In this document: piece after piece, positions 1 through 64,000 of the stretch
Position numbering within the stretch: position 1 is the stretch's first letter
How the letters are laid out: the number at the start of each line of letters is the position of its first letter
Assembly (NCBI GenBank): GCA_030019255.1
Contig: JASEFK010000003.1
Coordinates: forward strand, 1 to 64,000
DNA length: 64,000 nucleotides
Reading direction: 5' to 3'
DNA from: Actinomycetota bacterium
Lineage (GTDB): Bacteria; Actinomycetota; Geothermincolia; Geothermincolales; RBG-13-55-18
Made by a program: the position numbers and the translations under genes
Notes under the pieces: generated by a model
What the model was told of the DNA's origin: nothing
Databases searched by the model: none
The model's input: the letters and a program-made list of their open reading frames with translations, nothing else

Positions 1-1327
1 TTGCTCTCCATAATGTCTATGGATTTGGTGACACAATTTCGTATACGCTACCGCCATATTTCTCGAAAGAAGCGGAGCAATGCAGCAAGCTTATCTTAGT
101 ACCTTTAAGGAGGTGGCTGACACTTACAATGTTTACATTGTAGGTGGGTCCATTGCAATGCGGGAGGTTCACGGAAACGGAAACCTTATAGCAGATAACA
201 ACACTTGTTATAATCTTTCCTACTTTTCGGGCCCGACGGGGAGGTTCTTGGTTGGCAGAAGAAAGTACATTTGACTCCCCAAGAGCAATATCAGGATGAA
301 GAAGGAAATTACGGGTTGGATCTGAACCCCGGCACTATTGAAGAATTGAAAGTTTTTTTCCACGCCTTTTGGCAATGTGTCGGTCGCTATCTGCTATGAT
401 GCTTTCTTCCAGGATGAGGGCGATGTTGTTCAAACGCTGGCTGCTAGAGGCGGAGGCATACTGGTGCAACCGTCGGCTAATCCACATGAATGGAATGCGT
501 GGCAGCAGGAAGACTGGTTAAACGGTTGCTGGAAAGCTACAAGAGAGCAAAATGGCTTGAATTGGTTTGTGAATCCGATGATGGTTGGGCCATTAAAGGA
601 GATGGTATTTGAAGGTCAGTCGTCCATAGGGCTGAATGCGGCCATGGGGTCGGGCACACCGATGAACTATATGGATCTGGACCCGATCGATGGATTCCTG
701 GCCATAGCGGCAACAAAGGATCAGCCTGAAATTTTAGTACAGACCATTTCCCCAACAAACACCTACACCGTATCCGTGACGGTCAACCCCCAGGGTGGAG
801 GAACAGTAGAGGGAGCGGGAACTTATTTCCATGGAGAACAGGTGACCTTGAGGGCCATCCCCGCCGCGGGCTACCGCTTCCTAAGCTGGAAGGAAGGGGG
901 ATCCGAGGTCTCGAGGGACAACCCCCTGACCTTCACCGCGGAAAGGGACCGCGACCTGGTGGCGGAATTCGAAGTGGAAGCGCAACCCTCCAAAACCTTC
1001 TACTTCGCCGAGGGCTACACCGGAAGGGATGTCTTCGAGGAGTACCTGACCATCATGAACCCCAACTCCTCCCCGGCCCAGGTGACCATAACCTACATGT
1101 TCCGGGACGGGAGCACCCAGGAGCAGAGGATCACCGTGGGCCCCACCACCAGGGACACGGTGATGGTCAACTCCGTGGTGGGGATGGACAGGGAGGTCTC
1201 CATGAAGGTCTCCTCCGACCTCCCCATCGTGGCCGAGCGCCCCATGTACTTCAACTACAAGGGAAGGTGGACCGGGGGACACGTGGCCGTGGGAGCTGGC
1301 TGGGCTTCTTTGGACAGGATTTCCTGA
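1..1327 (+). pseudogene. Nitrilase/carbon-nitrogen hydrolase fused to surface repeat domains, frameshifted, 5' end outside window
   Basis: The gene runs in from the left edge. Read across three frames it gives a carbon-nitrogen hydrolase: ALHNVYGFGD in frame 3 (3-78), then MQQAYLSTFKEV in frame 2 (80-250), then KKVHLTPQEQYQDEEG in a third frame (250-355), and again frame 2 from about 355 with the nucleophile motif AICYDAFF. After the hydrolase comes an InlB-type/bacterial repeat domain (about 765-990; NPQGGGTVEGAGTY, GYRFLSW) and a DUF5719-like surface module (about 1000-1310; FYFAEGYTGRDVFEEYLTI). A cell-surface or secreted amidase/nitrilase is the best reading. The three frame changes sit at short A, G and T runs and would each be repaired by one base, so consensus error is as likely as true decay. 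The hydrolase part is visibly richer in A+T than the repeat part. Confidence 0.72.
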
Positions 1328-1394
1328 TGCTTAGGTGGTAGAACCGCTCATTACACAGCCACCTGCATCTCCGAAAGCGTATCCCAGCAGACCT

Positions 1395-2037
1395 CGTCCG
1401 GCGCCCCGTAGTCTACCTCTTCTCCGACGCAATCTACGAATCGCTCCGGGTCCAGGCGGGCTTGGAGGAGGGCATCCCGGTCTCCTGGGCCATACTTTCC
1501 TGCGGCTCAAAGGTCCTCCTATCCATGATCCTGGGAAACAAGAAGTCCTGTGAGGACTGGCTCTCTCACTTTCGGGACATGGTCTCCCGCGGGCTCAAGC
1601 CGCCCGGCCGTGACCGGAGGCGGAGCCCCCGGCCCGATCAAGGCTGTGGAGACCACATGATTCGGAGGGCAAGCGCATCCGCTGCCTCCTGCACAAGATG
1701 AGAAACGCCTTGGATAAGGTCCCTGAGGAGGAAAGGCCCGCCCCGAAGAGCCGGCTGGAGACGGTGCGCGATGCCCCCGACCAAAAGACCGGCTTGCCAC
1801 TGGCCTTGAAGGTAAAGGAGCTGTTCAAGCGGGATTACCCCTCAGCGGTAGAGTGCCTCATGGATGCCTGGAGTCCTCCCTCTCCCACCTCGAGTCTCCC
1901 AACGTGCACCGCAAACACATCCGCACCACCAAGTGCGGTGGAGCGGAGCTTTTTGGAAGAGCGCCGCCGGGCCAAGGCGATCCCGCTTCCGGTCCGAGAG
2001 GGAATGCTTAAAGCTGGTCTTTGCCAGTTCATAACTT
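1395..2037 (+). pseudogene. IS256/Mutator-family transposase remnant
   Basis: Joining frames gives a recognisable transposase core: VVYLFSDAIYESLRV, GIPVSWAILSCGSKVLL, LGNKKSCEDWLSHFRDMV, SRGLKPP, VTGGGAPGPIKAVE, then RIRCLLHKMRNALDKVPEEE, FKRDYPSAVECLMD, HLESPNVHRKHIRTT and VERSFLEERRRAKAIP. These match the order of IS256-family conserved segments, including the RTT...ERSF motif near the C-terminus. At least three frame changes are needed, one or more stretches are missing, and the N-terminal third is absent, so the element is dead. No terminal inverted repeats were found. The remnant stops next to the hairpin that follows the tRNA-Phe gene. Confidence 0.75.
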
Positions 2038-2045
2038 CGAAATGG

Positions 2046-2083
2046 AAGACCAGGCCGGGAAACATGCCCTCTGACCTGGTCTT
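2046..2083 (-). terminator. Hairpin downstream of the tRNA-Glu-Asp-Phe cluster
   Basis: On the minus strand AGACCAGG...CCTGGTCT form a stem around a loop containing GAGGGCATGTTT, five bases after the CCA of tRNA-Phe. The T-run is weak (TCTTCC). The same hairpin, nearly base for base, follows tRNA-Lys at 10039-10077. Confidence 0.6.
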
Positions 2084-2087
2084 TTAC

Positions 2088-2163
2088 TGGTGGCGAGAGG
2101 CGGAATCGAACCGCCGACGCCAGGATTTTCAGTCCTGCGCTCTACCAACTGAGCTATCTCGCC
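2088..2163 (-). tRNA. tRNA-Phe (GAA)
   Basis: A 76-base cloverleaf with CCA encoded. The acceptor arms GGCGAGA/TCTCGCC pair fully, the D arm carries AGCTCAGTTGGTAGAGC, the anticodon loop reads CTGAAAA with GAA, and the T arm has GGTTCGATTCC. It is the last gene of a three-tRNA cluster transcribed leftward. Confidence 0.97.
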
Positions 2164-2213
2164 ACATACCCAAACTCCCTTCGGGACACCTCGGTCCTCC
2201 ACGGAGTATATTT

Positions 2214-2291
2214 TGGCGGAACCGACGGGATTTGAACCCGCGATCTCCGGCTTGACAGGCCGGCGTGTTAACCTGACTACACCACGGCTCC
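2214..2291 (-). tRNA. tRNA-Asp (GTC)
   Basis: A 78-base tRNA with CCA encoded. Acceptor arms GGAGCCG/CGGTTCC pair with one G-T, the anticodon loop is CTGTCAA with GTC, and the T arm reads GGGTTCAAATCCC. It is the middle gene of the cluster. Confidence 0.96.
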
Positions 2292-2378
2292 GCGAAAAAT
2301 CCGGGACGGGCACCCTTGCCTCGAGGCCCATCCCCTTCAATAGTATCTCAAGTCGTCCTCGCGGACAACGATCCATGC

Positions 2379-2454
2379 TGGTGCCCCCAGCGGAATTCGA
2401 ATCCGCGTCACCGCCTTGAAAGGGCGATATCCTAGGCCGCTAGACGATGGGGGC
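2379..2454 (-). tRNA. tRNA-Glu (TTC)
   Basis: A 76-base tRNA with CCA encoded. Acceptor arms GCCCCCA/TGGGGGC pair fully and the anticodon loop is CTTTCAA with TTC. It is the first gene of the cluster, closest to the promoter. Confidence 0.96.
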
Positions 2455-2505
2455 ACGCCAAACCTTCCTCTATCCTCTAACGGCTCCGGCTATATCTCCG
2501 AATAT

Positions 2506-2511
2506 ATTATA
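2506..2511 (-). promoter_or_regulatory. -10 element for the tRNA cluster
   Basis: A perfect TATAAT on the minus strand, 52 bases upstream of tRNA-Glu, in an A+T-rich patch (2500-2545) that stands out from its surroundings. No good -35 was found at the usual distance. The rest of 2512-2880 shows no gene. Confidence 0.5.
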
Positions 2512-2892
2512 AGCTATCCTTCTCCTCCTCGGATCATAAAAATTTAAGCATCAAACCCCCTCTCTCTTCAATCCCGAATCGACCTTTTTAGGGACGATTC
2601 GTGCGGCAACCTCGAACAAGATGGTCCATCCAGTCTTTCTATTCCGTCCCCAGCACGCTTCCCCGCTTTTTCTCGCGAGCCCTTAACCGAACGGGCGGGT
2701 CCTGTCGATAGATATCTACGGGAGGAGCGGCGGCTTCTTCGGTGCCTCTCCGCAAGACGAGAATCGGTGATTTCGCTGGTCGGGCATCTCATCGCCTTCC
2801 CGGGGGGGAGGCAAGCCCGGCTGCGCATCCCGGCTCCGAGAAACCGCAGGTGGTGGAGGCGACCGAATGGAGAGGCTAGACGGTGAGGCGTG

Positions 2893-5070
2893 ATGCGAAA
2901 CCACGATGAACTTAACCTTCAACCTCTACATGATCTCGGCGCAATGGAGGAAACTGGGGGAAAACGCAGCCAAGAGCAGACCGCCCTGGACATCCTCACC
3001 CGCCTGGCCATCGCCTGCAAATCACGGCTCCTCTACTCACCCGACCATCCAGCCGTCAAGGATGCCGTCACCGTCCTCCACGCGGTGACCGAGGACAGCC
3101 TCAGGATACACCCCGAGATAGCCGTGCGGGTGGAAAAGGACCGCTTCACCTGCAACGGCATTCCCCTGGGCGAGGAAAGGGAGAGCCTGCGCCGGCTGGC
3201 CTCCCGCATAAGAGCCCTCAACATTCGGGCACTGGTCTTCGCCTCCGGCGTCAACCTCAAGGAGGTGGAGGCGCTGGTGGAACTGGCGGTCTCGTCCCCC
3301 GAGGACATAGAAAAGCAAGGCGGCGCGGAGGCCTTCCTCCTGGGCCGCGGAATGCACGGCATAAGGGTGGTGGAGAGCGAAGCCGGAAAGGCCGACGAGG
3401 AGGCCGACCTTCGCGATGGCGGCCAGGAAGCCCAAGCCCAAGTGGAAGAGGAGGTGGAAACCGCCGCCGCGGAGGATGAGCTCGAGCGGCTGCTGGACCT
3501 CCTCTTCGACCCCGAGAGACTGGCCCTAGCCCTGGCCCACTTGCGGGACCCCGATGGAAAGCCCCTGGAGGGCGAGGCCCTGGCCGCGGCCATGTACGAC
3601 TTCCTGAAGAACGCGTGGGAGATTGTGCAAAGGCGTGCCCCGGAGAGGATTCCGGCCCTCCCCCGGTCCTTCGCCGAGGCCCTTCTCTTCTTGGAAAACG
3701 ATCTGCGAAACCCGCTCCTCCTGCGCCACATCCTTCCCGGGATGCGCGAGGGGCCGCCGGGGAAGGAGATCCTCGGTCGCTTGAACCCCCAGGAGGCTTC
3801 GGGGGTCTTCAGCCACCTGCTCCCCCTGGCCCCCCAGCTCATTCCCAAGATGGACGAGCTCTTCACGGTCATCGGCTTCCGGGACCGGGACCTCGAGGAA
3901 GCCCTGACCCTGTTGAGGGAAAGGTTGATAGACCTCGGCGAAGTGCCCCTTCCCCTGCTCTCCGCCCTGGATGCCATCCTCGCGTCCCGGGGGATAAGAC
4001 CGCCCGCGACCAGCCTGCCCACCGCCGACGAGATATCCTCGCTCTCCGAGTACTATGGGGAAAGCGAGCTGGAGGAGATCCGCGACATAGCGGAGATGGA
4101 CATCGAGCTGGAGACCTACCTCTCCTCAACCCCCATGCTTTTAGATCTCCTCCAGCGGGGGGAGGAGCTGGACAACCTAGGCAAGGTGGTGAACCTTCTG
4201 GTGGAAAACTTCTGGGGGCTGGTGACCTCCGCCCGCTTTTCCCTCGCCGCCTCGATCCTCGAAGCCTTCGAGCGAGCCCTGCACAGCGGAAATCCCGCCC
4301 TACTCGCCCACCGAGAACAGCTCGAGGGCCTGCTGGAAGAGGCCTCCCGGAAGGGGATTCTGCAGCGCATCATCCAAATGGCCAGCGAACGCCGCGGGGA
4401 TCGGGAAACGGTGGAGGGGTTCAAGGCCTTCATGAGACGGCTGGGGGACGGTGGGCTACTGGCCATGATAGACGCCCTGGGCTCCGAGGAGAATATGTCG
4501 GTGCGCAAGTTCATCATCGACACCCTGGCCGACCTGGCCCGGGATCGGGTCTCTCTCCTGGGTTCCTTCCTTGACGATCCCCGGTGGTACCTGGTGCGCA
4601 ACATCGTTACCGTGATGGCCGGCATCCGCTCGCCCTTCACCCTCCCCTACCTGGAACGGGCCATGGCCCATCCCCATCCCAGGGTGAGGTCGGAGGCGGT
4701 CCGGGCCATCGGGCTCACCGGCGGATACGAGGCGGAGAGCCTGCTCATCAAGGGACTTGCCCACCCGGACAAGAAGGTGCGCGTCTTCTGCATCCGCTGG
4801 CTGGGGCGGCTCGAGGTCACCAGGGCGGTGCCCCGGCTCGAGGCCATGCTGGAGGAAAGGGAGCCGGGAGCCGAGGAGTCCACCGTGAAGAAGGAGATCC
4901 TGGAGAGCCTGGGGAAGATCGGGGATCCTTCCACCTACGAGCTGCTCCGGAAGTATGCAGGGCGCCAGCGGGGGCTTTTCAGGTCGGAATGGCAGGAACT
5001 GGCAACCACGGCCCGGGAGGCGCTGCAGCAGCTGGTGGACAAGTACCCCCACCTGGCGCGCAAGTGGTGA
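2893..5070 (+). CDS. HEAT-repeat protein with N-terminal domain shared with the next gene
   Basis: A 725-residue soluble protein with no signal peptide or membrane span. Residues about 35-165 form a domain (SRLLYSPDHPAVKD, FTCNGIPLGEE, GVNLKEVEALVELAV, GRGMHGIRVVE) that is clearly homologous to the start of the downstream HD-GYP protein. An acidic linker follows (about 170-200). The C-terminal part, from about 520, holds HEAT-like helical repeats (DPRWYLVRNIVTVMAG, HPHPRVRSEAVRAIG, HPDKKVRVFCIRWLG). HEAT repeats usually serve as protein-binding scaffolds. The next start lies 36 bases after its stop, so the two are probably one operon. The start is ATG 2893, or GTG 2890 immediately before it. 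A scaffold or receptor role in cyclic-di-GMP signalling is inference. Confidence 0.8.
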   Translation: MRNHDELNLQPLHDLGAMEETGGKRSQEQTALDILTRLAIACKSRLLYSPDHPAVKDAVTVLHAVTEDSLRIHPEIAVRVEKDRFTCNGIPLGEERESLRRLASRIRALNIRALVFASGVNLKEVEALVELAVSSPEDIEKQGGAEAFLLGRGMHGIRVVESEAGKADEEADLRDGGQEAQAQVEEEVETAAAEDELERLLDLLFDPERLALALAHLRDPDGKPLEGEALAAAMYDFLKNAWEIVQRRAPERIPALPRSFAEALLFLENDLRNPLLLRHILPGMREGPPGKEILGRLNPQEASGVFSHLLPLAPQLIPKMDELFTVIGFRDRDLEEALTLLRERLIDLGEVPLPLLSALDAILASRGIRPPATSLPTADEISSLSEYYGESELEEIRDIAEMDIELETYLSSTPMLLDLLQRGEELDNLGKVVNLLVENFWGLVTSARFSLAASILEAFERALHSGNPALLAHREQLEGLLEEASRKGILQRIIQMASERRGDRETVEGFKAFMRRLGDGGLLAMIDALGSEENMSVRKFIIDTLADLARDRVSLLGSFLDDPRWYLVRNIVTVMAGIRSPFTLPYLERAMAHPHPRVRSEAVRAIGLTGGYEAESLLIKGLAHPDKKVRVFCIRWLGRLEVTRAVPRLEAMLEEREPGAEESTVKKEILESLGKIGDPSTYELLRKYAGRQRGLFRSEWQELATTAREALQQLVDKYPHLARKW

Positions 5071-5106
5071 GGCCGGCAAGGCATGCATCGGAGGCGAGGA
5101 GAGGAT

Positions 5107-6546
5107 ATGTATACGAGGCCACAGATCCGCGAGGACGACAGGAAGCGCGAGGCCCTCGACTACTTCCGTTCCAAGGGGCTCCTGGAGAGGGTCCGCGATG
5201 TGCTCAGGGATCTCTCGGCCGCCAAGAAGAACCTGCTCCTTTACCCTCCCCAGCACGAAATATGCCTGGATTCCATATCCCGCTTCATGCATTCCTTTCG
5301 TGAATACCTCCGGCACGGGGAGAGCCTCTCGCTGCGCATCGTGGGCGAGGAGTTCTTCTTCGAGGACAGGCTGCTGGCCCGGGAGAGCGTACTCTACTAC
5401 CCGCTCCTCCAGGAGCTGCGCTCCAAGGGGGTGGGAGGGTTGAACCTCCTGGCGGGACTGGAGGCCAGGGAGCTCCTCGATTTCCTGAGCCTCCTTAACC
5501 TGGGGGAGGAGGAGATCGCCTCCCGGGGCGGACTGGCCAGGCTCTTGCAAGAACGCGGTATATCCCACGTCATCCTCGACCCCCCGGGGACCTGGGAGGA
5601 AAAGGCCTCCCGGCTGAGGGAAACGGCGTCGGCCCGCGAAGAATACTTCGCGGCAGTGGACGTCATCCGTGAGCTCTCGGAGCAGGTGCTGCACGACCGC
5701 CGTCTCTCGGTGAGCAAGGTCAACCGAGTAGTCGGGATGTTGCTCAACCGGGTGGGCGAAAACCGCTCCGCGGTTCTGGGGCTGGCCACCCTCAAGAGCT
5801 ACGACGAGTACACAACCTTCCACTCCGTGAACGTGCTCATCCTCTCCCTGGCCCTGGGCTCCATGCTCCCCCTGGACCGCAACGCGCTGATGATCCTGGG
5901 GACAGGCGCCCTCCTGCACGATCTGGGAAAAGTTACCATTTCGAAGAGTATCCTGGGGAAGAGGGGGCCCCTCACCGCCGCGGAATGGGAGGAGATGAAA
6001 CGGCATCCGGTGCGCGGAGCGGACATCCTCCTCGCCCAGCCCGGGGTGCATCCACTGTCGGTCCTGGTGGCCTATGAACATCACGCCCGTTACGACCTCA
6101 CCGGCTACCCGCGGCTGAACGGCGTGGAAAAGCCCAGTCTCTTTTCCCGCATCGTGCAGCTGGTGGACGTCTACGACGCCATGACCACCGTGCGCCCCTA
6201 CCAGGACGCGCGCACCCCCGACCACGCCATCCGGGTGCTGGTCAGGGAGAAGGGAGCCACCTTCGATCCGCTGCTGGTGAAGGTCTTCGTGGACATGATG
6301 GGCCTCTATCCCGTGGGTACCTTGGTGCGCCTCCATACCGGCGAACTGGGAGTGGTTTACGAGCAGGTGGAGGGCGAACCCACCTCTCCCCGGGTTAAGG
6401 TCATCCGCGACCCCGAGGGCCGGGAGGTGGAGCCGTACCTGGTCGAGGTGACCAGGCTGAGGGAAAGGGCCGCTCCCGGCGAGGAGGTCATCTCCTCGGC
6501 CAGGCCCGAGCAGGAGGGACTCGATCCCCTGGACTACCTGGACTGA
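5107..6546 (+). CDS. HD-GYP domain protein, probable cyclic-di-GMP phosphodiesterase
   Basis: A 479-residue protein. Its N-terminal 150 residues (LLLYPPQHEICLD, EEFFFEDRLLARE, LEARELLDFLSLL, QERGISHVILD) match the first domain of the upstream HEAT protein. The catalytic half carries the HD-GYP hallmarks: FHSVNV, ALLHDLGKVTI (HD pair), HPVRGADILL, YEHHARYDLTGYPR (HH and GYP) and IVQLVDVYDAMTT. A roughly 100-residue tail follows. HD-GYP enzymes hydrolyse cyclic di-GMP to pGpG/GMP. Start ATG 5107 is preferred over ATG 5083 because a GAGGAGAGG ribosome site sits just before it. No receiver or membrane domain is present, so the input probably comes through the N-terminal domain or the HEAT partner. 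Confidence 0.9.
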   Translation: MYTRPQIREDDRKREALDYFRSKGLLERVRDVLRDLSAAKKNLLLYPPQHEICLDSISRFMHSFREYLRHGESLSLRIVGEEFFFEDRLLARESVLYYPLLQELRSKGVGGLNLLAGLEARELLDFLSLLNLGEEEIASRGGLARLLQERGISHVILDPPGTWEEKASRLRETASAREEYFAAVDVIRELSEQVLHDRRLSVSKVNRVVGMLLNRVGENRSAVLGLATLKSYDEYTTFHSVNVLILSLALGSMLPLDRNALMILGTGALLHDLGKVTISKSILGKRGPLTAAEWEEMKRHPVRGADILLAQPGVHPLSVLVAYEHHARYDLTGYPRLNGVEKPSLFSRIVQLVDVYDAMTTVRPYQDARTPDHAIRVLVREKGATFDPLLVKVFVDMMGLYPVGTLVRLHTGELGVVYEQVEGEPTSPRVKVIRDPEGREVEPYLVEVTRLRERAAPGEEVISSARPEQEGLDPLDYLD

Positions 6547-6563
6547 CCTCCCTCCGCGGGGTT

Positions 6564-8048
6564 CTATCCCAGGTATCTCCCCTCCTCCGCCACCATCTTC
6601 CTCACTCGGGAGAAGAGCAGGGTGGATAGAAGCACGCAGGCCAAGGCCATGGCCCAGGCTCCCAGGTAACTGCCGCTGCGGTCAAAGATGAAGCCGGTAA
6701 GCACCGGCCCGAAGGCGCCGCCCAAAGCCCCTCCGGTGGTCACCGCCCCGAAGATGGCCCCCATATTCGCCTTCCCGAAGACCTCGGCGCAGACGGCGGG
6801 GATAACCGGCCCGTAAGCGGCAAACCCGAAGCCGAAGACGGCGGCGAAGACCATGAGCACCCACACCTGGCCGACCAGGAAGAGGAGGAGGATGCTGCCG
6901 GTGAGGATGAAGCAGGCGGGATAGAGAGCGTTCTTCTTCTCCCGGGTGCGATCGGAGAGGCGGCCAAAAAATATGCGGCCCAGGATGGAGGTGGCCCCGT
7001 AAAGGAAGACCGACCACTCCGCCCAGTTCCGGGAGATGCCCCGGTCGGTCACGTAGGGGACCTGGTGGACCATGATGCCGTAAAGGGAGACGACGATGAG
7101 CACGAATCCCATAAAGAGGTACCAGAAGGAAGCGGTCCGCAAGGCCTCGCGCAGGGTGAGCCCTCCGAAATTTCCCTCCTCTCCGTTTCCCGCCTCTCGA
7201 ATTTCACTACCGGTACCCTCCTCGGGAACTCCTTCTTCCCGGATAGCGCTCCCGCAAATCCCTCCCGTTGACCCGACACCGTTCCTCGTACCCGGAACGG
7301 TACCTTCCGGGTCTCGGCGCTCGCCTCCTTCCTTCCCCGCCCCAAGGGACTCACCTGGCACGTTCTCCGTCCATCCTCCGGCGCCGGCGCAAGCTTCCGC
7401 CGGTATCTCCTCGGGCTCCTCCCCTCCCCCGGCCCCGCGGCGGAGAAACAGGAGGGCCGGGATGGTGAGGGCCAGGGCCACGTATCCCAAAAACTGGAAT
7501 GAAACCCGCCAGTCCCAACGCGCCTGTATCAGCCCGGTGAGACGGGGAAGGATCATGGTGCCGAATCCGATCCCCATGGTGGCCACCCCCAGGGCCAGGC
7601 CCAGGCGGCGCCGGAACCACATGGCCACCGAAGTGTTGGAGGGCACCAGCCCTATTCCGTTCCCTCCCACACCGAAGACGATGCCGAAGAAGAACACCAG
7701 CGCCCACAGGCTGTTGGCCCGCGAGCATAACCACAGTCCGATTCCGGCGAGGAAGGCGCCGCCGACCATGACCCAGCGGGGGCCGAAGCGGTCGACGAGC
7801 CTCCCGGTGACCGGGGCCAGGAAGGCATAGACCAGGACGGAGACGGTGAAGGGGAGGGAAGCGGCCGCGCGCCCTATGTCCAGATCGCGTGAAAAGCCCT
7901 TGATGAGCACGGTCTGGGTGCCGCGCACGCCGTAGTTCACGAACATGGCCAGGAAGGCCACGGCGACTACCACCCAGCCGTAATAGACCCTGCTGCGGCC
8001 CCGCCGTTTTCCGTCCTTGGATGACCGCCTGTGCATTCCGTGCCTCAT
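6564..8048 (-). CDS. MFS transporter, oxalate/formate-antiporter (OFA)/monocarboxylate-like
   Basis: A 494-residue protein with about 12 hydrophobic helices. It starts with a basic segment then YYGWVVVAVAFLAMFVNYG, typical of OFA and monocarboxylate-type major facilitator proteins. Loop motifs GRLVDRFGPRWVM (loop 2-3) and GRLSDRTREKK (loop 8-9) are the classic MFS A-motifs. A long hydrophilic loop of about 90 residues rich in Gly and Glu separates helices 6 and 7. The substrate is probably a small carboxylate, but the sequence does not settle it. ATG 8048 or ATG 8036 are both possible starts. The upstream neighbour, a CoA ligase subunit on the same strand 230 bases away, would suit organic-acid metabolism; that link is inference. 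Confidence 0.82.
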   Translation of the reverse strand: MRHGMHRRSSKDGKRRGRSRVYYGWVVVAVAFLAMFVNYGVRGTQTVLIKGFSRDLDIGRAAASLPFTVSVLVYAFLAPVTGRLVDRFGPRWVMVGGAFLAGIGLWLCSRANSLWALVFFFGIVFGVGGNGIGLVPSNTSVAMWFRRRLGLALGVATMGIGFGTMILPRLTGLIQARWDWRVSFQFLGYVALALTIPALLFLRRGAGGGEEPEEIPAEACAGAGGWTENVPGESLGAGKEGGERRDPEGTVPGTRNGVGSTGGICGSAIREEGVPEEGTGSEIREAGNGEEGNFGGLTLREALRTASFWYLFMGFVLIVVSLYGIMVHQVPYVTDRGISRNWAEWSVFLYGATSILGRIFFGRLSDRTREKKNALYPACFILTGSILLLFLVGQVWVLMVFAAVFGFGFAAYGPVIPAVCAEVFGKANMGAIFGAVTTGGALGGAFGPVLTGFIFDRSGSYLGAWAMALACVLLSTLLFSRVRKMVAEEGRYLG

Positions 8049-8278
8049 CTATGAAAACTCCATGCCCCACCGCCAATCGTCCTGAACAATGACATCACGG
8101 CTCCCTGTCCTGCGATCCACAATCCACGGGAGGCGTTGGGGCCCCGTTCTCACATCTATTTAGCGTCCGCTTCTCTCTATCCGGAACCTTCCCGGAGTCC
8201 CGCGATCAGGCCCTCAGGAAAGCCAGGCGGCCTGGAGATACCATCCCCACCAAAGCGAGCCCGGCACGGCTGCAAACC

Positions 8279-9667
8279 TCAGCGCCCCTTTTCCTCGCGC
8301 TGAAGCGAGTAGTCCCGCAAGACGGCGGCGGCGTTCACGGCCTCCTCGGCGTCGTCGAAGATGGGGAAGTCCACCGTGTAGCGCGCCCTTATCCTCACCT
8401 CGCTGGGAGCCATGAGGCTGAAGACGATGGGTTTCCCGTGCTTCCGCACCAGCTCGGCGAGGTCGGGGATGATGTTCCTCCTGAGGCTCTGGATGCCCCC
8501 GGTGGAGACCTCCTCGGAGGAGAAGCGGGCGATGAGCAACATGATTATCCCGTCGATGAAGTCCTGCTCCAGCAGCCGGTCGATTATGTACACGCGGGCG
8601 TCGGCATCGTGCACGTCGCCCAGGTCCACGGGGTTAGAGATGTTTATCACCCCGGCCCGCAGCCGGGACTGGATGTCCTCCACTAGCGAGGGCGGAAGGG
8701 GAGGGAAGACGAAGCCGCGCCGCGCGCACTGGTCGCTGGCCAGGACCAGTATCCCGCCGGTGGGAGAGACCAGGGCTACCCGGTTGCCGCGCAGGGGCGG
8801 GAGGGAGAACACCTTGGTATACCCGGCGAGCTCGGCCAGGCTGCGCACCCGGATGATGCCTGCCTGGTGGAAGGCACCCTCCAGCACGGCGTCGTCGTTG
8901 GCCAGGGCAGCGGTGTGCGATTGGGCGCTCTGTCGGGCCAGGGGCTCCACGTTGGCCTTGTACACCAGGATGGGCTTGTCTATCTCCCGGGCCGCCTGGA
9001 GGAACTCCCGGCCGCGCTGCACGTCCTCCAGGTACATGCAGATCACCCTGGTATCGGCGTCCTTCCCCAGGTAGCGGAGGAAGTCCACCTCGTCCAGGTC
9101 GGTCTTGTTGCCCATGGACACGAACTTGGCGAAGCCGGTGTTCTGGTCCTTGAGCCGGGCCAGGAAATCCAGCCCTATCCCCCCGCTCTGGGCTACGATG
9201 CTCACCCCGCCCCGCGGGAGGTCCGGGGGCACGGGCACGAAGGGAAGGCACAGCCCGGTGTGGGCGTTGATCACCGTGAGGCAGTTGGGCCCCACGAAGC
9301 GGATGCCGTGCCGCCGCGCCGCCTCCACCAGGCGGTCGCGGTGGCTGACCCCGTCCCCTCCGAATTCCTCGAAGCCCCCCGAAGGGATGGCCACGCGGGT
9401 GATCCCCTTGCGGCCGCACTCCTCTACCACCTCCGGGACCGCCTTGGCGGGGATGATGAGCACGGCCAGGTCCACGGCTTCCGGCAGCTCGGAGACCGAG
9501 GTGTACAAACGATGCCCCAGGGCCTCTCCTCCCTTGGGGTTGACGCAGTAGATGCGGCCCTGGTAATTCCAGTCGATGAGGTTCTGGAGGATGTATCTCC
9601 CGAGGTTGTTGGGCCTGTCCGATACTCCGACGACGGCAATGCTTCGTGCTTCGAATATCCTCTCCAT
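8279..9667 (-). CDS. ADP-forming acyl/acetate-CoA synthetase, alpha-type subunit (CoA-binding/CoA-ligase domains)
   Basis: A 462-residue protein with a CoA-binding Rossmann domain (SIAVVGVSDRPNNLGRY, CVNPKG, VDLAVLIIPAKAV), a first ligase domain (FVGPNCLTVINAHTGL, VSIVAQSGGIGLDFL, FVSMGNKTDLDEVDF) and the phosphohistidine loop QSHTAALANDDAVLEGAF. It then has the second ligase domain (VALVSPTGG, ISNPVDLGD). NDP-forming enzymes turn acyl-CoA, ADP and phosphate into acid, ATP and CoA. The ATP-grasp beta subunit is neither fused here nor encoded next door, so activity needs a partner elsewhere. An extended -10 (TGGTATAAT, ending at 9677) lies so close to ATG 9667 that the message would have almost no leader. 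Confidence 0.87.
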   Translation of the reverse strand: MERIFEARSIAVVGVSDRPNNLGRYILQNLIDWNYQGRIYCVNPKGGEALGHRLYTSVSELPEAVDLAVLIIPAKAVPEVVEECGRKGITRVAIPSGGFEEFGGDGVSHRDRLVEAARRHGIRFVGPNCLTVINAHTGLCLPFVPVPPDLPRGGVSIVAQSGGIGLDFLARLKDQNTGFAKFVSMGNKTDLDEVDFLRYLGKDADTRVICMYLEDVQRGREFLQAAREIDKPILVYKANVEPLARQSAQSHTAALANDDAVLEGAFHQAGIIRVRSLAELAGYTKVFSLPPLRGNRVALVSPTGGILVLASDQCARRGFVFPPLPPSLVEDIQSRLRAGVINISNPVDLGDVHDADARVYIIDRLLEQDFIDGIIMLLIARFSSEEVSTGGIQSLRRNIIPDLAELVRKHGKPIVFSLMAPSEVRIRARYTVDFPIFDDAEEAVNAAAVLRDYSLQREEKGR

Positions 9668-9676
9668 GTTGAGGCC

Positions 9677-9685
9677 ATTATACCA
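9677..9685 (-). promoter_or_regulatory. Extended -10 promoter for the CoA ligase gene
   Basis: The minus strand reads TGGTATAAT, an extended -10 with a perfect hexamer. Transcription would begin about 7 bases on, near 9670, three bases before the ATG at 9667, implying a leaderless or near-leaderless mRNA. No -35 match is seen. Confidence 0.5.
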
Positions 9686-9944
9686 AACAGACTTGGGGTC
9701 ACCTATGAGAATCGGTGTCCAGCCAACTTCTAACAGGCCCGCTCCTCAAAAGGAAACCTCCGCTGAGGACCAGAATCAGTCCCTTTCCCTGCCCGGGGAG
9801 AGCATGGTTCGCCTGCTCCGCTCCATTCAACCCCTGACCCTTAGCCGATGCCTTCCGGAACGCCCCTCTTACCTTTCCAGGCTACCGGCATGAAGGGTAT
9901 TTCACCCCTCCCACTCCCCCTACCTAACCCAACTGCCATCGATA

Positions 9945-9950
9945 TATAAT
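9945..9950 (+). promoter_or_regulatory. -10 element for tRNA-Lys
   Basis: TATAAT lies so that initiation 7 bases downstream falls on the first base of the tRNA (9957). No clear -35 is present. This would give a primary transcript starting at the mature tRNA 5' end. Confidence 0.5.
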
Positions 9951-9956
9951 GACGTT

Positions 9957-10032
9957 GGGCCGCTAGCTCAGTTGGCAGAGCACCGGACTTTTAATCCGGG
10001 TGTCCTGGGTTCGATTCCCAGGCGGCTCACCA
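9957..10032 (+). tRNA. tRNA-Lys (TTT)
   Basis: A 76-base cloverleaf with CCA encoded. Acceptor arms GGGCCGC/GCGGCTC pair with one G-T. The D arm is AGCTCAGTTGGCAGAGC, the anticodon loop CTTTTAA carries TTT, and the T arm is TGGGTTCGATTCCCA. Confidence 0.97.
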
Positions 10033-10038
10033 GCATAA

Positions 10039-10077
10039 GACCAGGTCGGAGGGCATGTTTTCCGGCCTGGTTTTTTC
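10039..10077 (+). terminator. Intrinsic terminator after tRNA-Lys
   Basis: Stem ACCAGGTCGGA/TCCGGCCTGGT with a 10-base loop is followed by TTTTTTC, beginning seven bases after the tRNA. It is almost the same sequence as the hairpin behind the tRNA-Phe gene at 2046-2083. The stretch 10078-10322 shows no further gene. Confidence 0.85.
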
Positions 10078-10322
10078 TCTTTCCGGGCGCAAGCGATTTC
10101 TGCACCAGAAATACGCCGGGAACTTGAGCCGCGATTTGCGTTTCCGCAGGTTATCGTGGCACCTTTTTCTCTTCGGCAGCCGGGGATAACCTTAACTCCA
10201 CTGGATACTACCGCCTCCAGGGATTTAGATGCCCGGTTAAGGGCGTCCCAGTAGGGTGCTATAAATATCCATGGTTGCTCAAGAGAATCCTGTGCATTTA
10301 TCGAACCATGAAACGTCATCAG

Positions 10323-11891
10323 TCACGGGTTATGCAATGACCTCTCTCCTAGCCCGAGCAGGGAATACACGGCCTCCATGTCCAGTGTGGAGCTGACGAT
10401 GTCCGCCAGTCGATCCAGGCTCTGCTCCCTCAAGGATTCCCACTCCTCTGCCATGCCCACGGTACTCAGCCCCTTCCTGCGTCGGAGGCTGCCCAAAAAA
10501 TTCTCTCTCAAGCGGCGATTTTCGAAAATTCCGTGCAGGTAACATCCGAAGACGGGGAGTTCCTCGTGCAACGCCCCGTCCTCGATACGTACCTCCATCC
10601 CGTCCCGTTCCACGATAAGGAGGGGCGCTTCGCCTTCCACCCGGGAAATTCCCATGTGAATCTCGTAACCGCTCAGGGGAGGATGGGAGGGGTCCATCCC
10701 CAGCCAGGGGATCTTCCTCCTGGCCACCGCCTTCACCAGGTGGGTGCTTTTCTCGGAAGCCATGACCGTGTCCACCGGCAACATCCCCAGGCCCTCCACC
10801 CTTCCCGGACCAAATTCCACCCCCGCGGGATCCTCGATGCTTCTTCCCAGTATCTGGTAACCAGCGCATATGCCGATCAGCGGAATACCGCTGGCTGCGA
10901 GACGCATCACGGCGGCGGCGAGTCCGCTCCTTCTCAGGAAAGCGAGGTCCGAGGCCGTGCTCTTGCTTCCGGGCAGGAAAATGGCGTCCGGTACTCCCAG
11001 GTGGCGTGGATTCCTAACGTAGCGGACCTTCACCCCCGGTTCCCTTTCCAGGGGTTGGAAATCGGTGGCGTTGGATATATATGGGAAGTGGATAACCGCC
11101 AGGTCCAGGTGATCGTCGAGGATCGTGTCGCTTCTCGGCTCCTTTCCCGCTTCCAGGTTCACCGTATCCTCCTCCTCGAGGCCCAGGTCCCGGATGTAAG
11201 GGATGACGCCCAGAACGGGTTTTCCCGTTTTCCTCTCCAGGAAGTCCAGCCCGTCAGCCAGAAGTTCCTTCGCGCCGCGGAACTTGTTGATGACCAACCC
11301 GGCCACCAATTCCCGCTCCCACGGCTCCAGGAGCTCCATGGTCCCCACCAGGGAGGCGAAAACGCCCCCGCGATCGATATCCCCTACCAGGAGTACGGGG
11401 GCCTCCGCCTCCTTGGCCATGCGCATGTTGGCGATGTCCCGCTCCTTGAGATTTATTTCCGCCGGGCTGCCCGCCCCTTCCAGGACCACGATCTGGTAAG
11501 CGGAACGCAACCTTCGCAGTGCCGCCAAGGCGTGAGGCAGCAGGTCCAACTTGATCCGATGGTAATCCCCCGCCTCCAGGTGACCTTCCACTTTTCCGTT
11601 GAGGATGATTTGCGCTCCCTTCTCGGAGGTCGGCTTGAGAAGGATGGGGTTCATGTCCGTGTGCGGCCGGATCCCCGCCGCCTGCGCCTGCAGTACCTGC
11701 GCCCTCCCCATCTCGCCTCCCTCCGCGGTAACGAAGGAATTGAGGGACATGTTCTGGGACTTGAAGGGTGCCACCCGCCAACCGTCCCGGGCGAAAATGC
11801 GGCACAGGGCGGCCACCAGAACGCTCTTCCCGGCATGGGACGAGGTGCCCTGGACCATGAGGCAACGCCCCAGCGCTTTGTCCCCGCTCAA
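10323..11891 (-). CDS. cobQ: Cobyric acid synthase
   Basis: A 522-residue glutamine-dependent amidotransferase that amidates adenosylcobyrinic acid a,c-diamide at positions b, d, e and g to give adenosylcobyric acid. The N-terminal dethiobiotin-synthetase-like ATPase domain has LMVQGTSSHAGKSVLVAALC (P-loop), FKSQNMSLNS, QAQAAGI and VLEGAGSPAEINL. The C-terminal class I glutaminase-like domain has FLPGSKSTASDL and the nucleophile GICAGYQILG. Full family length. It is the last gene of the riboswitch-led cobalamin unit and overlaps the end of the btuD-like gene by four bases. Confidence 0.96.
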   Translation of the reverse strand: MSGDKALGRCLMVQGTSSHAGKSVLVAALCRIFARDGWRVAPFKSQNMSLNSFVTAEGGEMGRAQVLQAQAAGIRPHTDMNPILLKPTSEKGAQIILNGKVEGHLEAGDYHRIKLDLLPHALAALRRLRSAYQIVVLEGAGSPAEINLKERDIANMRMAKEAEAPVLLVGDIDRGGVFASLVGTMELLEPWERELVAGLVINKFRGAKELLADGLDFLERKTGKPVLGVIPYIRDLGLEEEDTVNLEAGKEPRSDTILDDHLDLAVIHFPYISNATDFQPLEREPGVKVRYVRNPRHLGVPDAIFLPGSKSTASDLAFLRRSGLAAAVMRLAASGIPLIGICAGYQILGRSIEDPAGVEFGPGRVEGLGMLPVDTVMASEKSTHLVKAVARRKIPWLGMDPSHPPLSGYEIHMGISRVEGEAPLLIVERDGMEVRIEDGALHEELPVFGCYLHGIFENRRLRENFLGSLRRRKGLSTVGMAEEWESLREQSLDRLADIVSSTLDMEAVYSLLGLGERSLHNP

Positions 11892-13171
11892 CCCCCCTCC
11901 TTTCCCGCCTGCCGAAAGGCCTTCACCGCGGCGAGCAGGGATTCCCTGTCGCCCACCTCGACAGCGCCTTCTTCCACCAAGCGACGATAGATCCCGACCG
12001 CCGCTCCCCGGGTATGGTCCCTCTCCTCAACAGGTCGAGCCGAGAGGAGGAAAACCTTCTTTCCCCACCTCAGGGCCTGCAATGCCGCCTCCAGATTGAC
12101 CAGGTTTCCCGGTCCCACGTGCAGATTGGTCACTACCACCGCATCGACTTCCCGGATTACCTCCAGGTTGGACCTGTGCGCCTCCTCCGAGATACGGGAA
12201 AAGGGTGCCTCGGTTATCATCCTCAGACCCAGGGCTCTTCCCACCTCCTCATCGCCGTCCCCCAGGTTGAGGACCCCCGCGGTCACGCGGCATCCCGCCT
12301 CCAAAAGGTCCCGCATGAGGGAGGCGCCGCTCGCCCCCCCGCAGATCAGATGCACCCGCAGACCGGCCAGGCCGCCGGACCCGTCTACGGGGGGGAGGAA
12401 TATGACATGCGGCCTTTCGGTTACCGCGTGGCGGGTGACGATGGCCTCCACCCCGAAGACCTCCCGGAGAATGGGGGGAGTGAGGACTTCGCCGGGGGTT
12501 CCCCGTGCGAACTCCCTCCCCTTGTGGATAACGATCAACCGTCGGCAATATTGAGAGGCCAAGTTGATATCATGCATCACCATGATCACCGCCAACCCCT
12601 GATCGCACATTTCGGACAGCATGCGCAAAAGCGACAGCTGGTGGTTGATATCCAAGTGCTGGGTGGGCTCATCCAGGAGGAGGAGGCCGGTGTCCTGGGC
12701 CAGGGCTTGGGCGATGATCACCCTCTGGCGCTCTCCTCCCGAAAGCTCGGTAATCGTCCGATCGGCCAGGTGCCACACGTTGACCTTCTCCATGGCCCGC
12801 CGGGCCGCCTCCAAGTCGCGGGGACCGGCTCCCTGCAACCGCCCGAGGTGAGGATTTCTCCCCATGAGCACCACTTCCAGGGCGGTGAAGTCGAAGGTCA
12901 CCTGCGATTCCTGGGGAACCATGGCCAGTTCCCTCGCCGCTTCCTTGGCCGGCAGGGAGTATAGGTCCTCTCCCCCCAGGAGAACCACCCCCTCCCTAGG
13001 CCGCAGGGCCCGGGAAAGGGCCTTGAGAAAACTGGTCTTCCCTGAGCCGTTGGGTCCCAGGATGCCGATGAAGTCTCCCGAGCGCACCTCCAGGTTCAAC
13101 CCGGCCACCACGTCTTCCCCGTCGTAGGAGGCATGGACGTTCCACGCCCGGAGGTCCTTCCGTTCCCTCAA
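11888..13171 (-). CDS. btuD: Corrinoid/iron-siderophore ABC transporter ATPase with C-terminal extension
   Basis: A 427-residue protein. Residues 1-260 are a FecE/BtuD-type ATPase: Walker A GPNGSGKTS, Q-loop MVPQESQ, signature ELSGGERQR, Walker B GLLLLDEPTQHLD and H-loop MVMHDIN. It energises uptake through the adjacent BtuC permease. After the normal end about 160 further residues form a second domain with LICGGASGASLMRDLL, AGVLNLGDGDEE, VVVTNLHVGPGN and GAAVGIYRRLVEEG, whose role is unknown. The longer open frame upstream is a shadow of btuC. TTG 13171 is chosen because GGGGAGG lies 8 bases ahead and the first helix then begins where BtuD proteins usually do; TTG 13222 is an alternative. 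Confidence 0.9.
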   Translation of the reverse strand: MRERKDLRAWNVHASYDGEDVVAGLNLEVRSGDFIGILGPNGSGKTSFLKALSRALRPREGVVLLGGEDLYSLPAKEAARELAMVPQESQVTFDFTALEVVLMGRNPHLGRLQGAGPRDLEAARRAMEKVNVWHLADRTITELSGGERQRVIIAQALAQDTGLLLLDEPTQHLDINHQLSLLRMLSEMCDQGLAVIMVMHDINLASQYCRRLIVIHKGREFARGTPGEVLTPPILREVFGVEAIVTRHAVTERPHVIFLPPVDGSGGLAGLRVHLICGGASGASLMRDLLEAGCRVTAGVLNLGDGDEEVGRALGLRMITEAPFSRISEEAHRSNLEVIREVDAVVVTNLHVGPGNLVNLEAALQALRWGKKVFLLSARPVEERDHTRGAAVGIYRRLVEEGAVEVGDRESLLAAVKAFRQAGKEGG

Positions 13172-13218
13172 GTCGATCTTCCTCCCCGCCCGACATCCGC
13201 CTTCTACCGATAAATCCC

Positions 13219-14292
13219 TCAACCAACGGATCGCCTCCCCCGCTTGAGCAGGTAGATGAAGAAGGGCGCCCCGAAAAAGGCGGTTACGATGCCCACCGGC
13301 AATTCGTTGGGAGCGATGACCGTACGGGCCAGGGTGTCGGCGAGCACCAGGAAAAGCCCTCCCCCGAGGAGGGATCCCGGGATGAGGTACCGATGGTCGG
13401 GGCCGGTGAGCAGGCGCACGATATGGGGGGTCATGAGCCCCACGAAGCCGATGATGCCCGAGACGGAGACCGCTGCCCCCACCATCAGCGAGGCTACAGT
13501 GATTATCGCCCACTTGAACCGCTCCACCTCCAGCCCCAGCTGCGCGGCGCGCTCCTCGCCCAGGAGGAGGAGATTGAGATCCTTGCCACAGACGACGCTC
13601 GCAGCGGAGCCCACCGCCACAAAGGGCAAGACCGCCAGGACCATGTCCCAATTTCCGGTACCCAGTCCCCCCATCAACCAGAAAAAGATGTTGTGCATGC
13701 GATCCTCGCTCATCACCATGAGCAAGGAGACTATGGAAGCCAGAAAGGAAGAGAGGGCGATACCCACCAGGAGCAGGGAGGAAACGGAAACCCTTCCCCC
13801 AGCCCTGGCGATGAAATACACCAGGAGGACGGCGCCGAGGGAACCGGCGAAGGCAAAGATGGGGACGGCGGTGAGTCCGCCCCACCCCACCCTGATCCCG
13901 AAGAAGAAGGCGATGGTCGCTCCCAGCGCCGCTCCCTGGGAGGAACCGATGATGCTCGGGTCGGCCATGGGATTTCGGAACAGCCCCTGGAATATGGCAC
14001 CGGCCACCGCCAATCCCATCCCCACCAGCAAGGCGAGGAGAACGCGGGGTAAACGCACGGAGACGATGATGGTCTCCTCGGTGGGGGTCCAGGTGGCATC
14101 GACGAGGCGACCCAGGAAAGGCAGGCGAGAGAAGATTATCCTCGCCGAGGTGAGGATGGGAATATAGACGGCTCCCAGGGCGACGGCGGCCACCACCGCC
14201 GCCAGGAGGAGCAACCCCAGGGCGACGAGCACCGTGTTGCGACGGCGCCGCAGCGCCGCCAACCTCCGGGTAACCGCAACCGTCCCTTCCAT
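13219..14292 (-). CDS. btuC: Corrinoid/iron-siderophore ABC transporter permease (FecCD/BtuC family)
   Basis: A 357-residue membrane protein with about nine to ten hydrophobic helices. Family motifs are SVRLPRVLLALLVGMGLAVA, GAIFQGLFRNPMADPSIIG, SGIIGFVGLMTPHIVRLLTG and the final ADTLARTVIAPNELPVGIVT. It forms the membrane channel of the BtuFCD importer. It lies between the binding protein and the ATPase genes. Position in a B12-riboswitch operon makes a corrinoid the likely cargo rather than siderophores. Confidence 0.93.
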   Translation of the reverse strand: MEGTVAVTRRLAALRRRRNTVLVALGLLLLAAVVAAVALGAVYIPILTSARIIFSRLPFLGRLVDATWTPTEETIIVSVRLPRVLLALLVGMGLAVAGAIFQGLFRNPMADPSIIGSSQGAALGATIAFFFGIRVGWGGLTAVPIFAFAGSLGAVLLVYFIARAGGRVSVSSLLLVGIALSSFLASIVSLLMVMSEDRMHNIFFWLMGGLGTGNWDMVLAVLPFVAVGSAASVVCGKDLNLLLLGEERAAQLGLEVERFKWAIITVASLMVGAAVSVSGIIGFVGLMTPHIVRLLTGPDHRYLIPGSLLGGGLFLVLADTLARTVIAPNELPVGIVTAFFGAPFFIYLLKRGRRSVG

Positions 14293-14346
14293 ATTACCCT
14301 TATCCCCTCAAGCTTCACGGCTCCCGCGCCGCGGTAAAGCCGGTTT

Positions 14347-14380
14347 CCCCGGGCGCGCCGCCGCGCGACCGCGCCCGGGG
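14347..14380. repeat. GC-rich inverted repeat between btuF and btuC
   Basis: Arms CCCCGGGCGCG (14347-14357) and CGCGCCCGGGG (14370-14380) are perfectly complementary and would form an 11-bp hairpin in the mRNA of the 165-base gap between the binding protein and permease genes. No U-run follows in the direction of transcription, so it is more likely an mRNA-stabilising hairpin than a terminator. Confidence 0.6.
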
Positions 14381-14456
14381 TTGCCTGGCTTCGGCGACCA
14401 TCTCCGCTCGACAGCTGCGGAAACCCTGGCCGCCCAAGGGCTCTTCCCGCCGTTCA

Positions 14457-15380
14457 TCAGGGAAACAACGCCCGGTGTATGGCCTCCAGGCCCTGAATGA
14501 GGCGCGGCCCGGTGCGGTAGACGAGGTCCTCGTCGATGACGTAGACTCTTCCTTCCCTCACCGCTTCCATGCGGTCCCAGCCAGGCCTCCTGGTGACGTC
14601 CCCGGGATTGGACATGGACCCGCTCCCCACCAGGTAGACCTGGGGATTCTCCGCCATGAGCCGCTCCACGCTGAACTCGTAATAATCGCTTGCCTCGACG
14701 TCCCCGATATTCTCACCCCCTGCCAGGGAAATGAGATCGGAGATGATGCTGCTCTTCCCGGCCGTCCACACGTTGTTCTCGTAGTATATCTCGTAGAAGA
14801 CGCGGGGGCGCTTCTTGCCCTCGGCCTCCAACTCGCGCACCCGCTTTGCAACAGCCTCGGCCCTTTCTTCCATGTCCCGTGCTATCCCCTCCGCCTCTTC
14901 CACGGCGCCGGTGATCTCCCCGATCTTGCGGATGTCCTCCACCGTTTGTTCGAAGGTCATGGGGTTCACGGCGAAGACGGTGAGCCCTAATTCCTCCATG
15001 CGGCCCAGGATTTCCGCCTGGACGCCGCCCGTGGCCAACACCAGGTCGGGCTCCAATGAGAGGATGGCCTCCAGGTTGGGAGTGGTGAAGGTCCCGATCT
15101 TGGGCTTCTCCTTGGCCTCCTCGGGGTAATCGCAGTACTCAGTCACCCCGATCACCTTGTCCCCCAACCCGAGGGCGAAGAGGATCTCCGTGCACGAAGG
15201 GGCGATGGAGACGATGCTTTGCGGCACCTCCGCAATCTCGACTTCCCGACCGAGGTCGTCCACGAAGACGGTGGGCCGGGCCTCCTTTCCCTTCTCCGCG
15301 CTGCTCCCGCACCCGGCAACCAGGACGACGGCCAGCAGAGCACCGATCAAGACTACGGAAAGCGTGCTTTTTCTTCTCAA
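14457..15380 (-). CDS. btuF: Corrinoid-binding lipoprotein of the BtuFCD importer
   Basis: A 307-residue solute-binding lipoprotein. It opens with a basic start, a hydrophobic stretch and a lipobox ending LLAVVLVAGC, so the mature protein is lipid-anchored. The periplasmic-binding-type fold shows IVSIAPSCTEILFALGLGDKV, GVTEYCDYP, NLEAILSLEPDLVLAT and the closing GWDRMEAVREGRVYVID, typical of BtuF/FecB family proteins. TTG 15380 is chosen as start because AAAGGAGGAGG lies 8 bases ahead and the signal peptide then begins at once; the longer frame to 15467 has no such site. A 117-base gap separates it from cobD. Confidence 0.93.
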   Translation of the reverse strand: MRRKSTLSVVLIGALLAVVLVAGCGSSAEKGKEARPTVFVDDLGREVEIAEVPQSIVSIAPSCTEILFALGLGDKVIGVTEYCDYPEEAKEKPKIGTFTTPNLEAILSLEPDLVLATGGVQAEILGRMEELGLTVFAVNPMTFEQTVEDIRKIGEITGAVEEAEGIARDMEERAEAVAKRVRELEAEGKKRPRVFYEIYYENNVWTAGKSSIISDLISLAGGENIGDVEASDYYEFSVERLMAENPQVYLVGSGSMSNPGDVTRRPGWDRMEAVREGRVYVIDEDLVYRTGPRLIQGLEAIHRALFP

Positions 15381-15497
15381 CCGCGTTCCCTCCTCCTTTT
15401 TCTTTCCAATACTTACCTTCTCTTGCCAAAATATGGTTTCAGGGCGCCACGCGCGAGGGTCGACCACCTGGCCTGTAGCAGCTTTATACGACCACCT

Positions 15498-16760
15498 TCA
15501 AATAGACATCACCTCCCTCAAGGCGCGGAGAAGCTTTTTGTTTTCCCTCGGCCTGCGCACCGCCACCCGGATGAATCCCTCTCCCAGGCCGTGGAAGTTG
15601 AAGCAGGAGCGAACCAGGATCCCCCTCCTTCCCAGCTCGTCCACCAGCGCGGCGGCGTCCGGCCTTTCCTCCCTCAACCGCAGCAACAGGTAGTTGACAC
15701 GGGATGGGTATACCTGGAAGATGCCAATCTTTCCCAAACCCGTGGCCAGCTCCTCCCTCCAGGCCCGCACCGATGTGCGGGTCCTCCGGAGGTAACCGTC
15801 ATCCGCCAGGGAAGCGTGCGCCGCTGCGGCGGCCACCCGATTCACCCTCCAGGGGACACCGGTTTCCTCCATCTCCGCCACCAGCTCCCGTGTCCCCGCC
15901 AGCCAGCCGGGTCCGCGCAGGCCGGCCAGGGCGAAGAGCTTGGTGCAGGTGGAAATCACCGCCAAGCCCTCCTCGCCCGCCAGCGGCATCAACGTGGACT
16001 CCCCCCCTTCCTCCGCGGGACAGAAACCCATGAAGCTCTCGTCCACCACCAGGAGCCCTCCCTTCTCGCGGCAGACCTCCAGGACGGGGAGCAGTTCCTC
16101 GCGGTGATATAGCGCTCCCGTGGGACTCGCCGGATTACAGAAGAAAACCATATCCGACCGCGCGGCCGATCGAGCCAGGGCGTGCGTATCCAGGGCAAAA
16201 CCGTCGCTCGGGGAAAGGAGAAAACGCTCCACCTCCGCGCCTGCCGCCCTCGCCGCCCTCTCGTACTCGGAGAAGGACGGGGAGACCACGGTTACCCGGC
16301 GGGGAGACCGGCAACGGACCAGGTGATAGATAAGCTCGGTGGATCCGTTACCCAGGGTGAGGCGGGAGGAACCGGTTCCCAGCCAGGAAGCGAGGCTCCG
16401 TTTCAGCGAATCGGCGCCAGGCTCGGGGTAAGAGGATACGCACTTCAGGGCCGACCGAGCCGCCTTCAGCGCCGAAGGGGCGGGGCCCAAGGGGTTCACG
16501 CTGGAGCTGAAATCGAGGAATTTCTCCGGGCGCATACCGTATCGCTTCGAGGCCCAGGCCAGGTCTCCTCCATGCTCCGGAAATGCCACCGCCCTCTCCT
16601 CGCCTTCTTCCGCCGCAGCGACCGTGCAAAGGTCCCCGGCATGGGTTCCCCCCAGCCGGTGCGGGACTGTCCCGCAGATCGCTTCCCAACTCCCCTCCCG
16701 GAGAGCTCGATTGAACGACATGTATTTCCGGATCAATGACCCGGCCGCCTGGTACGGCAT
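15498..16760 (-). CDS. cobD: L-threonine-O-3-phosphate decarboxylase (aminotransferase fold)
   Basis: A 420-residue PLP enzyme of the histidinol-phosphate aminotransferase fold that makes (R)-1-aminopropan-2-yl phosphate for the corrinoid side chain. Motifs: LDFSSSVNPLGP near the start of the fold, NGSTELIYHL, FCNPASPTG, VVDESFMGF, and the PLP-lysine segment STCTKLFALAGLRGPGW. About 75 residues lie ahead of the LDFSSSVNP motif. ATG 16760 has AGGAGG six bases ahead and overlaps the end of cbiB by 28 bases, suggesting translational coupling. Without context it could be read as HisC, but neighbours and motifs favour CobD. Confidence 0.92.
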   Translation of the reverse strand: MPYQAAGSLIRKYMSFNRALREGSWEAICGTVPHRLGGTHAGDLCTVAAAEEGEERAVAFPEHGGDLAWASKRYGMRPEKFLDFSSSVNPLGPAPSALKAARSALKCVSSYPEPGADSLKRSLASWLGTGSSRLTLGNGSTELIYHLVRCRSPRRVTVVSPSFSEYERAARAAGAEVERFLLSPSDGFALDTHALARSAARSDMVFFCNPASPTGALYHREELLPVLEVCREKGGLLVVDESFMGFCPAEEGGESTLMPLAGEEGLAVISTCTKLFALAGLRGPGWLAGTRELVAEMEETGVPWRVNRVAAAAAHASLADDGYLRRTRTSVRAWREELATGLGKIGIFQVYPSRVNYLLLRLREERPDAAALVDELGRRGILVRSCFNFHGLGEGFIRVAVRRPRENKKLLRALREVMSI

Positions 16761-17770
16761 ATGCGACCTCCTGCCCTTGAGTTCCTCGAGAAATCCCGCT
16801 CCTCCCCGACTCTCTCCTTGTGCGACCGAAAATTTCTGCCGCCGGCAAAGAGGAGGGCCACGCCCAAGCCAAGTAGGGAAGCCGTATTGAGCAACCCGAC
16901 CGCTTCCCGTACATGGCATGGTTCCGCCTCCCGGGTCCCCTCTCCGATCTCCGGAAGCTCGCGCACCCGTCCCCCGTACAGGCTGGCCCCGCCCAGCCGA
17001 AGCCCCAACGCCCCCGCGAAGGCGGCCTGGGCATGGGCGCTGTTGGGACTCTGGTGGCGCAGGCGGTCTCGGAGACCGATCAGGAGAGCTCTCCTCCCGT
17101 CGTGGCCGCGAAGGCGGGCGGCTGCGGCGACGAGGGGGATGGACAGCCTGGCCACTGGAAACACGGCCAGGTCGTCCAGGCGCGCCGAGCACCACCCCAG
17201 ATTTCGATACCTCTCGTCCCGGTAACCGATCATGGAATCCAGGGTGGAGACGGCCTTAAAAGCCAAGGCCGCCGGCGCTCCTCCCCATACCGCCCAGAAA
17301 AGGGGGGCCAGGACGCCGTCGACGAGGTTCTCGGCCGTCGATTCCACCGCGGCCCGGCAGATACCGCCCCGGTCAAGAGGCCTTGTATCCCGTCCCACCA
17401 GGGAGGTCAGGCGCCGTCGGGCCTCGTCCAAGTCCCCCTTCTCCACCGCCTCCGCCACCCGCAGGGCGCTTTTTTCCAGGTCCTTCCTGGCCAGGCAAGC
17501 GTAGAGAAGCAGCGCTTCCGCCACCGCCCCGCCCGGGAGGGAGGTCAGTGCGCGGGCGCCGATCCAGGCTCCGCCGACCACGATCCCAACGAGTGCGCAG
17601 CCGGCATACCTCGCCTCCTCGCTCCCGCAATCCTCCGGGGCCATCTTCTCCTCTAGGAACCGGATACACCTGCCCAACAGGCGAACCGGATGAGGATATC
17701 CGGGAGGGTCTCCCCACAGCGCGTCCAGGAGATAAGCCGCGGCGATGGTGGCTACCGTCGTCTTTTTCAT
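16733..17770 (-). CDS. cbiB: Adenosylcobinamide-phosphate synthase
   Basis: A 345-residue membrane protein that joins aminopropanol phosphate to adenosylcobyric acid. Family motifs are LLDALWGDPPGYPHPVRLLGR, STAENLVDGVLAPLFWA, FKAVSTLDSMIGY and SPNSAHAQAAFAGALGLRLGG. About five hydrophobic segments are seen. The last 30 residues are hydrophilic and basic and run past the usual end into cobD. The start lies one base after the cobS stop. Confidence 0.96.
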   Translation of the reverse strand: MKKTTVATIAAAYLLDALWGDPPGYPHPVRLLGRCIRFLEEKMAPEDCGSEEARYAGCALVGIVVGGAWIGARALTSLPGGAVAEALLLYACLARKDLEKSALRVAEAVEKGDLDEARRRLTSLVGRDTRPLDRGGICRAAVESTAENLVDGVLAPLFWAVWGGAPAALAFKAVSTLDSMIGYRDERYRNLGWCSARLDDLAVFPVARLSIPLVAAAARLRGHDGRRALLIGLRDRLRHQSPNSAHAQAAFAGALGLRLGGASLYGGRVRELPEIGEGTREAEPCHVREAVGLLNTASLLGLGVALLFAGGRNFRSHKERVGEERDFSRNSRAGGRICRTRRPGH

Positions 17771-17771
17771 C

Positions 17772-18641
17772 CTATCCTCCCGGAAGGAGCAGGGGCACGC
17801 GGCTGGCCAAAAGCAGAAGGACGAAAGCCTCGCAGAGCATGCCCGTGGCGCCGATTACATCGCCGGTGATTCCCCCCAGGGAGCGGGAAAAATACCCTCC
17901 CAAGAGCTCCGCAAGGGCCAGGGTGTAAAGGATGAGCACCGGAATCAACATGGGAATGTTTACCAGCCAGGTGAAGGAAAAGACCAAGGCGGACAAAGTG
18001 AGAAAGGTGGAGATGAGAAAGTGGCGCGGCAGTGCCTTGCCCACCATGGCCGCCCCTGTCCCCTCGGCCCGGGCGTAGGGAAAACGCAGGCAGAGGTAGG
18101 ACATCGACCATCGCCCCAGGACGGGAAAGGAGAAAAGCGCCGCCTGCCGCAACCCGCCGCTTGTACCGGAGGAAGCGGCGGGAAGGGCGTAGAGCACCGC
18201 CAGCTCCGCGAGGAGGAAGAGGATCAGGGCGGTCACCCCCAGGGCTCCCGCCCGGGAGTCCTTCATGATCCGCAGGCGCTCCTCCCGTGACCTCCTCCCC
18301 CAAAAGGCGTCGGCCGTATCCAAGAGACCGTCGTGATGCAGACCGCCGGTGAAAAGCGCGTAGGTCAGGAGCAGCAGGGCCGAGGTAAGAAAGGAAGGCT
18401 GGTGGGTAAAGGCTCGGCCGCTCGCCCAGTCCACGATCACCAGGAGGCCGCCCAGCGCTCCACCCACCAGGGGAAACCAGGCCACGGAAGAGGCCAGCCG
18501 GTCTTCGCTCCCCCTCCTCGCCGACGGTAGGGGAACGGCGGTCAAAAAGCGGAAGGCCTCGAGGCAGGAGCGAGGCAAAAGAAATTTTCCCGCCTCGTTG
18601 CAGCCAATTCCCTTAGCGGAATCACGCTTGTCCTCCATCAT
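17772..18641 (-). CDS. cobS: Adenosylcobinamide-GDP ribazoletransferase (cobalamin synthase)
   Basis: A 289-residue integral membrane enzyme that condenses adenosylcobinamide-GDP with alpha-ribazole (phosphate). Motifs: FRFLTAVPLPS, AWFPLVGGALGG, GGLHHDGLLDTADAFWG (metal-binding acidic cluster), RIMKDSRAGALGV, and GGITGDVIGATGMLCE. Several hydrophobic helices follow. The GAGGGGG site eight bases before the ATG supports the start. It stands between cobT and cbiB in the same orientation. Confidence 0.96.
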   Translation of the reverse strand: MMEDKRDSAKGIGCNEAGKFLLPRSCLEAFRFLTAVPLPSARRGSEDRLASSVAWFPLVGGALGGLLVIVDWASGRAFTHQPSFLTSALLLLTYALFTGGLHHDGLLDTADAFWGRRSREERLRIMKDSRAGALGVTALILFLLAELAVLYALPAASSGTSGGLRQAALFSFPVLGRWSMSYLCLRFPYARAEGTGAAMVGKALPRHFLISTFLTLSALVFSFTWLVNIPMLIPVLILYTLALAELLGGYFSRSLGGITGDVIGATGMLCEAFVLLLLASRVPLLLPGG

Positions 18642-18708
18642 CGATTATCCCCCTCAGGTCGTGAGATCACCACCCCGCCCCTCTCGCTTCCGGGCCCTTC
18701 TTCCGCCC

Positions 18709-19761
18709 TCACTCCGGTCTGGAGACCCCCGCCTCCTCGAAGGTGGCCATCTCGGAGAGTATCTTCAACGCCGCATCCACGATGAGGAAGGCCAAGGCCG
18801 CTCCCGTCCCCTCCCCCAACCTCATATTGGCCCGGATGACGGGATGAAGCCCGAGTTTCTCCAGGATTACCGCGTGTCCCTTTTCCACCGAGAGGTGGGA
18901 GGCGATCATGAAATGAGCCGCCCGAGGCTGGAGGCCGGCGGCGATCAGGGCTCCCGCCCCGGAGATGAACCCGTCCACCAGTACCGGGCAACGGGCGGCA
19001 GCGGCGGCGAGCATAACTCCCGCAATGCCCGCGATCTCCAAGCCTCCCACCTTGGAGAGGACATCCAGGGGATCGGACGGATCGGGATCATTGACCTGCA
19101 GGGCCCTGCGCACCACCTCCACCTTGTGCTCCAGGGCGGCGTCGTCGATTCCCGTGCCCCGACCGGTGACCTCCCGCGGATCTAGCCCCGAAATGCACGC
19201 GGTGATGGCGCTGGCGGCGGTGGTGTTCCCGATGCCCATATCCCCGGCGGCGAGGAAGCGCGCGCCCTTCCTTATTTCCGTCTCCGCCACCTCCATCCCC
19301 ACTTCCAGGGCGGCTACCGCTTCCTCCCTGGACATGGCGGGACCCTTAGCCATGTTGGATGTGCCAGGTCTCACCTTGCGGGAAACAAGCCCCGCTCCCT
19401 CCACCGCGGACTTGACCCCGACGTCCACCACCCTCACCTCGGCGCCGGCGTGCCGCGAGAGAACGTTGATGGCCGCGCCGCCGGACAGGAAATTCAACAC
19501 CATCTGGGCGGTCACCTCGGGAGGATACAGGCTCACCCCTTCCTCGGTGACGCCGTGATCGGCGGCCATGACGATTACCACCTTGGGACCGGGGAGAGGG
19601 CGGGGGTCCCCGAAGATTCCGGCTAACCTCACCGAGATCTCCTCCAGGACCCCCAGGGACCCTCGCGGCTTGGTCAACCGGTCCTGCCTGGCTTGAGCTT
19701 CCCGCATGGCCTTCTCATCCAGTTCCGGAATCAGGCTGATGGTTCTGTTAAGTTTTTCCAT
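18709..19761 (-). CDS. cobT: Nicotinate-nucleotide--dimethylbenzimidazole phosphoribosyltransferase
   Basis: A 350-residue enzyme that activates the lower-ligand base to alpha-ribazole phosphate. Motifs: RQDRLTKPRGSLGVLEE, VMAADHGVTEEGVSLYP, NFLSGGAAINVL, GDMGIGNTTAASAI, GRGTGIDD, and the catalytic-glutamate segment RLGEGTGAALA. Normal family length; ribosome site GGAGG six bases before ATG. Its presence implies a benzimidazole or related base is used as lower ligand. Confidence 0.97.
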   Translation of the reverse strand: MEKLNRTISLIPELDEKAMREAQARQDRLTKPRGSLGVLEEISVRLAGIFGDPRPLPGPKVVIVMAADHGVTEEGVSLYPPEVTAQMVLNFLSGGAAINVLSRHAGAEVRVVDVGVKSAVEGAGLVSRKVRPGTSNMAKGPAMSREEAVAALEVGMEVAETEIRKGARFLAAGDMGIGNTTAASAITACISGLDPREVTGRGTGIDDAALEHKVEVVRRALQVNDPDPSDPLDVLSKVGGLEIAGIAGVMLAAAAARCPVLVDGFISGAGALIAAGLQPRAAHFMIASHLSVEKGHAVILEKLGLHPVIRANMRLGEGTGAALAFLIVDAALKILSEMATFEEAGVSRPE

Positions 19762-19807
19762 AAATTACCTCCTCTATCTTCGCTTGCCCGGTGGATACGG
19801 GATTGGT

Positions 19808-20413
19808 TCACCCCTGCCGTCCCGCGTTTCCGTTTCCCGACCCTCCCTTCAGGCAGAGGGGCAATCCCGCCGCCACCAGGTAGACCTCGTCCGCCTCCTC
19901 CGCCAGTTTCTGGTTGATCCTGCCGGCCAGATCGCGGAAAAGGCGTCCCAAGCGGAAGGGAGGCACCAATCCCATCCCCACCTCGTTGGAGACCACGATC
20001 AATTCCCTGCATCGATGACGCAGCTCGTCCAACATGGACAGGGCTTCCTCCACCACCCTTTCCGCTTCCCGTTCCACCTTGTTCTCCGGCACCAGGCCCT
20101 CGCCTTCCCCCAGCCGGTCAAGTCCATGCGCGGCCATGAGGTTGGAAAGGTACACGGTGAGGCAATCGAAGATGACCACCCTGTCGTCGGCCGGAAAACG
20201 TTCCAGGCGGATGCCCCCCTGAAGCTCCAGGGTTTCCCACTCCTTGGGCCTGCTCAGGCGATGGCGACGGATGCGTTCCCGCATCTCCGCGTCCTTGGCC
20301 TCGGCGGTGGCGATAAAACAGACCTCGCCACCGGCCCCTGCGGCCAGGGAGTGGGCGAAGGCGCTTTTCCCGCTGCGCGCCCCGCCGATAACCAATACCA
20401 TGCGGGCACTCAA
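19808..20413 (-). CDS. cobU: Adenosylcobinamide kinase/guanylyltransferase
   Basis: A 201-residue bifunctional enzyme that phosphorylates adenosylcobinamide and transfers GMP. The P-loop VIGGARSGKSAFA, the ATAEAKDAEMRERI segment (guanylylation site region), HRLSRPKEWETLE, DCLTVYLSNLM and VSNEVGMGLVPPFRLGR are all present. TTG 20413 is chosen because AGGAG stands 10 bases before it; ATG 20401, five residues inside, lacks a well-placed site. First gene after the riboswitch terminator. Confidence 0.95.
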   Translation of the reverse strand: MSARMVLVIGGARSGKSAFAHSLAAGAGGEVCFIATAEAKDAEMRERIRRHRLSRPKEWETLELQGGIRLERFPADDRVVIFDCLTVYLSNLMAAHGLDRLGEGEGLVPENKVEREAERVVEEALSMLDELRHRCRELIVVSNEVGMGLVPPFRLGRLFRDLAGRINQKLAEEADEVYLVAAGLPLCLKGGSGNGNAGRQG

Positions 20414-20433
20414 TGACCTTCTCCTCTCGCTCG

Positions 20434-20472
20434 AAAAAAAGCCCCGCTCTCCGACTTGAAGAGCGGGGCTTG
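20434..20472 (-). terminator. Intrinsic terminator, expression platform of the cobalamin riboswitch
   Basis: On the minus strand AAGCCCCGCTCT...AGAGCGGGGCTT forms a 12-bp stem followed by a run of seven T. It lies between the riboswitch aptamer and cobU, 20 bases before the cobU start, which is where a B12-dependent terminator should be. Confidence 0.88.
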
Positions 20473-20521
20473 ATTCCCTACTCGCCAGGTTTCTCCCTGA
20501 AGCGGAGAGCTAACTGGCACC

Positions 20522-20678
20522 GTCCGGGCAGGTCTTCTGACTCCTGGATCTTCGCTCCGCCCCACCTTCCCGACTTGCGTCAGTGGTATAACGGGGCTTC
20601 GCTCCCCAGTCACAGCGGCGCTACCGTGCCGGATTTTCACCGGCTTCCCTATTAACCCCTCCGAAGTGGGACCCGGAC
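20522..20678 (-). ncRNA. Cobalamin riboswitch
   Basis: Reading leftward, the P1 arms GTCCGGG (20672-20678) and CCCGGAC (20522-20528) close an aptamer containing the conserved segments GGTGAAAATCCGGCACGG, TAGCGCCGCTGTGACTGGGG, the B12-box-like ACCACTG, CGGGAAGG and GAGTCAGAAGACCTGCC. The order and spacing are those of the standard cobalamin riboswitch. With the terminator just downstream it should shut off the cob-btu unit when adenosylcobalamin is plentiful. Confidence 0.95.
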
Positions 20679-20713
20679 AGCGTCGTTATTACTTTCAAGG
20701 TTCTTCCGGAAAG

Positions 20714-20742
20714 ATATTATCATTGCAATTTCATCGAATCAA
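20714..20742 (-). promoter_or_regulatory. Candidate promoter of the cobalamin unit
   Basis: TTGATT (20737-20742) and TAATAT (20714-20719) are 17 bases apart on the minus strand, in an A+T-rich patch about 36 bases before the riboswitch P1 arm. Each hexamer matches consensus at four of six positions. Confidence 0.5.
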
Positions 20743-21077
20743 TATACATCAAGCTTTCAGCAACCCCTCCCCGCGAGTAGCAAAGAAGGCCGACCGTTGT
20801 GCGGGTAACGCAAATTCCCATCCTCCCCTTAAACACGCAGGCGGGAAGGAGGCATTTCCCGCTCCGGTTTCGCATCACCTAAGCCGGGAAACGGCGATCT
20901 TAAGATGAGGCTCCTCGCTAAATTGTGTGAGTAATGTCACCTGATTGAAAGTGTAAAGCACATCCTCCCTATCCATACCCGTTCCCTCGCGTGAAGTGCA
21001 CACGGTGTGGAGAAAGGATGGTCGAGGTCCCCTGGGCCCAGCCGGGAATGGACTTCACCCTGCTCTTCGATGTTTAC
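20743..21077. other. Non-coding gap
   Basis: No convincing gene. A short frame at 20991 begins MKCTRCGERM, reminiscent of a small CxxC zinc-ribbon protein, but it has no second CxxC and loses character after about 20 residues; at most it is a remnant. Confidence 0.5.
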
Positions 21078-21515
21078 CTAGTCCTTTTGCCCAGGAGATG
21101 CCGGCATCCGCCTGGAGATATCATCCCTATCCTCTACGGAAAAATATTCCTTAAAAAGAGCCCAGGCTATCCTTATCCTGACCACGCCGGGTGAGGGCTC
21201 CTCCCAGCTCCAGGAAGGATTTTCCAACCCACATCCGGCGGCCACCATTCCGGCCAGGATGGCGCCGTGGTAGCCGTTGCGGACGTCGATCCCTTCCGCA
21301 AGTTCATCCCTGGTGGGTCGGAGGTTCTCCGGTACTCCCACGCCCCGCAACACGAGGAAGGAGAGGTCCCCGAAGACCTGGGGGTGCTCTTCCTTCCGGC
21401 GCCGGTAGAATTCGTAGGTGGCTTGGGCCACTACCCGAGGTATCACCTCGCCCAGCTCGAACTCCAGCTCCCTCAGTCGGCGTCGAGGGCCCGCGTCCCC
21501 TGGACGAAGAACCAC
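21078..21515 (-). CDS. Hypothetical protein
   Basis: A 145-residue frame from GTG 21515 (AGGGGA seven bases ahead) with no family I recognise. It reads LRELEFELGEVIPRVVAQATYEFYRRRKEE, then VRNGYHGAILAGMVAAGCGLENPSW and VVRIRIAWALFKEYF. The composition looks like a real soluble protein from about residue 14 onward. The preceding small frame ends at TAG 21557-21559, and the intervening bases continue in a readable frame (GTGEWFFVQGTRALDAD) interrupted by a second TAG, so this may be the C-terminal half of one broken gene covering 21078-21748. Confidence 0.5.
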   Translation of the reverse strand: MVLRPGDAGPRRRLRELEFELGEVIPRVVAQATYEFYRRRKEEHPQVFGDLSFLVLRGVGVPENLRPTRDELAEGIDVRNGYHGAILAGMVAAGCGLENPSWSWEEPSPGVVRIRIAWALFKEYFSVEDRDDISRRMPASPGQKD

Positions 21516-21556
21516 TCTCCGGTCCCCTACTCCACGATCCTACCGCTCCGGTCATC

Positions 21557-21748
21557 CTACTGGAAGTGGGCCAGCTCAGTGGGCGAACCGCAGCGGGCAC
21601 AGCGCTGAAACCCGGCCTGGGCCTTCACGGTGTGTCTCTCCTTGAGCTCCAGGCGTTCGCTGACGTGGGACTTCTCGGAGGCTTCGATACGCAGGAACAT
21701 CTCCTTGGAAAGGAAGGCGTATGCCAGTTCCTGCCTGAAGGCGTTCAC
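21557..21748 (-). CDS. Small CxxC protein coupled to the FAD oxidase
   Basis: A 63-residue frame whose ATG overlaps the stop codon of the FAD-linked oxidase (ATGA), indicating translational coupling. It begins NAFRQELAYAFLSKEMFLRIEASEKSHVSERLELKERH and ends with RCARCGSPTELAHFQ, a single CxxC. Not recognised. It could be the N-terminal piece of a longer gene that continues to 21078. Confidence 0.5.
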   Translation of the reverse strand: MNAFRQELAYAFLSKEMFLRIEASEKSHVSERLELKERHTVKAQAGFQRCARCGSPTELAHFQ

Positions 21749-23415
21749 TCCGTCCAGGTCCTTTCACGCAACAGCCTGGACAGCCTTTCCGCTTGGCTTT
21801 GGTCCAGGGTGGAGAGGTCGAGGTCCTCCTCGCCGGTGTAGAAACGTGCATCGGCCGCCCGGTTGGGATCCAGCAGGGCGGAGACTTCCTTCTGCCATCT
21901 GGCATAATTTCCCTGCAGGGGGCTGAACAGCTTGCGCATCACGGGGTCGAAGTAGAAACCCTGCTCCATGCATTCCTCAATGGCCGCCAGGGCGAAGTCC
22001 AGGCTTAAGGGGACGAGGCTCTCCGTGTGACGGCGGTCGCGTGGATGGTAAGCGAATATCTCCTCGCAATGGGCATAGGCGCTATTCTCGTAGATGGTCA
22101 TCCATGCGCAATCTCCCATGTCGTCAAGGATGGCTTCCCTTTCTATCCACCTCTCCTTTATCTCCTGCGCCTGCACCATGTACCGGGTGAGCACCTCCCA
22201 GGTCTCGTCCTTTGGCCAGCCGGTGGAAAACTGGCCTCCCGCGCGGTAGATGAGGGGGATGATGGTGACCCTGATGAAGTTCATCCAGAACATCCTTCCC
22301 AGTGCAGGCACTCCGTGGAAGAGCTCCATGGATATGCCACCGTGTTGGGACAGTATCTCCCGCAGCGCTCCCTCCTGGTAGGCCAATTCCCCCAGTGAGT
22401 CCCCGGCCAGGACCACCATGAGGAGGTATTTAAAGGCGTCCCTCAATACGGCCCTCAAGGCCTGCCTTCCCCGCAGCCTCTTCAGCAGGTGGGGTAGGAT
22501 GCATAAAAGATAACCGGCCGTGGAGGACTTGCTGACCACGTACCCGATCTCCGCCTCTCCAAGAGCGTAGCCGGCGTCTTTGAAGGAGCGGAGATCGGGG
22601 AAGAAGCACATATGAAACCGCAGGTTATCCGGGACCGGGGCCGAGAAGTCGAGCAGCAAGCCGCTCCCTCTCGTTTCCTGCGGACCGGGCCAGTGGAACA
22701 ACTTCAAAGCCGCCCTGGTGTATATGCCGTTCCCGCCCATGGAACCCATGTATCCCCGCATGATTCCCCGCAGGGAGGGCCCGGGGCCATCGCCGCAGAA
22801 CCAGCCCCGCCCGGAACCCAGGGAACCGGTCTGTAGCAGGGTTCCATCCGGAAGGACCCACTCCACCCCCAGGAGGTTGCGCGGGCTGTAGCTCATGTAC
22901 TGCCCATCCCAGCCCACCCCCCAGCAGGCGGTGGCGCTGGCCAGCGGCGAGCATGCCGGCCCCGCCCCGATGATGTGGGTATTCAGGCCCCTCTTCATGG
23001 CTTCCGCCTGCAGCTGGGCGCCGCTCACGTAGGGCTCCACCACGGCGTACATGTTCCTCTCGTCGATCTCCAGGATGCGGTCCATGCGCCGCAGGTCGAT
23101 CTGGACCACTCCTTCCTGGGCGGGCCCGGCATGGGCTCCCCAGCCGGTGCTGAAGGCCTTGAACTTGAGCCCGTGCCGGTTGCATATCCTCACCACATCC
23201 TGCACCTCCTCGGTACTGGAGGGGAGGACCACGGCCGCGGGCCTCGGCAACCAGATCTCGGGGTCGGTGTTGAAGGAAGGCTGCCAGGCGTAACCGTCCA
23301 GCACAGCGGGTTCCACGGAAACGTTTTCCGGGCCCAACACATCTGCCAGTTCCTGGTAAGCAGATTCGGGGATGGTCATTCTCTTCCTGATACCGCTACA
23401 AGACGCTTTTGACAT
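21745..23415 (-). CDS. FAD-linked oxidase (PCMH/VAO family)
   Basis: A 556-residue flavoprotein of the vanillyl-alcohol-oxidase/p-cresol-methylhydroxylase fold. The FAD-binding half shows LPRPAAVVLPSSTEEVQDVVRI, AFSTGWGAHAGPAQEGVVQIDLRRMDRILEID, YAVVEPYVSGAQLQAE and GVEWVLPDGTLLQTGSLG. The C-terminal cap half is less conserved. The family oxidises hydroxy acids, phenols or alcohols; the substrate cannot be read. Start ATG 23415 lacks a good site; ATG 23379 with GGAAGAG ahead is an alternative. The stop overlaps the next small gene. The 411 bases upstream, to 23827, hold no gene I can see. Confidence 0.82.
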   Translation of the reverse strand: MSKASCSGIRKRMTIPESAYQELADVLGPENVSVEPAVLDGYAWQPSFNTDPEIWLPRPAAVVLPSSTEEVQDVVRICNRHGLKFKAFSTGWGAHAGPAQEGVVQIDLRRMDRILEIDERNMYAVVEPYVSGAQLQAEAMKRGLNTHIIGAGPACSPLASATACWGVGWDGQYMSYSPRNLLGVEWVLPDGTLLQTGSLGSGRGWFCGDGPGPSLRGIMRGYMGSMGGNGIYTRAALKLFHWPGPQETRGSGLLLDFSAPVPDNLRFHMCFFPDLRSFKDAGYALGEAEIGYVVSKSSTAGYLLCILPHLLKRLRGRQALRAVLRDAFKYLLMVVLAGDSLGELAYQEGALREILSQHGGISMELFHGVPALGRMFWMNFIRVTIIPLIYRAGGQFSTGWPKDETWEVLTRYMVQAQEIKERWIEREAILDDMGDCAWMTIYENSAYAHCEEIFAYHPRDRRHTESLVPLSLDFALAAIEECMEQGFYFDPVMRKLFSPLQGNYARWQKEVSALLDPNRAADARFYTGEEDLDLSTLDQSQAERLSRLLRERTWTE

Positions 23416-23826
23416 GACAGCCGGGACAGCCCGATAAACATTTTACATGGTGGTAAACGAAAAGGCCAAAAACTCCTAAAACCCTTAACGGACATGAGGA
23501 TCGGTCAACCCTTGCCGGTCAAGAACGGCCGGTCCTTCTTTGTCCCACGCTCGTGCTCATGGCGGACGGTCGGTGGCCCATAGACCTCCATCGAACGCGT
23601 TTGTTCCATCCGGAACTAAAGAAATCCTTCCCCAGTTCGCTTGCCTTGCCGAGATAATCGCTCCATCACTCGGCCCTTTAGATTCACAACGCGCCCACCC
23701 AAACGACGGGACCTTTCACCTCCCCGCATCTCAAGATATCATGGAAGAATCGAAGTAAAATTTGCTTGAGCTGTTGAGGCAAAATTCCTGTTCCTGGTGC
23801 CAATAGCTGTAACGGGAGGTGATGGA

Positions 23827-24792
23827 ATGGATGAGCTGACGCGCGCGGTGGTGGAGACCCTTCTGGACTGGGGAGCGGACCTGGTGGGGATAGCCCCGGT
23901 GGAACGCTTCGAGAACGCCCCGGAGGGACACCGGCCCACCGATTTCCTCCCCGAGTGCCGGTCGGTCATCTCCATAGGGATGCACCTCTTCCAGGGGATG
24001 GCCGACGTGTGGGGCGAGTGGTACGAGCCCACCAAAACCAACACCCCCTATCTCTTCTACGGATACGGGCTCACCAACTGGGAGAGTTCCCGCCTGGTCA
24101 ACCGCATGGCCAAGCTCCTGGAATACAAGGGGTACAAGACGCTGGCCTTCATGCCTACCTGGATAAGCAGCATGACCAAGTACTTCGACCAGACCATCCA
24201 GACCGGGGAGGTGATGGCCGAGTTCTCCCACCGCCACGCCGCGGTGGCCGCCGGGTTGGCGGACTTCGGGTGGAACGGCTTGGCCCTCACGCCGGAATTC
24301 GGGGCCATGCAGCGCTTCAACTCCCTCCTCACCTCCGCGGAGCTGGAGCCCACCCCTCTCTACGACGGCCCTCCCCTCTGCCGGCCGGAGGAATGCGGGC
24401 GTAAATGCGTGCGGCTATGCCCGGCGGAGGCCTTCTCGGAGAGCGAGGCCCAGAGGTGCAGGATCGGGGAAAAGGAACTGGAGTACGCCGTCCACGACAA
24501 CATCCGGTGCGCCTACGCAGTGACCGGGCTGATAAAGGGAACGGGAAGTCACAGCGACCTTCAGATGCCGGAGGGCCCCGGCCAGCCTCTGCACTACTTC
24601 GCCACCCTGGGGAGCGAGCAAATACATCCCTTCACCCGGGCCATGCTGGATAACTGCTTCGGGCTCATCTGCGGGGATTTCTGCGGCAAGTGCCTGCACA
24701 TGTGCCCGTCCCTACGCCTGAGTCAGGAGGACCTCAGGGACTACGACCTCTCGCGGCGGCACAGCTCCCTGAACCGCAATCCGCTGGCCTGA
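23827..24792 (+). CDS. QueG/reductive-dehalogenase-like 4Fe-4S protein
   Basis: A 321-residue protein. The first half resembles the corrinoid-binding part of epoxyqueuosine reductase and reductive dehalogenases (DWGADLVGIAPVERFENAPEG, CRSVISIGMHLFQGM, HRHAAVAAGLADFGWNGLALTPEFGAMQRFNS). The second half carries cysteines for two clusters: CRPEECGRKCVRLCPAEAF and, near the end, CGDFCGKCLHMCPS. No Tat signal is present, so it is cytoplasmic. ATG 23827 follows GGGAGGTG. It differs from QueG proper in spacing and end, and no tRNA-modification genes are adjacent; function unknown. A cobalamin cofactor would be supplied by the nearby cob unit, but this is inference. Confidence 0.75.
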   Translation: MDELTRAVVETLLDWGADLVGIAPVERFENAPEGHRPTDFLPECRSVISIGMHLFQGMADVWGEWYEPTKTNTPYLFYGYGLTNWESSRLVNRMAKLLEYKGYKTLAFMPTWISSMTKYFDQTIQTGEVMAEFSHRHAAVAAGLADFGWNGLALTPEFGAMQRFNSLLTSAELEPTPLYDGPPLCRPEECGRKCVRLCPAEAFSESEAQRCRIGEKELEYAVHDNIRCAYAVTGLIKGTGSHSDLQMPEGPGQPLHYFATLGSEQIHPFTRAMLDNCFGLICGDFCGKCLHMCPSLRLSQEDLRDYDLSRRHSSLNRNPLA

Positions 24793-24807
24793 GCAAGGAC
24801 GCCCCGT

Positions 24808-25611
24808 TCAGGAGAAATTCTGGGTGATGTAGACCTCCCCGTCGTCGTCCACCCACACGCCGATGCCCTCGCGGGAGAAGGGGGTGAGGATGTTCTCCCG
24901 GTGGCCCGGGCTTTCCATCCAGCCCTCCACCGCCGTGTCCGCCAGGCTCTCCAGGGTGAAATAGGAGTAGGAGAGGATCTCTCCCGTGTTTTGGTCATAG
25001 GTATAGGATTTCACCACGTTGCCCAGAAAGAGGTTTTCGCCGCCCGCGTACTCAACGTTCCCCACCCTGGTGGTCCGGCTGTAACCGTGCTCCCGGTAAC
25101 GATCGGCGAAATCCTTCCCCTCGGGACTCACGTGGTCGAAGTAGTTCCTCTCCGCCATGTCCCGGCTGTGCGCCAGGGCTATGGCTGCCAGCTCCTGATC
25201 CCAGTTGAGAGAGGAAAGACCGTGCCGTGTTCGGATGTCGTTTATCCTGCTGTGAATCATGAAAGCCAGCTCCCGGGACTTCTCCCGGAAATAGCTTATG
25301 CGCTCCGCCTTCTCCTTCTCCAACCGCGCGGGAGCATGATGCCCCTGCGGTTCCTGAGGCTGCTCCTCGACGGCTTTGTCGACCCGGAATTCGAAGGACA
25401 CCTCCTCCTGGTTCCTCGGAACCGGCAGGCACCCGCAGCCGGGGTTGGTAAGGGCGCTCGCTAGAAACAGCAATACGAGGATGGGGACCAGGGAATACGC
25501 GACCATGCGGGACTGGCGTGGACGGGCGTCGCCCACGGACCGTCCGCGCGCTACAGCCGAGCCGTCGTTTCCTTCTGCCCCTTTAAGACCTTTTTTCATC
25601 TCCTCTGTCAT
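24808..25611 (-). CDS. CAP/SCP-domain (YkwD-like) membrane-anchored or secreted protein
   Basis: A 267-residue protein. A basic N-terminus is followed by a hydrophobic anchor (SLVPILVLLFLASALTNPGC, which could also be a lipobox-type cleavage). A linker leads to a CAP domain at about 125-267: INDIRTRHGLSSLNWDQELAAIALAHSRDMAE, YFDHVSPEGKDFADRYREHG, GGENLF, and WMESPGHRENILTPFSREGIGVWVDDDGEVYITQNF. The CAP histidine and glutamate positions are present. These extracellular proteins have mixed or unknown roles. ATG 25611 directly abuts AGGAGG, so ATG 25599 may be the true start. It ends 15 bases from the QueG-like gene, convergently. Confidence 0.85.
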   Translation of the reverse strand: MTEEMKKGLKGAEGNDGSAVARGRSVGDARPRQSRMVAYSLVPILVLLFLASALTNPGCGCLPVPRNQEEVSFEFRVDKAVEEQPQEPQGHHAPARLEKEKAERISYFREKSRELAFMIHSRINDIRTRHGLSSLNWDQELAAIALAHSRDMAERNYFDHVSPEGKDFADRYREHGYSRTTRVGNVEYAGGENLFLGNVVKSYTYDQNTGEILSYSYFTLESLADTAVEGWMESPGHRENILTPFSREGIGVWVDDDGEVYITQNFS

Positions 25612-26387
25612 CCTCCTGCCCGGGTCGTGCGCTCCATGTTAACTTTTTATCATCCAACCCTACGCCTCTTCTATCCCCGCACCGCGCTCCTGACTGAACC
25701 GCCCCTGCCGTGCTTACCGCTTCTATATCGGAGGGCGCTTTCCATGCCGACGCCCCCGCCCTCTTCCATACCAACGGGTTCGTTAGCGTTTCTTCGCGGA
25801 TCCGTTCATCGAAGGTGGCGCAAACCTGCCGGCAGGGGTCCGCTCCGCACCGAACTGAGAGCTCTCCATTTCCATAAGGCTTATATATACCACATATACG
25901 CGTCATGCCCCCTGGCCCCTCAACATCCAAAACCAAAGAGGGTGAGCCCTTGCTCGGCGGTCGGAAAATCCTGATGCCACCATGCGGCGCGAGAGCTCCC
26001 CGAAATCACCGGTCATCCTGGGCCCTCATGATCCTCACCCTTTTCATGCCGCAACGGCAAGGGCTCTCCAAGCGTGCAACCGAAAAATATTGCTCAGTGT
26101 TGGGGAATCTTTTCTCACGGGGACGGAGGCACCATGAGAAAAATCGGGACCCGGGAAAGGAACGACTTAGTGAAACACCGTCCCGCCATGGTTATGCAAG
26201 GGGTCTCCCACGTCGACTCGCGGAGCACGCGGAACCCGCAGGCGGGTGGCTTGCCGCGGCCCGAAACCCAGCCGTGTTAGTATGGTGGATGAAGGCGGGG
26301 CACGGAAATCAATAGATTCCGGTCGCGCTTGCGGGGCCACCGGTCAGCGGTATGGGGTCAAGGCGGGGTCCGGAAAGGAGAAAACCC
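25612..26387. other. 776-base gap without a recognisable gene
   Basis: No conserved protein or RNA family was recognised. Parts of 26100-26340 are G-rich with several possible short stems and might be a structured RNA upstream of the YkgJ-like gene, but no conserved core of a known riboswitch, 6S, SRP, RNase P or tmRNA was found. Confidence 0.4.
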
Positions 26388-26663
26388 TTGGAATGCCGCA
26401 AGTGTGGGGCGTGCTGCATAGCGCTCTCCATATCCACCTTGAACAAGCCCGCGGGCGCGAGATGTCCGCACCTGACCGCGGAAAACCTCTGTTCCCTGTG
26501 GAAGAAGCCGGAGAGGCCCCGCGTCTGCTCGGCCTTCATGCCCGACCCGGCCTTCTGCGGGTCGAGTTTCGAGGAGGCGCTGAAGCTCATGGGGGAGCTG
26601 GAAAGGGAATCCCAAATGAGAGACGGGAAGATGGACGCCTCGCAGGGCTCCGCACCGGGTTAA
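26388..26663 (+). CDS. YkgJ-family cysteine cluster protein
   Basis: A 91-residue protein with the family's cysteine pattern: CRKCGACCIALSI, GARCPHLTAENLCSLW, RPRVCSAFMPDPAFCG. These cysteines are thought to bind a metal or Fe-S centre; the biochemical role is not established. TTG 26388 is chosen because AAAGGAG lies eight bases ahead and the protein then begins directly with LECRKCGACC, as in relatives; ATG 26352 upstream has no good site. Confidence 0.85.
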   Translation: MECRKCGACCIALSISTLNKPAGARCPHLTAENLCSLWKKPERPRVCSAFMPDPAFCGSSFEEALKLMGELERESQMRDGKMDASQGSAPG

Positions 26664-26705
26664 GCTAGGGGCTTCCGAGCCTGCAGGGCCTTATCTCCCC
26701 GGGAC

Positions 26706-26871
26706 CCCCGGGGGGAGAAGTGGAGCAGGTTGGGCCGGACAGGAGGATCAAGGCGGCGGCCGGAGGAAACTTTTCAATGAGCGGTGGCCGACCGGTTCCG
26801 CAAGGTTTCTCTTTCCCTTGTCCTCCGGGGGAGAAGTGGAGTAGATGAGCAGGACGGGAGGGTTAAGGCGG
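26706..26871 (+). repeat. Two imperfect direct repeats upstream of the SGNH hydrolase
   Basis: About 50 bases at 26706-26757 recur at 26823-26871 (shared pieces GGGGGAGAAGTGGAG, AGGACGGGAGG/GGACAGGAGG and AAGGCGG). The second copy ends in the ribosome-binding region of the downstream gene. Confidence 0.55.
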
Positions 26872-26873
26872 AA

Positions 26874-27599
26874 GTGACGGGAAGAAAGCTCCTCGTGGTG
26901 GGCGACAGCCTGGCGGGGGGATTCCCCCACCTCTGTTTCCCCGCCCTTCTCCGCCAACTGGACCCGTCCTGGGAGATAACCGTGAGCGCCAGGGGCGGGG
27001 ACACCCTTCTGGGCGCGGGAAACCGCCTGGCGGAGCTCCTCTCGGGCCGGAGGCCGGACGCGGTCCTCCTGGTAGCGGGAGCCAACGACCTCCTCCTCCC
27101 CTTCCTCGAGAGCAGGGGTGGTACATGGAAGATACTGGTAAAAAGACTCGTCTCCCGGGGCAGCGTCCCCGCCGCCCGGCCCGAGGCCTTCCGGGCGCTC
27201 CTGGAGAGGGTGGTCAAGGCCGCGCGGGGCAGGGCCGGCTCGGTGATCCTGGCCTCCGTTCCCTGCCTAGGCGAGGACCTCCATTCTCACCTCAACCGAC
27301 GGAGAGAGGAATACAACCGTGTCATCGCGGAAACGGCCCTGGTTGCCGGCGCACGGCTGGCCGACCTGGCCGAACCCTACGAAAGGGAATTAAAACGCCT
27401 GGAAAACCCCAGCTCCTACCTCCTGGGCTGCCTCTTCGACGCCTTCCTGGACCCCCTGCGCTCCCTGACTCCGTGCGCGGCCTTCCAGCTCAGCGGAAGA
27501 CGGGGGCTTCTGCTGACCCTCGACGGCGTGCACCCCAACCCCCGGGGAGCGCGCATCCTGGCGGAGAAGGTCGCCGCGGCGCTATCCCCTATTTCGTGA
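26874..27599 (+). CDS. SGNH/GDSL-type hydrolase
   Basis: A 241-residue protein with the SGNH blocks: VVGDSLAGGF (block I serine), ARGGDTLLG (block II glycine), VAGANDLL (block III asparagine) and DGVHPNPRGARILAE (block V Asp and His). Such enzymes are esterases, lipases or acyl/acetyl hydrolases. No signal peptide is seen. GTG 26874 is chosen because it puts the GDSL motif at residue 8, as usual, and GGAGG/AAGGCGG precede it; the frame is open back to an ATG at 26784. The 484 bases after it (27600-28083) contain only a short doubled segment (AGGGTYAATGAGCTCCG at about 27690-27725) and no gene. Confidence 0.82.
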   Translation: MTGRKLLVVGDSLAGGFPHLCFPALLRQLDPSWEITVSARGGDTLLGAGNRLAELLSGRRPDAVLLVAGANDLLLPFLESRGGTWKILVKRLVSRGSVPAARPEAFRALLERVVKAARGRAGSVILASVPCLGEDLHSHLNRRREEYNRVIAETALVAGARLADLAEPYERELKRLENPSSYLLGCLFDAFLDPLRSLTPCAAFQLSGRRGLLLTLDGVHPNPRGARILAEKVAAALSPIS

Positions 27600-28083
27600 C
27601 CGCCGGAGGGGAACCACCTCCGGCATGGCATCCGGCATGTGCGAAGGATCACTTTTCCCACGAGGGCTTGCCCGGCGCACCATATCCAGGGTCAATGAGC
27701 TCCGTCCAGGGTTAATGAGCTCCGAAAAGGGTTGAGAAACGAATGCTTCTTGCCGCCTTACGCAGGAGCATCCCGGGGCGGTTTATTCCCTCCAGGATGG
27801 GGTATATTTACGCTACAGACAGAAGTAACCGATGGCCCATGGCTGGACGGCTTCCGGGTGGGCGTTCCTCGCAAACCCTACCCGGCGACAGGAAAGAAGA
27901 GGATGCATCGGATGTTCCGCGCTTTCCCGGGCCGGGACGGAAACGTCTGGCTTTCACGTGAGACGAGCAGGAGCCGCGAGGAAGGGGGCATTGGCCCGTA
28001 ACCGGCCCGTAAACATTCGAGAGGACAACGGCCGCAAGGGGCGCGGCACGTGGAATGGCGTCCGGAACGGGGAGGGAGAGGCT

Positions 28084-29949
28084 ATGACGATCAAGGCGGA
28101 CAAGAACCTCAAGGAGCTCCTGCGCGCCCTGCCCCCGGCCCTGCGGATGGAGGAGGCACGGGGGCTGGGCAGGACCTTCCGGGAGCAGTGGGGCGGCTCT
28201 AAGAACACCCGGCGCATCGTGTACCGCATCTTCACCGGCGGAAGGGGGCTGCTCTCCAACCTCAAGGACCTGGGGAAGATGAAGGTGGGCCGCATCATCC
28301 CCAACTGGGTCCTGGGGATGTGGGACACCTTCCCGGAGCGGGAAGCGGTGGTGGACGGGGAGAAGCGATACAACTTCGGTGAGCTCAAGGAAAGGGTGCT
28401 GCGCTTGGCCAACGCCCTGCAGGACCTGGACCTCCGGCCCAGGGACACGGCGGGCGTCATGCTCCACAACAGCGCCGAGTTCCTGGAGACCATGTGCGCC
28501 TGCAGCCTCATCGGGGTGGTCACCCCCTTCGTCAACTGGCACCTGCGGGGAGAGGAACTTATCAAGACCATAAATTTGCGAAGTCCAAAGGTCCTGGTCT
28601 TCGACGCCGAATTCCGGGAAGAGATAGAGCGGATTCGTGGAGACCTGGGGAGCGTGCGCCACCTGGTCATGGTGGGCGACGGCGCTCCCGCCGGTGTGGA
28701 CGTCCTGTCCTACGAGGAACTGGTGTTCTCCCATCCGGCTACCATGCCCGAGGTGAATTTCGTGGTCTCCTTCAACCCCTACACCGGGGGCACCACGGGG
28801 ATACCCAAGAGCTCCAACCTCTTCGACAGCCTGGGGTACATGCTCTCCGACCTCGCCGAGCCGCCCCGGGCCACCCTCCCCGAGTTCACGCGTTACAACT
28901 TCCTGGCCTTCAGCTACCTCTACTGGTTCGGGGGTGAGCGCATCCACGACCCGGTGACCGGGAACATCCGCACCCTCATCGTCACCCCCCTCTACCACGC
29001 GGGAACCGCCGCAGCCTGGGCTCCCTTCTTCCTCTTGGGGGCCACGGCGGTGATCATGCGCAAGTTCGACGCCGAGGAGTTCCTGCGCCTCATCGAGCGT
29101 GAGAGGGTGAACTGGACCTTCGTGGCCCCCACCATCCTGCAGCGGGTGCTGGCCCTCCCCGAGGAGGTGAAGAGCCGCTACGACCTCTCCTCCATGCGCT
29201 CCATCCTCTGCGCCGCGGCGCCCTGTCCTCCGGAGGTCAAAGCGGCCACCAACGAGCTCTTCATGCGGCAGGGAGCACCGGGACCGGTGTTCGGCGAATA
29301 CTACGGCAGCGCGGAGACGGCCATCATCACCGTGCTCCTTCCCGAGGACTACCGGGAAAACCCCAAGCGGCTGGCGAGCGTGGGAAAGGCACGTTGCGGA
29401 GACCTGCGCATCTACATCGAGGAGGAGGGACGCTGGGCGGAGCCCGGAGAGGTGGGCAAGGTGATGGGACGCACCGCCTCCACCCTGGCCTTGCGTTACC
29501 CGGGCTCGGAGGAGCGGCTGCATGAGTCCATCCGCCTGATCGATGGCCAGGAGTGGTACGATGACGGCCTCCTGGGCTACCTGGACGAGGACGGCTTCCT
29601 CTACCTCACGGGACGGGTCAAGGAGATGATCATCACCGGCGGGGTGAATATCTATCCCCTGGAGATAGAGGAAGTCATCCTCCGCCATCCCGCCGTCTTC
29701 GACGTGGCCGTGGTCAGGCTTCCCCACCCGGACCTGGGGGAGGTCCCGGTGGCCTGCGTGCAGCTCCACCAGGGGAAGGAGGCCACCGAGGAGGAGATAA
29801 TCGAGTTCTGCAAGCGGGAGGGCCTCTACGGCTACAAGATACCGGCCAAGGTGGATTTCTTCGACGAGCTTCCCCGCCACATAGACGGCAAGATAATCAA
29901 GCGCGAGCTGGAGAAGATTTACTGGAGGGACGTGGAAAGCAGGGGTTGA
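28084..29949 (+). CDS. AMP-forming acyl-CoA synthetase (AMP-binding enzyme)
   Basis: A 621-residue ANL-superfamily ligase. The adenylation motif is FNPYTGGTTGIPKSS, with later motifs FGEYYGSAET, YDDGLLGYLDEDGFLYLTGRVKEMIITGGVNIYP and the C-terminal PRHIDGKIIKREL containing the catalytic lysine. Around 60 extra residues precede the usual start of the fold. It activates a carboxylic acid, most likely fatty or aromatic, to the CoA thioester; the insertion around FGGERIHDPVTGNIRT is unusual. ATG 28084 follows GGGAGGGAGAGG. The thiolase gene lies 155 bases on, same strand, suggesting a shared fatty-acid or side-chain degradation role. Confidence 0.88.
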   Translation: MTIKADKNLKELLRALPPALRMEEARGLGRTFREQWGGSKNTRRIVYRIFTGGRGLLSNLKDLGKMKVGRIIPNWVLGMWDTFPEREAVVDGEKRYNFGELKERVLRLANALQDLDLRPRDTAGVMLHNSAEFLETMCACSLIGVVTPFVNWHLRGEELIKTINLRSPKVLVFDAEFREEIERIRGDLGSVRHLVMVGDGAPAGVDVLSYEELVFSHPATMPEVNFVVSFNPYTGGTTGIPKSSNLFDSLGYMLSDLAEPPRATLPEFTRYNFLAFSYLYWFGGERIHDPVTGNIRTLIVTPLYHAGTAAAWAPFFLLGATAVIMRKFDAEEFLRLIERERVNWTFVAPTILQRVLALPEEVKSRYDLSSMRSILCAAAPCPPEVKAATNELFMRQGAPGPVFGEYYGSAETAIITVLLPEDYRENPKRLASVGKARCGDLRIYIEEEGRWAEPGEVGKVMGRTASTLALRYPGSEERLHESIRLIDGQEWYDDGLLGYLDEDGFLYLTGRVKEMIITGGVNIYPLEIEEVILRHPAVFDVAVVRLPHPDLGEVPVACVQLHQGKEATEEEIIEFCKREGLYGYKIPAKVDFFDELPRHIDGKIIKRELEKIYWRDVESRG

Positions 29950-30104
29950 ACCGGGCTTCGGCGGAAGTGACGCCTTCCCGGAAGGCCAGCCGGTCGTATG
30001 GCGCTCCTGGGAACAGCGCGAGGACCGGGAGGACACGGTTTTCGGGAAGCATGCTGGCAACGAAACCGGGCTTTAGGAATTTTTCGCAGCTCAGGAGGTG
30101 AAAA

Positions 30105-31346
30105 ATGACGGATAAACTCAGGGAAGTGGTGGTGGTTGAAGCCGTCCGCACCCCTACCGGCAGATCCGGATGGGCGGGAGCGGCCAAGGGCGGAGTTTTC
30201 GCCAGGGTGTCCGCCCAGCACCTGCTGGCCACGGCGCTGCGCGGCTTGGTGGAAAGGGTCGTAGAAAAATGTCCCTCCTTCGACCCGCGAGAGATCGAGG
30301 ACGTGGCTGTGGGATGCCTGAGCCAGATCGGGGAACAGGGCCTCAACTTGGGAAGGATAGGCGTCCTGGCCGCCGACCTTCCCGACGAGGTGGCGGGGTG
30401 GACGGTGAACCGCTACTGTAACGCCGGTTTGCAGGCCATAAACTCCCAGGCCCACGCCCTCATGTGCGGAGCGGGCGAGATAGCCATCGCCGCCGGGGTG
30501 GAGAGCATGAGCCACTACGCCATGGGCTCCGACTTCATGGTCGCCGGACAGGCGGGGCTTCCCGCCTCCCTCCATCCCCGGGCCATGGAACGGGGAGCCC
30601 TCAACCCCATGGGGGTCAGCGCTCAGATGGTCGCCGACCGCTACGAGCTCTCCCGTGAGGACATGGACCGCTTCGGCCTCTGGAGCCACCAGAAGGCGGT
30701 GCGGGCCATGCGCGAGGAGGAATGGTACCGGAAGAGGATAGTCCCCGTGGAGGTAGAGGACGAGAACGGTACCCGCCTGGTGGACCGGGACGAGCCTCCC
30801 CGCGAGCAGGCCTTGGACGATCCGAAGGCCGCTTACGCCAAGATGGCCGCGCTCCCGCCTCGCTTCAAGGAAGGAGGTACGGTGACCGCGGGCAACTCCT
30901 CGGCCATCGTGGACGGGGCGGCGGCGGTCATGCTCATGACCTCGGAAAAAGCCGAGAAACTGGGGCTGGAGCCCTACGCCCGCATCCTCTCCACCGCCGT
31001 GGCCGGGTCCGAGCCCCTGATCATGCTCCTGGGGCCCATACCCGCCATACGCAAGGCCCTGGACAGGGCGGGAATAACCATGGACGACGTGGACGTCTTC
31101 GAGCCCAACGAGGCCTTCGCCTCACCCGTGCTGGCCTTCTGCAAGGAATTCGGGCTGGACTTCGACGACCCGCGCATAAACCCCACCGGCGGGGCCATCG
31201 CCATAGGTCATCCCATCGGCTGCTCGGGAGTCCTCTACTTCACGGAGATGGTGCACTGGATGGTCCGCCACGGCCTGAAGTACGGGCTGCAGACCCTCTG
31301 CGGGGGCGGCGGGGTGGGCATCGCCACGGTGGTGGACCGGCCCTGA
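30105..31346 (+). CDS. Acetyl-CoA acyltransferase (thiolase)
   Basis: A 413-residue thiolase. The nucleophile lies in NRYCNAGLQAI, the catalytic histidine in GGAIAIGHPIGCSG, and the second cysteine in TLCGGGGVGIA; EPNEAFASP and VTAGNSSAIVDGAAAV are also family blocks. Such enzymes cleave 3-ketoacyl-CoA in beta-oxidation or run the reverse condensation. CAGGAGGTGAAAA precedes the ATG. Full length. The neighbouring acyl-CoA synthetase supports a degradative role. Confidence 0.93.
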   Translation: MTDKLREVVVVEAVRTPTGRSGWAGAAKGGVFARVSAQHLLATALRGLVERVVEKCPSFDPREIEDVAVGCLSQIGEQGLNLGRIGVLAADLPDEVAGWTVNRYCNAGLQAINSQAHALMCGAGEIAIAAGVESMSHYAMGSDFMVAGQAGLPASLHPRAMERGALNPMGVSAQMVADRYELSREDMDRFGLWSHQKAVRAMREEEWYRKRIVPVEVEDENGTRLVDRDEPPREQALDDPKAAYAKMAALPPRFKEGGTVTAGNSSAIVDGAAAVMLMTSEKAEKLGLEPYARILSTAVAGSEPLIMLLGPIPAIRKALDRAGITMDDVDVFEPNEAFASPVLAFCKEFGLDFDDPRINPTGGAIAIGHPIGCSGVLYFTEMVHWMVRHGLKYGLQTLCGGGGVGIATVVDRP

Positions 31347-31496
31347 GGGCAGGTTTTTCAAACCCGGATCTTGCTGTTTACGACCGAACGAGGACCTGTG
31401 AGCGGCGCACAGATGACTGGTAAGGGCTTTAATATGGCCATACATTGCGTTTCCATCCAACGCGGTGCGACGGGGGGTATCCAGGGCACCGTGGGT

Positions 31497-31844
31497 TCAG
31501 AACTCCCCATGGTAGGAACATGAGATGGCGGGCGGTGTCTCGCCTCCGCCTATAAAGGTGTAGGAACCCGGGTTCCCCACCTGCGGGCATATGGGAACTT
31601 CTTCCATGAACTCCGGGACCAGTTCTCCGACCGCGGTAGGATAGGTGCCGTACCGGGCATTGTAGACTCCAATGGCCGATTCCATCATCCTCACGTTGGC
31701 CCGGCACACCTTTTCTGAGGCGTTGTCGCGGGCGGCCACGTACACCGGGACAGCGATGCCCACCAGTATCCCCACGATGAGGATGACGATCATAAGCTCC
31801 ACGAGCGTAAAGCCGTCCTCTTTCGAAAAGATCGTCGTAAGCAT
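31497..31844 (-). CDS. Type IV pilin-like/pseudopilin (prepilin) protein
   Basis: A 115-residue prepilin. A short leader ends KEDG and the cut site precedes FTLVELMIVILIVGILVGIAVPVY, with Glu at mature position 5, the hallmark of type IV pilins and pseudopilins (GspG/PilE class). The globular part, about 85 residues, has NARYGTYP and three cysteines. ATG 31844 is preferred to the longer frame because AGGTGG precedes it and the leader is then nine to ten residues long. No assembly ATPase, peptidase or other pilin gene is near. Confidence 0.88.
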   Translation of the reverse strand: MLTTIFSKEDGFTLVELMIVILIVGILVGIAVPVYVAARDNASEKVCRANVRMMESAIGVYNARYGTYPTAVGELVPEFMEEVPICPQVGNPGSYTFIGGGETPPAISCSYHGEF

Positions 31845-31976
31845 CGCCCATCCACCTGCGAATCCAGGCGGCTCCCCCGGGAGACTCGAATCGAAAACCC
31901 TAACTGTATATATATTTATCGACCAGCCTAGGAAGAAAAATAAAACCCAGGTACCCTTTTTGTTCACTTCGTTTTG

Positions 31977-32005
31977 TTGACAATTACCTCCCTTTCTCCT
32001 AAAAT
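31977..32005 (+). promoter_or_regulatory. trp operon promoter
   Basis: A perfect -35 TTGACA (31977-31982), a 17-base spacer and -10 TAAAAT (32000-32005). Initiation about 7 bases beyond the -10 falls on 32012, the A of the trpL ATG, so the leader peptide would be translated from a leaderless mRNA. This is the best promoter in the window. Confidence 0.85.
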
Positions 32006-32011
32006 CCCCCT

Positions 32012-32071
32012 ATGATGGAAAAGCAGGCCGTGAATCATTGCGAACTTCGATGGTGGTGGAGCCTCTCCTGA
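32012..32071 (+). CDS. trpL: trp operon leader peptide
   Basis: A 19-codon frame MMEKQAVNHCELRWWWSLS ending in TGA. Three consecutive TGG codons (32051-32059) lie seven codons before or at the base of the first attenuator hairpin, as in other trp leaders. No Shine-Dalgarno sequence is possible because the predicted transcript starts at its ATG. Stalling at the Trp codons under tryptophan shortage should free segment 2 of the attenuator. Confidence 0.85.
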   Translation: MMEKQAVNHCELRWWWSLS

Positions 32072-32234
32072 GGAGAGGGCTCCGCTGAAGCCTGCGCCAG
32101 TAAAACTTACGGATAAGAGAAAAGACCGAAAAACAAGAATCTAAAGAGGATAAGGCCGCGAGCCCTCTCCAGGGGGAGCGGCCTTCGAGCTTGTATGGGC
32201 CGCGTTCCCCGAGGGATACGCGGCCGTTCCTTTT
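32059..32234 (+). promoter_or_regulatory. trp transcription attenuator
   Basis: Segment 1 GAGCCTCTCC (32059-32068) pairs with segment 2 GGAGAGGGCTC (32072-32082). Segment 2 can instead pair with segment 3 GAGCCCTCTCC (32160-32170), an 11-bp antiterminator. Segment 3 lies inside a competing hairpin GGCCGC/GCGGCC (32154-32183). A further stem GGCCGCGT/ACGCGGCC (32198-32225) is followed by GTTCCTTTTC, the more terminator-like of the two. This is the geometry of ribosome-mediated attenuation. Confidence 0.8.
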
Positions 32235-32334
32235 CAGAGTAGTGAGGAATAGTGAGGGGATGGAAAACGGAGGATGAAGGTGTCATGGGAAAAAGACATT
32301 GCTATCCCGGCTTTCGAACGGGAGGTGGGCGAAG

Positions 32335-33963
32335 ATGACCAGGGTATGCGCGGAGAGCGGTGGGAAAAAGAACGGTTTATACTCCCCCGGCGAAGAGGAG
32401 TTCCTGGAGCTCTCGCGGCGCTACAACCTCATCACCGTGACCCGCGCCGTGGAAGCGGACACCGAGACCCCGGTCACCGCCTTCCTGAAACTGGCACACG
32501 GGGACCATTCCTTCCTGCTCGAAAGCGCGGAGGGAGCTGAACGCTGGGGGCGCTATTCCTTCCTCGGCTGCCGCCCTCTCTGCATCATAAGCTACGATGA
32601 GGGGCGCATACGAATACCCTTGGGCGGAGAAGAGCTGGAGCGGCTCCACAGCGGGTTCCTTAGCACTCTCCCCGATGAAACGAGGCGCCATCCACCAGGC
32701 GATGGCGTCGCGCCGGCCCGGGAGGACCCCGTGGACTTCCTCTTCGACGTCATGGAATCCTTTCGTGCCTCCCCTCCCCCGGAAGGGCTCCCCTTCTGCG
32801 GCGGTGCGGTGGGTTATTTCGCCTACGACCTCCTGCCGTTCATGGACAAGATGACCCTGCGCCGGAAGGAGGGCCTCCCCATCCCGGACATGGTCTTCAT
32901 GCTCACCCTCACCGCGGCCGCCTTTGACCACTTGCGGGGTCGCATTATTCTCCTGGCTAACGTCCTTGTCCCGGAGGAAGCGGATAGTGGCGAGAGGAGC
33001 CGTCTTTACCGGGAAGCGGCGGCCGCGCTGGAATCCATGGCCCGTGACCTGGTCACGAAACCCACACCTCCTTCCGGCGGAGAGGTCTACTACCTCTCCG
33101 AGGAAGTCGATTTCCAGGAAGTGGAATCCAACTGCACCCGCGAGGAATACGAGGACATGGTGCGACGTGCCAAGGAGTACATCTTCGCCGGGGAAGCCTT
33201 CCAGGTTGTCCCCTCCCAGCGATTCTCCACCCCCCTGCGCTGTTCGCCCTTCTCGGTCTACCGGGCCCTGCGGGGGCAGAACCCCTCTCCCTACATGTTC
33301 TTCCTGCGCTGCGGGGACCTTTTCCTGGTGGGTTCCTCACCGGAGCCCATGGTGAGGAGGCGGGGAAGCGAGGCGGTAATCCGCCCCATCGCCGGCACCC
33401 GGCCGCGCGGCAGGACCCCCGAGGAGGATCAGGAGCTGGAGCGTGAACTGCTCTCGGACGAGAAGGAGCGTGCCGAGCACGTCATGCTGGTGGACCTGGC
33501 CCGCAACGACCTGGGGAGGGTGTGCGAGCCCGGCAGCGTGGTCCTGAGAAGGGTCATGGAGGTGGAACGTTTCTCCCACGTCATGCACCTGGTGAGCGAG
33601 GTGGCCGGGACCCTGCGGTCCGACCGGGGCAACCGGGAGCTGCTGCGCTCCGCCTTCCCGGCAGGCACCGTCTCCGGGGCGCCCAAGATAAGGGCCTGCC
33701 AGATAATCGACGAGCTGGAGAGGGAACGACGCGGCCCTTACGCCGGCGCCGTGGGCTACGTCTCCTACCACGGGGACATGGACACCTGTATCGCCATCCG
33801 AACCATCGTCATCCAGGGGAACCGGGCTTACGTGCAAGCCGGAGGCGGGGTGGTGGCCGACTCCAATCCTTCCCGGGAGTACGAGGAGACGGTGAACAAG
33901 GCTCGCGCCCTCCTACGCGCCATTCGCACCGCTGAGGCCCGCGAGGGGGTGATGACACCGTGA
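32335..33963 (+). CDS. trpE: Anthranilate synthase component I
   Basis: A 542-residue chorismate-using enzyme that forms anthranilate with TrpG. The N-terminal feedback motif LLESAE is present (tryptophan inhibition). The catalytic C-terminal half has EAFQVVPSQRFS, PYMFFLRCGDLFLVGSSPEPMVR, IAGTRPRGRTPEEDQELE, ERAEHVMLVDLARNDLGRV, FPAGTVSGAPKIRACQII and GAVGYVSYHGDMDTCIAIRT. ATG 32335 follows GGGAGGTG; a longer frame begins at 32299. First structural gene of the operon, controlled by the attenuator 100-300 bases upstream. Confidence 0.97.
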   Translation: MTRVCAESGGKKNGLYSPGEEEFLELSRRYNLITVTRAVEADTETPVTAFLKLAHGDHSFLLESAEGAERWGRYSFLGCRPLCIISYDEGRIRIPLGGEELERLHSGFLSTLPDETRRHPPGDGVAPAREDPVDFLFDVMESFRASPPPEGLPFCGGAVGYFAYDLLPFMDKMTLRRKEGLPIPDMVFMLTLTAAAFDHLRGRIILLANVLVPEEADSGERSRLYREAAAALESMARDLVTKPTPPSGGEVYYLSEEVDFQEVESNCTREEYEDMVRRAKEYIFAGEAFQVVPSQRFSTPLRCSPFSVYRALRGQNPSPYMFFLRCGDLFLVGSSPEPMVRRRGSEAVIRPIAGTRPRGRTPEEDQELERELLSDEKERAEHVMLVDLARNDLGRVCEPGSVVLRRVMEVERFSHVMHLVSEVAGTLRSDRGNRELLRSAFPAGTVSGAPKIRACQIIDELERERRGPYAGAVGYVSYHGDMDTCIAIRTIVIQGNRAYVQAGGGVVADSNPSREYEETVNKARALLRAIRTAEAREGVMTP

Positions 33964-34655
33964 TCTCTGCGCGGAACACGATAGGGCGCGACGGCGCCCC
34001 GAGCTCGTCACGGACCGCGCTTTCACGTCCGGCAACGCGCTGGGAGAAAAACGCCCCCGCGGAAAGCGGCACCCGGTCCATTCGTGTGCTCCTCATCGAC
34101 AACTATGATTCCTTCACCTACAACCTTGCCCAGGCCCTGCAGGTACTGGGAGCCGAGGTCATCGCGGCGCGCAATGACGAGCTCACGCTCTCAAGCGTAG
34201 ATGAGCTACGGCCCACCCACCTGGTCATCTCGCCCGGGCCGGGAGGACCGGAGGACACCGGGATAACCATCCCCGTGGTCCGGCGCCTGGCGGGGAAGGT
34301 ACCTGTCCTCGGCGTCTGCCTGGGACACCAGGCCATCGGCCACCTCTACGGAGCGGCGGTGGTTCGTGCGCCGCGCCCCGTGCACGGGAAAACTTCCAGA
34401 ATATTCCACGATGGCAGAACCATCTACCGCGGGCTACCTAATCCCTTCACCGCCACCCGCTACCATTCCCTGGTAGTCGGCGCGGACCTCCCCCCCGAGC
34501 TGGAGATCAGCGCGCGCAGCGAGGACGGGCTGGTCATGGGCATAAGGCACCGTCACCTGCCCGTGGAGGGAGTGCAGTTCCATCCCGAATCCTTTCTGAC
34601 CATCGAGGGAGAAGGCCTTTTAAGGAATTTCCTGGAAATGGAGGTGGGAAGATGA
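33960..34655 (+). CDS. trpG: Anthranilate synthase component II (glutamine amidotransferase)
   Basis: A 231-residue class I glutaminase that feeds ammonia to TrpE. The core begins with VLLIDNYDSFTYNLAQ at about residue 43; nucleophile GVCLGHQAIG; catalytic His-Glu in GVQFHPESFLT. GTG 33960 overlaps the trpE stop (GTGA) and has GAGGGGGTG ahead, giving about 40 extra low-complexity residues before the fold. No better start is visible close to the core, so the extension may be real. The 3' end overlaps trpD (ATGA). Confidence 0.93.
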   Translation: MISARNTIGRDGAPSSSRTALSRPATRWEKNAPAESGTRSIRVLLIDNYDSFTYNLAQALQVLGAEVIAARNDELTLSSVDELRPTHLVISPGPGGPEDTGITIPVVRRLAGKVPVLGVCLGHQAIGHLYGAAVVRAPRPVHGKTSRIFHDGRTIYRGLPNPFTATRYHSLVVGADLPPELEISARSEDGLVMGIRHRHLPVEGVQFHPESFLTIEGEGLLRNFLEMEVGR

Positions 34656-35680
34656 TAAGCGATGTCCTGGCCTGGGTGACGGAGGGGAAAACCCTGAACC
34701 AGGAGACAGCCCGGGAGGTCATGTCCTTCATCATGCGGGGGGAAGCCACCGACGCCCAGGTCGCCTGCCTGCTCACCGCCTTGAGAATGCGCGGCGAGAC
34801 CCCAGAAGAGATAGCAGGCTTCGCCCAGGCCATGCGCGAGGCGGCGCTGAACATCCGGCCCTCGGTCTCTCCCCTCGTGGACACCTGCGGAACGGGTGGG
34901 GACGGTTGCGGCACTTTCAACATTTCCACCGCCGCCGCATTCATCGCCGCCGGGGCGGGGGTCTACGTGGCCAAGCACGGGAATCGCGGCGTGAGCTCCT
35001 CCTGCGGGAGCGCTGATGTCCTCGAGGCCCTCGGGGTGAACATCGATATGGACCCGGAACGGGTGCGGACCTGCATCGAGGAAGTGGGGATCGGCTTTCT
35101 TTTCGCCCCACGCTTTCACCCCGCCATGCGCCACGTGATGCGGGCCCGCAGGGAAATGGGCATTCCCACCGCCTTCAACCTGCTGGGTCCCCTCACCAAC
35201 CCAGCCGGGGCCCAGTTCCAGCTTCTGGGGGTAGGCAGAGTGGACAAGGCCCCGCTGATAGCCGGCGCCCTGGCCGGCATGGGGACACGGAAGGCGCTGG
35301 TAGTGCACGGCGAGGACGGCCTAGACGAGATCTCCTCCATCTCCCCCACCCTGGTCTGGGAGGTGGAGGACGGGAAAGTCAAAGAAGGGCGTATCGAGCC
35401 GGGCGAACTGGGGCTCGACCCCGCTGACCCTCAGGCCCTGCAGGGAGGAAGCGCGGAAGAGAATGCCCGCATTATCCGCGAGGAGGTTCTTTCCGGGAAA
35501 CCGGGTCCCCGTCGCGACATTGCCGTCCTCAACGCCGCCGCGGTCCTTTATGCGGCGGGAAGGGCAGCCGACCTGAAGGAAGGGCTGGCGCTGGCGGAGG
35601 ATGCGGTGGATTCCGGCCGCGCCCTACGGAAACTGGAAATGTTGGTAGAATTTACCAAGGAGGCGAGTCGTGTTTCTTGA
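34652..35680 (+). CDS. trpD: Anthranilate phosphoribosyltransferase
   Basis: A 342-residue enzyme. Motifs VDTCGTGGDGCGTFNISTAAAF (PRPP and anthranilate binding), KHGNRGVSSSCGSADVLEALG, FLFAPRFHPAMRHV and RREMGIPTAFNLLGPLTNPA are intact. Normal length. It overlaps trpG by four bases and trpC by eleven, so the genes are translationally coupled. Confidence 0.97.
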   Translation: MISDVLAWVTEGKTLNQETAREVMSFIMRGEATDAQVACLLTALRMRGETPEEIAGFAQAMREAALNIRPSVSPLVDTCGTGGDGCGTFNISTAAAFIAAGAGVYVAKHGNRGVSSSCGSADVLEALGVNIDMDPERVRTCIEEVGIGFLFAPRFHPAMRHVMRARREMGIPTAFNLLGPLTNPAGAQFQLLGVGRVDKAPLIAGALAGMGTRKALVVHGEDGLDEISSISPTLVWEVEDGKVKEGRIEPGELGLDPADPQALQGGSAEENARIIREEVLSGKPGPRRDIAVLNAAAVLYAAGRAADLKEGLALAEDAVDSGRALRKLEMLVEFTKEASRVS

Positions 35681-36476
35681 ACGGGCCATGCAGCTCGCCG
35701 GGAAACGCGTCCGGGAGATGATGGAGGTCTTCTCTCCCTCTCACCTCGAAGACCTCTGCGCGGAGCTTCCACCCCCTCCCTCCCTGTCCGCCGCCCTCCG
35801 GTCACGCGCCGAGGCGGAAGTGGGGATAATCGCGGAGATAAAACGTCGTTCTCCCTCCCGGGGGGACATCCGACCCAGTCTGCGGGTGGCGGAAACCGCC
35901 CGGGCATACCGGCGCGGCGGGGCCCGTGCCATATCCGTACTCACCGAGCCTGATTTCTTCGGCGGCAGCCTGCAGGACCTGGCCGAGGCGGCGACCGCCG
36001 TGGACCTACCCGTTCTGCGGAAGGACTTCATCCTGGATCGTTACCAGCTCTTGGAAGCCAGGGCGGCGGGTGCCGCGGCAGTGCTGCTCATCGCCACCGC
36101 CCTGGAAAGCAGGCAGCTCTCCAGATTGCTGGCGGGAGCGAGGGAATTGGGAATGGAATGCCTGGTGGAGGTACACGACGACAACGACCTGGAGAAGGCG
36201 CTCCAGGCCGGCGCGGAGATGATAGGCATCAACAACCGGGACCTCGTGACCCTCGAGGTGGACCTGGGCACCACAGCGCGACTGGCCCCGCTGGTTCCTC
36301 CCTCCATCCTCCTGGTGGCCGAGAGCGGTTACCGCTCCGCCGGGGACCTTGTGGGCCTGCGGGAGATGGGAGTAGACGCTGTGCTGGTGGGCGAGGCCCT
36401 CTCGGGAAGCAGGGATCCCGAGCGCACCCTGCGGGAACTGCGGGCCTCCCGGCACCCGGGTCAAAGTGAGGGATGA
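35670..36476 (+). CDS. trpC: Indole-3-glycerol-phosphate synthase
   Basis: A 268-residue TIM-barrel enzyme. Motifs: IIAEIKRRSPSRGDI (catalytic Lys and substrate binding), ISVLTEPDFFGGSLQDL, VLRKDFILDRYQLLEARAAGA, LVEVHDDNDLEKAL, IGINNRDLVTLEVDL and VAESGYRSAGDL. GTG 35670 follows AAGGAGG by six bases and lies inside the trpD end. Confidence 0.97.
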   Translation: MFLERAMQLAGKRVREMMEVFSPSHLEDLCAELPPPPSLSAALRSRAEAEVGIIAEIKRRSPSRGDIRPSLRVAETARAYRRGGARAISVLTEPDFFGGSLQDLAEAATAVDLPVLRKDFILDRYQLLEARAAGAAAVLLIATALESRQLSRLLAGARELGMECLVEVHDDNDLEKALQAGAEMIGINNRDLVTLEVDLGTTARLAPLVPPSILLVAESGYRSAGDLVGLREMGVDAVLVGEALSGSRDPERTLRELRASRHPGQSEG

Positions 36477-36480
36477 CGCG

Positions 36481-37215
36481 ATGTTCAGGAACGGGTACCA
36501 TGGGGTGGTCGAGCCGAGCGTTCCCTTCCTTAAGGCCTGTGGGATCACCAGGCTGGAGGACGGGCTGGTCGCCTGCGCCGCCGGTTTCACCGCCGTGGGT
36601 TTCGTCTTCGCTGAAAGTCCAAGGCGGGTGGATCCCGTCCGGGCCCGCGAAATCAGCCTGCGCCTTCCCCAGTCCGTGCTGCGCGTAGGGGTCTTCCTGG
36701 ACCAGGAGGAGGACGAGGTGCGTGATATAGCCGGGTTCTGCTCCCTGGACCTGGTCCAGCTCCACGGCCGCTCCCTCGGGCTGGCGTCCCGGTTCGGGGG
36801 AAGGGCCGTTCCCTCCCTCCGCCCGCGCACGCCGGAGGACCTGGAGCTCCTCGAGGAGTACCGCGGCGCCTTCGCCGTAATCCTGGATACCTGGGACCCG
36901 GAGCTCCCGGGCGGGACGGGCCGGGTGGGGGACTGGAACCTGGCGGCGGAGGCGGCCCGAAGGGGCCGGGTCATCCTGGCCGGTGGCCTTAACCCCGAGA
37001 ACGTGGCCCGGGCCGTGGCTTGTGTGCGCCCCTTCGGGGTGGACGTGTCCAGCGGGGTGGAGATCTCACCCGGAATCAAGGATCCCGCCCGCCTGCGCGA
37101 CTTTACGAGCGCTGCAAGGAAGGCCTTTGCCCGGGAAAAGAGAAAGATAGACTCCAGGAGCACAAGGCAGGTCATGGGCCATATGCCGGAGACGGGTCAA
37201 CCCTCACCGGGATAA
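36481..37215 (+). CDS. trpF: Phosphoribosylanthranilate isomerase
   Basis: A 244-residue TIM-barrel isomerase. The catalytic cysteine is in KACGITRLED and the region around the catalytic aspartate reads VILDTWDPELPGGTGRVGDWNLA. FVFAESPRRVDP, LVQLHGRS and GVDVSSGVEISPGIKD are further family blocks. ATG 36481 lies four bases after the trpC stop. About 15 residues precede the usual start, and the C-terminal 25 residues are basic and beyond the fold. Confidence 0.95.
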   Translation: MFRNGYHGVVEPSVPFLKACGITRLEDGLVACAAGFTAVGFVFAESPRRVDPVRAREISLRLPQSVLRVGVFLDQEEDEVRDIAGFCSLDLVQLHGRSLGLASRFGGRAVPSLRPRTPEDLELLEEYRGAFAVILDTWDPELPGGTGRVGDWNLAAEAARRGRVILAGGLNPENVARAVACVRPFGVDVSSGVEISPGIKDPARLRDFTSAARKAFAREKRKIDSRSTRQVMGHMPETGQPSPG

Positions 37216-37307
37216 GGAGCAAGCCCCGGGAGTTCGAGGAGTGCCACAAGGAAAATCGATAATGCAGGCAGGGCAACCCTCACGGGATAAGAAGCATGTC
37301 CCGGGAG
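37194..37307 (+). repeat. Direct repeat in the trpF-trpB gap
   Basis: About 38 bases at 37194-37232 recur at 37271-37307, sharing CAACCCTCAC, GGGATAAG, AGCA and CCCGGGAG. The first copy covers the end of trpF. The rest of the 374-base gap (37216-37589) has no gene. Confidence 0.6.
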
Positions 37308-37589
37308 CGGATGACTCTTGGTCATTGGGTCGCAAGGGAAATAGGCCGGCTGCAAGCGAGGAGAGCTGGAAATGGTGATTCTTAGGGATCCTGCGACGTG
37401 GAGGGAAGTCGCCGGTAAGAAGCGGGTTCCGACCGTCTCCCCTCCCTCGTCCTGCCGCCGAACATCCGCCATGCTTGCGGGGACCGGGCACGGCCAGCGC
37501 GGAACCAAGCCCAGGCGCGCAAAAAACCGCGCCGGACGCCGACCCGAGAGGTCCGGTCTCCGCGCGGTAAACCTGAAGGAGGTGTACCC

Positions 37590-38852
37590 ATGACCGCCGG
37601 ATGGGATGCACAATCCGAATCCGTGGCCCCAAAGGGCCGTTTCGGAAGGTTCGGGGGACGCTTCATCCCTGAGACGCTCATCGCCCCGCTGGAAGAACTG
37701 GAAAAAGCCTACCAGGAAGCCAGGGAGGATCCCTCTTTCCGCAAGGAGCTGGATGCCTACCTCCGCGATTACGCCGGGAGGCCCACTCCTCTTTACCGGG
37801 CGGAGCGCCTGAGCCGGGAGCTGGGAGGGGCGACCATTTTCCTCAAGCGGGAGGACCTCTGCCATACCGGATCCCACAAGATAAACAACACCCTGGGGCA
37901 GTGCCTGCTGGCCAGGCGCATGGGCAAGCGCCGGGTCATAGCCGAGACGGGAGCCGGCCAGCATGGGGTAGCCACGGCCACCGCCGCCGCCCTCCTGGGC
38001 CTGGAATGCGACGTGTACATGGGCGAGGTGGACATGGATCGCCAGGCCCTCAACGTCTTCCGCATGGAGCTCCTGGGCGCCCGGGTGATACCGGTGCGCT
38101 GCGGCTCGCGCACCCTCAAGGATGCGGTGAACGAGGCCTTGCGGGACTGGGTGGCCAGCGTGGATTACACCCATTACTGCCTGGGCTCGGTGGTGGGGCC
38201 CCATCCCTTCCCCACCCTGGTGCGCGATCTGCAATCGGTCATCGGTCGCGAGGCCCGGAGCCAGCACCTGGAAAAGACGGGGCGCCTGCCTGACTGCCTG
38301 GTGGCCTGCGTGGGAGGCGGGAGCAACTCCATTGGGCTTTTCCACCCCTTCCTGGACACCGACGTGCGCATGGTGGGAGTGGAAGCCGGAGGCGTGGGCG
38401 AAGGACCCGGCGAGCACGGCAGCACCCTGGGGCTGGGCTCGGTGGGAGTTCTGCACGGCGCACGCTCCTACCTGCTGCAGGACGAGGAGGGCCAGGTACT
38501 GGAAACCCATTCCATCTCCGCGGGGCTGGACTACCCGGGGGTGGGGCCGGAACACGCCTACCTCAAGGAGAGCGGGCGGGTGGAGTACGTCCGGGTGAGC
38601 GACGCCGAGGCCCTGGAAGCGGTGGATCTCCTGTGCCGCACGGAGGGCATCCTGCCTGCCCTGGAGAGCGCCCACGCCGTGGCCTACGCCGCCAAGCTGG
38701 CGCGGGAGCTGGGCCCGGGCGCCTCCCTGGTGATCTGCCTCTCCGGGCGGGGAGACAAGGATGTGAACACCCTAATGGCCGTCCGCTCCCGCAGGAGTGA
38801 GGGAAGTTCGCTCTTTGGAGGAAGGTTCGATGGACGGAATGAAGCGCATTGA
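37590..38852 (+). CDS. trpB: Tryptophan synthase beta chain
   Basis: A 420-residue PLP enzyme that condenses indole with serine. Motifs: [47 protein letters not shown] (PLP lysine), [53 protein letters not shown] and SGRGDKDV. It is a TrpB1-type chain, consistent with an adjacent trpA. AAGGAGGTGTACCC precedes the ATG. Confidence 0.98.
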
Positions 38853-39630
38853 AGACATGTTCGAAAGAACCAGGGGCCGTGCCGCCCTTATCGGCTTCAC
38901 CACGGCCGGTTTCCCCGACCGAAAGACCTCCCTTCGCCTAGCCTCCGTGCTGCTGGAGAACTGCGACGCCCTGGAACTGGGAGTGCCCTTCTCCGACCCG
39001 GTGCTGGACGGCCCGGTGATACAGGAATCGTCCTTCCGGGCCCTGCAAGCAGGGTTCCGCCCTAGCCAGGTCTTCGAGCTGGTCGGTGAATTGAGGCGGC
39101 GCACAGAGAATCCCATCCTGATCATGACTTACTACAATCCGGTGCACCGGCTGGGACACCGGACCTTCGCCGCCGCGGCCGCGGAGGCCGGGGCGGACGG
39201 GGTGCTCATCCCGGACCTGCCCCCTGAAGAGATGGGTGACTGGAGGGAAGCAGCCAATGGACACGGCCTGGCGGTCATCCTATTCGCCTCCATGACCACT
39301 CCCGACGAGCGCCTACGCATGCTGGGGGAGCTAACCCAGGGATTCCTTTACTGCTTCGCGGTCAAGGGGACCACCGGCCTGCGGGATAGCCTGTCACGGG
39401 AGCTGGCGCCTTTCCTGGAGAGGGTGCGCCGCTTCTGTTCCAGGCCCATCGCCGCCGGGCTGGGTGTCTCCAACCCGGAGCAGTGCCGGGAAGTGGGCAG
39501 GTTGGCCGACGGGGTGATCGTGGGAAGCGCCCTGGTCAAGGCGGCCCTGGACGCCGTGAACGCGGGGGAGGACCCGGCTCCTGCGGTATCCTCCCTGGCC
39601 GCCGCCCTCTCCTCGGGGATCAGGTCTTGA
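38830..39630 (+). CDS. trpA: Tryptophan synthase alpha chain
   Basis: A 266-residue TIM-barrel lyase that releases indole. Motifs: [32 protein letters not shown] (both catalytic acids; the usual ADGPT reads LDGPV), [32 protein letters not shown] and [14 protein letters not shown] 38830 follows GGAGGAAGG and lies 23 bases inside trpB. The 3' end overlaps the convergent larA-like gene by 11 bases. Confidence 0.97.
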
Positions 39631-40849
39631 AGAATTGCATGGTGCCGTCAGGGATCACCGCCACCGATGCCCGGTCGGGGTATTCCCGCTCCAGGAGCTG
39701 CAGGGTTTCCTCCCAGTCGCGGGTGACAGTGACCGCTTCCATGGGGGCGAAGAGGTCGCACATGGTCCGGTCGGGATAGGCGGTGCAAACGATTATCTTT
39801 ATTCCCGGCGGTGGGGGACCCATCCGCATGTAGAAATCCCCGCCGTACTCCTTCCCGAAGCTGCGGATGAGGTAATGGCATACCTGGCCCTCGGGCGCGT
39901 TGACCACCAGGACGATGACCCCGCGCTGCAGGTTCACGGTCATCATGGACATGAGCATGCAGATGGCCATCTCGTTGTACTTGGCGTAGGCGTTGGCCAC
40001 CACGATGTCCTTCCCGGGGGAGGGAGGGGTGCCGTAATGTTCCCGTGCTGCCTCGATCCCGACCGCGTATTCCTCGAGGGGGTCCCCCACGAAGAGGTCG
40101 GTTATCTCGCCGCGTGCGTTGATGAGGGCGTCCACCTTGACCTGCAGGCCGGACATGCGCACCACGTGCTTTATCTCCTCGTACATCACGTTGCCCTCCG
40201 TCCGGCCCAGGCCCATGGTCTCCGGTCCCCGCCGGGAGACCTCGCCGTGCCAGGCCTTGATGGTCTGCACCCCGCTTATGCCAGGCAGGATTATCTTCCC
40301 CCCTCCGCCGAAGCCCACGTGGACGTGGGGGGTTATGCACCCTATCCCTATCCGCAGGTCACAGTACATGAACTCGCGGTTGATGTACACCGGGACACCG
40401 GTGGGGCTGTCGCCCAGGTACTCGCAGTTCTCGTAGGGGTTGTGGTTGTAGATGGGAAACTTTTCCACCACCTCCGGGCCCAGCTTCTTGCGGAAGTCGA
40501 TGTTGTTCATGGCCCCGTGCATGCCCAGGGCGGGGATGAAGCGGATGTTGGCGTCGGGGATCCCCGCCTCCTCGAGGGGCCGCAATATCCAGGGCAGAAC
40601 GCGGCTCACGGGGGTGGGACGGGTGATGTCGTCGAAGACGATGACCACTTCCCGGGCCCCGGAGGCCAGCTCCTCCAGAGGAGGACAGCCTATGGGTTCG
40701 CGGAAGGCGCGTTCCACCCCCGCGTCGTCCAGGGGAGGCTTGCCGAAACCGGGAGGCTCGAGGACCTCCACCTCCCAGCGGTCGGGAAAGTATACCTCCA
40801 GGGCCTGGTTCCCGTACCACAGCAGGTTGGGAAGGCTGACCCGGCGCAT
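39620..40849 (-). CDS. LarA-family (DUF2088) racemase-like protein
   Basis: A 409-residue protein of the nickel-pincer lactate racemase family. Family blocks include VIVFDDITRPTPVSRVLPWIL, IRFIPALGMHGAM, CITPHVHVGFGGGGKIILPGISG, and DLFVGDPLEEYAVGIEAAREHYG. The HVH and the lysine after GGGG are at the positions that hold cofactor and metal in LarA. The substrate, probably a 2-hydroxy acid, is unknown. LarB, LarC and LarE cofactor-making genes are not nearby. AAGGAGGGG precedes the ATG. The 407-base gap upstream (40850-41256) contains no gene. Confidence 0.82.
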   Translation of the reverse strand: MRRVSLPNLLWYGNQALEVYFPDRWEVEVLEPPGFGKPPLDDAGVERAFREPIGCPPLEELASGAREVVIVFDDITRPTPVSRVLPWILRPLEEAGIPDANIRFIPALGMHGAMNNIDFRKKLGPEVVEKFPIYNHNPYENCEYLGDSPTGVPVYINREFMYCDLRIGIGCITPHVHVGFGGGGKIILPGISGVQTIKAWHGEVSRRGPETMGLGRTEGNVMYEEIKHVVRMSGLQVKVDALINARGEITDLFVGDPLEEYAVGIEAAREHYGTPPSPGKDIVVANAYAKYNEMAICMLMSMMTVNLQRGVIVLVVNAPEGQVCHYLIRSFGKEYGGDFYMRMGPPPPGIKIIVCTAYPDRTMCDLFAPMEAVTVTRDWEETLQLLEREYPDRASVAVIPDGTMQFFKT

Positions 40850-41256
40850 ATTCCCCTCCTTCCTCGAGCCGGCCCGTTCTCCCGGGGCCGAAAATCACGT
40901 CCACGGGCCTGGATTGATTTTACATCACCGGGTCCACCATGCGGGGACCGGGGAAAGGGAGGGCAAGGTGATGCCTGGAGAAGTCAGCGATAATATCCGA
41001 GGAAGTAATTCCTTCGAAATCCCGTCGAGGTTTAAAAACCGAAACGATGCGCGAAGGCCTTTTCCCCGGGAGGCTACTAAGAGCAGGGCGGTAAGCATTC
41101 CGGGGGGACGTTGAACCGGTGACCATGTCGTCCGATGGCACCTTCGAGGGAAAGGATTGGAGCTTCTGGGTTGCCCGGGGAGTTGCTTCGAAGTTCTTGC
41201 CGACGTCGGGGTGGGAGGCCTTCCTGGGTTAACGAACGGCGCGGCGTTCAGAAAAA

Positions 41257-41595
41257 TCAGGTAGGACCCGGGAGGAATCGGTCCCCGCTATCGGGCTCCG
41301 GCCGGCTTTCCGCCCGCCCGGGCCTAGCCCACTCCTCCTCCATGCTTTCCCTCCGCAGATGATGGTAATCGTAGATGATGGAACCCAGCACAACGAAAAT
41401 CCCGCCCACCACGAAGGCGATGAGCAGGTAAGAGGTGTAGGTCGCGGGCTTGGTGCGGCGGTACTCCAGGGCGATCTGCTCGTTCCCGTGGGCCACCGTC
41501 TTGTCCCGGTTGGCTATTCCCCAGAACACCGCCGCCAGGAGGAAAAACAGGGCCACCAGGACCACTATCCGTACCGCCAGGTAGAACCGGTTCAT
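41257..41595 (-). CDS. Small two-helix membrane protein
   Basis: A 112-residue protein with two hydrophobic helices (VRIVVLVALFFLLAAVFWGI and YLLIAFVVGGIFVVLGSIIY) separated by about 25 polar residues, with a proline-rich acidic and basic tail. No family recognised. ATG 41595 is taken as start; GTG 41613 in the same frame is possible. It sits alone between larA and the purine cluster. Confidence 0.65.
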   Translation of the reverse strand: MNRFYLAVRIVVLVALFFLLAAVFWGIANRDKTVAHGNEQIALEYRRTKPATYTSYLLIAFVVGGIFVVLGSIIYDYHHLRRESMEEEWARPGRAESRPEPDSGDRFLPGPT

Positions 41596-41644
41596 AGGCT
41601 TATCATATAGCACCCGGGGCCGGAGATGAATGGCAAGCTTGAGA

Positions 41645-41945
41645 TCACCCCTTTCCTCTTGTCGAATTTGCTTGTTTTGTCAGGATGATAGGGTGGTCTG
41701 TAAATCTTCTTCAACCCGGAAAGCGCCTACCGAGACGATACAACATCTTGAGATCTTCTCCTCGACGTCCCCGATGCCTTTCGCTTCGAAGAACAGGCGT
41801 AGCACCATAGTCGTCAGTCGAACGCTCGGGAGATCGCCTCCCTCTCCTTGACGAGATTGCCTGTTTTATCGGGATGACGGGATGATCTCCCGGCCTCTTC
41901 CACCCTGAAAGCGCCTGCTGAAACGTACGGCATCCCGGAATTTCA
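41645..41945. repeat. Degenerate direct repeat of about 110 bases
   Basis: 41645-41757 and 41836-41945 align with many substitutions but in the same order (TTGCTTGTTTTGTCAGGATG versus TTGCCTGTTTTATCGGGATG; GGAAAGCGCCTACCGA versus TGAAAGCGCCTGCTGA). The two copies fill most of the 345-base gap before the end of purH. No gene is visible in either. Confidence 0.55.
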
Positions 41946-41958
41946 GCTTCCCACCCTC

Positions 41959-43503
41959 TCAGTGGCGGAAGTGGCGCTTGCCGGTGAGCACCATAACCAG
42001 GCCTCGTCTTTTCACTTCCTCGAAGATCTCCTGGTCCCGGACCGAGCCTCCCGGCTGGATGAAGGCCTCCACCCCGGCCTCCGCGGCCAGGATAACCGAG
42101 TCCGGGAAGGGGAAGAAGGCATCCGAGGCCAGCACCGAGCCGCGTGCCCGGTCACCCGCCTTCATCAGCGCCACGCGGGTGGCGTCCACCCGGCTCATCT
42201 GCCCGGCGCCGACTCCCACCGTGGCGCGATCCCGGGCGAGGACGATGGCGTTGGAGCGGACGTGCTTGCACACCTTCCAGGCGAAGATGAGCTCCTCCCA
42301 CTGTTCCTCCGTGGGCTCGCGGTCTCCCACCAGGAGCATCTCCTCGCGGGGGTCCTCGCCCCGGTCGTAATCCTGGACCAGGAGCCCTCCCTCCACGCGC
42401 TTGACGTCCTTGAGCAGGAGGTAGGTCTCCCTCTCCAGGGGGAGCTGCAGGAGCCTGATGTCCTCCTTCCCCCGCAGGATGGAAAGGGCGGCCTCGGGGA
42501 AGGCCGGGGCGATCACCGCCTCCACGAAGGTCTCGTTGACCTGGGCTGCCGTCTCCTCGTCCACGGGACGGTTGAAGGCGATGACGCTCCCGAAGGCGCT
42601 CACCGGGTCGCAGCGGTAAGCCCGGCGGTAGGCCTCGGAGAGCCTCTCGGCCATGGCCACCCCGCAGGGATTGTTGTGCTTGATGATCACCGCCGCCGGG
42701 AGTTCCAGCTCCTTGACCAGGGCCCAGGCGGCGTCGAGGTCCAGGACGTTGTTGAAGGAGAGCTCCTTCCCGTGCAGCTGCTCGGCGAAGACCAGGGAGG
42801 TGGAGGGAGCCCCGATCTCCTGGTAGAGGGCGGCCTTCTGGTGGGGATTCTCCCCGTAGCGGAGGTCGGATTTCTTCTTAAAGACCATGTTCAGGGTGGC
42901 CGGGAACTCCTCGAAGGCCCGGGAGAGGTAGGCGTAGATGGCGGAGTCGTACTCCGCGGTGTGGCGGAAGGCCTCCGCGGCCAGGGCGCGCCGGGTTTCC
43001 AGGGAGATGGCTCCCCCGTTGCGGCGCATCTCCAAAAGGAGGGAGGAGTAGCGCTTGGGGTTGGTGACCACGGCCACGTCGGCGAAGTTCTTGGCCGCCG
43101 CCCGGATGAGGGTCACTCCCCCGATGTCGATCTGCTCCACCGCCTCCTCCAAGGTGGTCTCCGGGCGGGAGATGGTCTCCGCGAAGGGGTAGAGGTTGAC
43201 CACCACCAGGTCTATGGGCTTGATGCCCATCTCCTCCATCTCCCGCAGGTGTTCGGGGTCGTCGCGCCGGGCCAGGAGGGCGGCGTGGATGTTGGGGTGA
43301 AGGGTCTTGACCCTTCCCCCGAGCATCTCCGGGAAACCGGTGACCTCGGAGATGGGGGTGACCTCTATCCCCTCCTCCCGCAGCCTAGCCTCCGTGCCTC
43401 CCGTGGAGATGATCTCCACCCCCATGTCCCGGAGTTCCCTGGCCAGGCCCACGATGCCGGCCTTGTTGGAAACGCTTATCAAAGCCCTGCGCACGGGTTC
43501 CAC
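41959..43503 (-). CDS. purH: Bifunctional AICAR transformylase/IMP cyclohydrolase
   Basis: A 514-residue enzyme for the last two steps to IMP. The cyclohydrolase domain has ALISVSNKAGIVGLARELRDMG, STGGTEARLREEG, EMLGGRVKTLHPNIHAALLARR and VVVNLYPFAETI. The transformylase domain has LRYGENPHQKAALYQ, FNNVLDLDAAW, IIKHNNPCGVA and RSNAIVLARD, ending in GKRHFRH. GTG 43503 is chosen because GGAGGG lies seven bases ahead; ATG 43509 abuts that site. Last gene of the leftward purine cluster. Confidence 0.97.
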   Translation of the reverse strand: MEPVRRALISVSNKAGIVGLARELRDMGVEIISTGGTEARLREEGIEVTPISEVTGFPEMLGGRVKTLHPNIHAALLARRDDPEHLREMEEMGIKPIDLVVVNLYPFAETISRPETTLEEAVEQIDIGGVTLIRAAAKNFADVAVVTNPKRYSSLLLEMRRNGGAISLETRRALAAEAFRHTAEYDSAIYAYLSRAFEEFPATLNMVFKKKSDLRYGENPHQKAALYQEIGAPSTSLVFAEQLHGKELSFNNVLDLDAAWALVKELELPAAVIIKHNNPCGVAMAERLSEAYRRAYRCDPVSAFGSVIAFNRPVDEETAAQVNETFVEAVIAPAFPEAALSILRGKEDIRLLQLPLERETYLLLKDVKRVEGGLLVQDYDRGEDPREEMLLVGDREPTEEQWEELIFAWKVCKHVRSNAIVLARDRATVGVGAGQMSRVDATRVALMKAGDRARGSVLASDAFFPFPDSVILAAEAGVEAFIQPGGSVRDQEIFEEVKRRGLVMVLTGKRHFRH

Positions 43504-43546
43504 GCCCATCCCTCCTTAGCCGATACCTTAGAACGACCTGCCGTCC

Positions 43547-44164
43547 TCATGTTTCGTCCAGGATAACCACTCGCCTGCCCTCCACCCTCAGGCGCCCCTG
43601 GCAGAAGAGGCGGATGGCCTTCGGGTAGAGGCGGTATTCCACCTCGTGTATCCTCTGGTGCAGGCTCTCCACGTCGTCGTCCGGAAGCACGGGGACCGCC
43701 TCCTGGAGGATTATGGGACCGGTGTCCAATCCCTCGTCCACGAAATGGACGGTCACCCCGGTCACCTTGACCCCGTAGGCCAGGGCATCGGCCACTCCCG
43801 AGGTGCCCGGAAAGGAAGGGAGCAGGGCGGGATGGATGTTCAGGATACGGTTACGGAAGGCCTCCACGAACTCGGGGCTCACCAGCCGCATGTAACCGGC
43901 CAGGACCACCAGGTCCACCCGGTTTTCCTCCAGGATGCGGACAAGCTCCCGGTCGTAGGAAACCCGGTCGGGAAAGGACCGGGGATCCACGAAGACCGTT
44001 TGTAGCCCGTGGTTCCTGGCCCGCACCAGCCCGTAGGCGTCCTCGCGGTCGCTGATGACTACGGCTATGCGGGCGGGTATTTCCCCTTCCTCTATCCTCC
44101 TGGCTATATTTTCCAGGTTGGTCCCGCTCCCGGAGATGAGCACCCCAAGACGGCAGGTCTCCAC
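43547..44164 (-). CDS. purN: Phosphoribosylglycinamide formyltransferase (folate-dependent)
   Basis: A 205-residue transformylase. Motifs: GVLISGSGTNLENIARRIEEG, VVISDREDAYGLVRA, VVLAGYMRLVSPEFVEAF, ILNIHPALLPSFPGTSGVADALAYGVKVTGVTVHFVDEGLDTGPII, containing the catalytic Asn-His-Asp set. GTG 44164 is the start. It lies 43 bases before purH. The 318-base gap on its other side, to purM, has no recognisable gene. Confidence 0.96.
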   Translation of the reverse strand: METCRLGVLISGSGTNLENIARRIEEGEIPARIAVVISDREDAYGLVRARNHGLQTVFVDPRSFPDRVSYDRELVRILEENRVDLVVLAGYMRLVSPEFVEAFRNRILNIHPALLPSFPGTSGVADALAYGVKVTGVTVHFVDEGLDTGPIILQEAVPVLPDDDVESLHQRIHEVEYRLYPKAIRLFCQGRLRVEGRRVVILDET

Positions 44165-44482
44165 CTTTATTTACCCCCTGTCCTCCATCATCTTCGCCTT
44201 TCTCTACAAGGGTAAGGGTACGTCAACCTTGGCGGCCTCCATCAGGCCTGGAAGCTCGGGCCGTCATTTTCACCTTTCCCCATCAGGGTACGCCAACAAA
44301 GTCCCCGGCCGCCGTGAGTCCCTCTTGACGTCTACCGGTATTCATCGCTCACGCGAATCATAGACCGCCACGGCTTCCTGCATGGACGGTGCGACCGCCT
44401 TGTCGATCACCGACGCACATACCGGGTTCCTCCGCACCCTACACTGCCCAATGTCGCGAGGGTCGCCCGATTCCCGCGTCTC

Positions 44483-45523
44483 TCAGCAGGTGAGGCAGAT
44501 ACCCCCCGTGCCCTCGCGTATTTCCCCGATGCGAAAGGCCCGGTACTGGGAGAGGCCCAGGAGGTGGACCACCTGGCGGTAGTCGTTGAGGTCCACCACC
44601 AGCACCATGCCTATCCCCATGTTGAAGGTACGGTACATCTCCACCTCGTCCAGGTCCCCCATCCTGCGGATGATGTTGAAGATGCTGTGGGGATGCCAGG
44701 AGGAGACGTCGATTACGGCGTCCACGTTGCGGGGAAGCATGCGGGGCACGTTCTCGATGAGCCCTCCCCCCGTGATGTGGGCGATGCCCTTCACTTCCAC
44801 CTCCCGCAGCACCCGCAGGATGCCCGGAGCGTAGATCTCGGTGGGGGTAAGCAGTTCCTCCCCCAGGGTGGAGGACAACCCGCGCAGGCGGTCCTCCAGG
44901 TCGAAGTCGTTGAGCTCGAAGAATATCTTGCGCGCCAGGGAATAGCCGTTGGCGTGCAGTCCTGAGCTCCGCAGGCCCACGATGACATCCCCGGGCACGA
45001 TGCGCGAACCGTCGATGATGCGCTTCCGGTCCACCACCCCCACCACGAAACCGGCCAGGTCATACTCGTCCTCCTCCAGGATGCCGGGGTGCTCCGCGGT
45101 TTCCCCGCCTACGAGTGCGCATCCCGCCCGGCGGCAGCCGCGGGCGATGCCGGAAACGATGTCCTTGACCTTCTCCGGAACCACCTTCCCCATGGCCAGG
45201 TAATCCAGCATGAAGAGGGGCTCGGCCCCGCAGGTGACGATGTCGTCCACGCACATGGCCACCAGGTCCAAGCCGATGGTGTCGTGGCGGTCCAGCATCT
45301 GGGCTACCTTGACCTTGGTCCCCACACCGTCCACCGAGGAGACCAGGACCGGCTCTTCCATGCCCTCGAAGCGGGCCCGGAAGAGGGCCCCAAAGCCGCC
45401 CAGCTCGGAGAGGACCTCCGGGCGCAGCGTGGAGGCGACCTCTCCTGCTATGAGCTCCACGGCCTTCTTCCCGGCCTCGATATCCACCCCAGCCTCCCGG
45501 TAGGACAGGGGAGTGCAGGACAT
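44483..45523 (-). CDS. purM: Phosphoribosylformylglycinamidine cyclo-ligase (AIR synthetase)
   Basis: A 346-residue enzyme. Motifs: YREAGVDIEAGKKAVELI, LVSSVDGVGTKVKVAQ, DTIGLDLVAMCVDDIVTCGAEPLFMLDYLA, ALVGGETAEHPGI, GLRSSGLHANGYSLAR, HITGGGLIENVPRMLP. ATG 45523 is chosen because the family begins about ten residues before YREAGVDI and AGGAGAG lies ahead; longer in-frame starts near 45598 would add about 25 hydrophilic residues. It lies 98 bases downstream of purF. Confidence 0.96.
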   Translation of the reverse strand: MSCTPLSYREAGVDIEAGKKAVELIAGEVASTLRPEVLSELGGFGALFRARFEGMEEPVLVSSVDGVGTKVKVAQMLDRHDTIGLDLVAMCVDDIVTCGAEPLFMLDYLAMGKVVPEKVKDIVSGIARGCRRAGCALVGGETAEHPGILEEDEYDLAGFVVGVVDRKRIIDGSRIVPGDVIVGLRSSGLHANGYSLARKIFFELNDFDLEDRLRGLSSTLGEELLTPTEIYAPGILRVLREVEVKGIAHITGGGLIENVPRMLPRNVDAVIDVSSWHPHSIFNIIRRMGDLDEVEMYRTFNMGIGMVLVVDLNDYRQVVHLLGLSQYRAFRIGEIREGTGGICLTC

Positions 45524-45621
45524 CTCTTTCGACTCTCCTGACCCTGGTCCTTCCGACCTTCCTTCTTCGTGCACCATTTCCTCATCTGCCATTTTCATAC
45601 AACTCCATGACTCCGGATCCC

Positions 45622-47025
45622 TCAACCCGCCTCCAGGCGGCACTTGGCCATGCGCATCTCGTCGGGAACGGGGATGGGGTATTCCCCGTCGAAGCAAGCG
45701 GTGCAGAACTCCTCCTTGGGCCTCCCCGTAGCCCGCACCAGGTTCTCCATGCTCAGGTAGTGCAGGGTGTCGGCCCCGATGAAGCGGCGTATCTCCTCCA
45801 CGCTGCGGGAGGAGGCGATGAGCTCCTGGCGGGTGGCGGTGTCGATGCCGTAGAAGCAGGGGTTCTTGTCCGGAGGTGAGCTTATACGCATGTGCACCTC
45901 CCGGGCCCCCGCATCCCGCAGCATCTTGACGATCTCCTTGGTGGTGTTGCCGCGGACTATGGAATCGTCCACCACCACCAGTCGCTTGCCCCGGATGTCC
46001 CGCACTAAGGGGTTGAGCTTGAGGCGCACCCCCAGCTGGCGGATGGCCTGGGTGGGCTGGATGAAGGTACGGCCCACGTAGCGGTTCTTTATGAGCCCCT
46101 CCCCGAAGGGGATGCCCGAGGCCTGGGAGAAGCCGATGGCCGCCGGGACCCCGGTGTCCGGGATGGGCATGACCACGTCCGCCTCCACCGGGGCCTCGTC
46201 GGCCAGGCTCATCCCCATGTGCTTGCGGGCATGGTAGAGGTAGGTGCCGTACATCACCGAATCGGGGCGCGCGAAGTAAATGAACTCGAAGATGCACAGG
46301 GAGGGCCGCCGCATCTCCGCGAAGCGCTCGAAGCGAAGGCCGGAATGGTCGATGACCGCCATCTCCCCCGGCTCAATCTCCCTTATGTACTCGGCCCCTA
46401 TGATATCCAGCCCGCAGCTCTCGCTGGATACGGCGAAGCCGTCCCGGTAACGCCCCACGCACAGGGGGCGGATGCCATGGGGGTCCCGCAGCCCGATGAG
46501 CTTGGTCTCGGTCAGTATGGCCAGGCTATAGGCTCCGCTCAGGCGGGGCATGACCTCACGGACGGCCTCCTCGATGTCCCCCGCCGGATGCCGGGCCAGG
46601 AGCAGGGCGATGACCTCGGTATCGGAGGTGGTATGGAAGCGAACCCCCTGTTCTCGAAGCTCCTCCCGCAGCTCGTCGGTGTTCACCAGGTTGCCGTTGT
46701 GGGCCACGTAAACGGAGCCCCGGTGCCCGGAGGCATGGATGGGCTGGGAGTTCTCCCAGAAGGAGGAGCCGGTGGTGGAATAACGGACGTGGCCTATGGC
46801 CATGTGGCCCTGCAGGTTGAGGAGGTCCCTCTCGCTGAAGACCTGGGAGACCATGCCCATGTCCTTGAGCATCACCGTTTCCCGTCCGTCGGATACGGCG
46901 ATTCCCGCGCTCTCCTGGCCCCTGTGCTGGAGGGCGTAGAGGGCGTAGTAGGTCAGCTTGGCCACGTCGTCCTCGCGGGTGTAGATACCGAAAACGCCGC
47001 AGTGGTCGTGAATCTCGAGGCTCAT
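45622..47025 (-). CDS. purF: Amidophosphoribosyltransferase
   Basis: A 467-residue glutamine-PRPP amidotransferase, first committed step. The N-terminal propeptide SLEIHDH ends before the nucleophile in CGVFGIYTRED, so self-processing is expected. The glutaminase domain has LQHRGQESAGIAV and VRYSTTGSSFWENSQP; the PRPP loop is LVVVDDSIVRGNTTKEIV. Cysteines in PSLCIFEF, KNPCFYGID and EEFCTACF are at the four positions that bind the 4Fe-4S cluster in Bacillus-type PurF. ATG 47025 is used; GTG 47040 falls inside the ribosome site. Confidence 0.97.
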   Translation of the reverse strand: MSLEIHDHCGVFGIYTREDDVAKLTYYALYALQHRGQESAGIAVSDGRETVMLKDMGMVSQVFSERDLLNLQGHMAIGHVRYSTTGSSFWENSQPIHASGHRGSVYVAHNGNLVNTDELREELREQGVRFHTTSDTEVIALLLARHPAGDIEEAVREVMPRLSGAYSLAILTETKLIGLRDPHGIRPLCVGRYRDGFAVSSESCGLDIIGAEYIREIEPGEMAVIDHSGLRFERFAEMRRPSLCIFEFIYFARPDSVMYGTYLYHARKHMGMSLADEAPVEADVVMPIPDTGVPAAIGFSQASGIPFGEGLIKNRYVGRTFIQPTQAIRQLGVRLKLNPLVRDIRGKRLVVVDDSIVRGNTTKEIVKMLRDAGAREVHMRISSPPDKNPCFYGIDTATRQELIASSRSVEEIRRFIGADTLHYLSMENLVRATGRPKEEFCTACFDGEYPIPVPDEMRMAKCRLEAG

Positions 47026-47205
47026 GTTCGCCTTTCCCACCTCTTTTCGGCGACGACCGCCGTTTTCCGCGCCGCCACCTGCTTTCCCGGATCCCGGTGA
47101 GTGGTGTTTTTCCGGACAGTCTATTCCCGGCTCACACTACCAGTGTAATATAATCCGTCCCCATCGGGATTGATGTCTTCCTCTCACCGGGATACACACC
47201 TCCCT

Positions 47206-47326
47206 GTTCCGCATTCCCGCTCCACCATTCCGCACTTCCGGTTCACCATTCCGCATTCCATGTCCACCATTCCGCACTTCCGGTTCACCCATGTCATTGA
47301 GAGGTATTCCGCACTCCCCGTCCACC
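47206..47326. repeat. 21-bp tandem repeats
   Basis: Four contiguous 21-bp units (47206-47289) with consensus ATTCCGCACTTCCGGTTCAC plus one base, then a 16-base break (47290-47305) and a fifth unit (47306-47326). Units vary at a few positions and no unique spacers lie between them, so this is not a CRISPR array. Confidence 0.85.
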
Positions 47327-47329
47327 TAT

Positions 47330-47419
47330 GTCATTGCGAGGAGGCGCGGAGCGCCGACGAAGCAATCTCGCGGGGCGATGCGCTTCCGGGTGGGATCGCT
47401 TCGCTTCGCTCGCGATGAC
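47330..47419. repeat. Dispersed inverted repeat (GTCATTGCGAG element)
   Basis: The 90-base element begins GTCATTGCGAGGAGGCGCGG and ends TTCGCTCGCGATGAC, with complementary ends, and contains GACGAAGCAATCTC and GGGATCGCTTCGCTT arms. A related partial copy lies at 61131-61170. Similar sequences are scattered in many bacterial genomes as non-autonomous mobile or REP-like elements. Confidence 0.75.
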
Positions 47420-47477
47420 AAGAAAAGGTCCTCGCGATGGCAGAAAGGGACCTCGGGATGACAGAAAAGGTCCTTGG
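47414..47477. repeat. Second 21-bp tandem repeat array
   Basis: Three units at 47414-47435, 47436-47456 and 47457-47477, consensus GATGACAGAAAAGGTCCTCG plus one base, starting from the terminal GATGAC of the adjacent inverted repeat. Copies differ at several positions. Confidence 0.8.
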
Positions 47478-47508
47478 AATGGCATGTTGGGGTACATCAC
47501 CGGGACCT

Positions 47509-49704
47509 TCACCCGCCGGCCTCCCCGCTCAGTATCCGCTCCAGGGCCTCCTCCCTGGCCCTGGACATGTCGAGCAGGCCGAGGTCTATCCAGTCGTTCA
47601 CCACCAGGCGGTTGCCCCCCGTCTTCCCCAGCACGGATAAGGGAATCTGCCGGCTCCCTGCCAGGGCACGGAGGGAATCCAAGTCCTCTTCGGTCACCGT
47701 GACCACGAAGCGCGACTGGCTCTCGCCGAAGAGCCAGGCATGGGGCGGCAACCCGGTCTCCACACGCAGGGAGGCTCCCACCCCACCCGCGCAACAGCAC
47801 TCCAGGAGGGCCAGGGCCACCCCGCCCTCCGAACAGTCATGGGCCGAGAGCACCATGCCGCGGCGGATGGCCTCGATGCAGGCGGTCTGCACCCTCTTCT
47901 CCAGGTCCAGGTCCAGGCGGGGAGGGCTCCCTGCCACCAGCCCGTGGATCAGCCTCAGGTACTCTGAGCCCCCCAGGTCCTCGCCGGTCTCGCCCAGAAG
48001 GACCACTAAAAGTCCCTCGCCGGGGAAACCCATGGTGCGGCGGTGGGCCAGGTTGCCGATGAGTCCCACCATGCCCACGATGGGAGTGGGATAGATGGCC
48101 TTCCCGAAGGACTCGTTGTAAAAGCTCACGTTCCCGCTCACCACTGGCAGCTCCAGGAAACGCGCCGCGTCGGCCAGCCCGCGCACTGACTCCCTGAATT
48201 GCCAGAAAATGTCAGGTCTCTCCGGATTCCCAAAGTTCAGGCAGTTGGTCAGGGCCATGGGCACGCCTCCCGAGGCCACCACGTTGCGAGCCGCCTCGGC
48301 CACAGCTATCTGGGTGCCCAGGTAGGGATCCAGGTATACGTAACGCGAGTTGCCGTCGCAGGATATGGCCAGGGCCTTGCTGGTGCCCTTAACCCGCAGC
48401 ACGGCGGCATCGGATCCCGGGTAGACCACGGTATTCAGCTGCACCATGTGGTCGTACTGTTCGTAGACCCATCTCTTGTCGCAGAGGTTGGGGCTGCCCG
48501 CCAGGCGGAGCAGGACCTCGCCGTAATCCGAGGGGTGATCCAGGGAGGAGAGGTCCAGGGACCGCACCTCGTCCAGGTATTCCGGCCTCTCCGAGGGTCG
48601 GTCGTAGACCGGTCCCTGGGCCAAGGTGGTGGCGGGCACGTCAGCCACCTTCTCCCCGTGCCAGTAGACCTCCAGCCGGTCCCCCTCGATGACCTCCCCG
48701 ATGACCACGGCGTTGAGGTCCCACTTGCCACAGATTTCCATCACCTGGTCCAGCTTGGAGGGCTCCACGATGGCCAACATGCGCTCCTGGGACTCGGAGA
48801 TCATGATCTCGAAGGGTTCCATCTCCTCGCGCAGGGGGACCTTCTCCAGCCACACCCTCATGCCCACGCCACCGCGGGCGGCCGTCTCCGAGCAGGCGCA
48901 GGACAGCCCGGCAGCCCCCAGGTCCTGGAGCCCCACCAGGAGGCCTCGGTCCAGGAGCTCCAGGCAGGCCTCGATAAGCAGCTTCTCGGTGAAGGGATCG
49001 CCCACCTGCACGCTGGGGCGTTTCTCCTGGCTGGTCTCGTCGAACTCCTGCGAGGCCAGGATGGAGGCGCCGCCTATGCCGTCCCTGCCGGTGCGGTTCC
49101 CGATGAGCACCACCGCGTTGCCCACCCCGGTAGCCACGCCCCGAATGAGCTTCTCCTTGGGCATGATTCCCACGCACATCACGTTGACCAGGGGGTTCTC
49201 GTCGTAGCAAGGATCGAAGTAGATGTCCCCGCCCACGGTGGGGATGCCCAGGCAGTTGCCGTACCCGGCGATTCCGGCCACCACGCCGCTTAAGAGGTAG
49301 CGGTTGCGAGGCTTGGAGGGGTCACCGAAGCGCAGGGGATCCAGGCAGGCGATGGGCCGGGCCCCCATGGTGAAGATGTCCCGCACGATGCCCCCTATGC
49401 CCGTGGCCGCCCCCTGGTAGGGCTCCACCGCGCTGGGGTGGTTGTGGGACTCCATCTTGAAGGCCACCGCCAGCCCGCCCCCGATGTCGATTACCCCCGC
49501 GTTCTCACCCGGTCCCTGCAGCACGTAGGAGGCCCGGGTGGGAAGCTGGGAGAGCACCATCTTGGAGCTCTTGTAGGAGCAGTGCTCGCTCCACATGAGG
49601 GAATACATCCCCAGCTCCACCTTGTTGGGTTCCCGCCCCAGGAGCCGGACGATGTCCCGGTATTCGTCCGCCGTCAGACCCAGTTCCTCGTACAGCTCCG
49701 CCAT
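47509..49704 (-). CDS. purL: Phosphoribosylformylglycinamidine synthase, large subunit PurL
   Basis: A 731-residue ATP-dependent synthetase of the small (PurLQS) type. Motifs: ELGMYSLMWSEHCSYKSSK (with catalytic His), GPGENAGVIDIGGGLAVAFKMESHNHPSAVEPYQGAATGIGG read in pieces, DPLRFGDP, GIPTVGGDIYFDPCYDENPLVNVMCVG, QDLGAAGLSCACSE, CLNFGNPERPDIF and SAHDCSEGGVALALLE. ATG 49704 is used since GGAGATGAGG precedes it; the frame runs on to 49785. It needs the glutaminase PurQ (next upstream gene) and PurS, here part of the PurC fusion. Confidence 0.97.
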   Translation of the reverse strand: MAELYEELGLTADEYRDIVRLLGREPNKVELGMYSLMWSEHCSYKSSKMVLSQLPTRASYVLQGPGENAGVIDIGGGLAVAFKMESHNHPSAVEPYQGAATGIGGIVRDIFTMGARPIACLDPLRFGDPSKPRNRYLLSGVVAGIAGYGNCLGIPTVGGDIYFDPCYDENPLVNVMCVGIMPKEKLIRGVATGVGNAVVLIGNRTGRDGIGGASILASQEFDETSQEKRPSVQVGDPFTEKLLIEACLELLDRGLLVGLQDLGAAGLSCACSETAARGGVGMRVWLEKVPLREEMEPFEIMISESQERMLAIVEPSKLDQVMEICGKWDLNAVVIGEVIEGDRLEVYWHGEKVADVPATTLAQGPVYDRPSERPEYLDEVRSLDLSSLDHPSDYGEVLLRLAGSPNLCDKRWVYEQYDHMVQLNTVVYPGSDAAVLRVKGTSKALAISCDGNSRYVYLDPYLGTQIAVAEAARNVVASGGVPMALTNCLNFGNPERPDIFWQFRESVRGLADAARFLELPVVSGNVSFYNESFGKAIYPTPIVGMVGLIGNLAHRRTMGFPGEGLLVVLLGETGEDLGGSEYLRLIHGLVAGSPPRLDLDLEKRVQTACIEAIRRGMVLSAHDCSEGGVALALLECCCAGGVGASLRVETGLPPHAWLFGESQSRFVVTVTEEDLDSLRALAGSRQIPLSVLGKTGGNRLVVNDWIDLGLLDMSRAREEALERILSGEAGG

Positions 49705-49952
49705 GGCCTCATCTCCAATCGCCGTTCCACCGCATCCGTCACCGCTCCGCCTATTCCGTCCCCGCTTGCCCCGGCGATCGACCACGCAAAATTGTACGAT
49801 ACCCCATTTTCAGGCTCTCCCCACCTTGTCTCGTTTTAACTTCCCCGGCGATCGACCCCCGGCAACCGAAACGGGCCTTCCTTCTCGCCTCGGTTACACC
49901 TGGCCCCAACCTCGATCTACCTGGCATATTATTCCAGCTACGGCTCACGTCC

Positions 49953-50651
49953 TCATCCCCTTTCCCGGTAGTGCTCGAGGATGGATTCCCAGATCACCAG
50001 GCCGTCGGTGCTCCCCAGTATCTCCTCCGAGGCCCTCTCCGGGTGGGGCATGAGTCCGAAGACGTTAAATCCTTCGTTGCATATGCCGGCGATGTTGTCC
50101 AGGGAACCGTTAGGGTTGGACTCCGGGTTGACCTCACCGTTCTGGTCACAGTAACGCAGTATAACCCGCCCCTCCTCCACCAGCCGCCGGTGGGTGGCGG
50201 GATCCACCACGTAATTGCCCTCGTTGTGGGCTATGGGAATACGCAGGACCTGCCCCGGCTGAGCGCGGTTGGTCCAGGGGGTGGCGGTGTTTTCCACCCT
50301 CAGGTTTACGAAGCGGCAGATGAAATGGAGGCTGGTGTTGCGCAGCATGGCGCCGGGGAGCAGTCCCGCCTCCAGGAGGATCTGGAATCCATTGCAGATG
50401 CCGATGACCAGCCCTCCCTCCCGGGCGAACCCGGCCACCGCCTCCATGACCGGGCTGAAGCGGGCTATGGCCCCGCACCGCAGGTAATCTCCGTAGGAGA
50501 ATCCGCCCGGCAGGACCAGGCAGTCGTAGGACGAGACGACCCTTTCCTTGTGCCACACGTAATCCACGTCCTCCCGGAGTACCTTGTCGATGACGTGATA
50601 ACAATCCGCTTCACAGTTGCTACCGGGGAAGACCACCACTCCGAACTTCAT
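49953..50651 (-). CDS. purQ: Phosphoribosylformylglycinamidine synthase, glutaminase subunit PurQ
   Basis: A 232-residue class I amidotransferase. [18 protein letters not shown] at the start, [19 protein letters not shown], nucleophile [18 protein letters not shown], and catalytic His-Glu in [17 protein letters not shown] 50651 has GAGGAGAGG ahead. Lies 248 bases upstream of purL in the direction of transcription. Confidence 0.96.
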
Positions 50652-50865
50652 GGACACCTCTCCTCGGGGTCAAGAACTTTTACCAGTTATTACCTTTTCA
50701 GCACTTTCCTCCATCCCGCTCTCCACCGCCCGGCCGGCGAACCCGTCCCGGTACATAACCGGGGTCACCGCCTTTTCCTTTCCGGGTCCCCGCCATCCTT
50801 TTCCGAACCCTTCCCGTACATCCCGGAACCGGTTCCCGGGGCGGAATCATGGTCAACCCGTCTCC

Positions 50866-51819
50866 TCACTCTATCTCCACCCGGTAGTCCTCGATGATGG
50901 GGTTGGCCAGCAGGCGCTCGCACATCTCCCTGACACGCTCCTCGGCCTTGCCCTCATCCACTCCCTCCAGGCGCAGGGTGATGTACTTGCCGATGCGCAC
51001 GTCTTTCACCTCGTCGTAGCCCAAGGACTTGAGGGCGCCCAGGGCAGCCTGACCCGCGGGATCGAGAATCCCCTTCTTGGGAGATACGTAGACCGCGGCG
51101 GCGATGCCGGTCTTTTCCTCGCTTATCCGGCGCAGGACCTCGGCATAGGTCTCCTCCACCCTCCCCAGGTCCTTTCGAAAACGGTCCTTGTCCATGATCT
51201 CCCCCGTCTCCGCGTCCCACAACCGGCACACGTCGGGGCTGAACTCGTCCCCCAGAAGGAGCCTCCCTTCCCGCGTCCCGAACTCCAGCTTGAAATCGGC
51301 CAAGATGAGCCCGCGTGCCTCGAAGTAGGGGCGCAGGATCTCGTTCACCCGCAGGGCTATGGAGGTCATCTCGTCCAGTTGCTCGTCGCCGGCCAGCCCC
51401 AGCTCATGGATGTGCTCACGAGTCAGCATGGGATCGCCAAGCTCGTCGTTCTTGTAGTAGTACTCCACGATGGGGGCCTTCATCTCCGTGCGCTCCGGGT
51501 AGCCCAGGCGCTTGGCCAGGCTTCCGGCGGCGAAGTTGCGCACGATTATCTCCACCGGGATCATCTCCAGCCACCAGGTGAGGATCTGGTTATCGGAGAG
51601 GAGCTTGATGTGGTGGGTATGGATGCCATGTTTTTCCAGGTACCGGAAGATAATGTCCGACATCCGGGCGTTCACCTTGCCCTTCCCGGCGATGACCCCG
51701 CGCTTCTTGCCGTCGAAGGCGGTGGCCTCGTCCTTGAACTCGTGGATGACCTGGCCGGGCTGGTCGGTGGCATAGACCCTCTTGGCCTTGCCCTCGTAGA
51801 TGAGTTCCCGCTTTTCCAT
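50866..51819 (-). CDS. purC: PurC-PurS fusion: SAICAR synthase with FGAM synthase subunit PurS
   Basis: One continuous 317-residue frame holds two enzymes. Residues 1-235 are a standard PurC: KRELIYEGKAKRVYATD, FKDEATAFDGKKRGVIAGKG, VNARMSDIIFRYLEKHG, MIPVEIIVRNFAAGSLAKRLG, LADFKLEFG and LLGDEFSPDVCRLWD. Residues about 238-317 are a full PurS: AAAVYVSPKKGILDPAGQAALGALKSLGYDE, VRIGKYITLRLEG and MCERLLANPIIEDYRVEIE. The short junction is RRISEEKTG. PurC makes SAICAR; PurS bridges PurL and PurQ. ATG 51819 follows CGGAGAG. No separate purS is present in the cluster, which supports a functional fusion. Confidence 0.93.
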   Translation of the reverse strand: MEKRELIYEGKAKRVYATDQPGQVIHEFKDEATAFDGKKRGVIAGKGKVNARMSDIIFRYLEKHGIHTHHIKLLSDNQILTWWLEMIPVEIIVRNFAAGSLAKRLGYPERTEMKAPIVEYYYKNDELGDPMLTREHIHELGLAGDEQLDEMTSIALRVNEILRPYFEARGLILADFKLEFGTREGRLLLGDEFSPDVCRLWDAETGEIMDKDRFRKDLGRVEETYAEVLRRISEEKTGIAAAVYVSPKKGILDPAGQAALGALKSLGYDEVKDVRIGKYITLRLEGVDEGKAEERVREMCERLLANPIIEDYRVEIE

Positions 51820-51836
51820 GCTCACTCTCCGTTTCC

Positions 51837-53138
51837 TTAGATCACCAACTCCTCCAGGCGCTTGAAGATGCGCCCCAGGTTGCGCAGGTGGGAAGGGAGG
51901 TCGAAGCAGGCCTCGAGCTCCTCCCGGTCGAGATACCCGATGACCTCGGGGTCTTCCAGGAGCAGGGCAAGAAAATCCCTCCCCGTGGACCAGGACTGCA
52001 TGGCGTTGCGCTGCACCAGCGCGTAGGCTTCCTCCCGCGTCAGACCCTTCCTCACCAGGGCCAGAAGCACGCTCTCCGAGAAGACCAGGCCGCGGGTGAG
52101 CTCCAGGTTGCGGCGCATGTTCTCGGGGTAGAGGCTGAGACCGCGCATCACGCCGTGGAACTTCACCAGCATGTAGTGGAGCAGGGTGGTGGAATCGGGG
52201 ATGATTACCCGCTCCACCGAGGAGTGGGAGATGTCCCGCTCGTGCCACAGGGCCACGTTCTCCAGGGCCGCCAGGGCGTTGGACCTCAGGACCCTGGCCA
52301 GGCCGCAGATGCGCTCGCAGAGGATGGGGTTGCGCTTGTGGGGCATGGCGCTGGACCCCTTCTGCCCCCGCCGGAAGGGCTCCTCCGCCTCCCGGACCTC
52401 GGTGCGCTGCAGGCCCCGCACCTCCAGGGCGAACTTCTCCAGGCTGGCCCCGGTCACGGCCAGGGCCACCAGGTACTCGGCGTGGCGGTCCCTCTGCAGG
52501 ACCTGGGTGGAGACCTCCGCCGGTCGCAGTCCCAGCTTGCCGCACACGTACTCCTCCACCCAGGGGTCCAGGTGGGCGTAGGTGCCTACGGCGCCGGAGA
52601 TCTTGCCGTAGCTTATGACCTCCCGGGCGCGGCGCAGGCGCTGGATGTTCCTCGCCATCTCGAAGGCCCAAAGGGCCAGCTTCTGGCCGAAGACCATGGG
52701 CTCGGCATGCACGCCGTGGGTGCGCCCCACCATGACCATGTCCCGGCATTCCAACGCCTTGGACCTGAGCGTGGAAGTCAGGGCCACCGCCTCGTCCAGG
52801 ATGAGGTCCATGGCCTCCCGCATCTGGAGGGCCAGGCCGGTGTCCAGGATGTCGGAGGAGGTCATGCCGTAGTGGATGTAGCGGGAGGCCTCCCCCACGT
52901 TTTCGGCCACATTGGTGAGGAAGGCGATGACGTCGTGGTGGACGGTCTCCTCTATCTCCTTAACCCTGCGGGGATCGAAGGCCGCCCGGGCCCGTATCTC
53001 CTCCAGGGCCTCGCGGGGGACCTCCCCCCGTTCCACCCGCGCCTCCACGGCCAGGATCTCGATCTCCAGCCACTTGCGTAGCTTGTTCTCCTCGCTCCAG
53101 ACGGAGGCCATCTCGGGGAGGGTATAGCGTTCGATCAT
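51837..53138 (-). CDS. purB: Adenylosuccinate lyase
   Basis: A 433-residue lyase used twice in purine synthesis (SAICAR to AICAR, adenylosuccinate to AMP). MIERYTLPEMASVWSEENK at the start, HHDVIAFLTNVAENVGE, IHYGMTSSDILDTGLALQM, GRTHGVHAEPMVFG, and the fumarase-superfamily signature GSSAMPHKRNPILCERI. It lies 17 bases upstream of the purC-purS gene. An AGGAG directly before ATG 53138 overlaps the usual spacing, so initiation may be weak. Confidence 0.97.
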   Translation of the reverse strand: MIERYTLPEMASVWSEENKLRKWLEIEILAVEARVERGEVPREALEEIRARAAFDPRRVKEIEETVHHDVIAFLTNVAENVGEASRYIHYGMTSSDILDTGLALQMREAMDLILDEAVALTSTLRSKALECRDMVMVGRTHGVHAEPMVFGQKLALWAFEMARNIQRLRRAREVISYGKISGAVGTYAHLDPWVEEYVCGKLGLRPAEVSTQVLQRDRHAEYLVALAVTGASLEKFALEVRGLQRTEVREAEEPFRRGQKGSSAMPHKRNPILCERICGLARVLRSNALAALENVALWHERDISHSSVERVIIPDSTTLLHYMLVKFHGVMRGLSLYPENMRRNLELTRGLVFSESVLLALVRKGLTREEAYALVQRNAMQSWSTGRDFLALLLEDPEVIGYLDREELEACFDLPSHLRNLGRIFKRLEELVI

Positions 53139-53319
53139 CTCCTACCAGCCTTTTCCAAGTACGCCTTCCGAGCTTCCGGAAGATAGAAATCTTCCTCGAC
53201 TATATTATCCTGCCCCGTGGTGCTTTGTAACCGCCCTTCCGCCTCCATGTCCCGGGTGCCTTGCGCCGCAACCCCACCCCCCTCGTTCACGGCGGCGGCG
53301 TGCTTCCGCCCGAGCCTCG

Positions 53320-53778
53320 CTATCCTTTCGAGAGGCTGTCGCGATAGGAGCGCCAGGCCTCGGCCACCTCTTCGTATTTCAGGGCCAGAATGGAGCAGGC
53401 CAAAAGGGCAGCGTTCACGGCGTTGTCCACCGCCACCGAGGCCACCGGGACCCCCCGGGGCATCTGGACCACGGACAGCAGGGCGTCCAAGCCGCCCAGT
53501 CCACCGGAGGAGAGGGGCAGGCCGATGACCGGTAGGGTAGTGAGAGAGGCTACCACCCCGGGAAGGTGAGCGGCCATGCCCGCGGCAGCGATGAAGGCCT
53601 CCACCCCCCGCGAAGGGGCCTCCTCCCGGACGAACTCCCACAACCTGTCCGGCTGACGGTGGGCGGAGATGACTTCCCAGATCACCTCCACGCCCATCTT
53701 CTCCAGGGTCTCCGCCGCGGGACGCACCCGTTCGCGATCCGACTCCGAGCCCATGAGCAAAGCGACTACCGGTGCCAT
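53320..53778 (-). CDS. purE: N5-carboxyaminoimidazole ribonucleotide mutase (PurE)
   Basis: A 152-residue protein. Motifs: VALLMGSESDRERVRPAAETL, EVISAHRQPDRLWEF, FIAAAGMAAHLPGVVASLTTLPVIGLPLSS, and LLSVVQMPRGVPVASVAVDNAVNAALLACSILAL. The SAHR motif and overall pattern suit bacterial PurE. No purK partner is found in this cluster, so the enzyme either relies on a distant purK or uses AIR and CO2 directly. Confidence 0.94.
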   Translation of the reverse strand: MAPVVALLMGSESDRERVRPAAETLEKMGVEVIWEVISAHRQPDRLWEFVREEAPSRGVEAFIAAAGMAAHLPGVVASLTTLPVIGLPLSSGGLGGLDALLSVVQMPRGVPVASVAVDNAVNAALLACSILALKYEEVAEAWRSYRDSLSKG

Positions 53779-53943
53779 CTCAAGTCAGACCTCCAACTCT
53801 TTCAGATCTGCGCCACTGCCGTAAAGCCGGCCCTCCGTACCAAACATCACAGTCATGCGCCGCCGCCGCAAGACCGTCCTTCCGCATCGTCCCTTCCGCG
53901 TCGTCCCCCAGCGAGGATGCGCGCCCGACCCGGGGCCGCCGCC

Positions 53944-55221
53944 TCAGGCGCTCTCCACCGCCCGCAGGGCGATGTCCCTCCGGTAATAGATATCCGTGAA
54001 GCTTATCCTCTCCACCGCCCGGTAAGCCCTCTCCCTGGCCTCCTGGAAATCCTTTCCAAGAGCGCTCACGTTAAGCACCCGGCCGCCGGCGGTGAGCACC
54101 TCCCCGCCCTCCCCCCGCCGGGTCCCGGCGTGGAAGACCACTACCCCGTCCAGGGAACCGGCCTCCTCCAGGCCGGAGACGGGATAACCCGTCCGGTAAT
54201 CACCCGGGTACCCTCCCGAGGCCACCACCACGGTCACGCAGGCCTCGTCCCTCCATTTCAGCTCCACCTCCGGGAGGCGCCCCTCCAGGACGGCCAGCAT
54301 GGCGGGGACGATGTCGCTCTCCAGCCTGGGGAGCACTGCCTGGGTCTCCGGGTCGCCGAAGCGCACGTTGAACTCCAGCACCTTGGGCCCTTCCCGGGTG
54401 AGGATGAGGCCGGCGTAGAGAATGCCCCGGTAATGGATGCCCCTTCCCGCCAGGGCTTTCGCCGTGGGGCGCAGTATATCCTCCACCACGCGGCGGTAGT
54501 CCTCGGCGGTCATCACCGGAACCGGGGAATAAGACCCCATGCCCCCGGTGTTGGGACCGGTATCCCCGTCCCCCACCCGCTTGTAATCCTGGGCCGGGGC
54601 CAGGGGCAGGATGTCCTCCCCGTCCACCAGGGTGAGCACGGAGACCTCCTGGCCCTCCAGGTACTCCTCGATGAGCACCTTCTTCCCCGCCTCCCCGAAG
54701 CGCCCCTCGAGGAAGCAGGCTTTGAGAGCCTCGTAGGCCGCCCGGTCGTCCCGGGCTATCACTACCCCCTTACCCGCGGCCAGGCCGTCCGCCTTGACCA
54801 CGTAGGGCGGGCTTCCTTTCCGCACGCACTCCACCGCCGCGTCGTAATCGGTGAACACTTCCGCGGAACCAGTGGGGACCCCGGCCTCCTGCATGAGGCG
54901 CTTAGCGAAGTGCTTGCTCCCCTCCATCTGGGCTGCCTCCCGCCCGGGACCGAACACGGAGAGGCCCCGCTTCTCGAAGACGTCAGCGATGCCCGCCACC
55001 AGGGGCGCCTCCGGGCCCACCACGGTGAGTTCGATCCTCTCCCGCTCGGCGAAAGCGGCCAGGGCCTCCAGGTCCTCGGCCTTGATGTCCACGCAGGTGC
55101 CCAGCTCGGCCATCCCCGCGTTGCCGGGAGCGCAGAACAATTCATCGATCAGCGGCGACCGAGCTATCTTCCAGGCCAAGGCATGCTCCCGCCCGCCGCT
55201 TCCCACCACCATGACCTTCAT
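53944..55221 (-). CDS. purD: Phosphoribosylamine--glycine ligase
   Basis: A 425-residue ATP-grasp ligase, second step of the pathway. VMVVGSGGREHALAWKIARS at the start, VVGPEAPLVAGIADVFEKRGL, FGPGREAAQMEGSKHFAKRLM, VVKADGLAAGKGVVIA, LIEEYLEGQEVSVLTLVDG, DYKRVGDGDTGPNTGGMGSYSP, and LEFNVRFGDPETQAVLPRL are intact. CGGAGGAGG precedes the ATG. Full length. Confidence 0.97.
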   Translation of the reverse strand: MKVMVVGSGGREHALAWKIARSPLIDELFCAPGNAGMAELGTCVDIKAEDLEALAAFAERERIELTVVGPEAPLVAGIADVFEKRGLSVFGPGREAAQMEGSKHFAKRLMQEAGVPTGSAEVFTDYDAAVECVRKGSPPYVVKADGLAAGKGVVIARDDRAAYEALKACFLEGRFGEAGKKVLIEEYLEGQEVSVLTLVDGEDILPLAPAQDYKRVGDGDTGPNTGGMGSYSPVPVMTAEDYRRVVEDILRPTAKALAGRGIHYRGILYAGLILTREGPKVLEFNVRFGDPETQAVLPRLESDIVPAMLAVLEGRLPEVELKWRDEACVTVVVASGGYPGDYRTGYPVSGLEEAGSLDGVVVFHAGTRRGEGGEVLTAGGRVLNVSALGKDFQEARERAYRAVERISFTDIYYRRDIALRAVESA

Positions 55222-55549
55222 GGACTACCTCCTCCGGTCATCCCCCAAACCCCTGATGGGGCGTTATGCCTCTCGAACATCGGGGTTAAGTCGCCCTTGT
55301 TGTTAAATCCCTCCGGCGCATCCCCCTTACGGTTGAGGCCATCTCATGCACAAAGAAATAATATTCATCCCGTCATGATCGTCCGGAAAATTACCCTTAA
55401 AGATCGGGAGAACTACTCCTATGAAGCCTCACCTCCATTCTCGCCCGCCTGTATACCGCTCGCTCCCACCCGCCGCCTACCGCGGGGCCAGCGGCGCGAA
55501 CTTCAATCCCTATTTTAAGGGGGGCAGTGACAAGTAGACGGGGTACAGA

Positions 55550-55655
55550 GGCAAAGCTATAGAGGGCGGATACGAGCACTTGAAATGGACGGAAGTGCAT
55601 TACCGGAAGAGATAACCGGGACAGGGGCGAAACTATAGAGGGCGGATACGAGCAC
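55550..55655. repeat. 30-bp direct repeat
   Basis: 55550-55579 and 55626-55655 differ at two positions (GGCAAAGCTATAGAGGGCGG versus GGCGAAACTATAGAGGGCGG, both followed by ATACGAGCAC). They are 76 bases apart in the 447-base purD-purA gap, which holds no gene. Confidence 0.8.
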
Positions 55656-55668
55656 GGATGGCCGGAAC

Positions 55669-57066
<1,398 letters not shown>

Positions 57067-57169
57067 TTATAGCACCCTGAAGAAGCGGTTTTCTAATCAG
57101 CGAATGGCCTTCTCACCCCGAGGGGTTCGAGGCCGGCGCCCGTAGAGACATGTCTCTCCTTTCGCGAAC

Positions 57170-57392
57170 GCGGCGTGATCCGCCTTCCCCTTCTCCCCGC
57201 AAGACCGTCGGGAACCCGGGGACCCGTCCGGAAGCCGGGAAGCCGGGTCCAAGAAGGGGGGGAGAAGATCCGGCAAGCGCATGGCCGCTTCCTCCGAGAA
57301 GCGCGGCGTGATCCGCCTTCCCCCTTCTCCCCGCAAGACCGTCGAGAACCCGGGGACCCGTCCGGAAGCCGGGAAGCCGGGTCCAAGAAGAG
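57170..57392. repeat. 89-bp direct repeat
   Basis: 57170-57258 and 57303-57392 are almost identical, differing by one inserted C and two or three substitutions. Both begin GCGGCGTGATCCGCCTTCCC and end GAAGCCGGGTCCAAGAAG. A 44-base segment separates them. They lie between the broken purC and purA; nothing coding is recognisable here. Confidence 0.9.
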
Positions 57393-57456
57393 GAATATTC
57401 TGGAAGCTGATGCCCCGCACCGCCGGGGTGGAGGTGCGAGGCACACCGAGCGCCGC

Positions 57457-58484
57457 CTACTTCCCGAGCCACTCCCCCAAATCGGCGAGGATATCCTCGA
57501 GCGGGGGCGCATTGAAGAAGCGCTTCCCGGTGATGCCGTTGCAACAGCCCTGGTAAAGCAGGGAGATAAGCTCCTTCAACCTTCCGGGTAGAGGGGGAGG
57601 CGCCTGTCTTACCAGGCTTTTCCATTCCAGCCGGTTAGCCTTCTTTGCCGCCTCGACCTCCCTGCTCCAATCCGTCCTGCGGTAGAAGATCCTGGCGATC
57701 TACTTACTTACCGGCATTCCCCGGTACTCGAACCGGCACTCGTCCGGCGTTCCCAGGACGTCCACCAGCATGAGCCTCCGGTTCTCGTCGAAGGAAAACT
57801 CCACCTTGCCGTCCTGGTTTACCAGTCCCAGGGCTGCACGGTGCGTGAGATGAGGTCGTTGATGCGCAGGGTGGCCTCCCGCAACGCCTGGAGCTCCTCG
57901 CTCGATAGCCCGGAGATCTCCCGCGCCTCCTCCCACCCCAGGTAGCGGTCGGTTGCCTCCAGCTTGGTGGACACGTCGAGAAGGGGACGTTCCAGTTGTT
58001 CATCCGGGGCGGGGAGCGCCTCCAACCTCAGCCCCTCGAGGCGCAAGCTCCCCTCTTCCAGGCGTCGGAAGACGCTGGATCCCTCCGGGAGAGAGTTGCG
58101 GTAAATCACCTCCAGAAGGATGAGGAAGTTGCCCCTCTCCCCTCGATATACGGAGTAATCATAGGCATCTCCGGCCGTGCCGGGCCTGATCACCCGGACC
58201 AGTTTCACCTCCATGGTGTCCACCGGGCCATCGAGATCGGCCAGGCGGCGTGCCTTTCCATCCCGTCCCACCACCCCGAGGTAGTGGGTGGCCATCCCCA
58301 TCTCCTCGAGCCTCTCGAAAAAATAGGCCCCCATGAGGCATAAGGCAGCGCCCTTGCCCTCGATGTGGTCCGGCATTTCTCCCCAATCGAAAGCCGAGCA
58401 ACGGTCGGAGAAGTGAAATCTCCCCCGTCCCGCCCTGTCCTCGGAGGGAACTTCCAGCACCTCCAGGTCCTTGACGCTCCCCAC
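57457..58484 (-). pseudogene. purC: Second SAICAR synthase (long form), broken
   Basis: From GTG 58484 (GGGAGGATGGGG ahead) the frame reads GSVKDLEVLEVPSEDRAGRGRFHFSDRCSAFDWGEMPDHIEGKG when joined, the start of the roughly 340-residue long-form SAICAR synthase found in some archaea and bacteria. It is intact to PWDW, where a stop comes at 57819. One missing G in a GGG run near 57830 explains this: the next frame resumes with GLVNQDGKVEFSFDENRRLMLVDVLGTPDE and runs to GMPVSK, where TAG (57702-57704) replaces an expected Glu codon. It then continues IARIFYRRTDWSREVEAAKKAN to EWLGK and a final stop at 57457. Total span equals a full-length gene. The PurC-PurS fusion downstream makes it redundant. 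Confidence 0.85.
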
Positions 58485-58514
58485 TTTACCCCATCCTCCC
58501 TTTCCATCATTCCC

Positions 58515-59894
58515 TCAATCCCGGTACCCGGCGAGGATGGAGCGCGCGGCCACCACCCCGGAGGCGGAGGCCTGCACCAGTCCGCGGGTTATCCCCGCCC
58601 CGTCCCCCACAGCGTAAAGGCCTTGTATCTCCGTCTGGAGATCCTTTCCCAGGTGGAGGCGGGAGGAATAGAACTTGACCTCCACGCCGTAGAGCAGGGT
58701 GTCCCGCGTGTGGAGCCCCGGGCAAAGCCTGTCCAGGGCCTCGAGCATCTCCAGGATGTCGGAGATGTAGCGGTAGGGCAGGGCGAAGCTCAGATCCCCC
58801 GGCGTGGCATCGGGAAGGGTGGGCCGGATCGTGGAGCGGGCGATGCGCCGCGCCGTGGAGCGGCGCCCGGCGAGGAGGTCCCCCAGACGCTGCACCAGGA
58901 TGCCCTCCCCCAGGAGGTTGGCCAGGCGGGCGATGTACTTGCCGTAGGCGATGGGCTCCCGGAAGGGCTCGGTGAAGGTGGTGCTCACCAGGAGGGCGAA
59001 GTTGGTGTTCTCCGTGCGCCGCTCGGCGTAGGAATGGCCATTCACGGTGAGCACGTCCCCGTAGCGCTCCACGCACACCTCCCCATAGGGGTTCATGCAG
59101 AAGACGCGCACCCGGTCCTCGAAGCGACGGGAGAAGTAATGTATCTTGGGCTCGTAGAGGTCGTTGGTAAGGGGCTCCAGCACCGGGGCAGGGACCTCCA
59201 CCCGTAGGCCGATGTCCACCTGGTTGTTCTGGGACCCCACTCCCAGCCTGCCCATCTCCTCCACCAGCCAGTCGGCCCCCTCCCTGCCCGGGGCCACGAT
59301 GACGTGGGGGGCGCGTATCTCCTCGCCGGAGGCGGTGCGCACGCCTTCCGCCCTCCCCCTGTCGGCCAGGATGGTCTCCACCGCGGTGCCGGTCTCGATG
59401 TCCACCTTGTCCTGGAGGAAGGCGTGGACGTCCACCAGCAGGCGGCGGCAGTACTCCGTCCCCAGGTGGCGGAAGGGACAGGGGGTGAGCACCAGGTTGT
59501 GGAGGACCGCCCGGCGGCGCCAATCCTCCACCTTCTCCGGGTCGTCCCCGTAGGTTTCCCTCGGGGCGCCGAACTCCAGGTAGAGCCGGTCCACGTGCTG
59601 GATTAGGTCGCGCAGCATGCGCGTGCCCACGTACTCCTGGAGCCAACCCCCCACCTCCGGTGAGAGGGAGAGCTTCCCGTCGCTGAAGGCTCCCGCCCCT
59701 CCCCAGCCGCTGGTGATGGCGCAGGTGCGGCACCGGCGGCACTTCCCCACCCGGGCCGGGCATTTTCTCTCCTCGATGTCCGGCCCCTTCTCCAGCATGA
59801 GCACCCGCAGGCCGTCCCGCTTGACCAGCTCCAGGGCGGCGAAGATGCCCGCCGGGCCGGCCCCCACGATGATCACGTCGTAATCTTTTTTCAT
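58515..59894 (-). CDS. FAD-dependent dehydrogenase (NAD(P)/FAD oxidoreductase)
   Basis: A 459-residue flavoprotein with an N-terminal Rossmann motif DVIIVGAGPAGIFAALELVKRDG, a cysteine-rich segment KCPARVGKCRRCRTCAITSGWGGAGAFSDGKL, and a closing FAD motif LYAVGDGAGITRGLVQASASGV. It fits the uncharacterised FAD-dependent dehydrogenase group COG2509. The substrate is unknown. AGAAGGGC precedes the ATG. It ends 30 bases before the broken purC but has no evident purine role. Confidence 0.85.
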   Translation of the reverse strand: MKKDYDVIIVGAGPAGIFAALELVKRDGLRVLMLEKGPDIEERKCPARVGKCRRCRTCAITSGWGGAGAFSDGKLSLSPEVGGWLQEYVGTRMLRDLIQHVDRLYLEFGAPRETYGDDPEKVEDWRRRAVLHNLVLTPCPFRHLGTEYCRRLLVDVHAFLQDKVDIETGTAVETILADRGRAEGVRTASGEEIRAPHVIVAPGREGADWLVEEMGRLGVGSQNNQVDIGLRVEVPAPVLEPLTNDLYEPKIHYFSRRFEDRVRVFCMNPYGEVCVERYGDVLTVNGHSYAERRTENTNFALLVSTTFTEPFREPIAYGKYIARLANLLGEGILVQRLGDLLAGRRSTARRIARSTIRPTLPDATPGDLSFALPYRYISDILEMLEALDRLCPGLHTRDTLLYGVEVKFYSSRLHLGKDLQTEIQGLYAVGDGAGITRGLVQASASGVVAARSILAGYRD

Positions 59895-60429
59895 GCCCTT
59901 CTCCCGACGTCCTGCCGAAAACGACCGTCCACCACTGGGTCATCCCCGAAAGTGGTGCGACCGCCGTCGTCCCTTTATTCCTTCGTCCTCCGTGGGTGCG
60001 GCCATTAGACTAACCGCCCCATCGAGGGGCAGCCCAGGCTTAGGTTCTTCGTGTTGCCGACTGGCCCGCGCGCTTTCTTTTGCCCCGTGTTGCCGACCTG
60101 CCCCCGCGCTTTTCGTTCATCCCGTGCCCCACCCGCCCTATTTCTCAACCTTCCCCACGAGGCCCACATTCCGCGTGCCGTCCGTCTTCCCCGTGTTCTT
60201 CATTCCCGTACCAGCCCCTTCGCCGCTTCCCGCCACCATGATTATATTCTCCATCCCCTGGGCCGATGGCTCTCCTTCTTCTTATTCTCCATCCACTGGA
60301 GCGATGGCTGTCCTTCCCCTCATTCCCCGTCCCTGGAGCCAAAGCCCTTCTACCTTCCGGCTCTTTCCCGTAAAATCGACCATGCCGGGAAATCCAGGAA
60401 CCCTGAACGGAGTCACAGGTAACCGGGTG
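59895..60429. other. 535-base gap with short doubled segments
   Basis: No gene recognised. The + strand is pyrimidine-rich. Short direct duplications are visible, for example CGTGTTGCCGAC at about 60050 and 60089, and TATTCTCCATCC...CGATGGCT at about 60243 and 60281. Confidence 0.5.
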
Positions 60430-60651
60430 ATGGAGATGATCATCATCCCCTTCTGGATGCATGACCGCCTGGAGCAGGAGAAGGTCGGAGAGAAGGAGAG
60501 CTTCTGCCCTGCCTGCGACCGCCCGGTCACCTTCTCCGTGGTGCGCATGCGCCGCAAGAGGATGCTCTTCTCGGTGTTCAACGTCTCCACGAAGGACCTG
60601 GGCACCTTCCTGGTCTGCCCCTCCTGCGGCGGCACTTACCCCACCCGTTGA
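60430..60651 (+). CDS. Small zinc-ribbon protein
   Basis: A 73-residue protein. It begins MEMIIIPFWMHDRLEQEKVGEK and has two CxxC knuckles, SFCPACDRPVTF and FLVCPSCGGTYPTR, about 40 residues apart, with a basic centre (VRMRRKRMLF). A single treble-clef or ribbon zinc site is expected. ATG 60430 is taken; the frame is open far upstream but loses protein-like character there. Function unknown. Confidence 0.65.
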   Translation: MEMIIIPFWMHDRLEQEKVGEKESFCPACDRPVTFSVVRMRRKRMLFSVFNVSTKDLGTFLVCPSCGGTYPTR

Positions 60652-60656
60652 TTTTC

Positions 60657-60722
60657 GGGGGGTCAGTCCCTTTCCTTTCCTCTGGCAAGATTCGGGGTTA
60701 ATCCCTTTTCCTTTCTGCACCT
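60657..60722. repeat. Two REP-like copies
   Basis: GGTCAGTCCCTTTCCTTTCC (from 60661) and GGTTAATCCCTTTTCCTTTC (from 60696) are imperfect copies, each followed by CTCTGGCAAG or TGCACCTGGT. A related AATCAGTCCCTTTCCCTGCC occurs at about 9774. Confidence 0.5.
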
Positions 60723-61084
60723 GGTACGATCCTGGACAGCCCAGCAGCTCATCTTGCGCGGAAAGCTCCCCATGCATTATCCCCATGCATTATCCGCATG
60801 AATTATATTTTTCCCACAACCTACCCGCGTATGGACCCACTGAATCGGCCGCGGCTTCCTTACTTGGGCTCTTCGTAGAGGTTGGTTTTGCGGAGGTAAG
60901 CGAGACCTCTGCCCATCGGCCCCCGAAATAAGGACCCTTCAGGAGGCCAGGGTTTTGCCACGGCGAGCCTTCCTCTCCTGTCCTTTTTCTTTCGACAGGG
61001 CTTCTTGGAGGTGAGCAACACGATTAACCCCGGCCATCCCCGAAGAAAAAGGGCGGCAAGACCGCTGCCCGTCCGCCCCTTATC

Positions 61085-61124
61085 CCATATACCCCCAGGA
61101 GTATCAAAATTCAAGACCTGACCC
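61085..61124. repeat. Palindrome-containing dispersed repeat, copy A
   Basis: Reads ATACCCCCAGGAGTAT followed by CAAAATTCAAGACCTGACCC. Copies B (61218-61258) and C (63131-63170) share the same layout: an imperfect palindrome of type ATACCCC..GGGGTAT then CAAATTTCAA, then CCTG and CCC. REP-like. Confidence 0.8.
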
Positions 61125-61130
61125 CATTTG

Positions 61131-61170
61131 ATACCACCAACGTCATCGCGAGGAGCGGAGCGACGAAGCG
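61131..61170. repeat. Partial GTCATTGCGAG element
   Basis: GTCATCGCGAGGAGCGGAGC followed by GACGAAGCGATTCCCTCCGG matches the left half of the inverted repeat at 47330-47419. The right half is absent. Confidence 0.65.
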
Positions 61171-61217
61171 ATTCCCTCCGGATTCCCCGACAAAAGGACG
61201 ATGGTGTAAAGCATGAT

Positions 61218-61258
61218 CATATATCCCTAGGGGTATCAAATTTCAACGGCCTGGCCCC
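61218..61258. repeat. Palindrome-containing dispersed repeat, copy B
   Basis: Reads ATATCCCTAGGGGTAT then CAAATTTCAACGGCCTGGCC. It ends one base before the stop of the MBL-fold gene. Confidence 0.8.
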
Positions 61259-61259
61259 G

Positions 61260-62120
61260 CTATTCCAAATCGTAGTCGTCGGGGAGGACCTTCATGCGCA
61301 CCAACTCGGGGTCGTGCCCGGGGATGACCACGTCGGCCATCATGTCCAGCCTGGCCAGGGAGCGCATTATCTCCCCCGGGTTGAGCACCGAGGGACCGAA
61401 GTAGCCGCCGTAGCGGGAGCCCCACACCTTGGCGATGGTCTGCTGCACCTCGGGGTCCTCGAGGTCCACCTGCTGGCCGGCCACGCCCCCGAGGGCTACC
61501 ACCTCGGCGAACTTGGCCGGGAAGCGCTTGGCCAGCCCCGCGTACATGTAGGCGGCGTCCCCGAAGATGATGGCCCTGCCCCGGGAGGTGTTCACCCCCA
61601 CCGCCTGGTGCCCGGCGGTGTGCCCGGGGGCGAAGATGAGCTCTATCCCTTCCCGCAGCTTGAAGTCCCCGTTCACCAGCTTGAAGCGGGGCACCAGGTC
61701 TATCCAGTCCTCCTGGCAGCAGCCCACCGCCTGGTAGCCCATGGGGAAGTAGGACTCCACCATCTCCTTCTCCTGCACGTAGAAGGAGGCGTTCTCGAAG
61801 AGGTGCAGGTACCCGGTGTGGTCGTGGTGCAGGTGGGTGATGATGACCGTCTCTATCTCCCTGGGGTCCACGCCGTTCCGCCGGAGCACCTCGGGGACCT
61901 CCAGGTCCGGGGTGCGGGGCTTGGGTCCGAATATCCACTTGGGGACGTGGTCGTGCACGTAGCTCCCGTCCACGATTATCTTCTCCCCGTCCTCCCCCTC
62001 AATGAGGAACATGAAGACGGGGAGGTCGGCCACGTACCCCGCGGCCAGCGGGCTCATGATGAGCCCCCAGTTCATGTGGAACCACCCGGTGAGCAGGGGC
62101 TTTATCTTGTACTCCTTCAT
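61260..62120 (-). CDS. MBL-fold metallo-hydrolase (N-acyl-homoserine-lactonase-like)
   Basis: A 286-residue metallo-beta-lactamase-fold hydrolase. Metal motif VIITHLHHDHTGYL, then APGHTAGHQAVGV, FGDAAYMY and VIPGHDPELV supply the second-site histidines and aspartate. Layout resembles AHL lactonases and related lactonases, with an insertion FYVQEKEMVESYF typical of that group. The true substrate is not known; no quorum-sensing genes are near. GAAAGGAGG precedes the ATG. Confidence 0.88.
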   Translation of the reverse strand: MKEYKIKPLLTGWFHMNWGLIMSPLAAGYVADLPVFMFLIEGEDGEKIIVDGSYVHDHVPKWIFGPKPRTPDLEVPEVLRRNGVDPREIETVIITHLHHDHTGYLHLFENASFYVQEKEMVESYFPMGYQAVGCCQEDWIDLVPRFKLVNGDFKLREGIELIFAPGHTAGHQAVGVNTSRGRAIIFGDAAYMYAGLAKRFPAKFAEVVALGGVAGQQVDLEDPEVQQTIAKVWGSRYGGYFGPSVLNPGEIMRSLARLDMMADVVIPGHDPELVRMKVLPDDYDLE

Positions 62121-62308
62121 GCTGCAGCCTCCTTTCTTCGCTTCCCCAGCACGACATCCGAGGATGTAACCTCATAAATTATACCGGGGCTCGCCGACCG
62201 ATTCTTTATAACGGGGCCCGCCTATCGATTCACCCATTCCGGCGGCAAGACGCAGACCTCCCCTGGCTCCACCTGGCGGGAATTCGAAACACTGAAACAC
62301 CATCCCCT

Positions 62309-62752
62309 TCACAAGGAGCGCAGGAAGTCTGATGGCGAGAGGATGGAAAGGCCCCTTTTCCCCGCCCGGGATTTCGCTTCCAGGAAATGCCTGTCCCCGC
62401 TCACCAGGAAATCGACCTCTGCCTCCCGGGCCGCCGCGGCTATCGGCGCGTCGTCTCCGCCCACCACGTCCACCCATTCTTCCACCTCCGCCGGATGGAG
62501 GTCCATGCAGACCTCCAGGGGCACGTTCTCCAGGTACTCGCGCAAAAGGGGCAACGCCTCGGGTAGCTTCTGCCCGATAACGCGGACCACCCCGTCCGGT
62601 ACCTGGCGGGAGACGACGGGCCTGAACTTCCCGGCAGCCGCGGCCTCCAATATCCTTCCCGGCGCCTCATCCCGGGAATGAAGCCCGGAGAAGAAGACGT
62701 TTCCTTCCAGGAAGGCGCGCGATTTCCCGCGCTCCGCCTCAGCGCCCCGCAT
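62309..62752 (-). CDS. PIN-domain protein, probable VapC-type toxin
   Basis: A 147-residue PIN-domain ribonuclease-like protein. Candidate catalytic acids lie in AFLEGNVFFSGL (first acid is Glu instead of the usual Asp), VEEWVDVVGGDDAPIAAAA and VDFLVSGDRHFLEA. It overlaps the upstream AbrB-type gene by 14 bases, the arrangement of a type II toxin-antitoxin pair. The first 12 residues are before the fold. Activity is not certain because of the Glu substitution. Confidence 0.78.
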   Translation of the reverse strand: MRGAEAERGKSRAFLEGNVFFSGLHSRDEAPGRILEAAAAGKFRPVVSRQVPDGVVRVIGQKLPEALPLLREYLENVPLEVCMDLHPAEVEEWVDVVGGDDAPIAAAAREAEVDFLVSGDRHFLEAKSRAGKRGLSILSPSDFLRSL

Positions 62753-63022
62753 CCCGAATCTCCTTGCTGAGCCTGCGTCGCAAGGCCCTGCCTGCCTTGA
62801 GGAGTTCCTCCTTGGTTATCCCCGACCTCCGGAAGGAGGCCCTTATCTCCTCCAGGGCGTCCAGGGCCTTCTTCTTCCTCGGCCTGGCAACGAGGACGCT
62901 CCCTCCACGCTCAGCTCCAGCATGTCGCCCGGCTCGATGGAGAGGCCGGCGCATATCTCCGGAGGGAGGGTGAGCTGGCGTTTGGGCCGCAGCCTGACCC
63001 GGCTACTGGATGTCCCGGCCAT
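62739..63022 (-). pseudogene. AbrB/SpoVT-type antitoxin gene with a frameshift
   Basis: From ATG 63022 (AGGAGG six bases ahead) the protein begins AGTSSSRVRLRPKRQLTLPPEICAGLSIEPGDMLELSVEG when joined, a typical swapped-hairpin AbrB domain. The frame then shifts; the other frame continues GSVLVARPRKKKALDALEEIRASFRRSGITKEELLKAGRALRRRLSKEIRDAG to 62739. One missing G in the run at about 62907-62911 restores one 95-residue protein. It may be a sequencing error rather than a dead gene. Confidence 0.75.
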
Positions 63023-63130
63023 ATCCAACCTCCTATCTATATTGGACCCTGCACCCCAAGGTGGTAACCCTTCCCTGGTGGTGGCTCTCCTCCTCCCCCA
63101 CGGCGATAGGCAATGATGAAAAGTTACCTC

Positions 63131-63170
63131 CCCATACCTCCGGGGGTATCAAATTTCAAGACCTGGCACC
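63131..63170. repeat. Palindrome-containing dispersed repeat, copy C
   Basis: Reads ATACCTCCGGGGGTAT then CAAATTTCAAGACCTGGCAC, overlapping the far 3' end of the longest capD-like frame. Its presence argues that the true end of that gene lies before it. Confidence 0.8.
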
Positions 63171-63235
63171 GTTCGTGACCCCGTTCGGGCTCCTACACCT
63201 CGTCGCTCCTCTATCCAGATCCTTCTGCGGGGGAC

Positions 63236-64000
63236 GTAGGGCCTGTAGGAGGGTCCAGCTCGAAAAAGAGCACCCGCACGTGGTCCTCGTCCCCCGCTGC
63301 GCGGCCAGGATGAGCCCTCCATACGGGTCTGGAAATCCGCGGGGAGGACCAGGTCGTGCAAGGCCTTATCTATATTGGGGTGAAAGGTGTGCGCCAGTTC
63401 CTCCTCGGGGAAGGTGAGGGTCTCGTGCAGCTTCTCCCCCGAACGCAACCCGGTGACCTTTATCTCCATCTTCCCCTCCTTCCCCATGAGGCGGATGAGC
63501 TCCCGCGCCAGGTCGATGATGCGCACCGGCTTGCCCATGTCCAGGATGAAGGCGTCCTTGCCCCGGGTGAAGGCCCCCGCCTGGATGACCAGCTGGGCCG
63601 CCTCCTCGATGGTCATGAAGTAGCGGATGACCTCCGGGTAGGTGATGAGCACCGGCACACCTTCCTCCATCTGTTTCCGGAAGACGGGAACTACGCTCCC
63701 CCGCGAGCCCAGCACGTTCCCGAAGCGCATGGCGGTGAAGAGGGCCCCCTTCCCCCCGTTCCTCCCCCTGCAGTCCTTGATGAGCATCTCCGCCACCCGC
63801 TTGGTGCAGCCCATGACGTTCATCGGGTGCACCGCCTTGTCCGTGGAGATGAGGATGAAGTGCTCCGCCCCGCCCTCCAGTGAGGCCTGGGCCAGGATGC
63901 GCGTGCCCAGCACGTTGTTCTTCACCGCCTCCGCCGGGTGGTACTCCATCATGGGCACGTGCTTCAGGGCCGCGCTGTAGAAGACCACCTCGGGCCGGTA
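63236..64000 (-). CDS. CapD/FlaA1-type nucleotide-sugar 4,6-dehydratase, C-terminal part, 5' end outside window
   Basis: The window holds about the last 250 residues of a membrane-type polysaccharide-biosynthesis dehydratase. It begins YRPEVVFYSAALKHVPMMEYHPAEAVKNN, then FILISTDKAVHPMNVMGCTKRVAEM, AMRFGNVLGSRGSVVPVFRKQ, YFMTIEEAAQLVIQAG, FILDMGKPVRIIDLARELIRLMG and TGLRSGEKLHETL. The SDR Lys lies in CTKR. The open frame continues to 63149, but the last 60 residues lose family character after DFQTRMEG. Adding one G at each of two G-runs (about 63295-63320) restores LILAAQRGDEDHVRVLFFELDPP and a stop near 63236. Product role: UDP-HexNAc dehydration for glycan synthesis. Confidence 0.85.

Follow-up and report, generated by a model that had tools for sequence, protein, structure and literature searches.

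A purC-purS gene fusion joins SAICAR synthase to the PurS subunit of FGAM synthase in a lineage of Actinomycetota

Most fusions known among the enzymes of purine biosynthesis combine adjacent pathway steps or pieces of a single enzyme. In animals, PAICS unites SAICAR synthase with AIR carboxylase in a single polypeptide, joining the consecutive steps 6 and 7, and large PurL, the single-chain FGAM synthase, contains a PurS-like part fused to its own complex partners. Short bacterial PurC (TIGR00081; PDB 2ywv, 3nua, 2gqr) has no C-terminal PurS domain, while the PurS of the PurL-PurQ-PurS type of FGAM synthase (TIGR00302; PDB 1t4a, 3d54) normally exists on its own as a protein of about 80 residues. 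PurS forms a homodimer (PMC3815217), and PurL, PurQ and PurS assemble in a 1:1:2 ratio, with two PurS per PurL-PurQ (PMC10912719). The gene described here, found in a stretch of 64,000 nucleotides of actinobacterial DNA (the window), encodes a protein with the whole fold and the checked contact residues of short PurC, behind which a full PurS domain is tied; as in other genomes of this type, purQ and a small purL lie beside it. Like PAICS it fuses SAICAR synthase to another purine-pathway domain, and like large PurL it places a PurS domain within a purine enzyme, but here a catalytic enzyme is coupled with a non-catalytic subunit of another step (step 4), and PurS is fused to PurC instead of to its own partners.

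The fusion gene occupies positions 50866..51819 on the reverse strand, the strand being unstated in the initial annotation, with its ATG at 51819 and its stop codon at 50868-50866; a single frame of 317 amino acids spans both domains and has no internal stop. Residues 7-231 (51127..51801) match PF01259 (SAICAR_synt; E 1e-82; profile 2-232 of 233) and residues 241-316 (50872..51099) match PF02700 (PurS; E 5e-31; profile 2-77 of 77), all on the reverse strand, and since the profiles are covered nearly whole both domains are full length. The initial annotation had read one frame running from a complete PurC through a short link into a complete PurS, and this is borne out: the link counts about 9 residues (232-240, ISEEKTGIA; 51100..51126, reverse strand), comprising the end of the PurC C-terminal helix and a short loop. 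The join therefore lies at about 51126-51100, where 51080-51120 had been named earlier. Scores exceed the cut-offs throughout: PF01259 reaches 277.9 bits (cut-off 20), TIGR00081 236.5 (189.9), PF02700 107.2 (22.2), NF004630 107 (75) and TIGR00302 101.6 (39), so that the NCBIfam equivalog models for purC and for PurS are both exceeded in one protein. Among solved structures, phmmer matched the PurC part to 2ywv (1e-74) and the PurS part to 1t4a, the PurS of B. subtilis (6e-19). Contact residues were mapped on an E. coli PurC sequence whose numbering agrees with the published list. The residues checked for contact with CAIR and ADP (K11, K13, R94, S100, D175, E179, R199 and R215, E. coli numbering; PMC3261824) are all kept. 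By domain, score and residues the N-terminal half is PurC, with activity predicted from its sequence. In an AlphaFold2 monomer model (mean pLDDT 89.9, pTM 0.73) both folds are present, the C-terminal helix of PurC extending over residues 221-233 and the first PurS strand beginning at 239, with a block of lower confidence (pLDDT about 69) at the short link between them. Foldseek gave TM scores to target of about 0.96-0.97 for solved PurC and about 0.63 for PurS.

The gene order is purB-[purC-purS]-purQ-purL. The upstream neighbour purB (adenylosuccinate lyase; 51837..53138, reverse strand) is kept in relatives, and the ATG of the fusion follows close behind its stop, with an RBS-like GGAGAG upstream of the start. 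Profile matches identify purQ, the glutaminase subunit of FGAM synthase (49953..50657), and the small form of purL, which partners with PurS and PurQ (47509..49785), both on the reverse strand. A fusion of the PAICS type was considered and set aside, as purE is a gene of its own at 53320-53778. Imperfect 21-nt tandem repeats lie between purF and purL (47186-47341 and 47421-47484).

The PurS half thus co-occurs with small PurL and PurQ in a genome where a genome-wide search returned no other PurS, in agreement with the earlier remark that purL and purQ here lack any other purS partner. By score and context it is a PurS domain, but it is not a free PurS. A second purC is present in the window as a pseudogene (57478..58484, reverse strand) of the long, PRK13959-like form related to NCBIfam NF010566. 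Compared with the intact copy of a congener (G298, L161), which occupies the same place between the gene of an FAD oxidoreductase and purA, it shows a frameshift of one base near 57831 and, at about 57702-57700, a TAG in frame. A sequencing slip is an unlikely cause of two separate lesions. With the second purC broken and no other PurS, this genome probably has no SAICAR synthase and no PurS besides the fusion. Between purA and the pseudogene stand two 73-nt direct repeats (57187-57259 and 57321-57393) that are 97% identical.

The same fusion, sought in related genomes, was found in seven others of the family, 78-93% identical and in the same place of the operon. The family, one of uncultured actinobacteria, is judged to be Candidatus Geothermincolaceae from one of the relatives, Candidatus Solincola tengchongensis, whose genus NCBI places there. 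In the family sample of 15 genomes, 14 had a PurS match and 8 carry the full fusion (four genomes of genus g1 and two from each of the genera g2 and g3), all 8 with every checked PurC contact residue kept; a degenerate form occurs in G293 (g6). In the non-family genomes sampled, purC and purS are two genes, in many cases neighbours divided by a single stop. Neighbours of this kind, seen in many other bacteria sampled, could be merged by an assembly or sequencing error that removed the stop. We regard such an error as hardly credible here and reject it: the same uninterrupted frame, with its spacing and link conserved, recurs in the seven separately deposited MAGs, and relatives that lost PurC still keep its tail in frame before PurS. 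Neither a separate intact purS nor a restriction of the fusion to one assembly was found. Outside the family no uninterrupted purC-purS frame was seen among 284 other Actinomycetota genomes, among 248 genomes of a Bacillota-centred draw, among 111 of a Thermus-centred draw, or at 75 non-family loci of a GTDB-wide scan. None appeared either in draws centred on an alphaproteobacterium (398) or on Nitrospirales (198), where the strict cut-offs (1e-88 and 1e-92) could miss divergent fusions. This is a real gene fusion and, among the bacterial samples searched, a lineage-restricted one. A search of the open-access literature found no report of a PurC-PurS fusion; the term 'purCS' in PMC3261824 reads as a plural of PurC, and no passage on a fusion was seen there. 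Two genomes of the same class, G122 and G299, had no match to the SAICAR synthetase family, by gene loss or an assembly gap, and G122 does have a PurS match.

The link offers a clue to the origin of the fusion. In three relatives (G251, G198 and G297) it encodes GGAGG about 8 nt before an ATG or TTG at codon 239, which from its sequence could be a usable purS start, giving free PurS as well. The link of the window gene aligns with this ribosome-binding site and start; here codon 239 is ATC, and codons 222-262 contain no in-frame ATG, GTG or TTG. An ordinary internal start is therefore an unlikely source of free PurS in the window genome, and any partner bound by PurS would also hold PurC. The initial annotation had proposed that the fusion fixes the stoichiometry of SAICAR synthase and the FGAM synthase complex; as a general rule this is not supported, since it need not hold in the three relatives with a Shine-Dalgarno motif and start. 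Conceivably the cell depends instead on free PurS, released by internal initiation or by proteolysis of the link, the fused form being incidental to FGAM synthase. The three retained starts speak for this, as does a short, Glu-rich link in the less confident part of the model, and even in the window a non-standard start at the ATC or proteolysis could still release PurS; the missing start codons nevertheless make it an improbable account of the window gene. In the simplest account, the ancestor of the family would have had neighbouring purC and purS genes; with the purC stop gone and purS in the same frame, one protein would have resulted, its Glu-rich link translated from the former ribosome-binding site of purS. 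Fused and free PurS would both have been made at first, until decay of the internal start left the fused form only. Once that start and the second purC had decayed, the fusion would be hard to reverse.

Relatives allow its later history to be followed. A tree built from eight further purine proteins has G293 branching first, followed by (g1, g2) against (G144, (g3, g5)), with G133, G229 and G068 falling outside. At the locus of the fusion, G133 carries purC and purS as two genes less than 200 bp from each other, and its unfused PurC is sister to a single clade of all fused PurC domains except that of G293 (bootstrap 96 and 100 in one tree, 100 and 97 in another). Five relatives have PurS alone: G112 (g3), three genomes of g5, and G144. 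All of these but G144 still have a PurC tail (AEVLRR..EEE and variants; residues 226-240) in frame before PurS with nearly unchanged spacing, and in G176 a piece of PurC 180-225, broken by a frameshift, survives upstream of PurS. Together, tree and remnants indicate that the fusion came first and that its PurC half was then deleted at least three times (in G112, g5 and G144), the loss in G144, which shows no visible PurC tail, following from the tree. That the unfused state is ancestral within the family is accordingly unlikely, given four free PurS with an in-frame PurC tail and the broken piece in G176. All five PurS-alone relatives have an apparently intact long purC, and wherever the locus was seen in the family, the genome encodes at least one PurC, fused or long, that appears intact; a long purC match is absent from the incomplete assemblies G283 and G198, and in G251 the gene runs into an assembly gap. 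The window genome took the opposite course, keeping the fusion while its long purC broke.

G293 carries an in-frame purC-purS fusion (L030:1489-2439, reverse strand) whose PurC half lacks residues that contact CAIR: the substitutions R94W, D175S, R199L and R215A remove these contacts. Read-through hence does not guarantee PurC activity. The frame is open over 317 codons, its link EEKPG aligns to EEKTG with no gap, and the genome also has an intact long purC. The PurC branch of G293 is about ten times the median length and stands apart from other fused PurC, and a single clade including it was not rejected (AU p 0.20). From this result and from a link of the same length and pattern, a single origin shared with the other fusions is preferred over an independent one. 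Differences at the three codon positions of its PurC half are 0.51, 0.37 and 0.61, against about 0.7 for unrelated sequence, and this half is either decaying in a frame that PurS holds open or a retained inactive domain.

As for function, the PurC domain would make SAICAR while the PurS domain would complete FGAM synthase together with PurL and PurQ. If PurS still docks, tethering of PurC to the FGAM synthase complex can soundly be deduced, and with two PurS per PurL-PurQ an obligate fusion would bring up to two PurC domains to each FGAM synthase. Such an assembly might have been selected as a metabolon, SAICAR synthase beside FGAM synthase speeding flux or shielding intermediates; the PurC residues kept in all eight genomes and the broken second purC of the window genome are in line with this. 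Steps 4 and 7 are not consecutive, however, so channelling is not implied; sister lineages have also shed the PurC half at least three times, and one PurC half is degenerate, which makes a selected metabolon a rather remote prospect. Any benefit of tethering is hypothetical; the repeated losses speak against a strong one and suggest that selection on the link itself is not strong. With the PurC half missing from five relatives and its residues lost in G293, the tie appears dispensable where a second purC exists. A tolerated accident seems to describe the fusion better than a maintained channel. We consider it likely that a stop-loss fusion, tolerated as an accident, serves the window genome as its sole SAICAR synthase and PurS, doing both jobs on FGAM synthase; in this explanation the sequence, its conservation, the single copy, the pseudogene and the remnants are observed, while expression, catalysis, assembly, an uncleaved product and the stop-loss route are inferred. 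It is also possible, if doubtful, that in some members, the window genome included, SAICAR synthase is permanently and obligately attached to FGAM synthase in an assembly of steps 4 and 7, the PurC half of G293 being inactive and structural.

The relatives show each stage, namely separate genes, a possible internal start, obligate fusion, a degenerate PurC half, and PurS alone with a PurC tail, and form a compact natural series for testing if selection maintains a fusion or only tolerates it. Automatic annotation in this class may miss purS or miscall purC.
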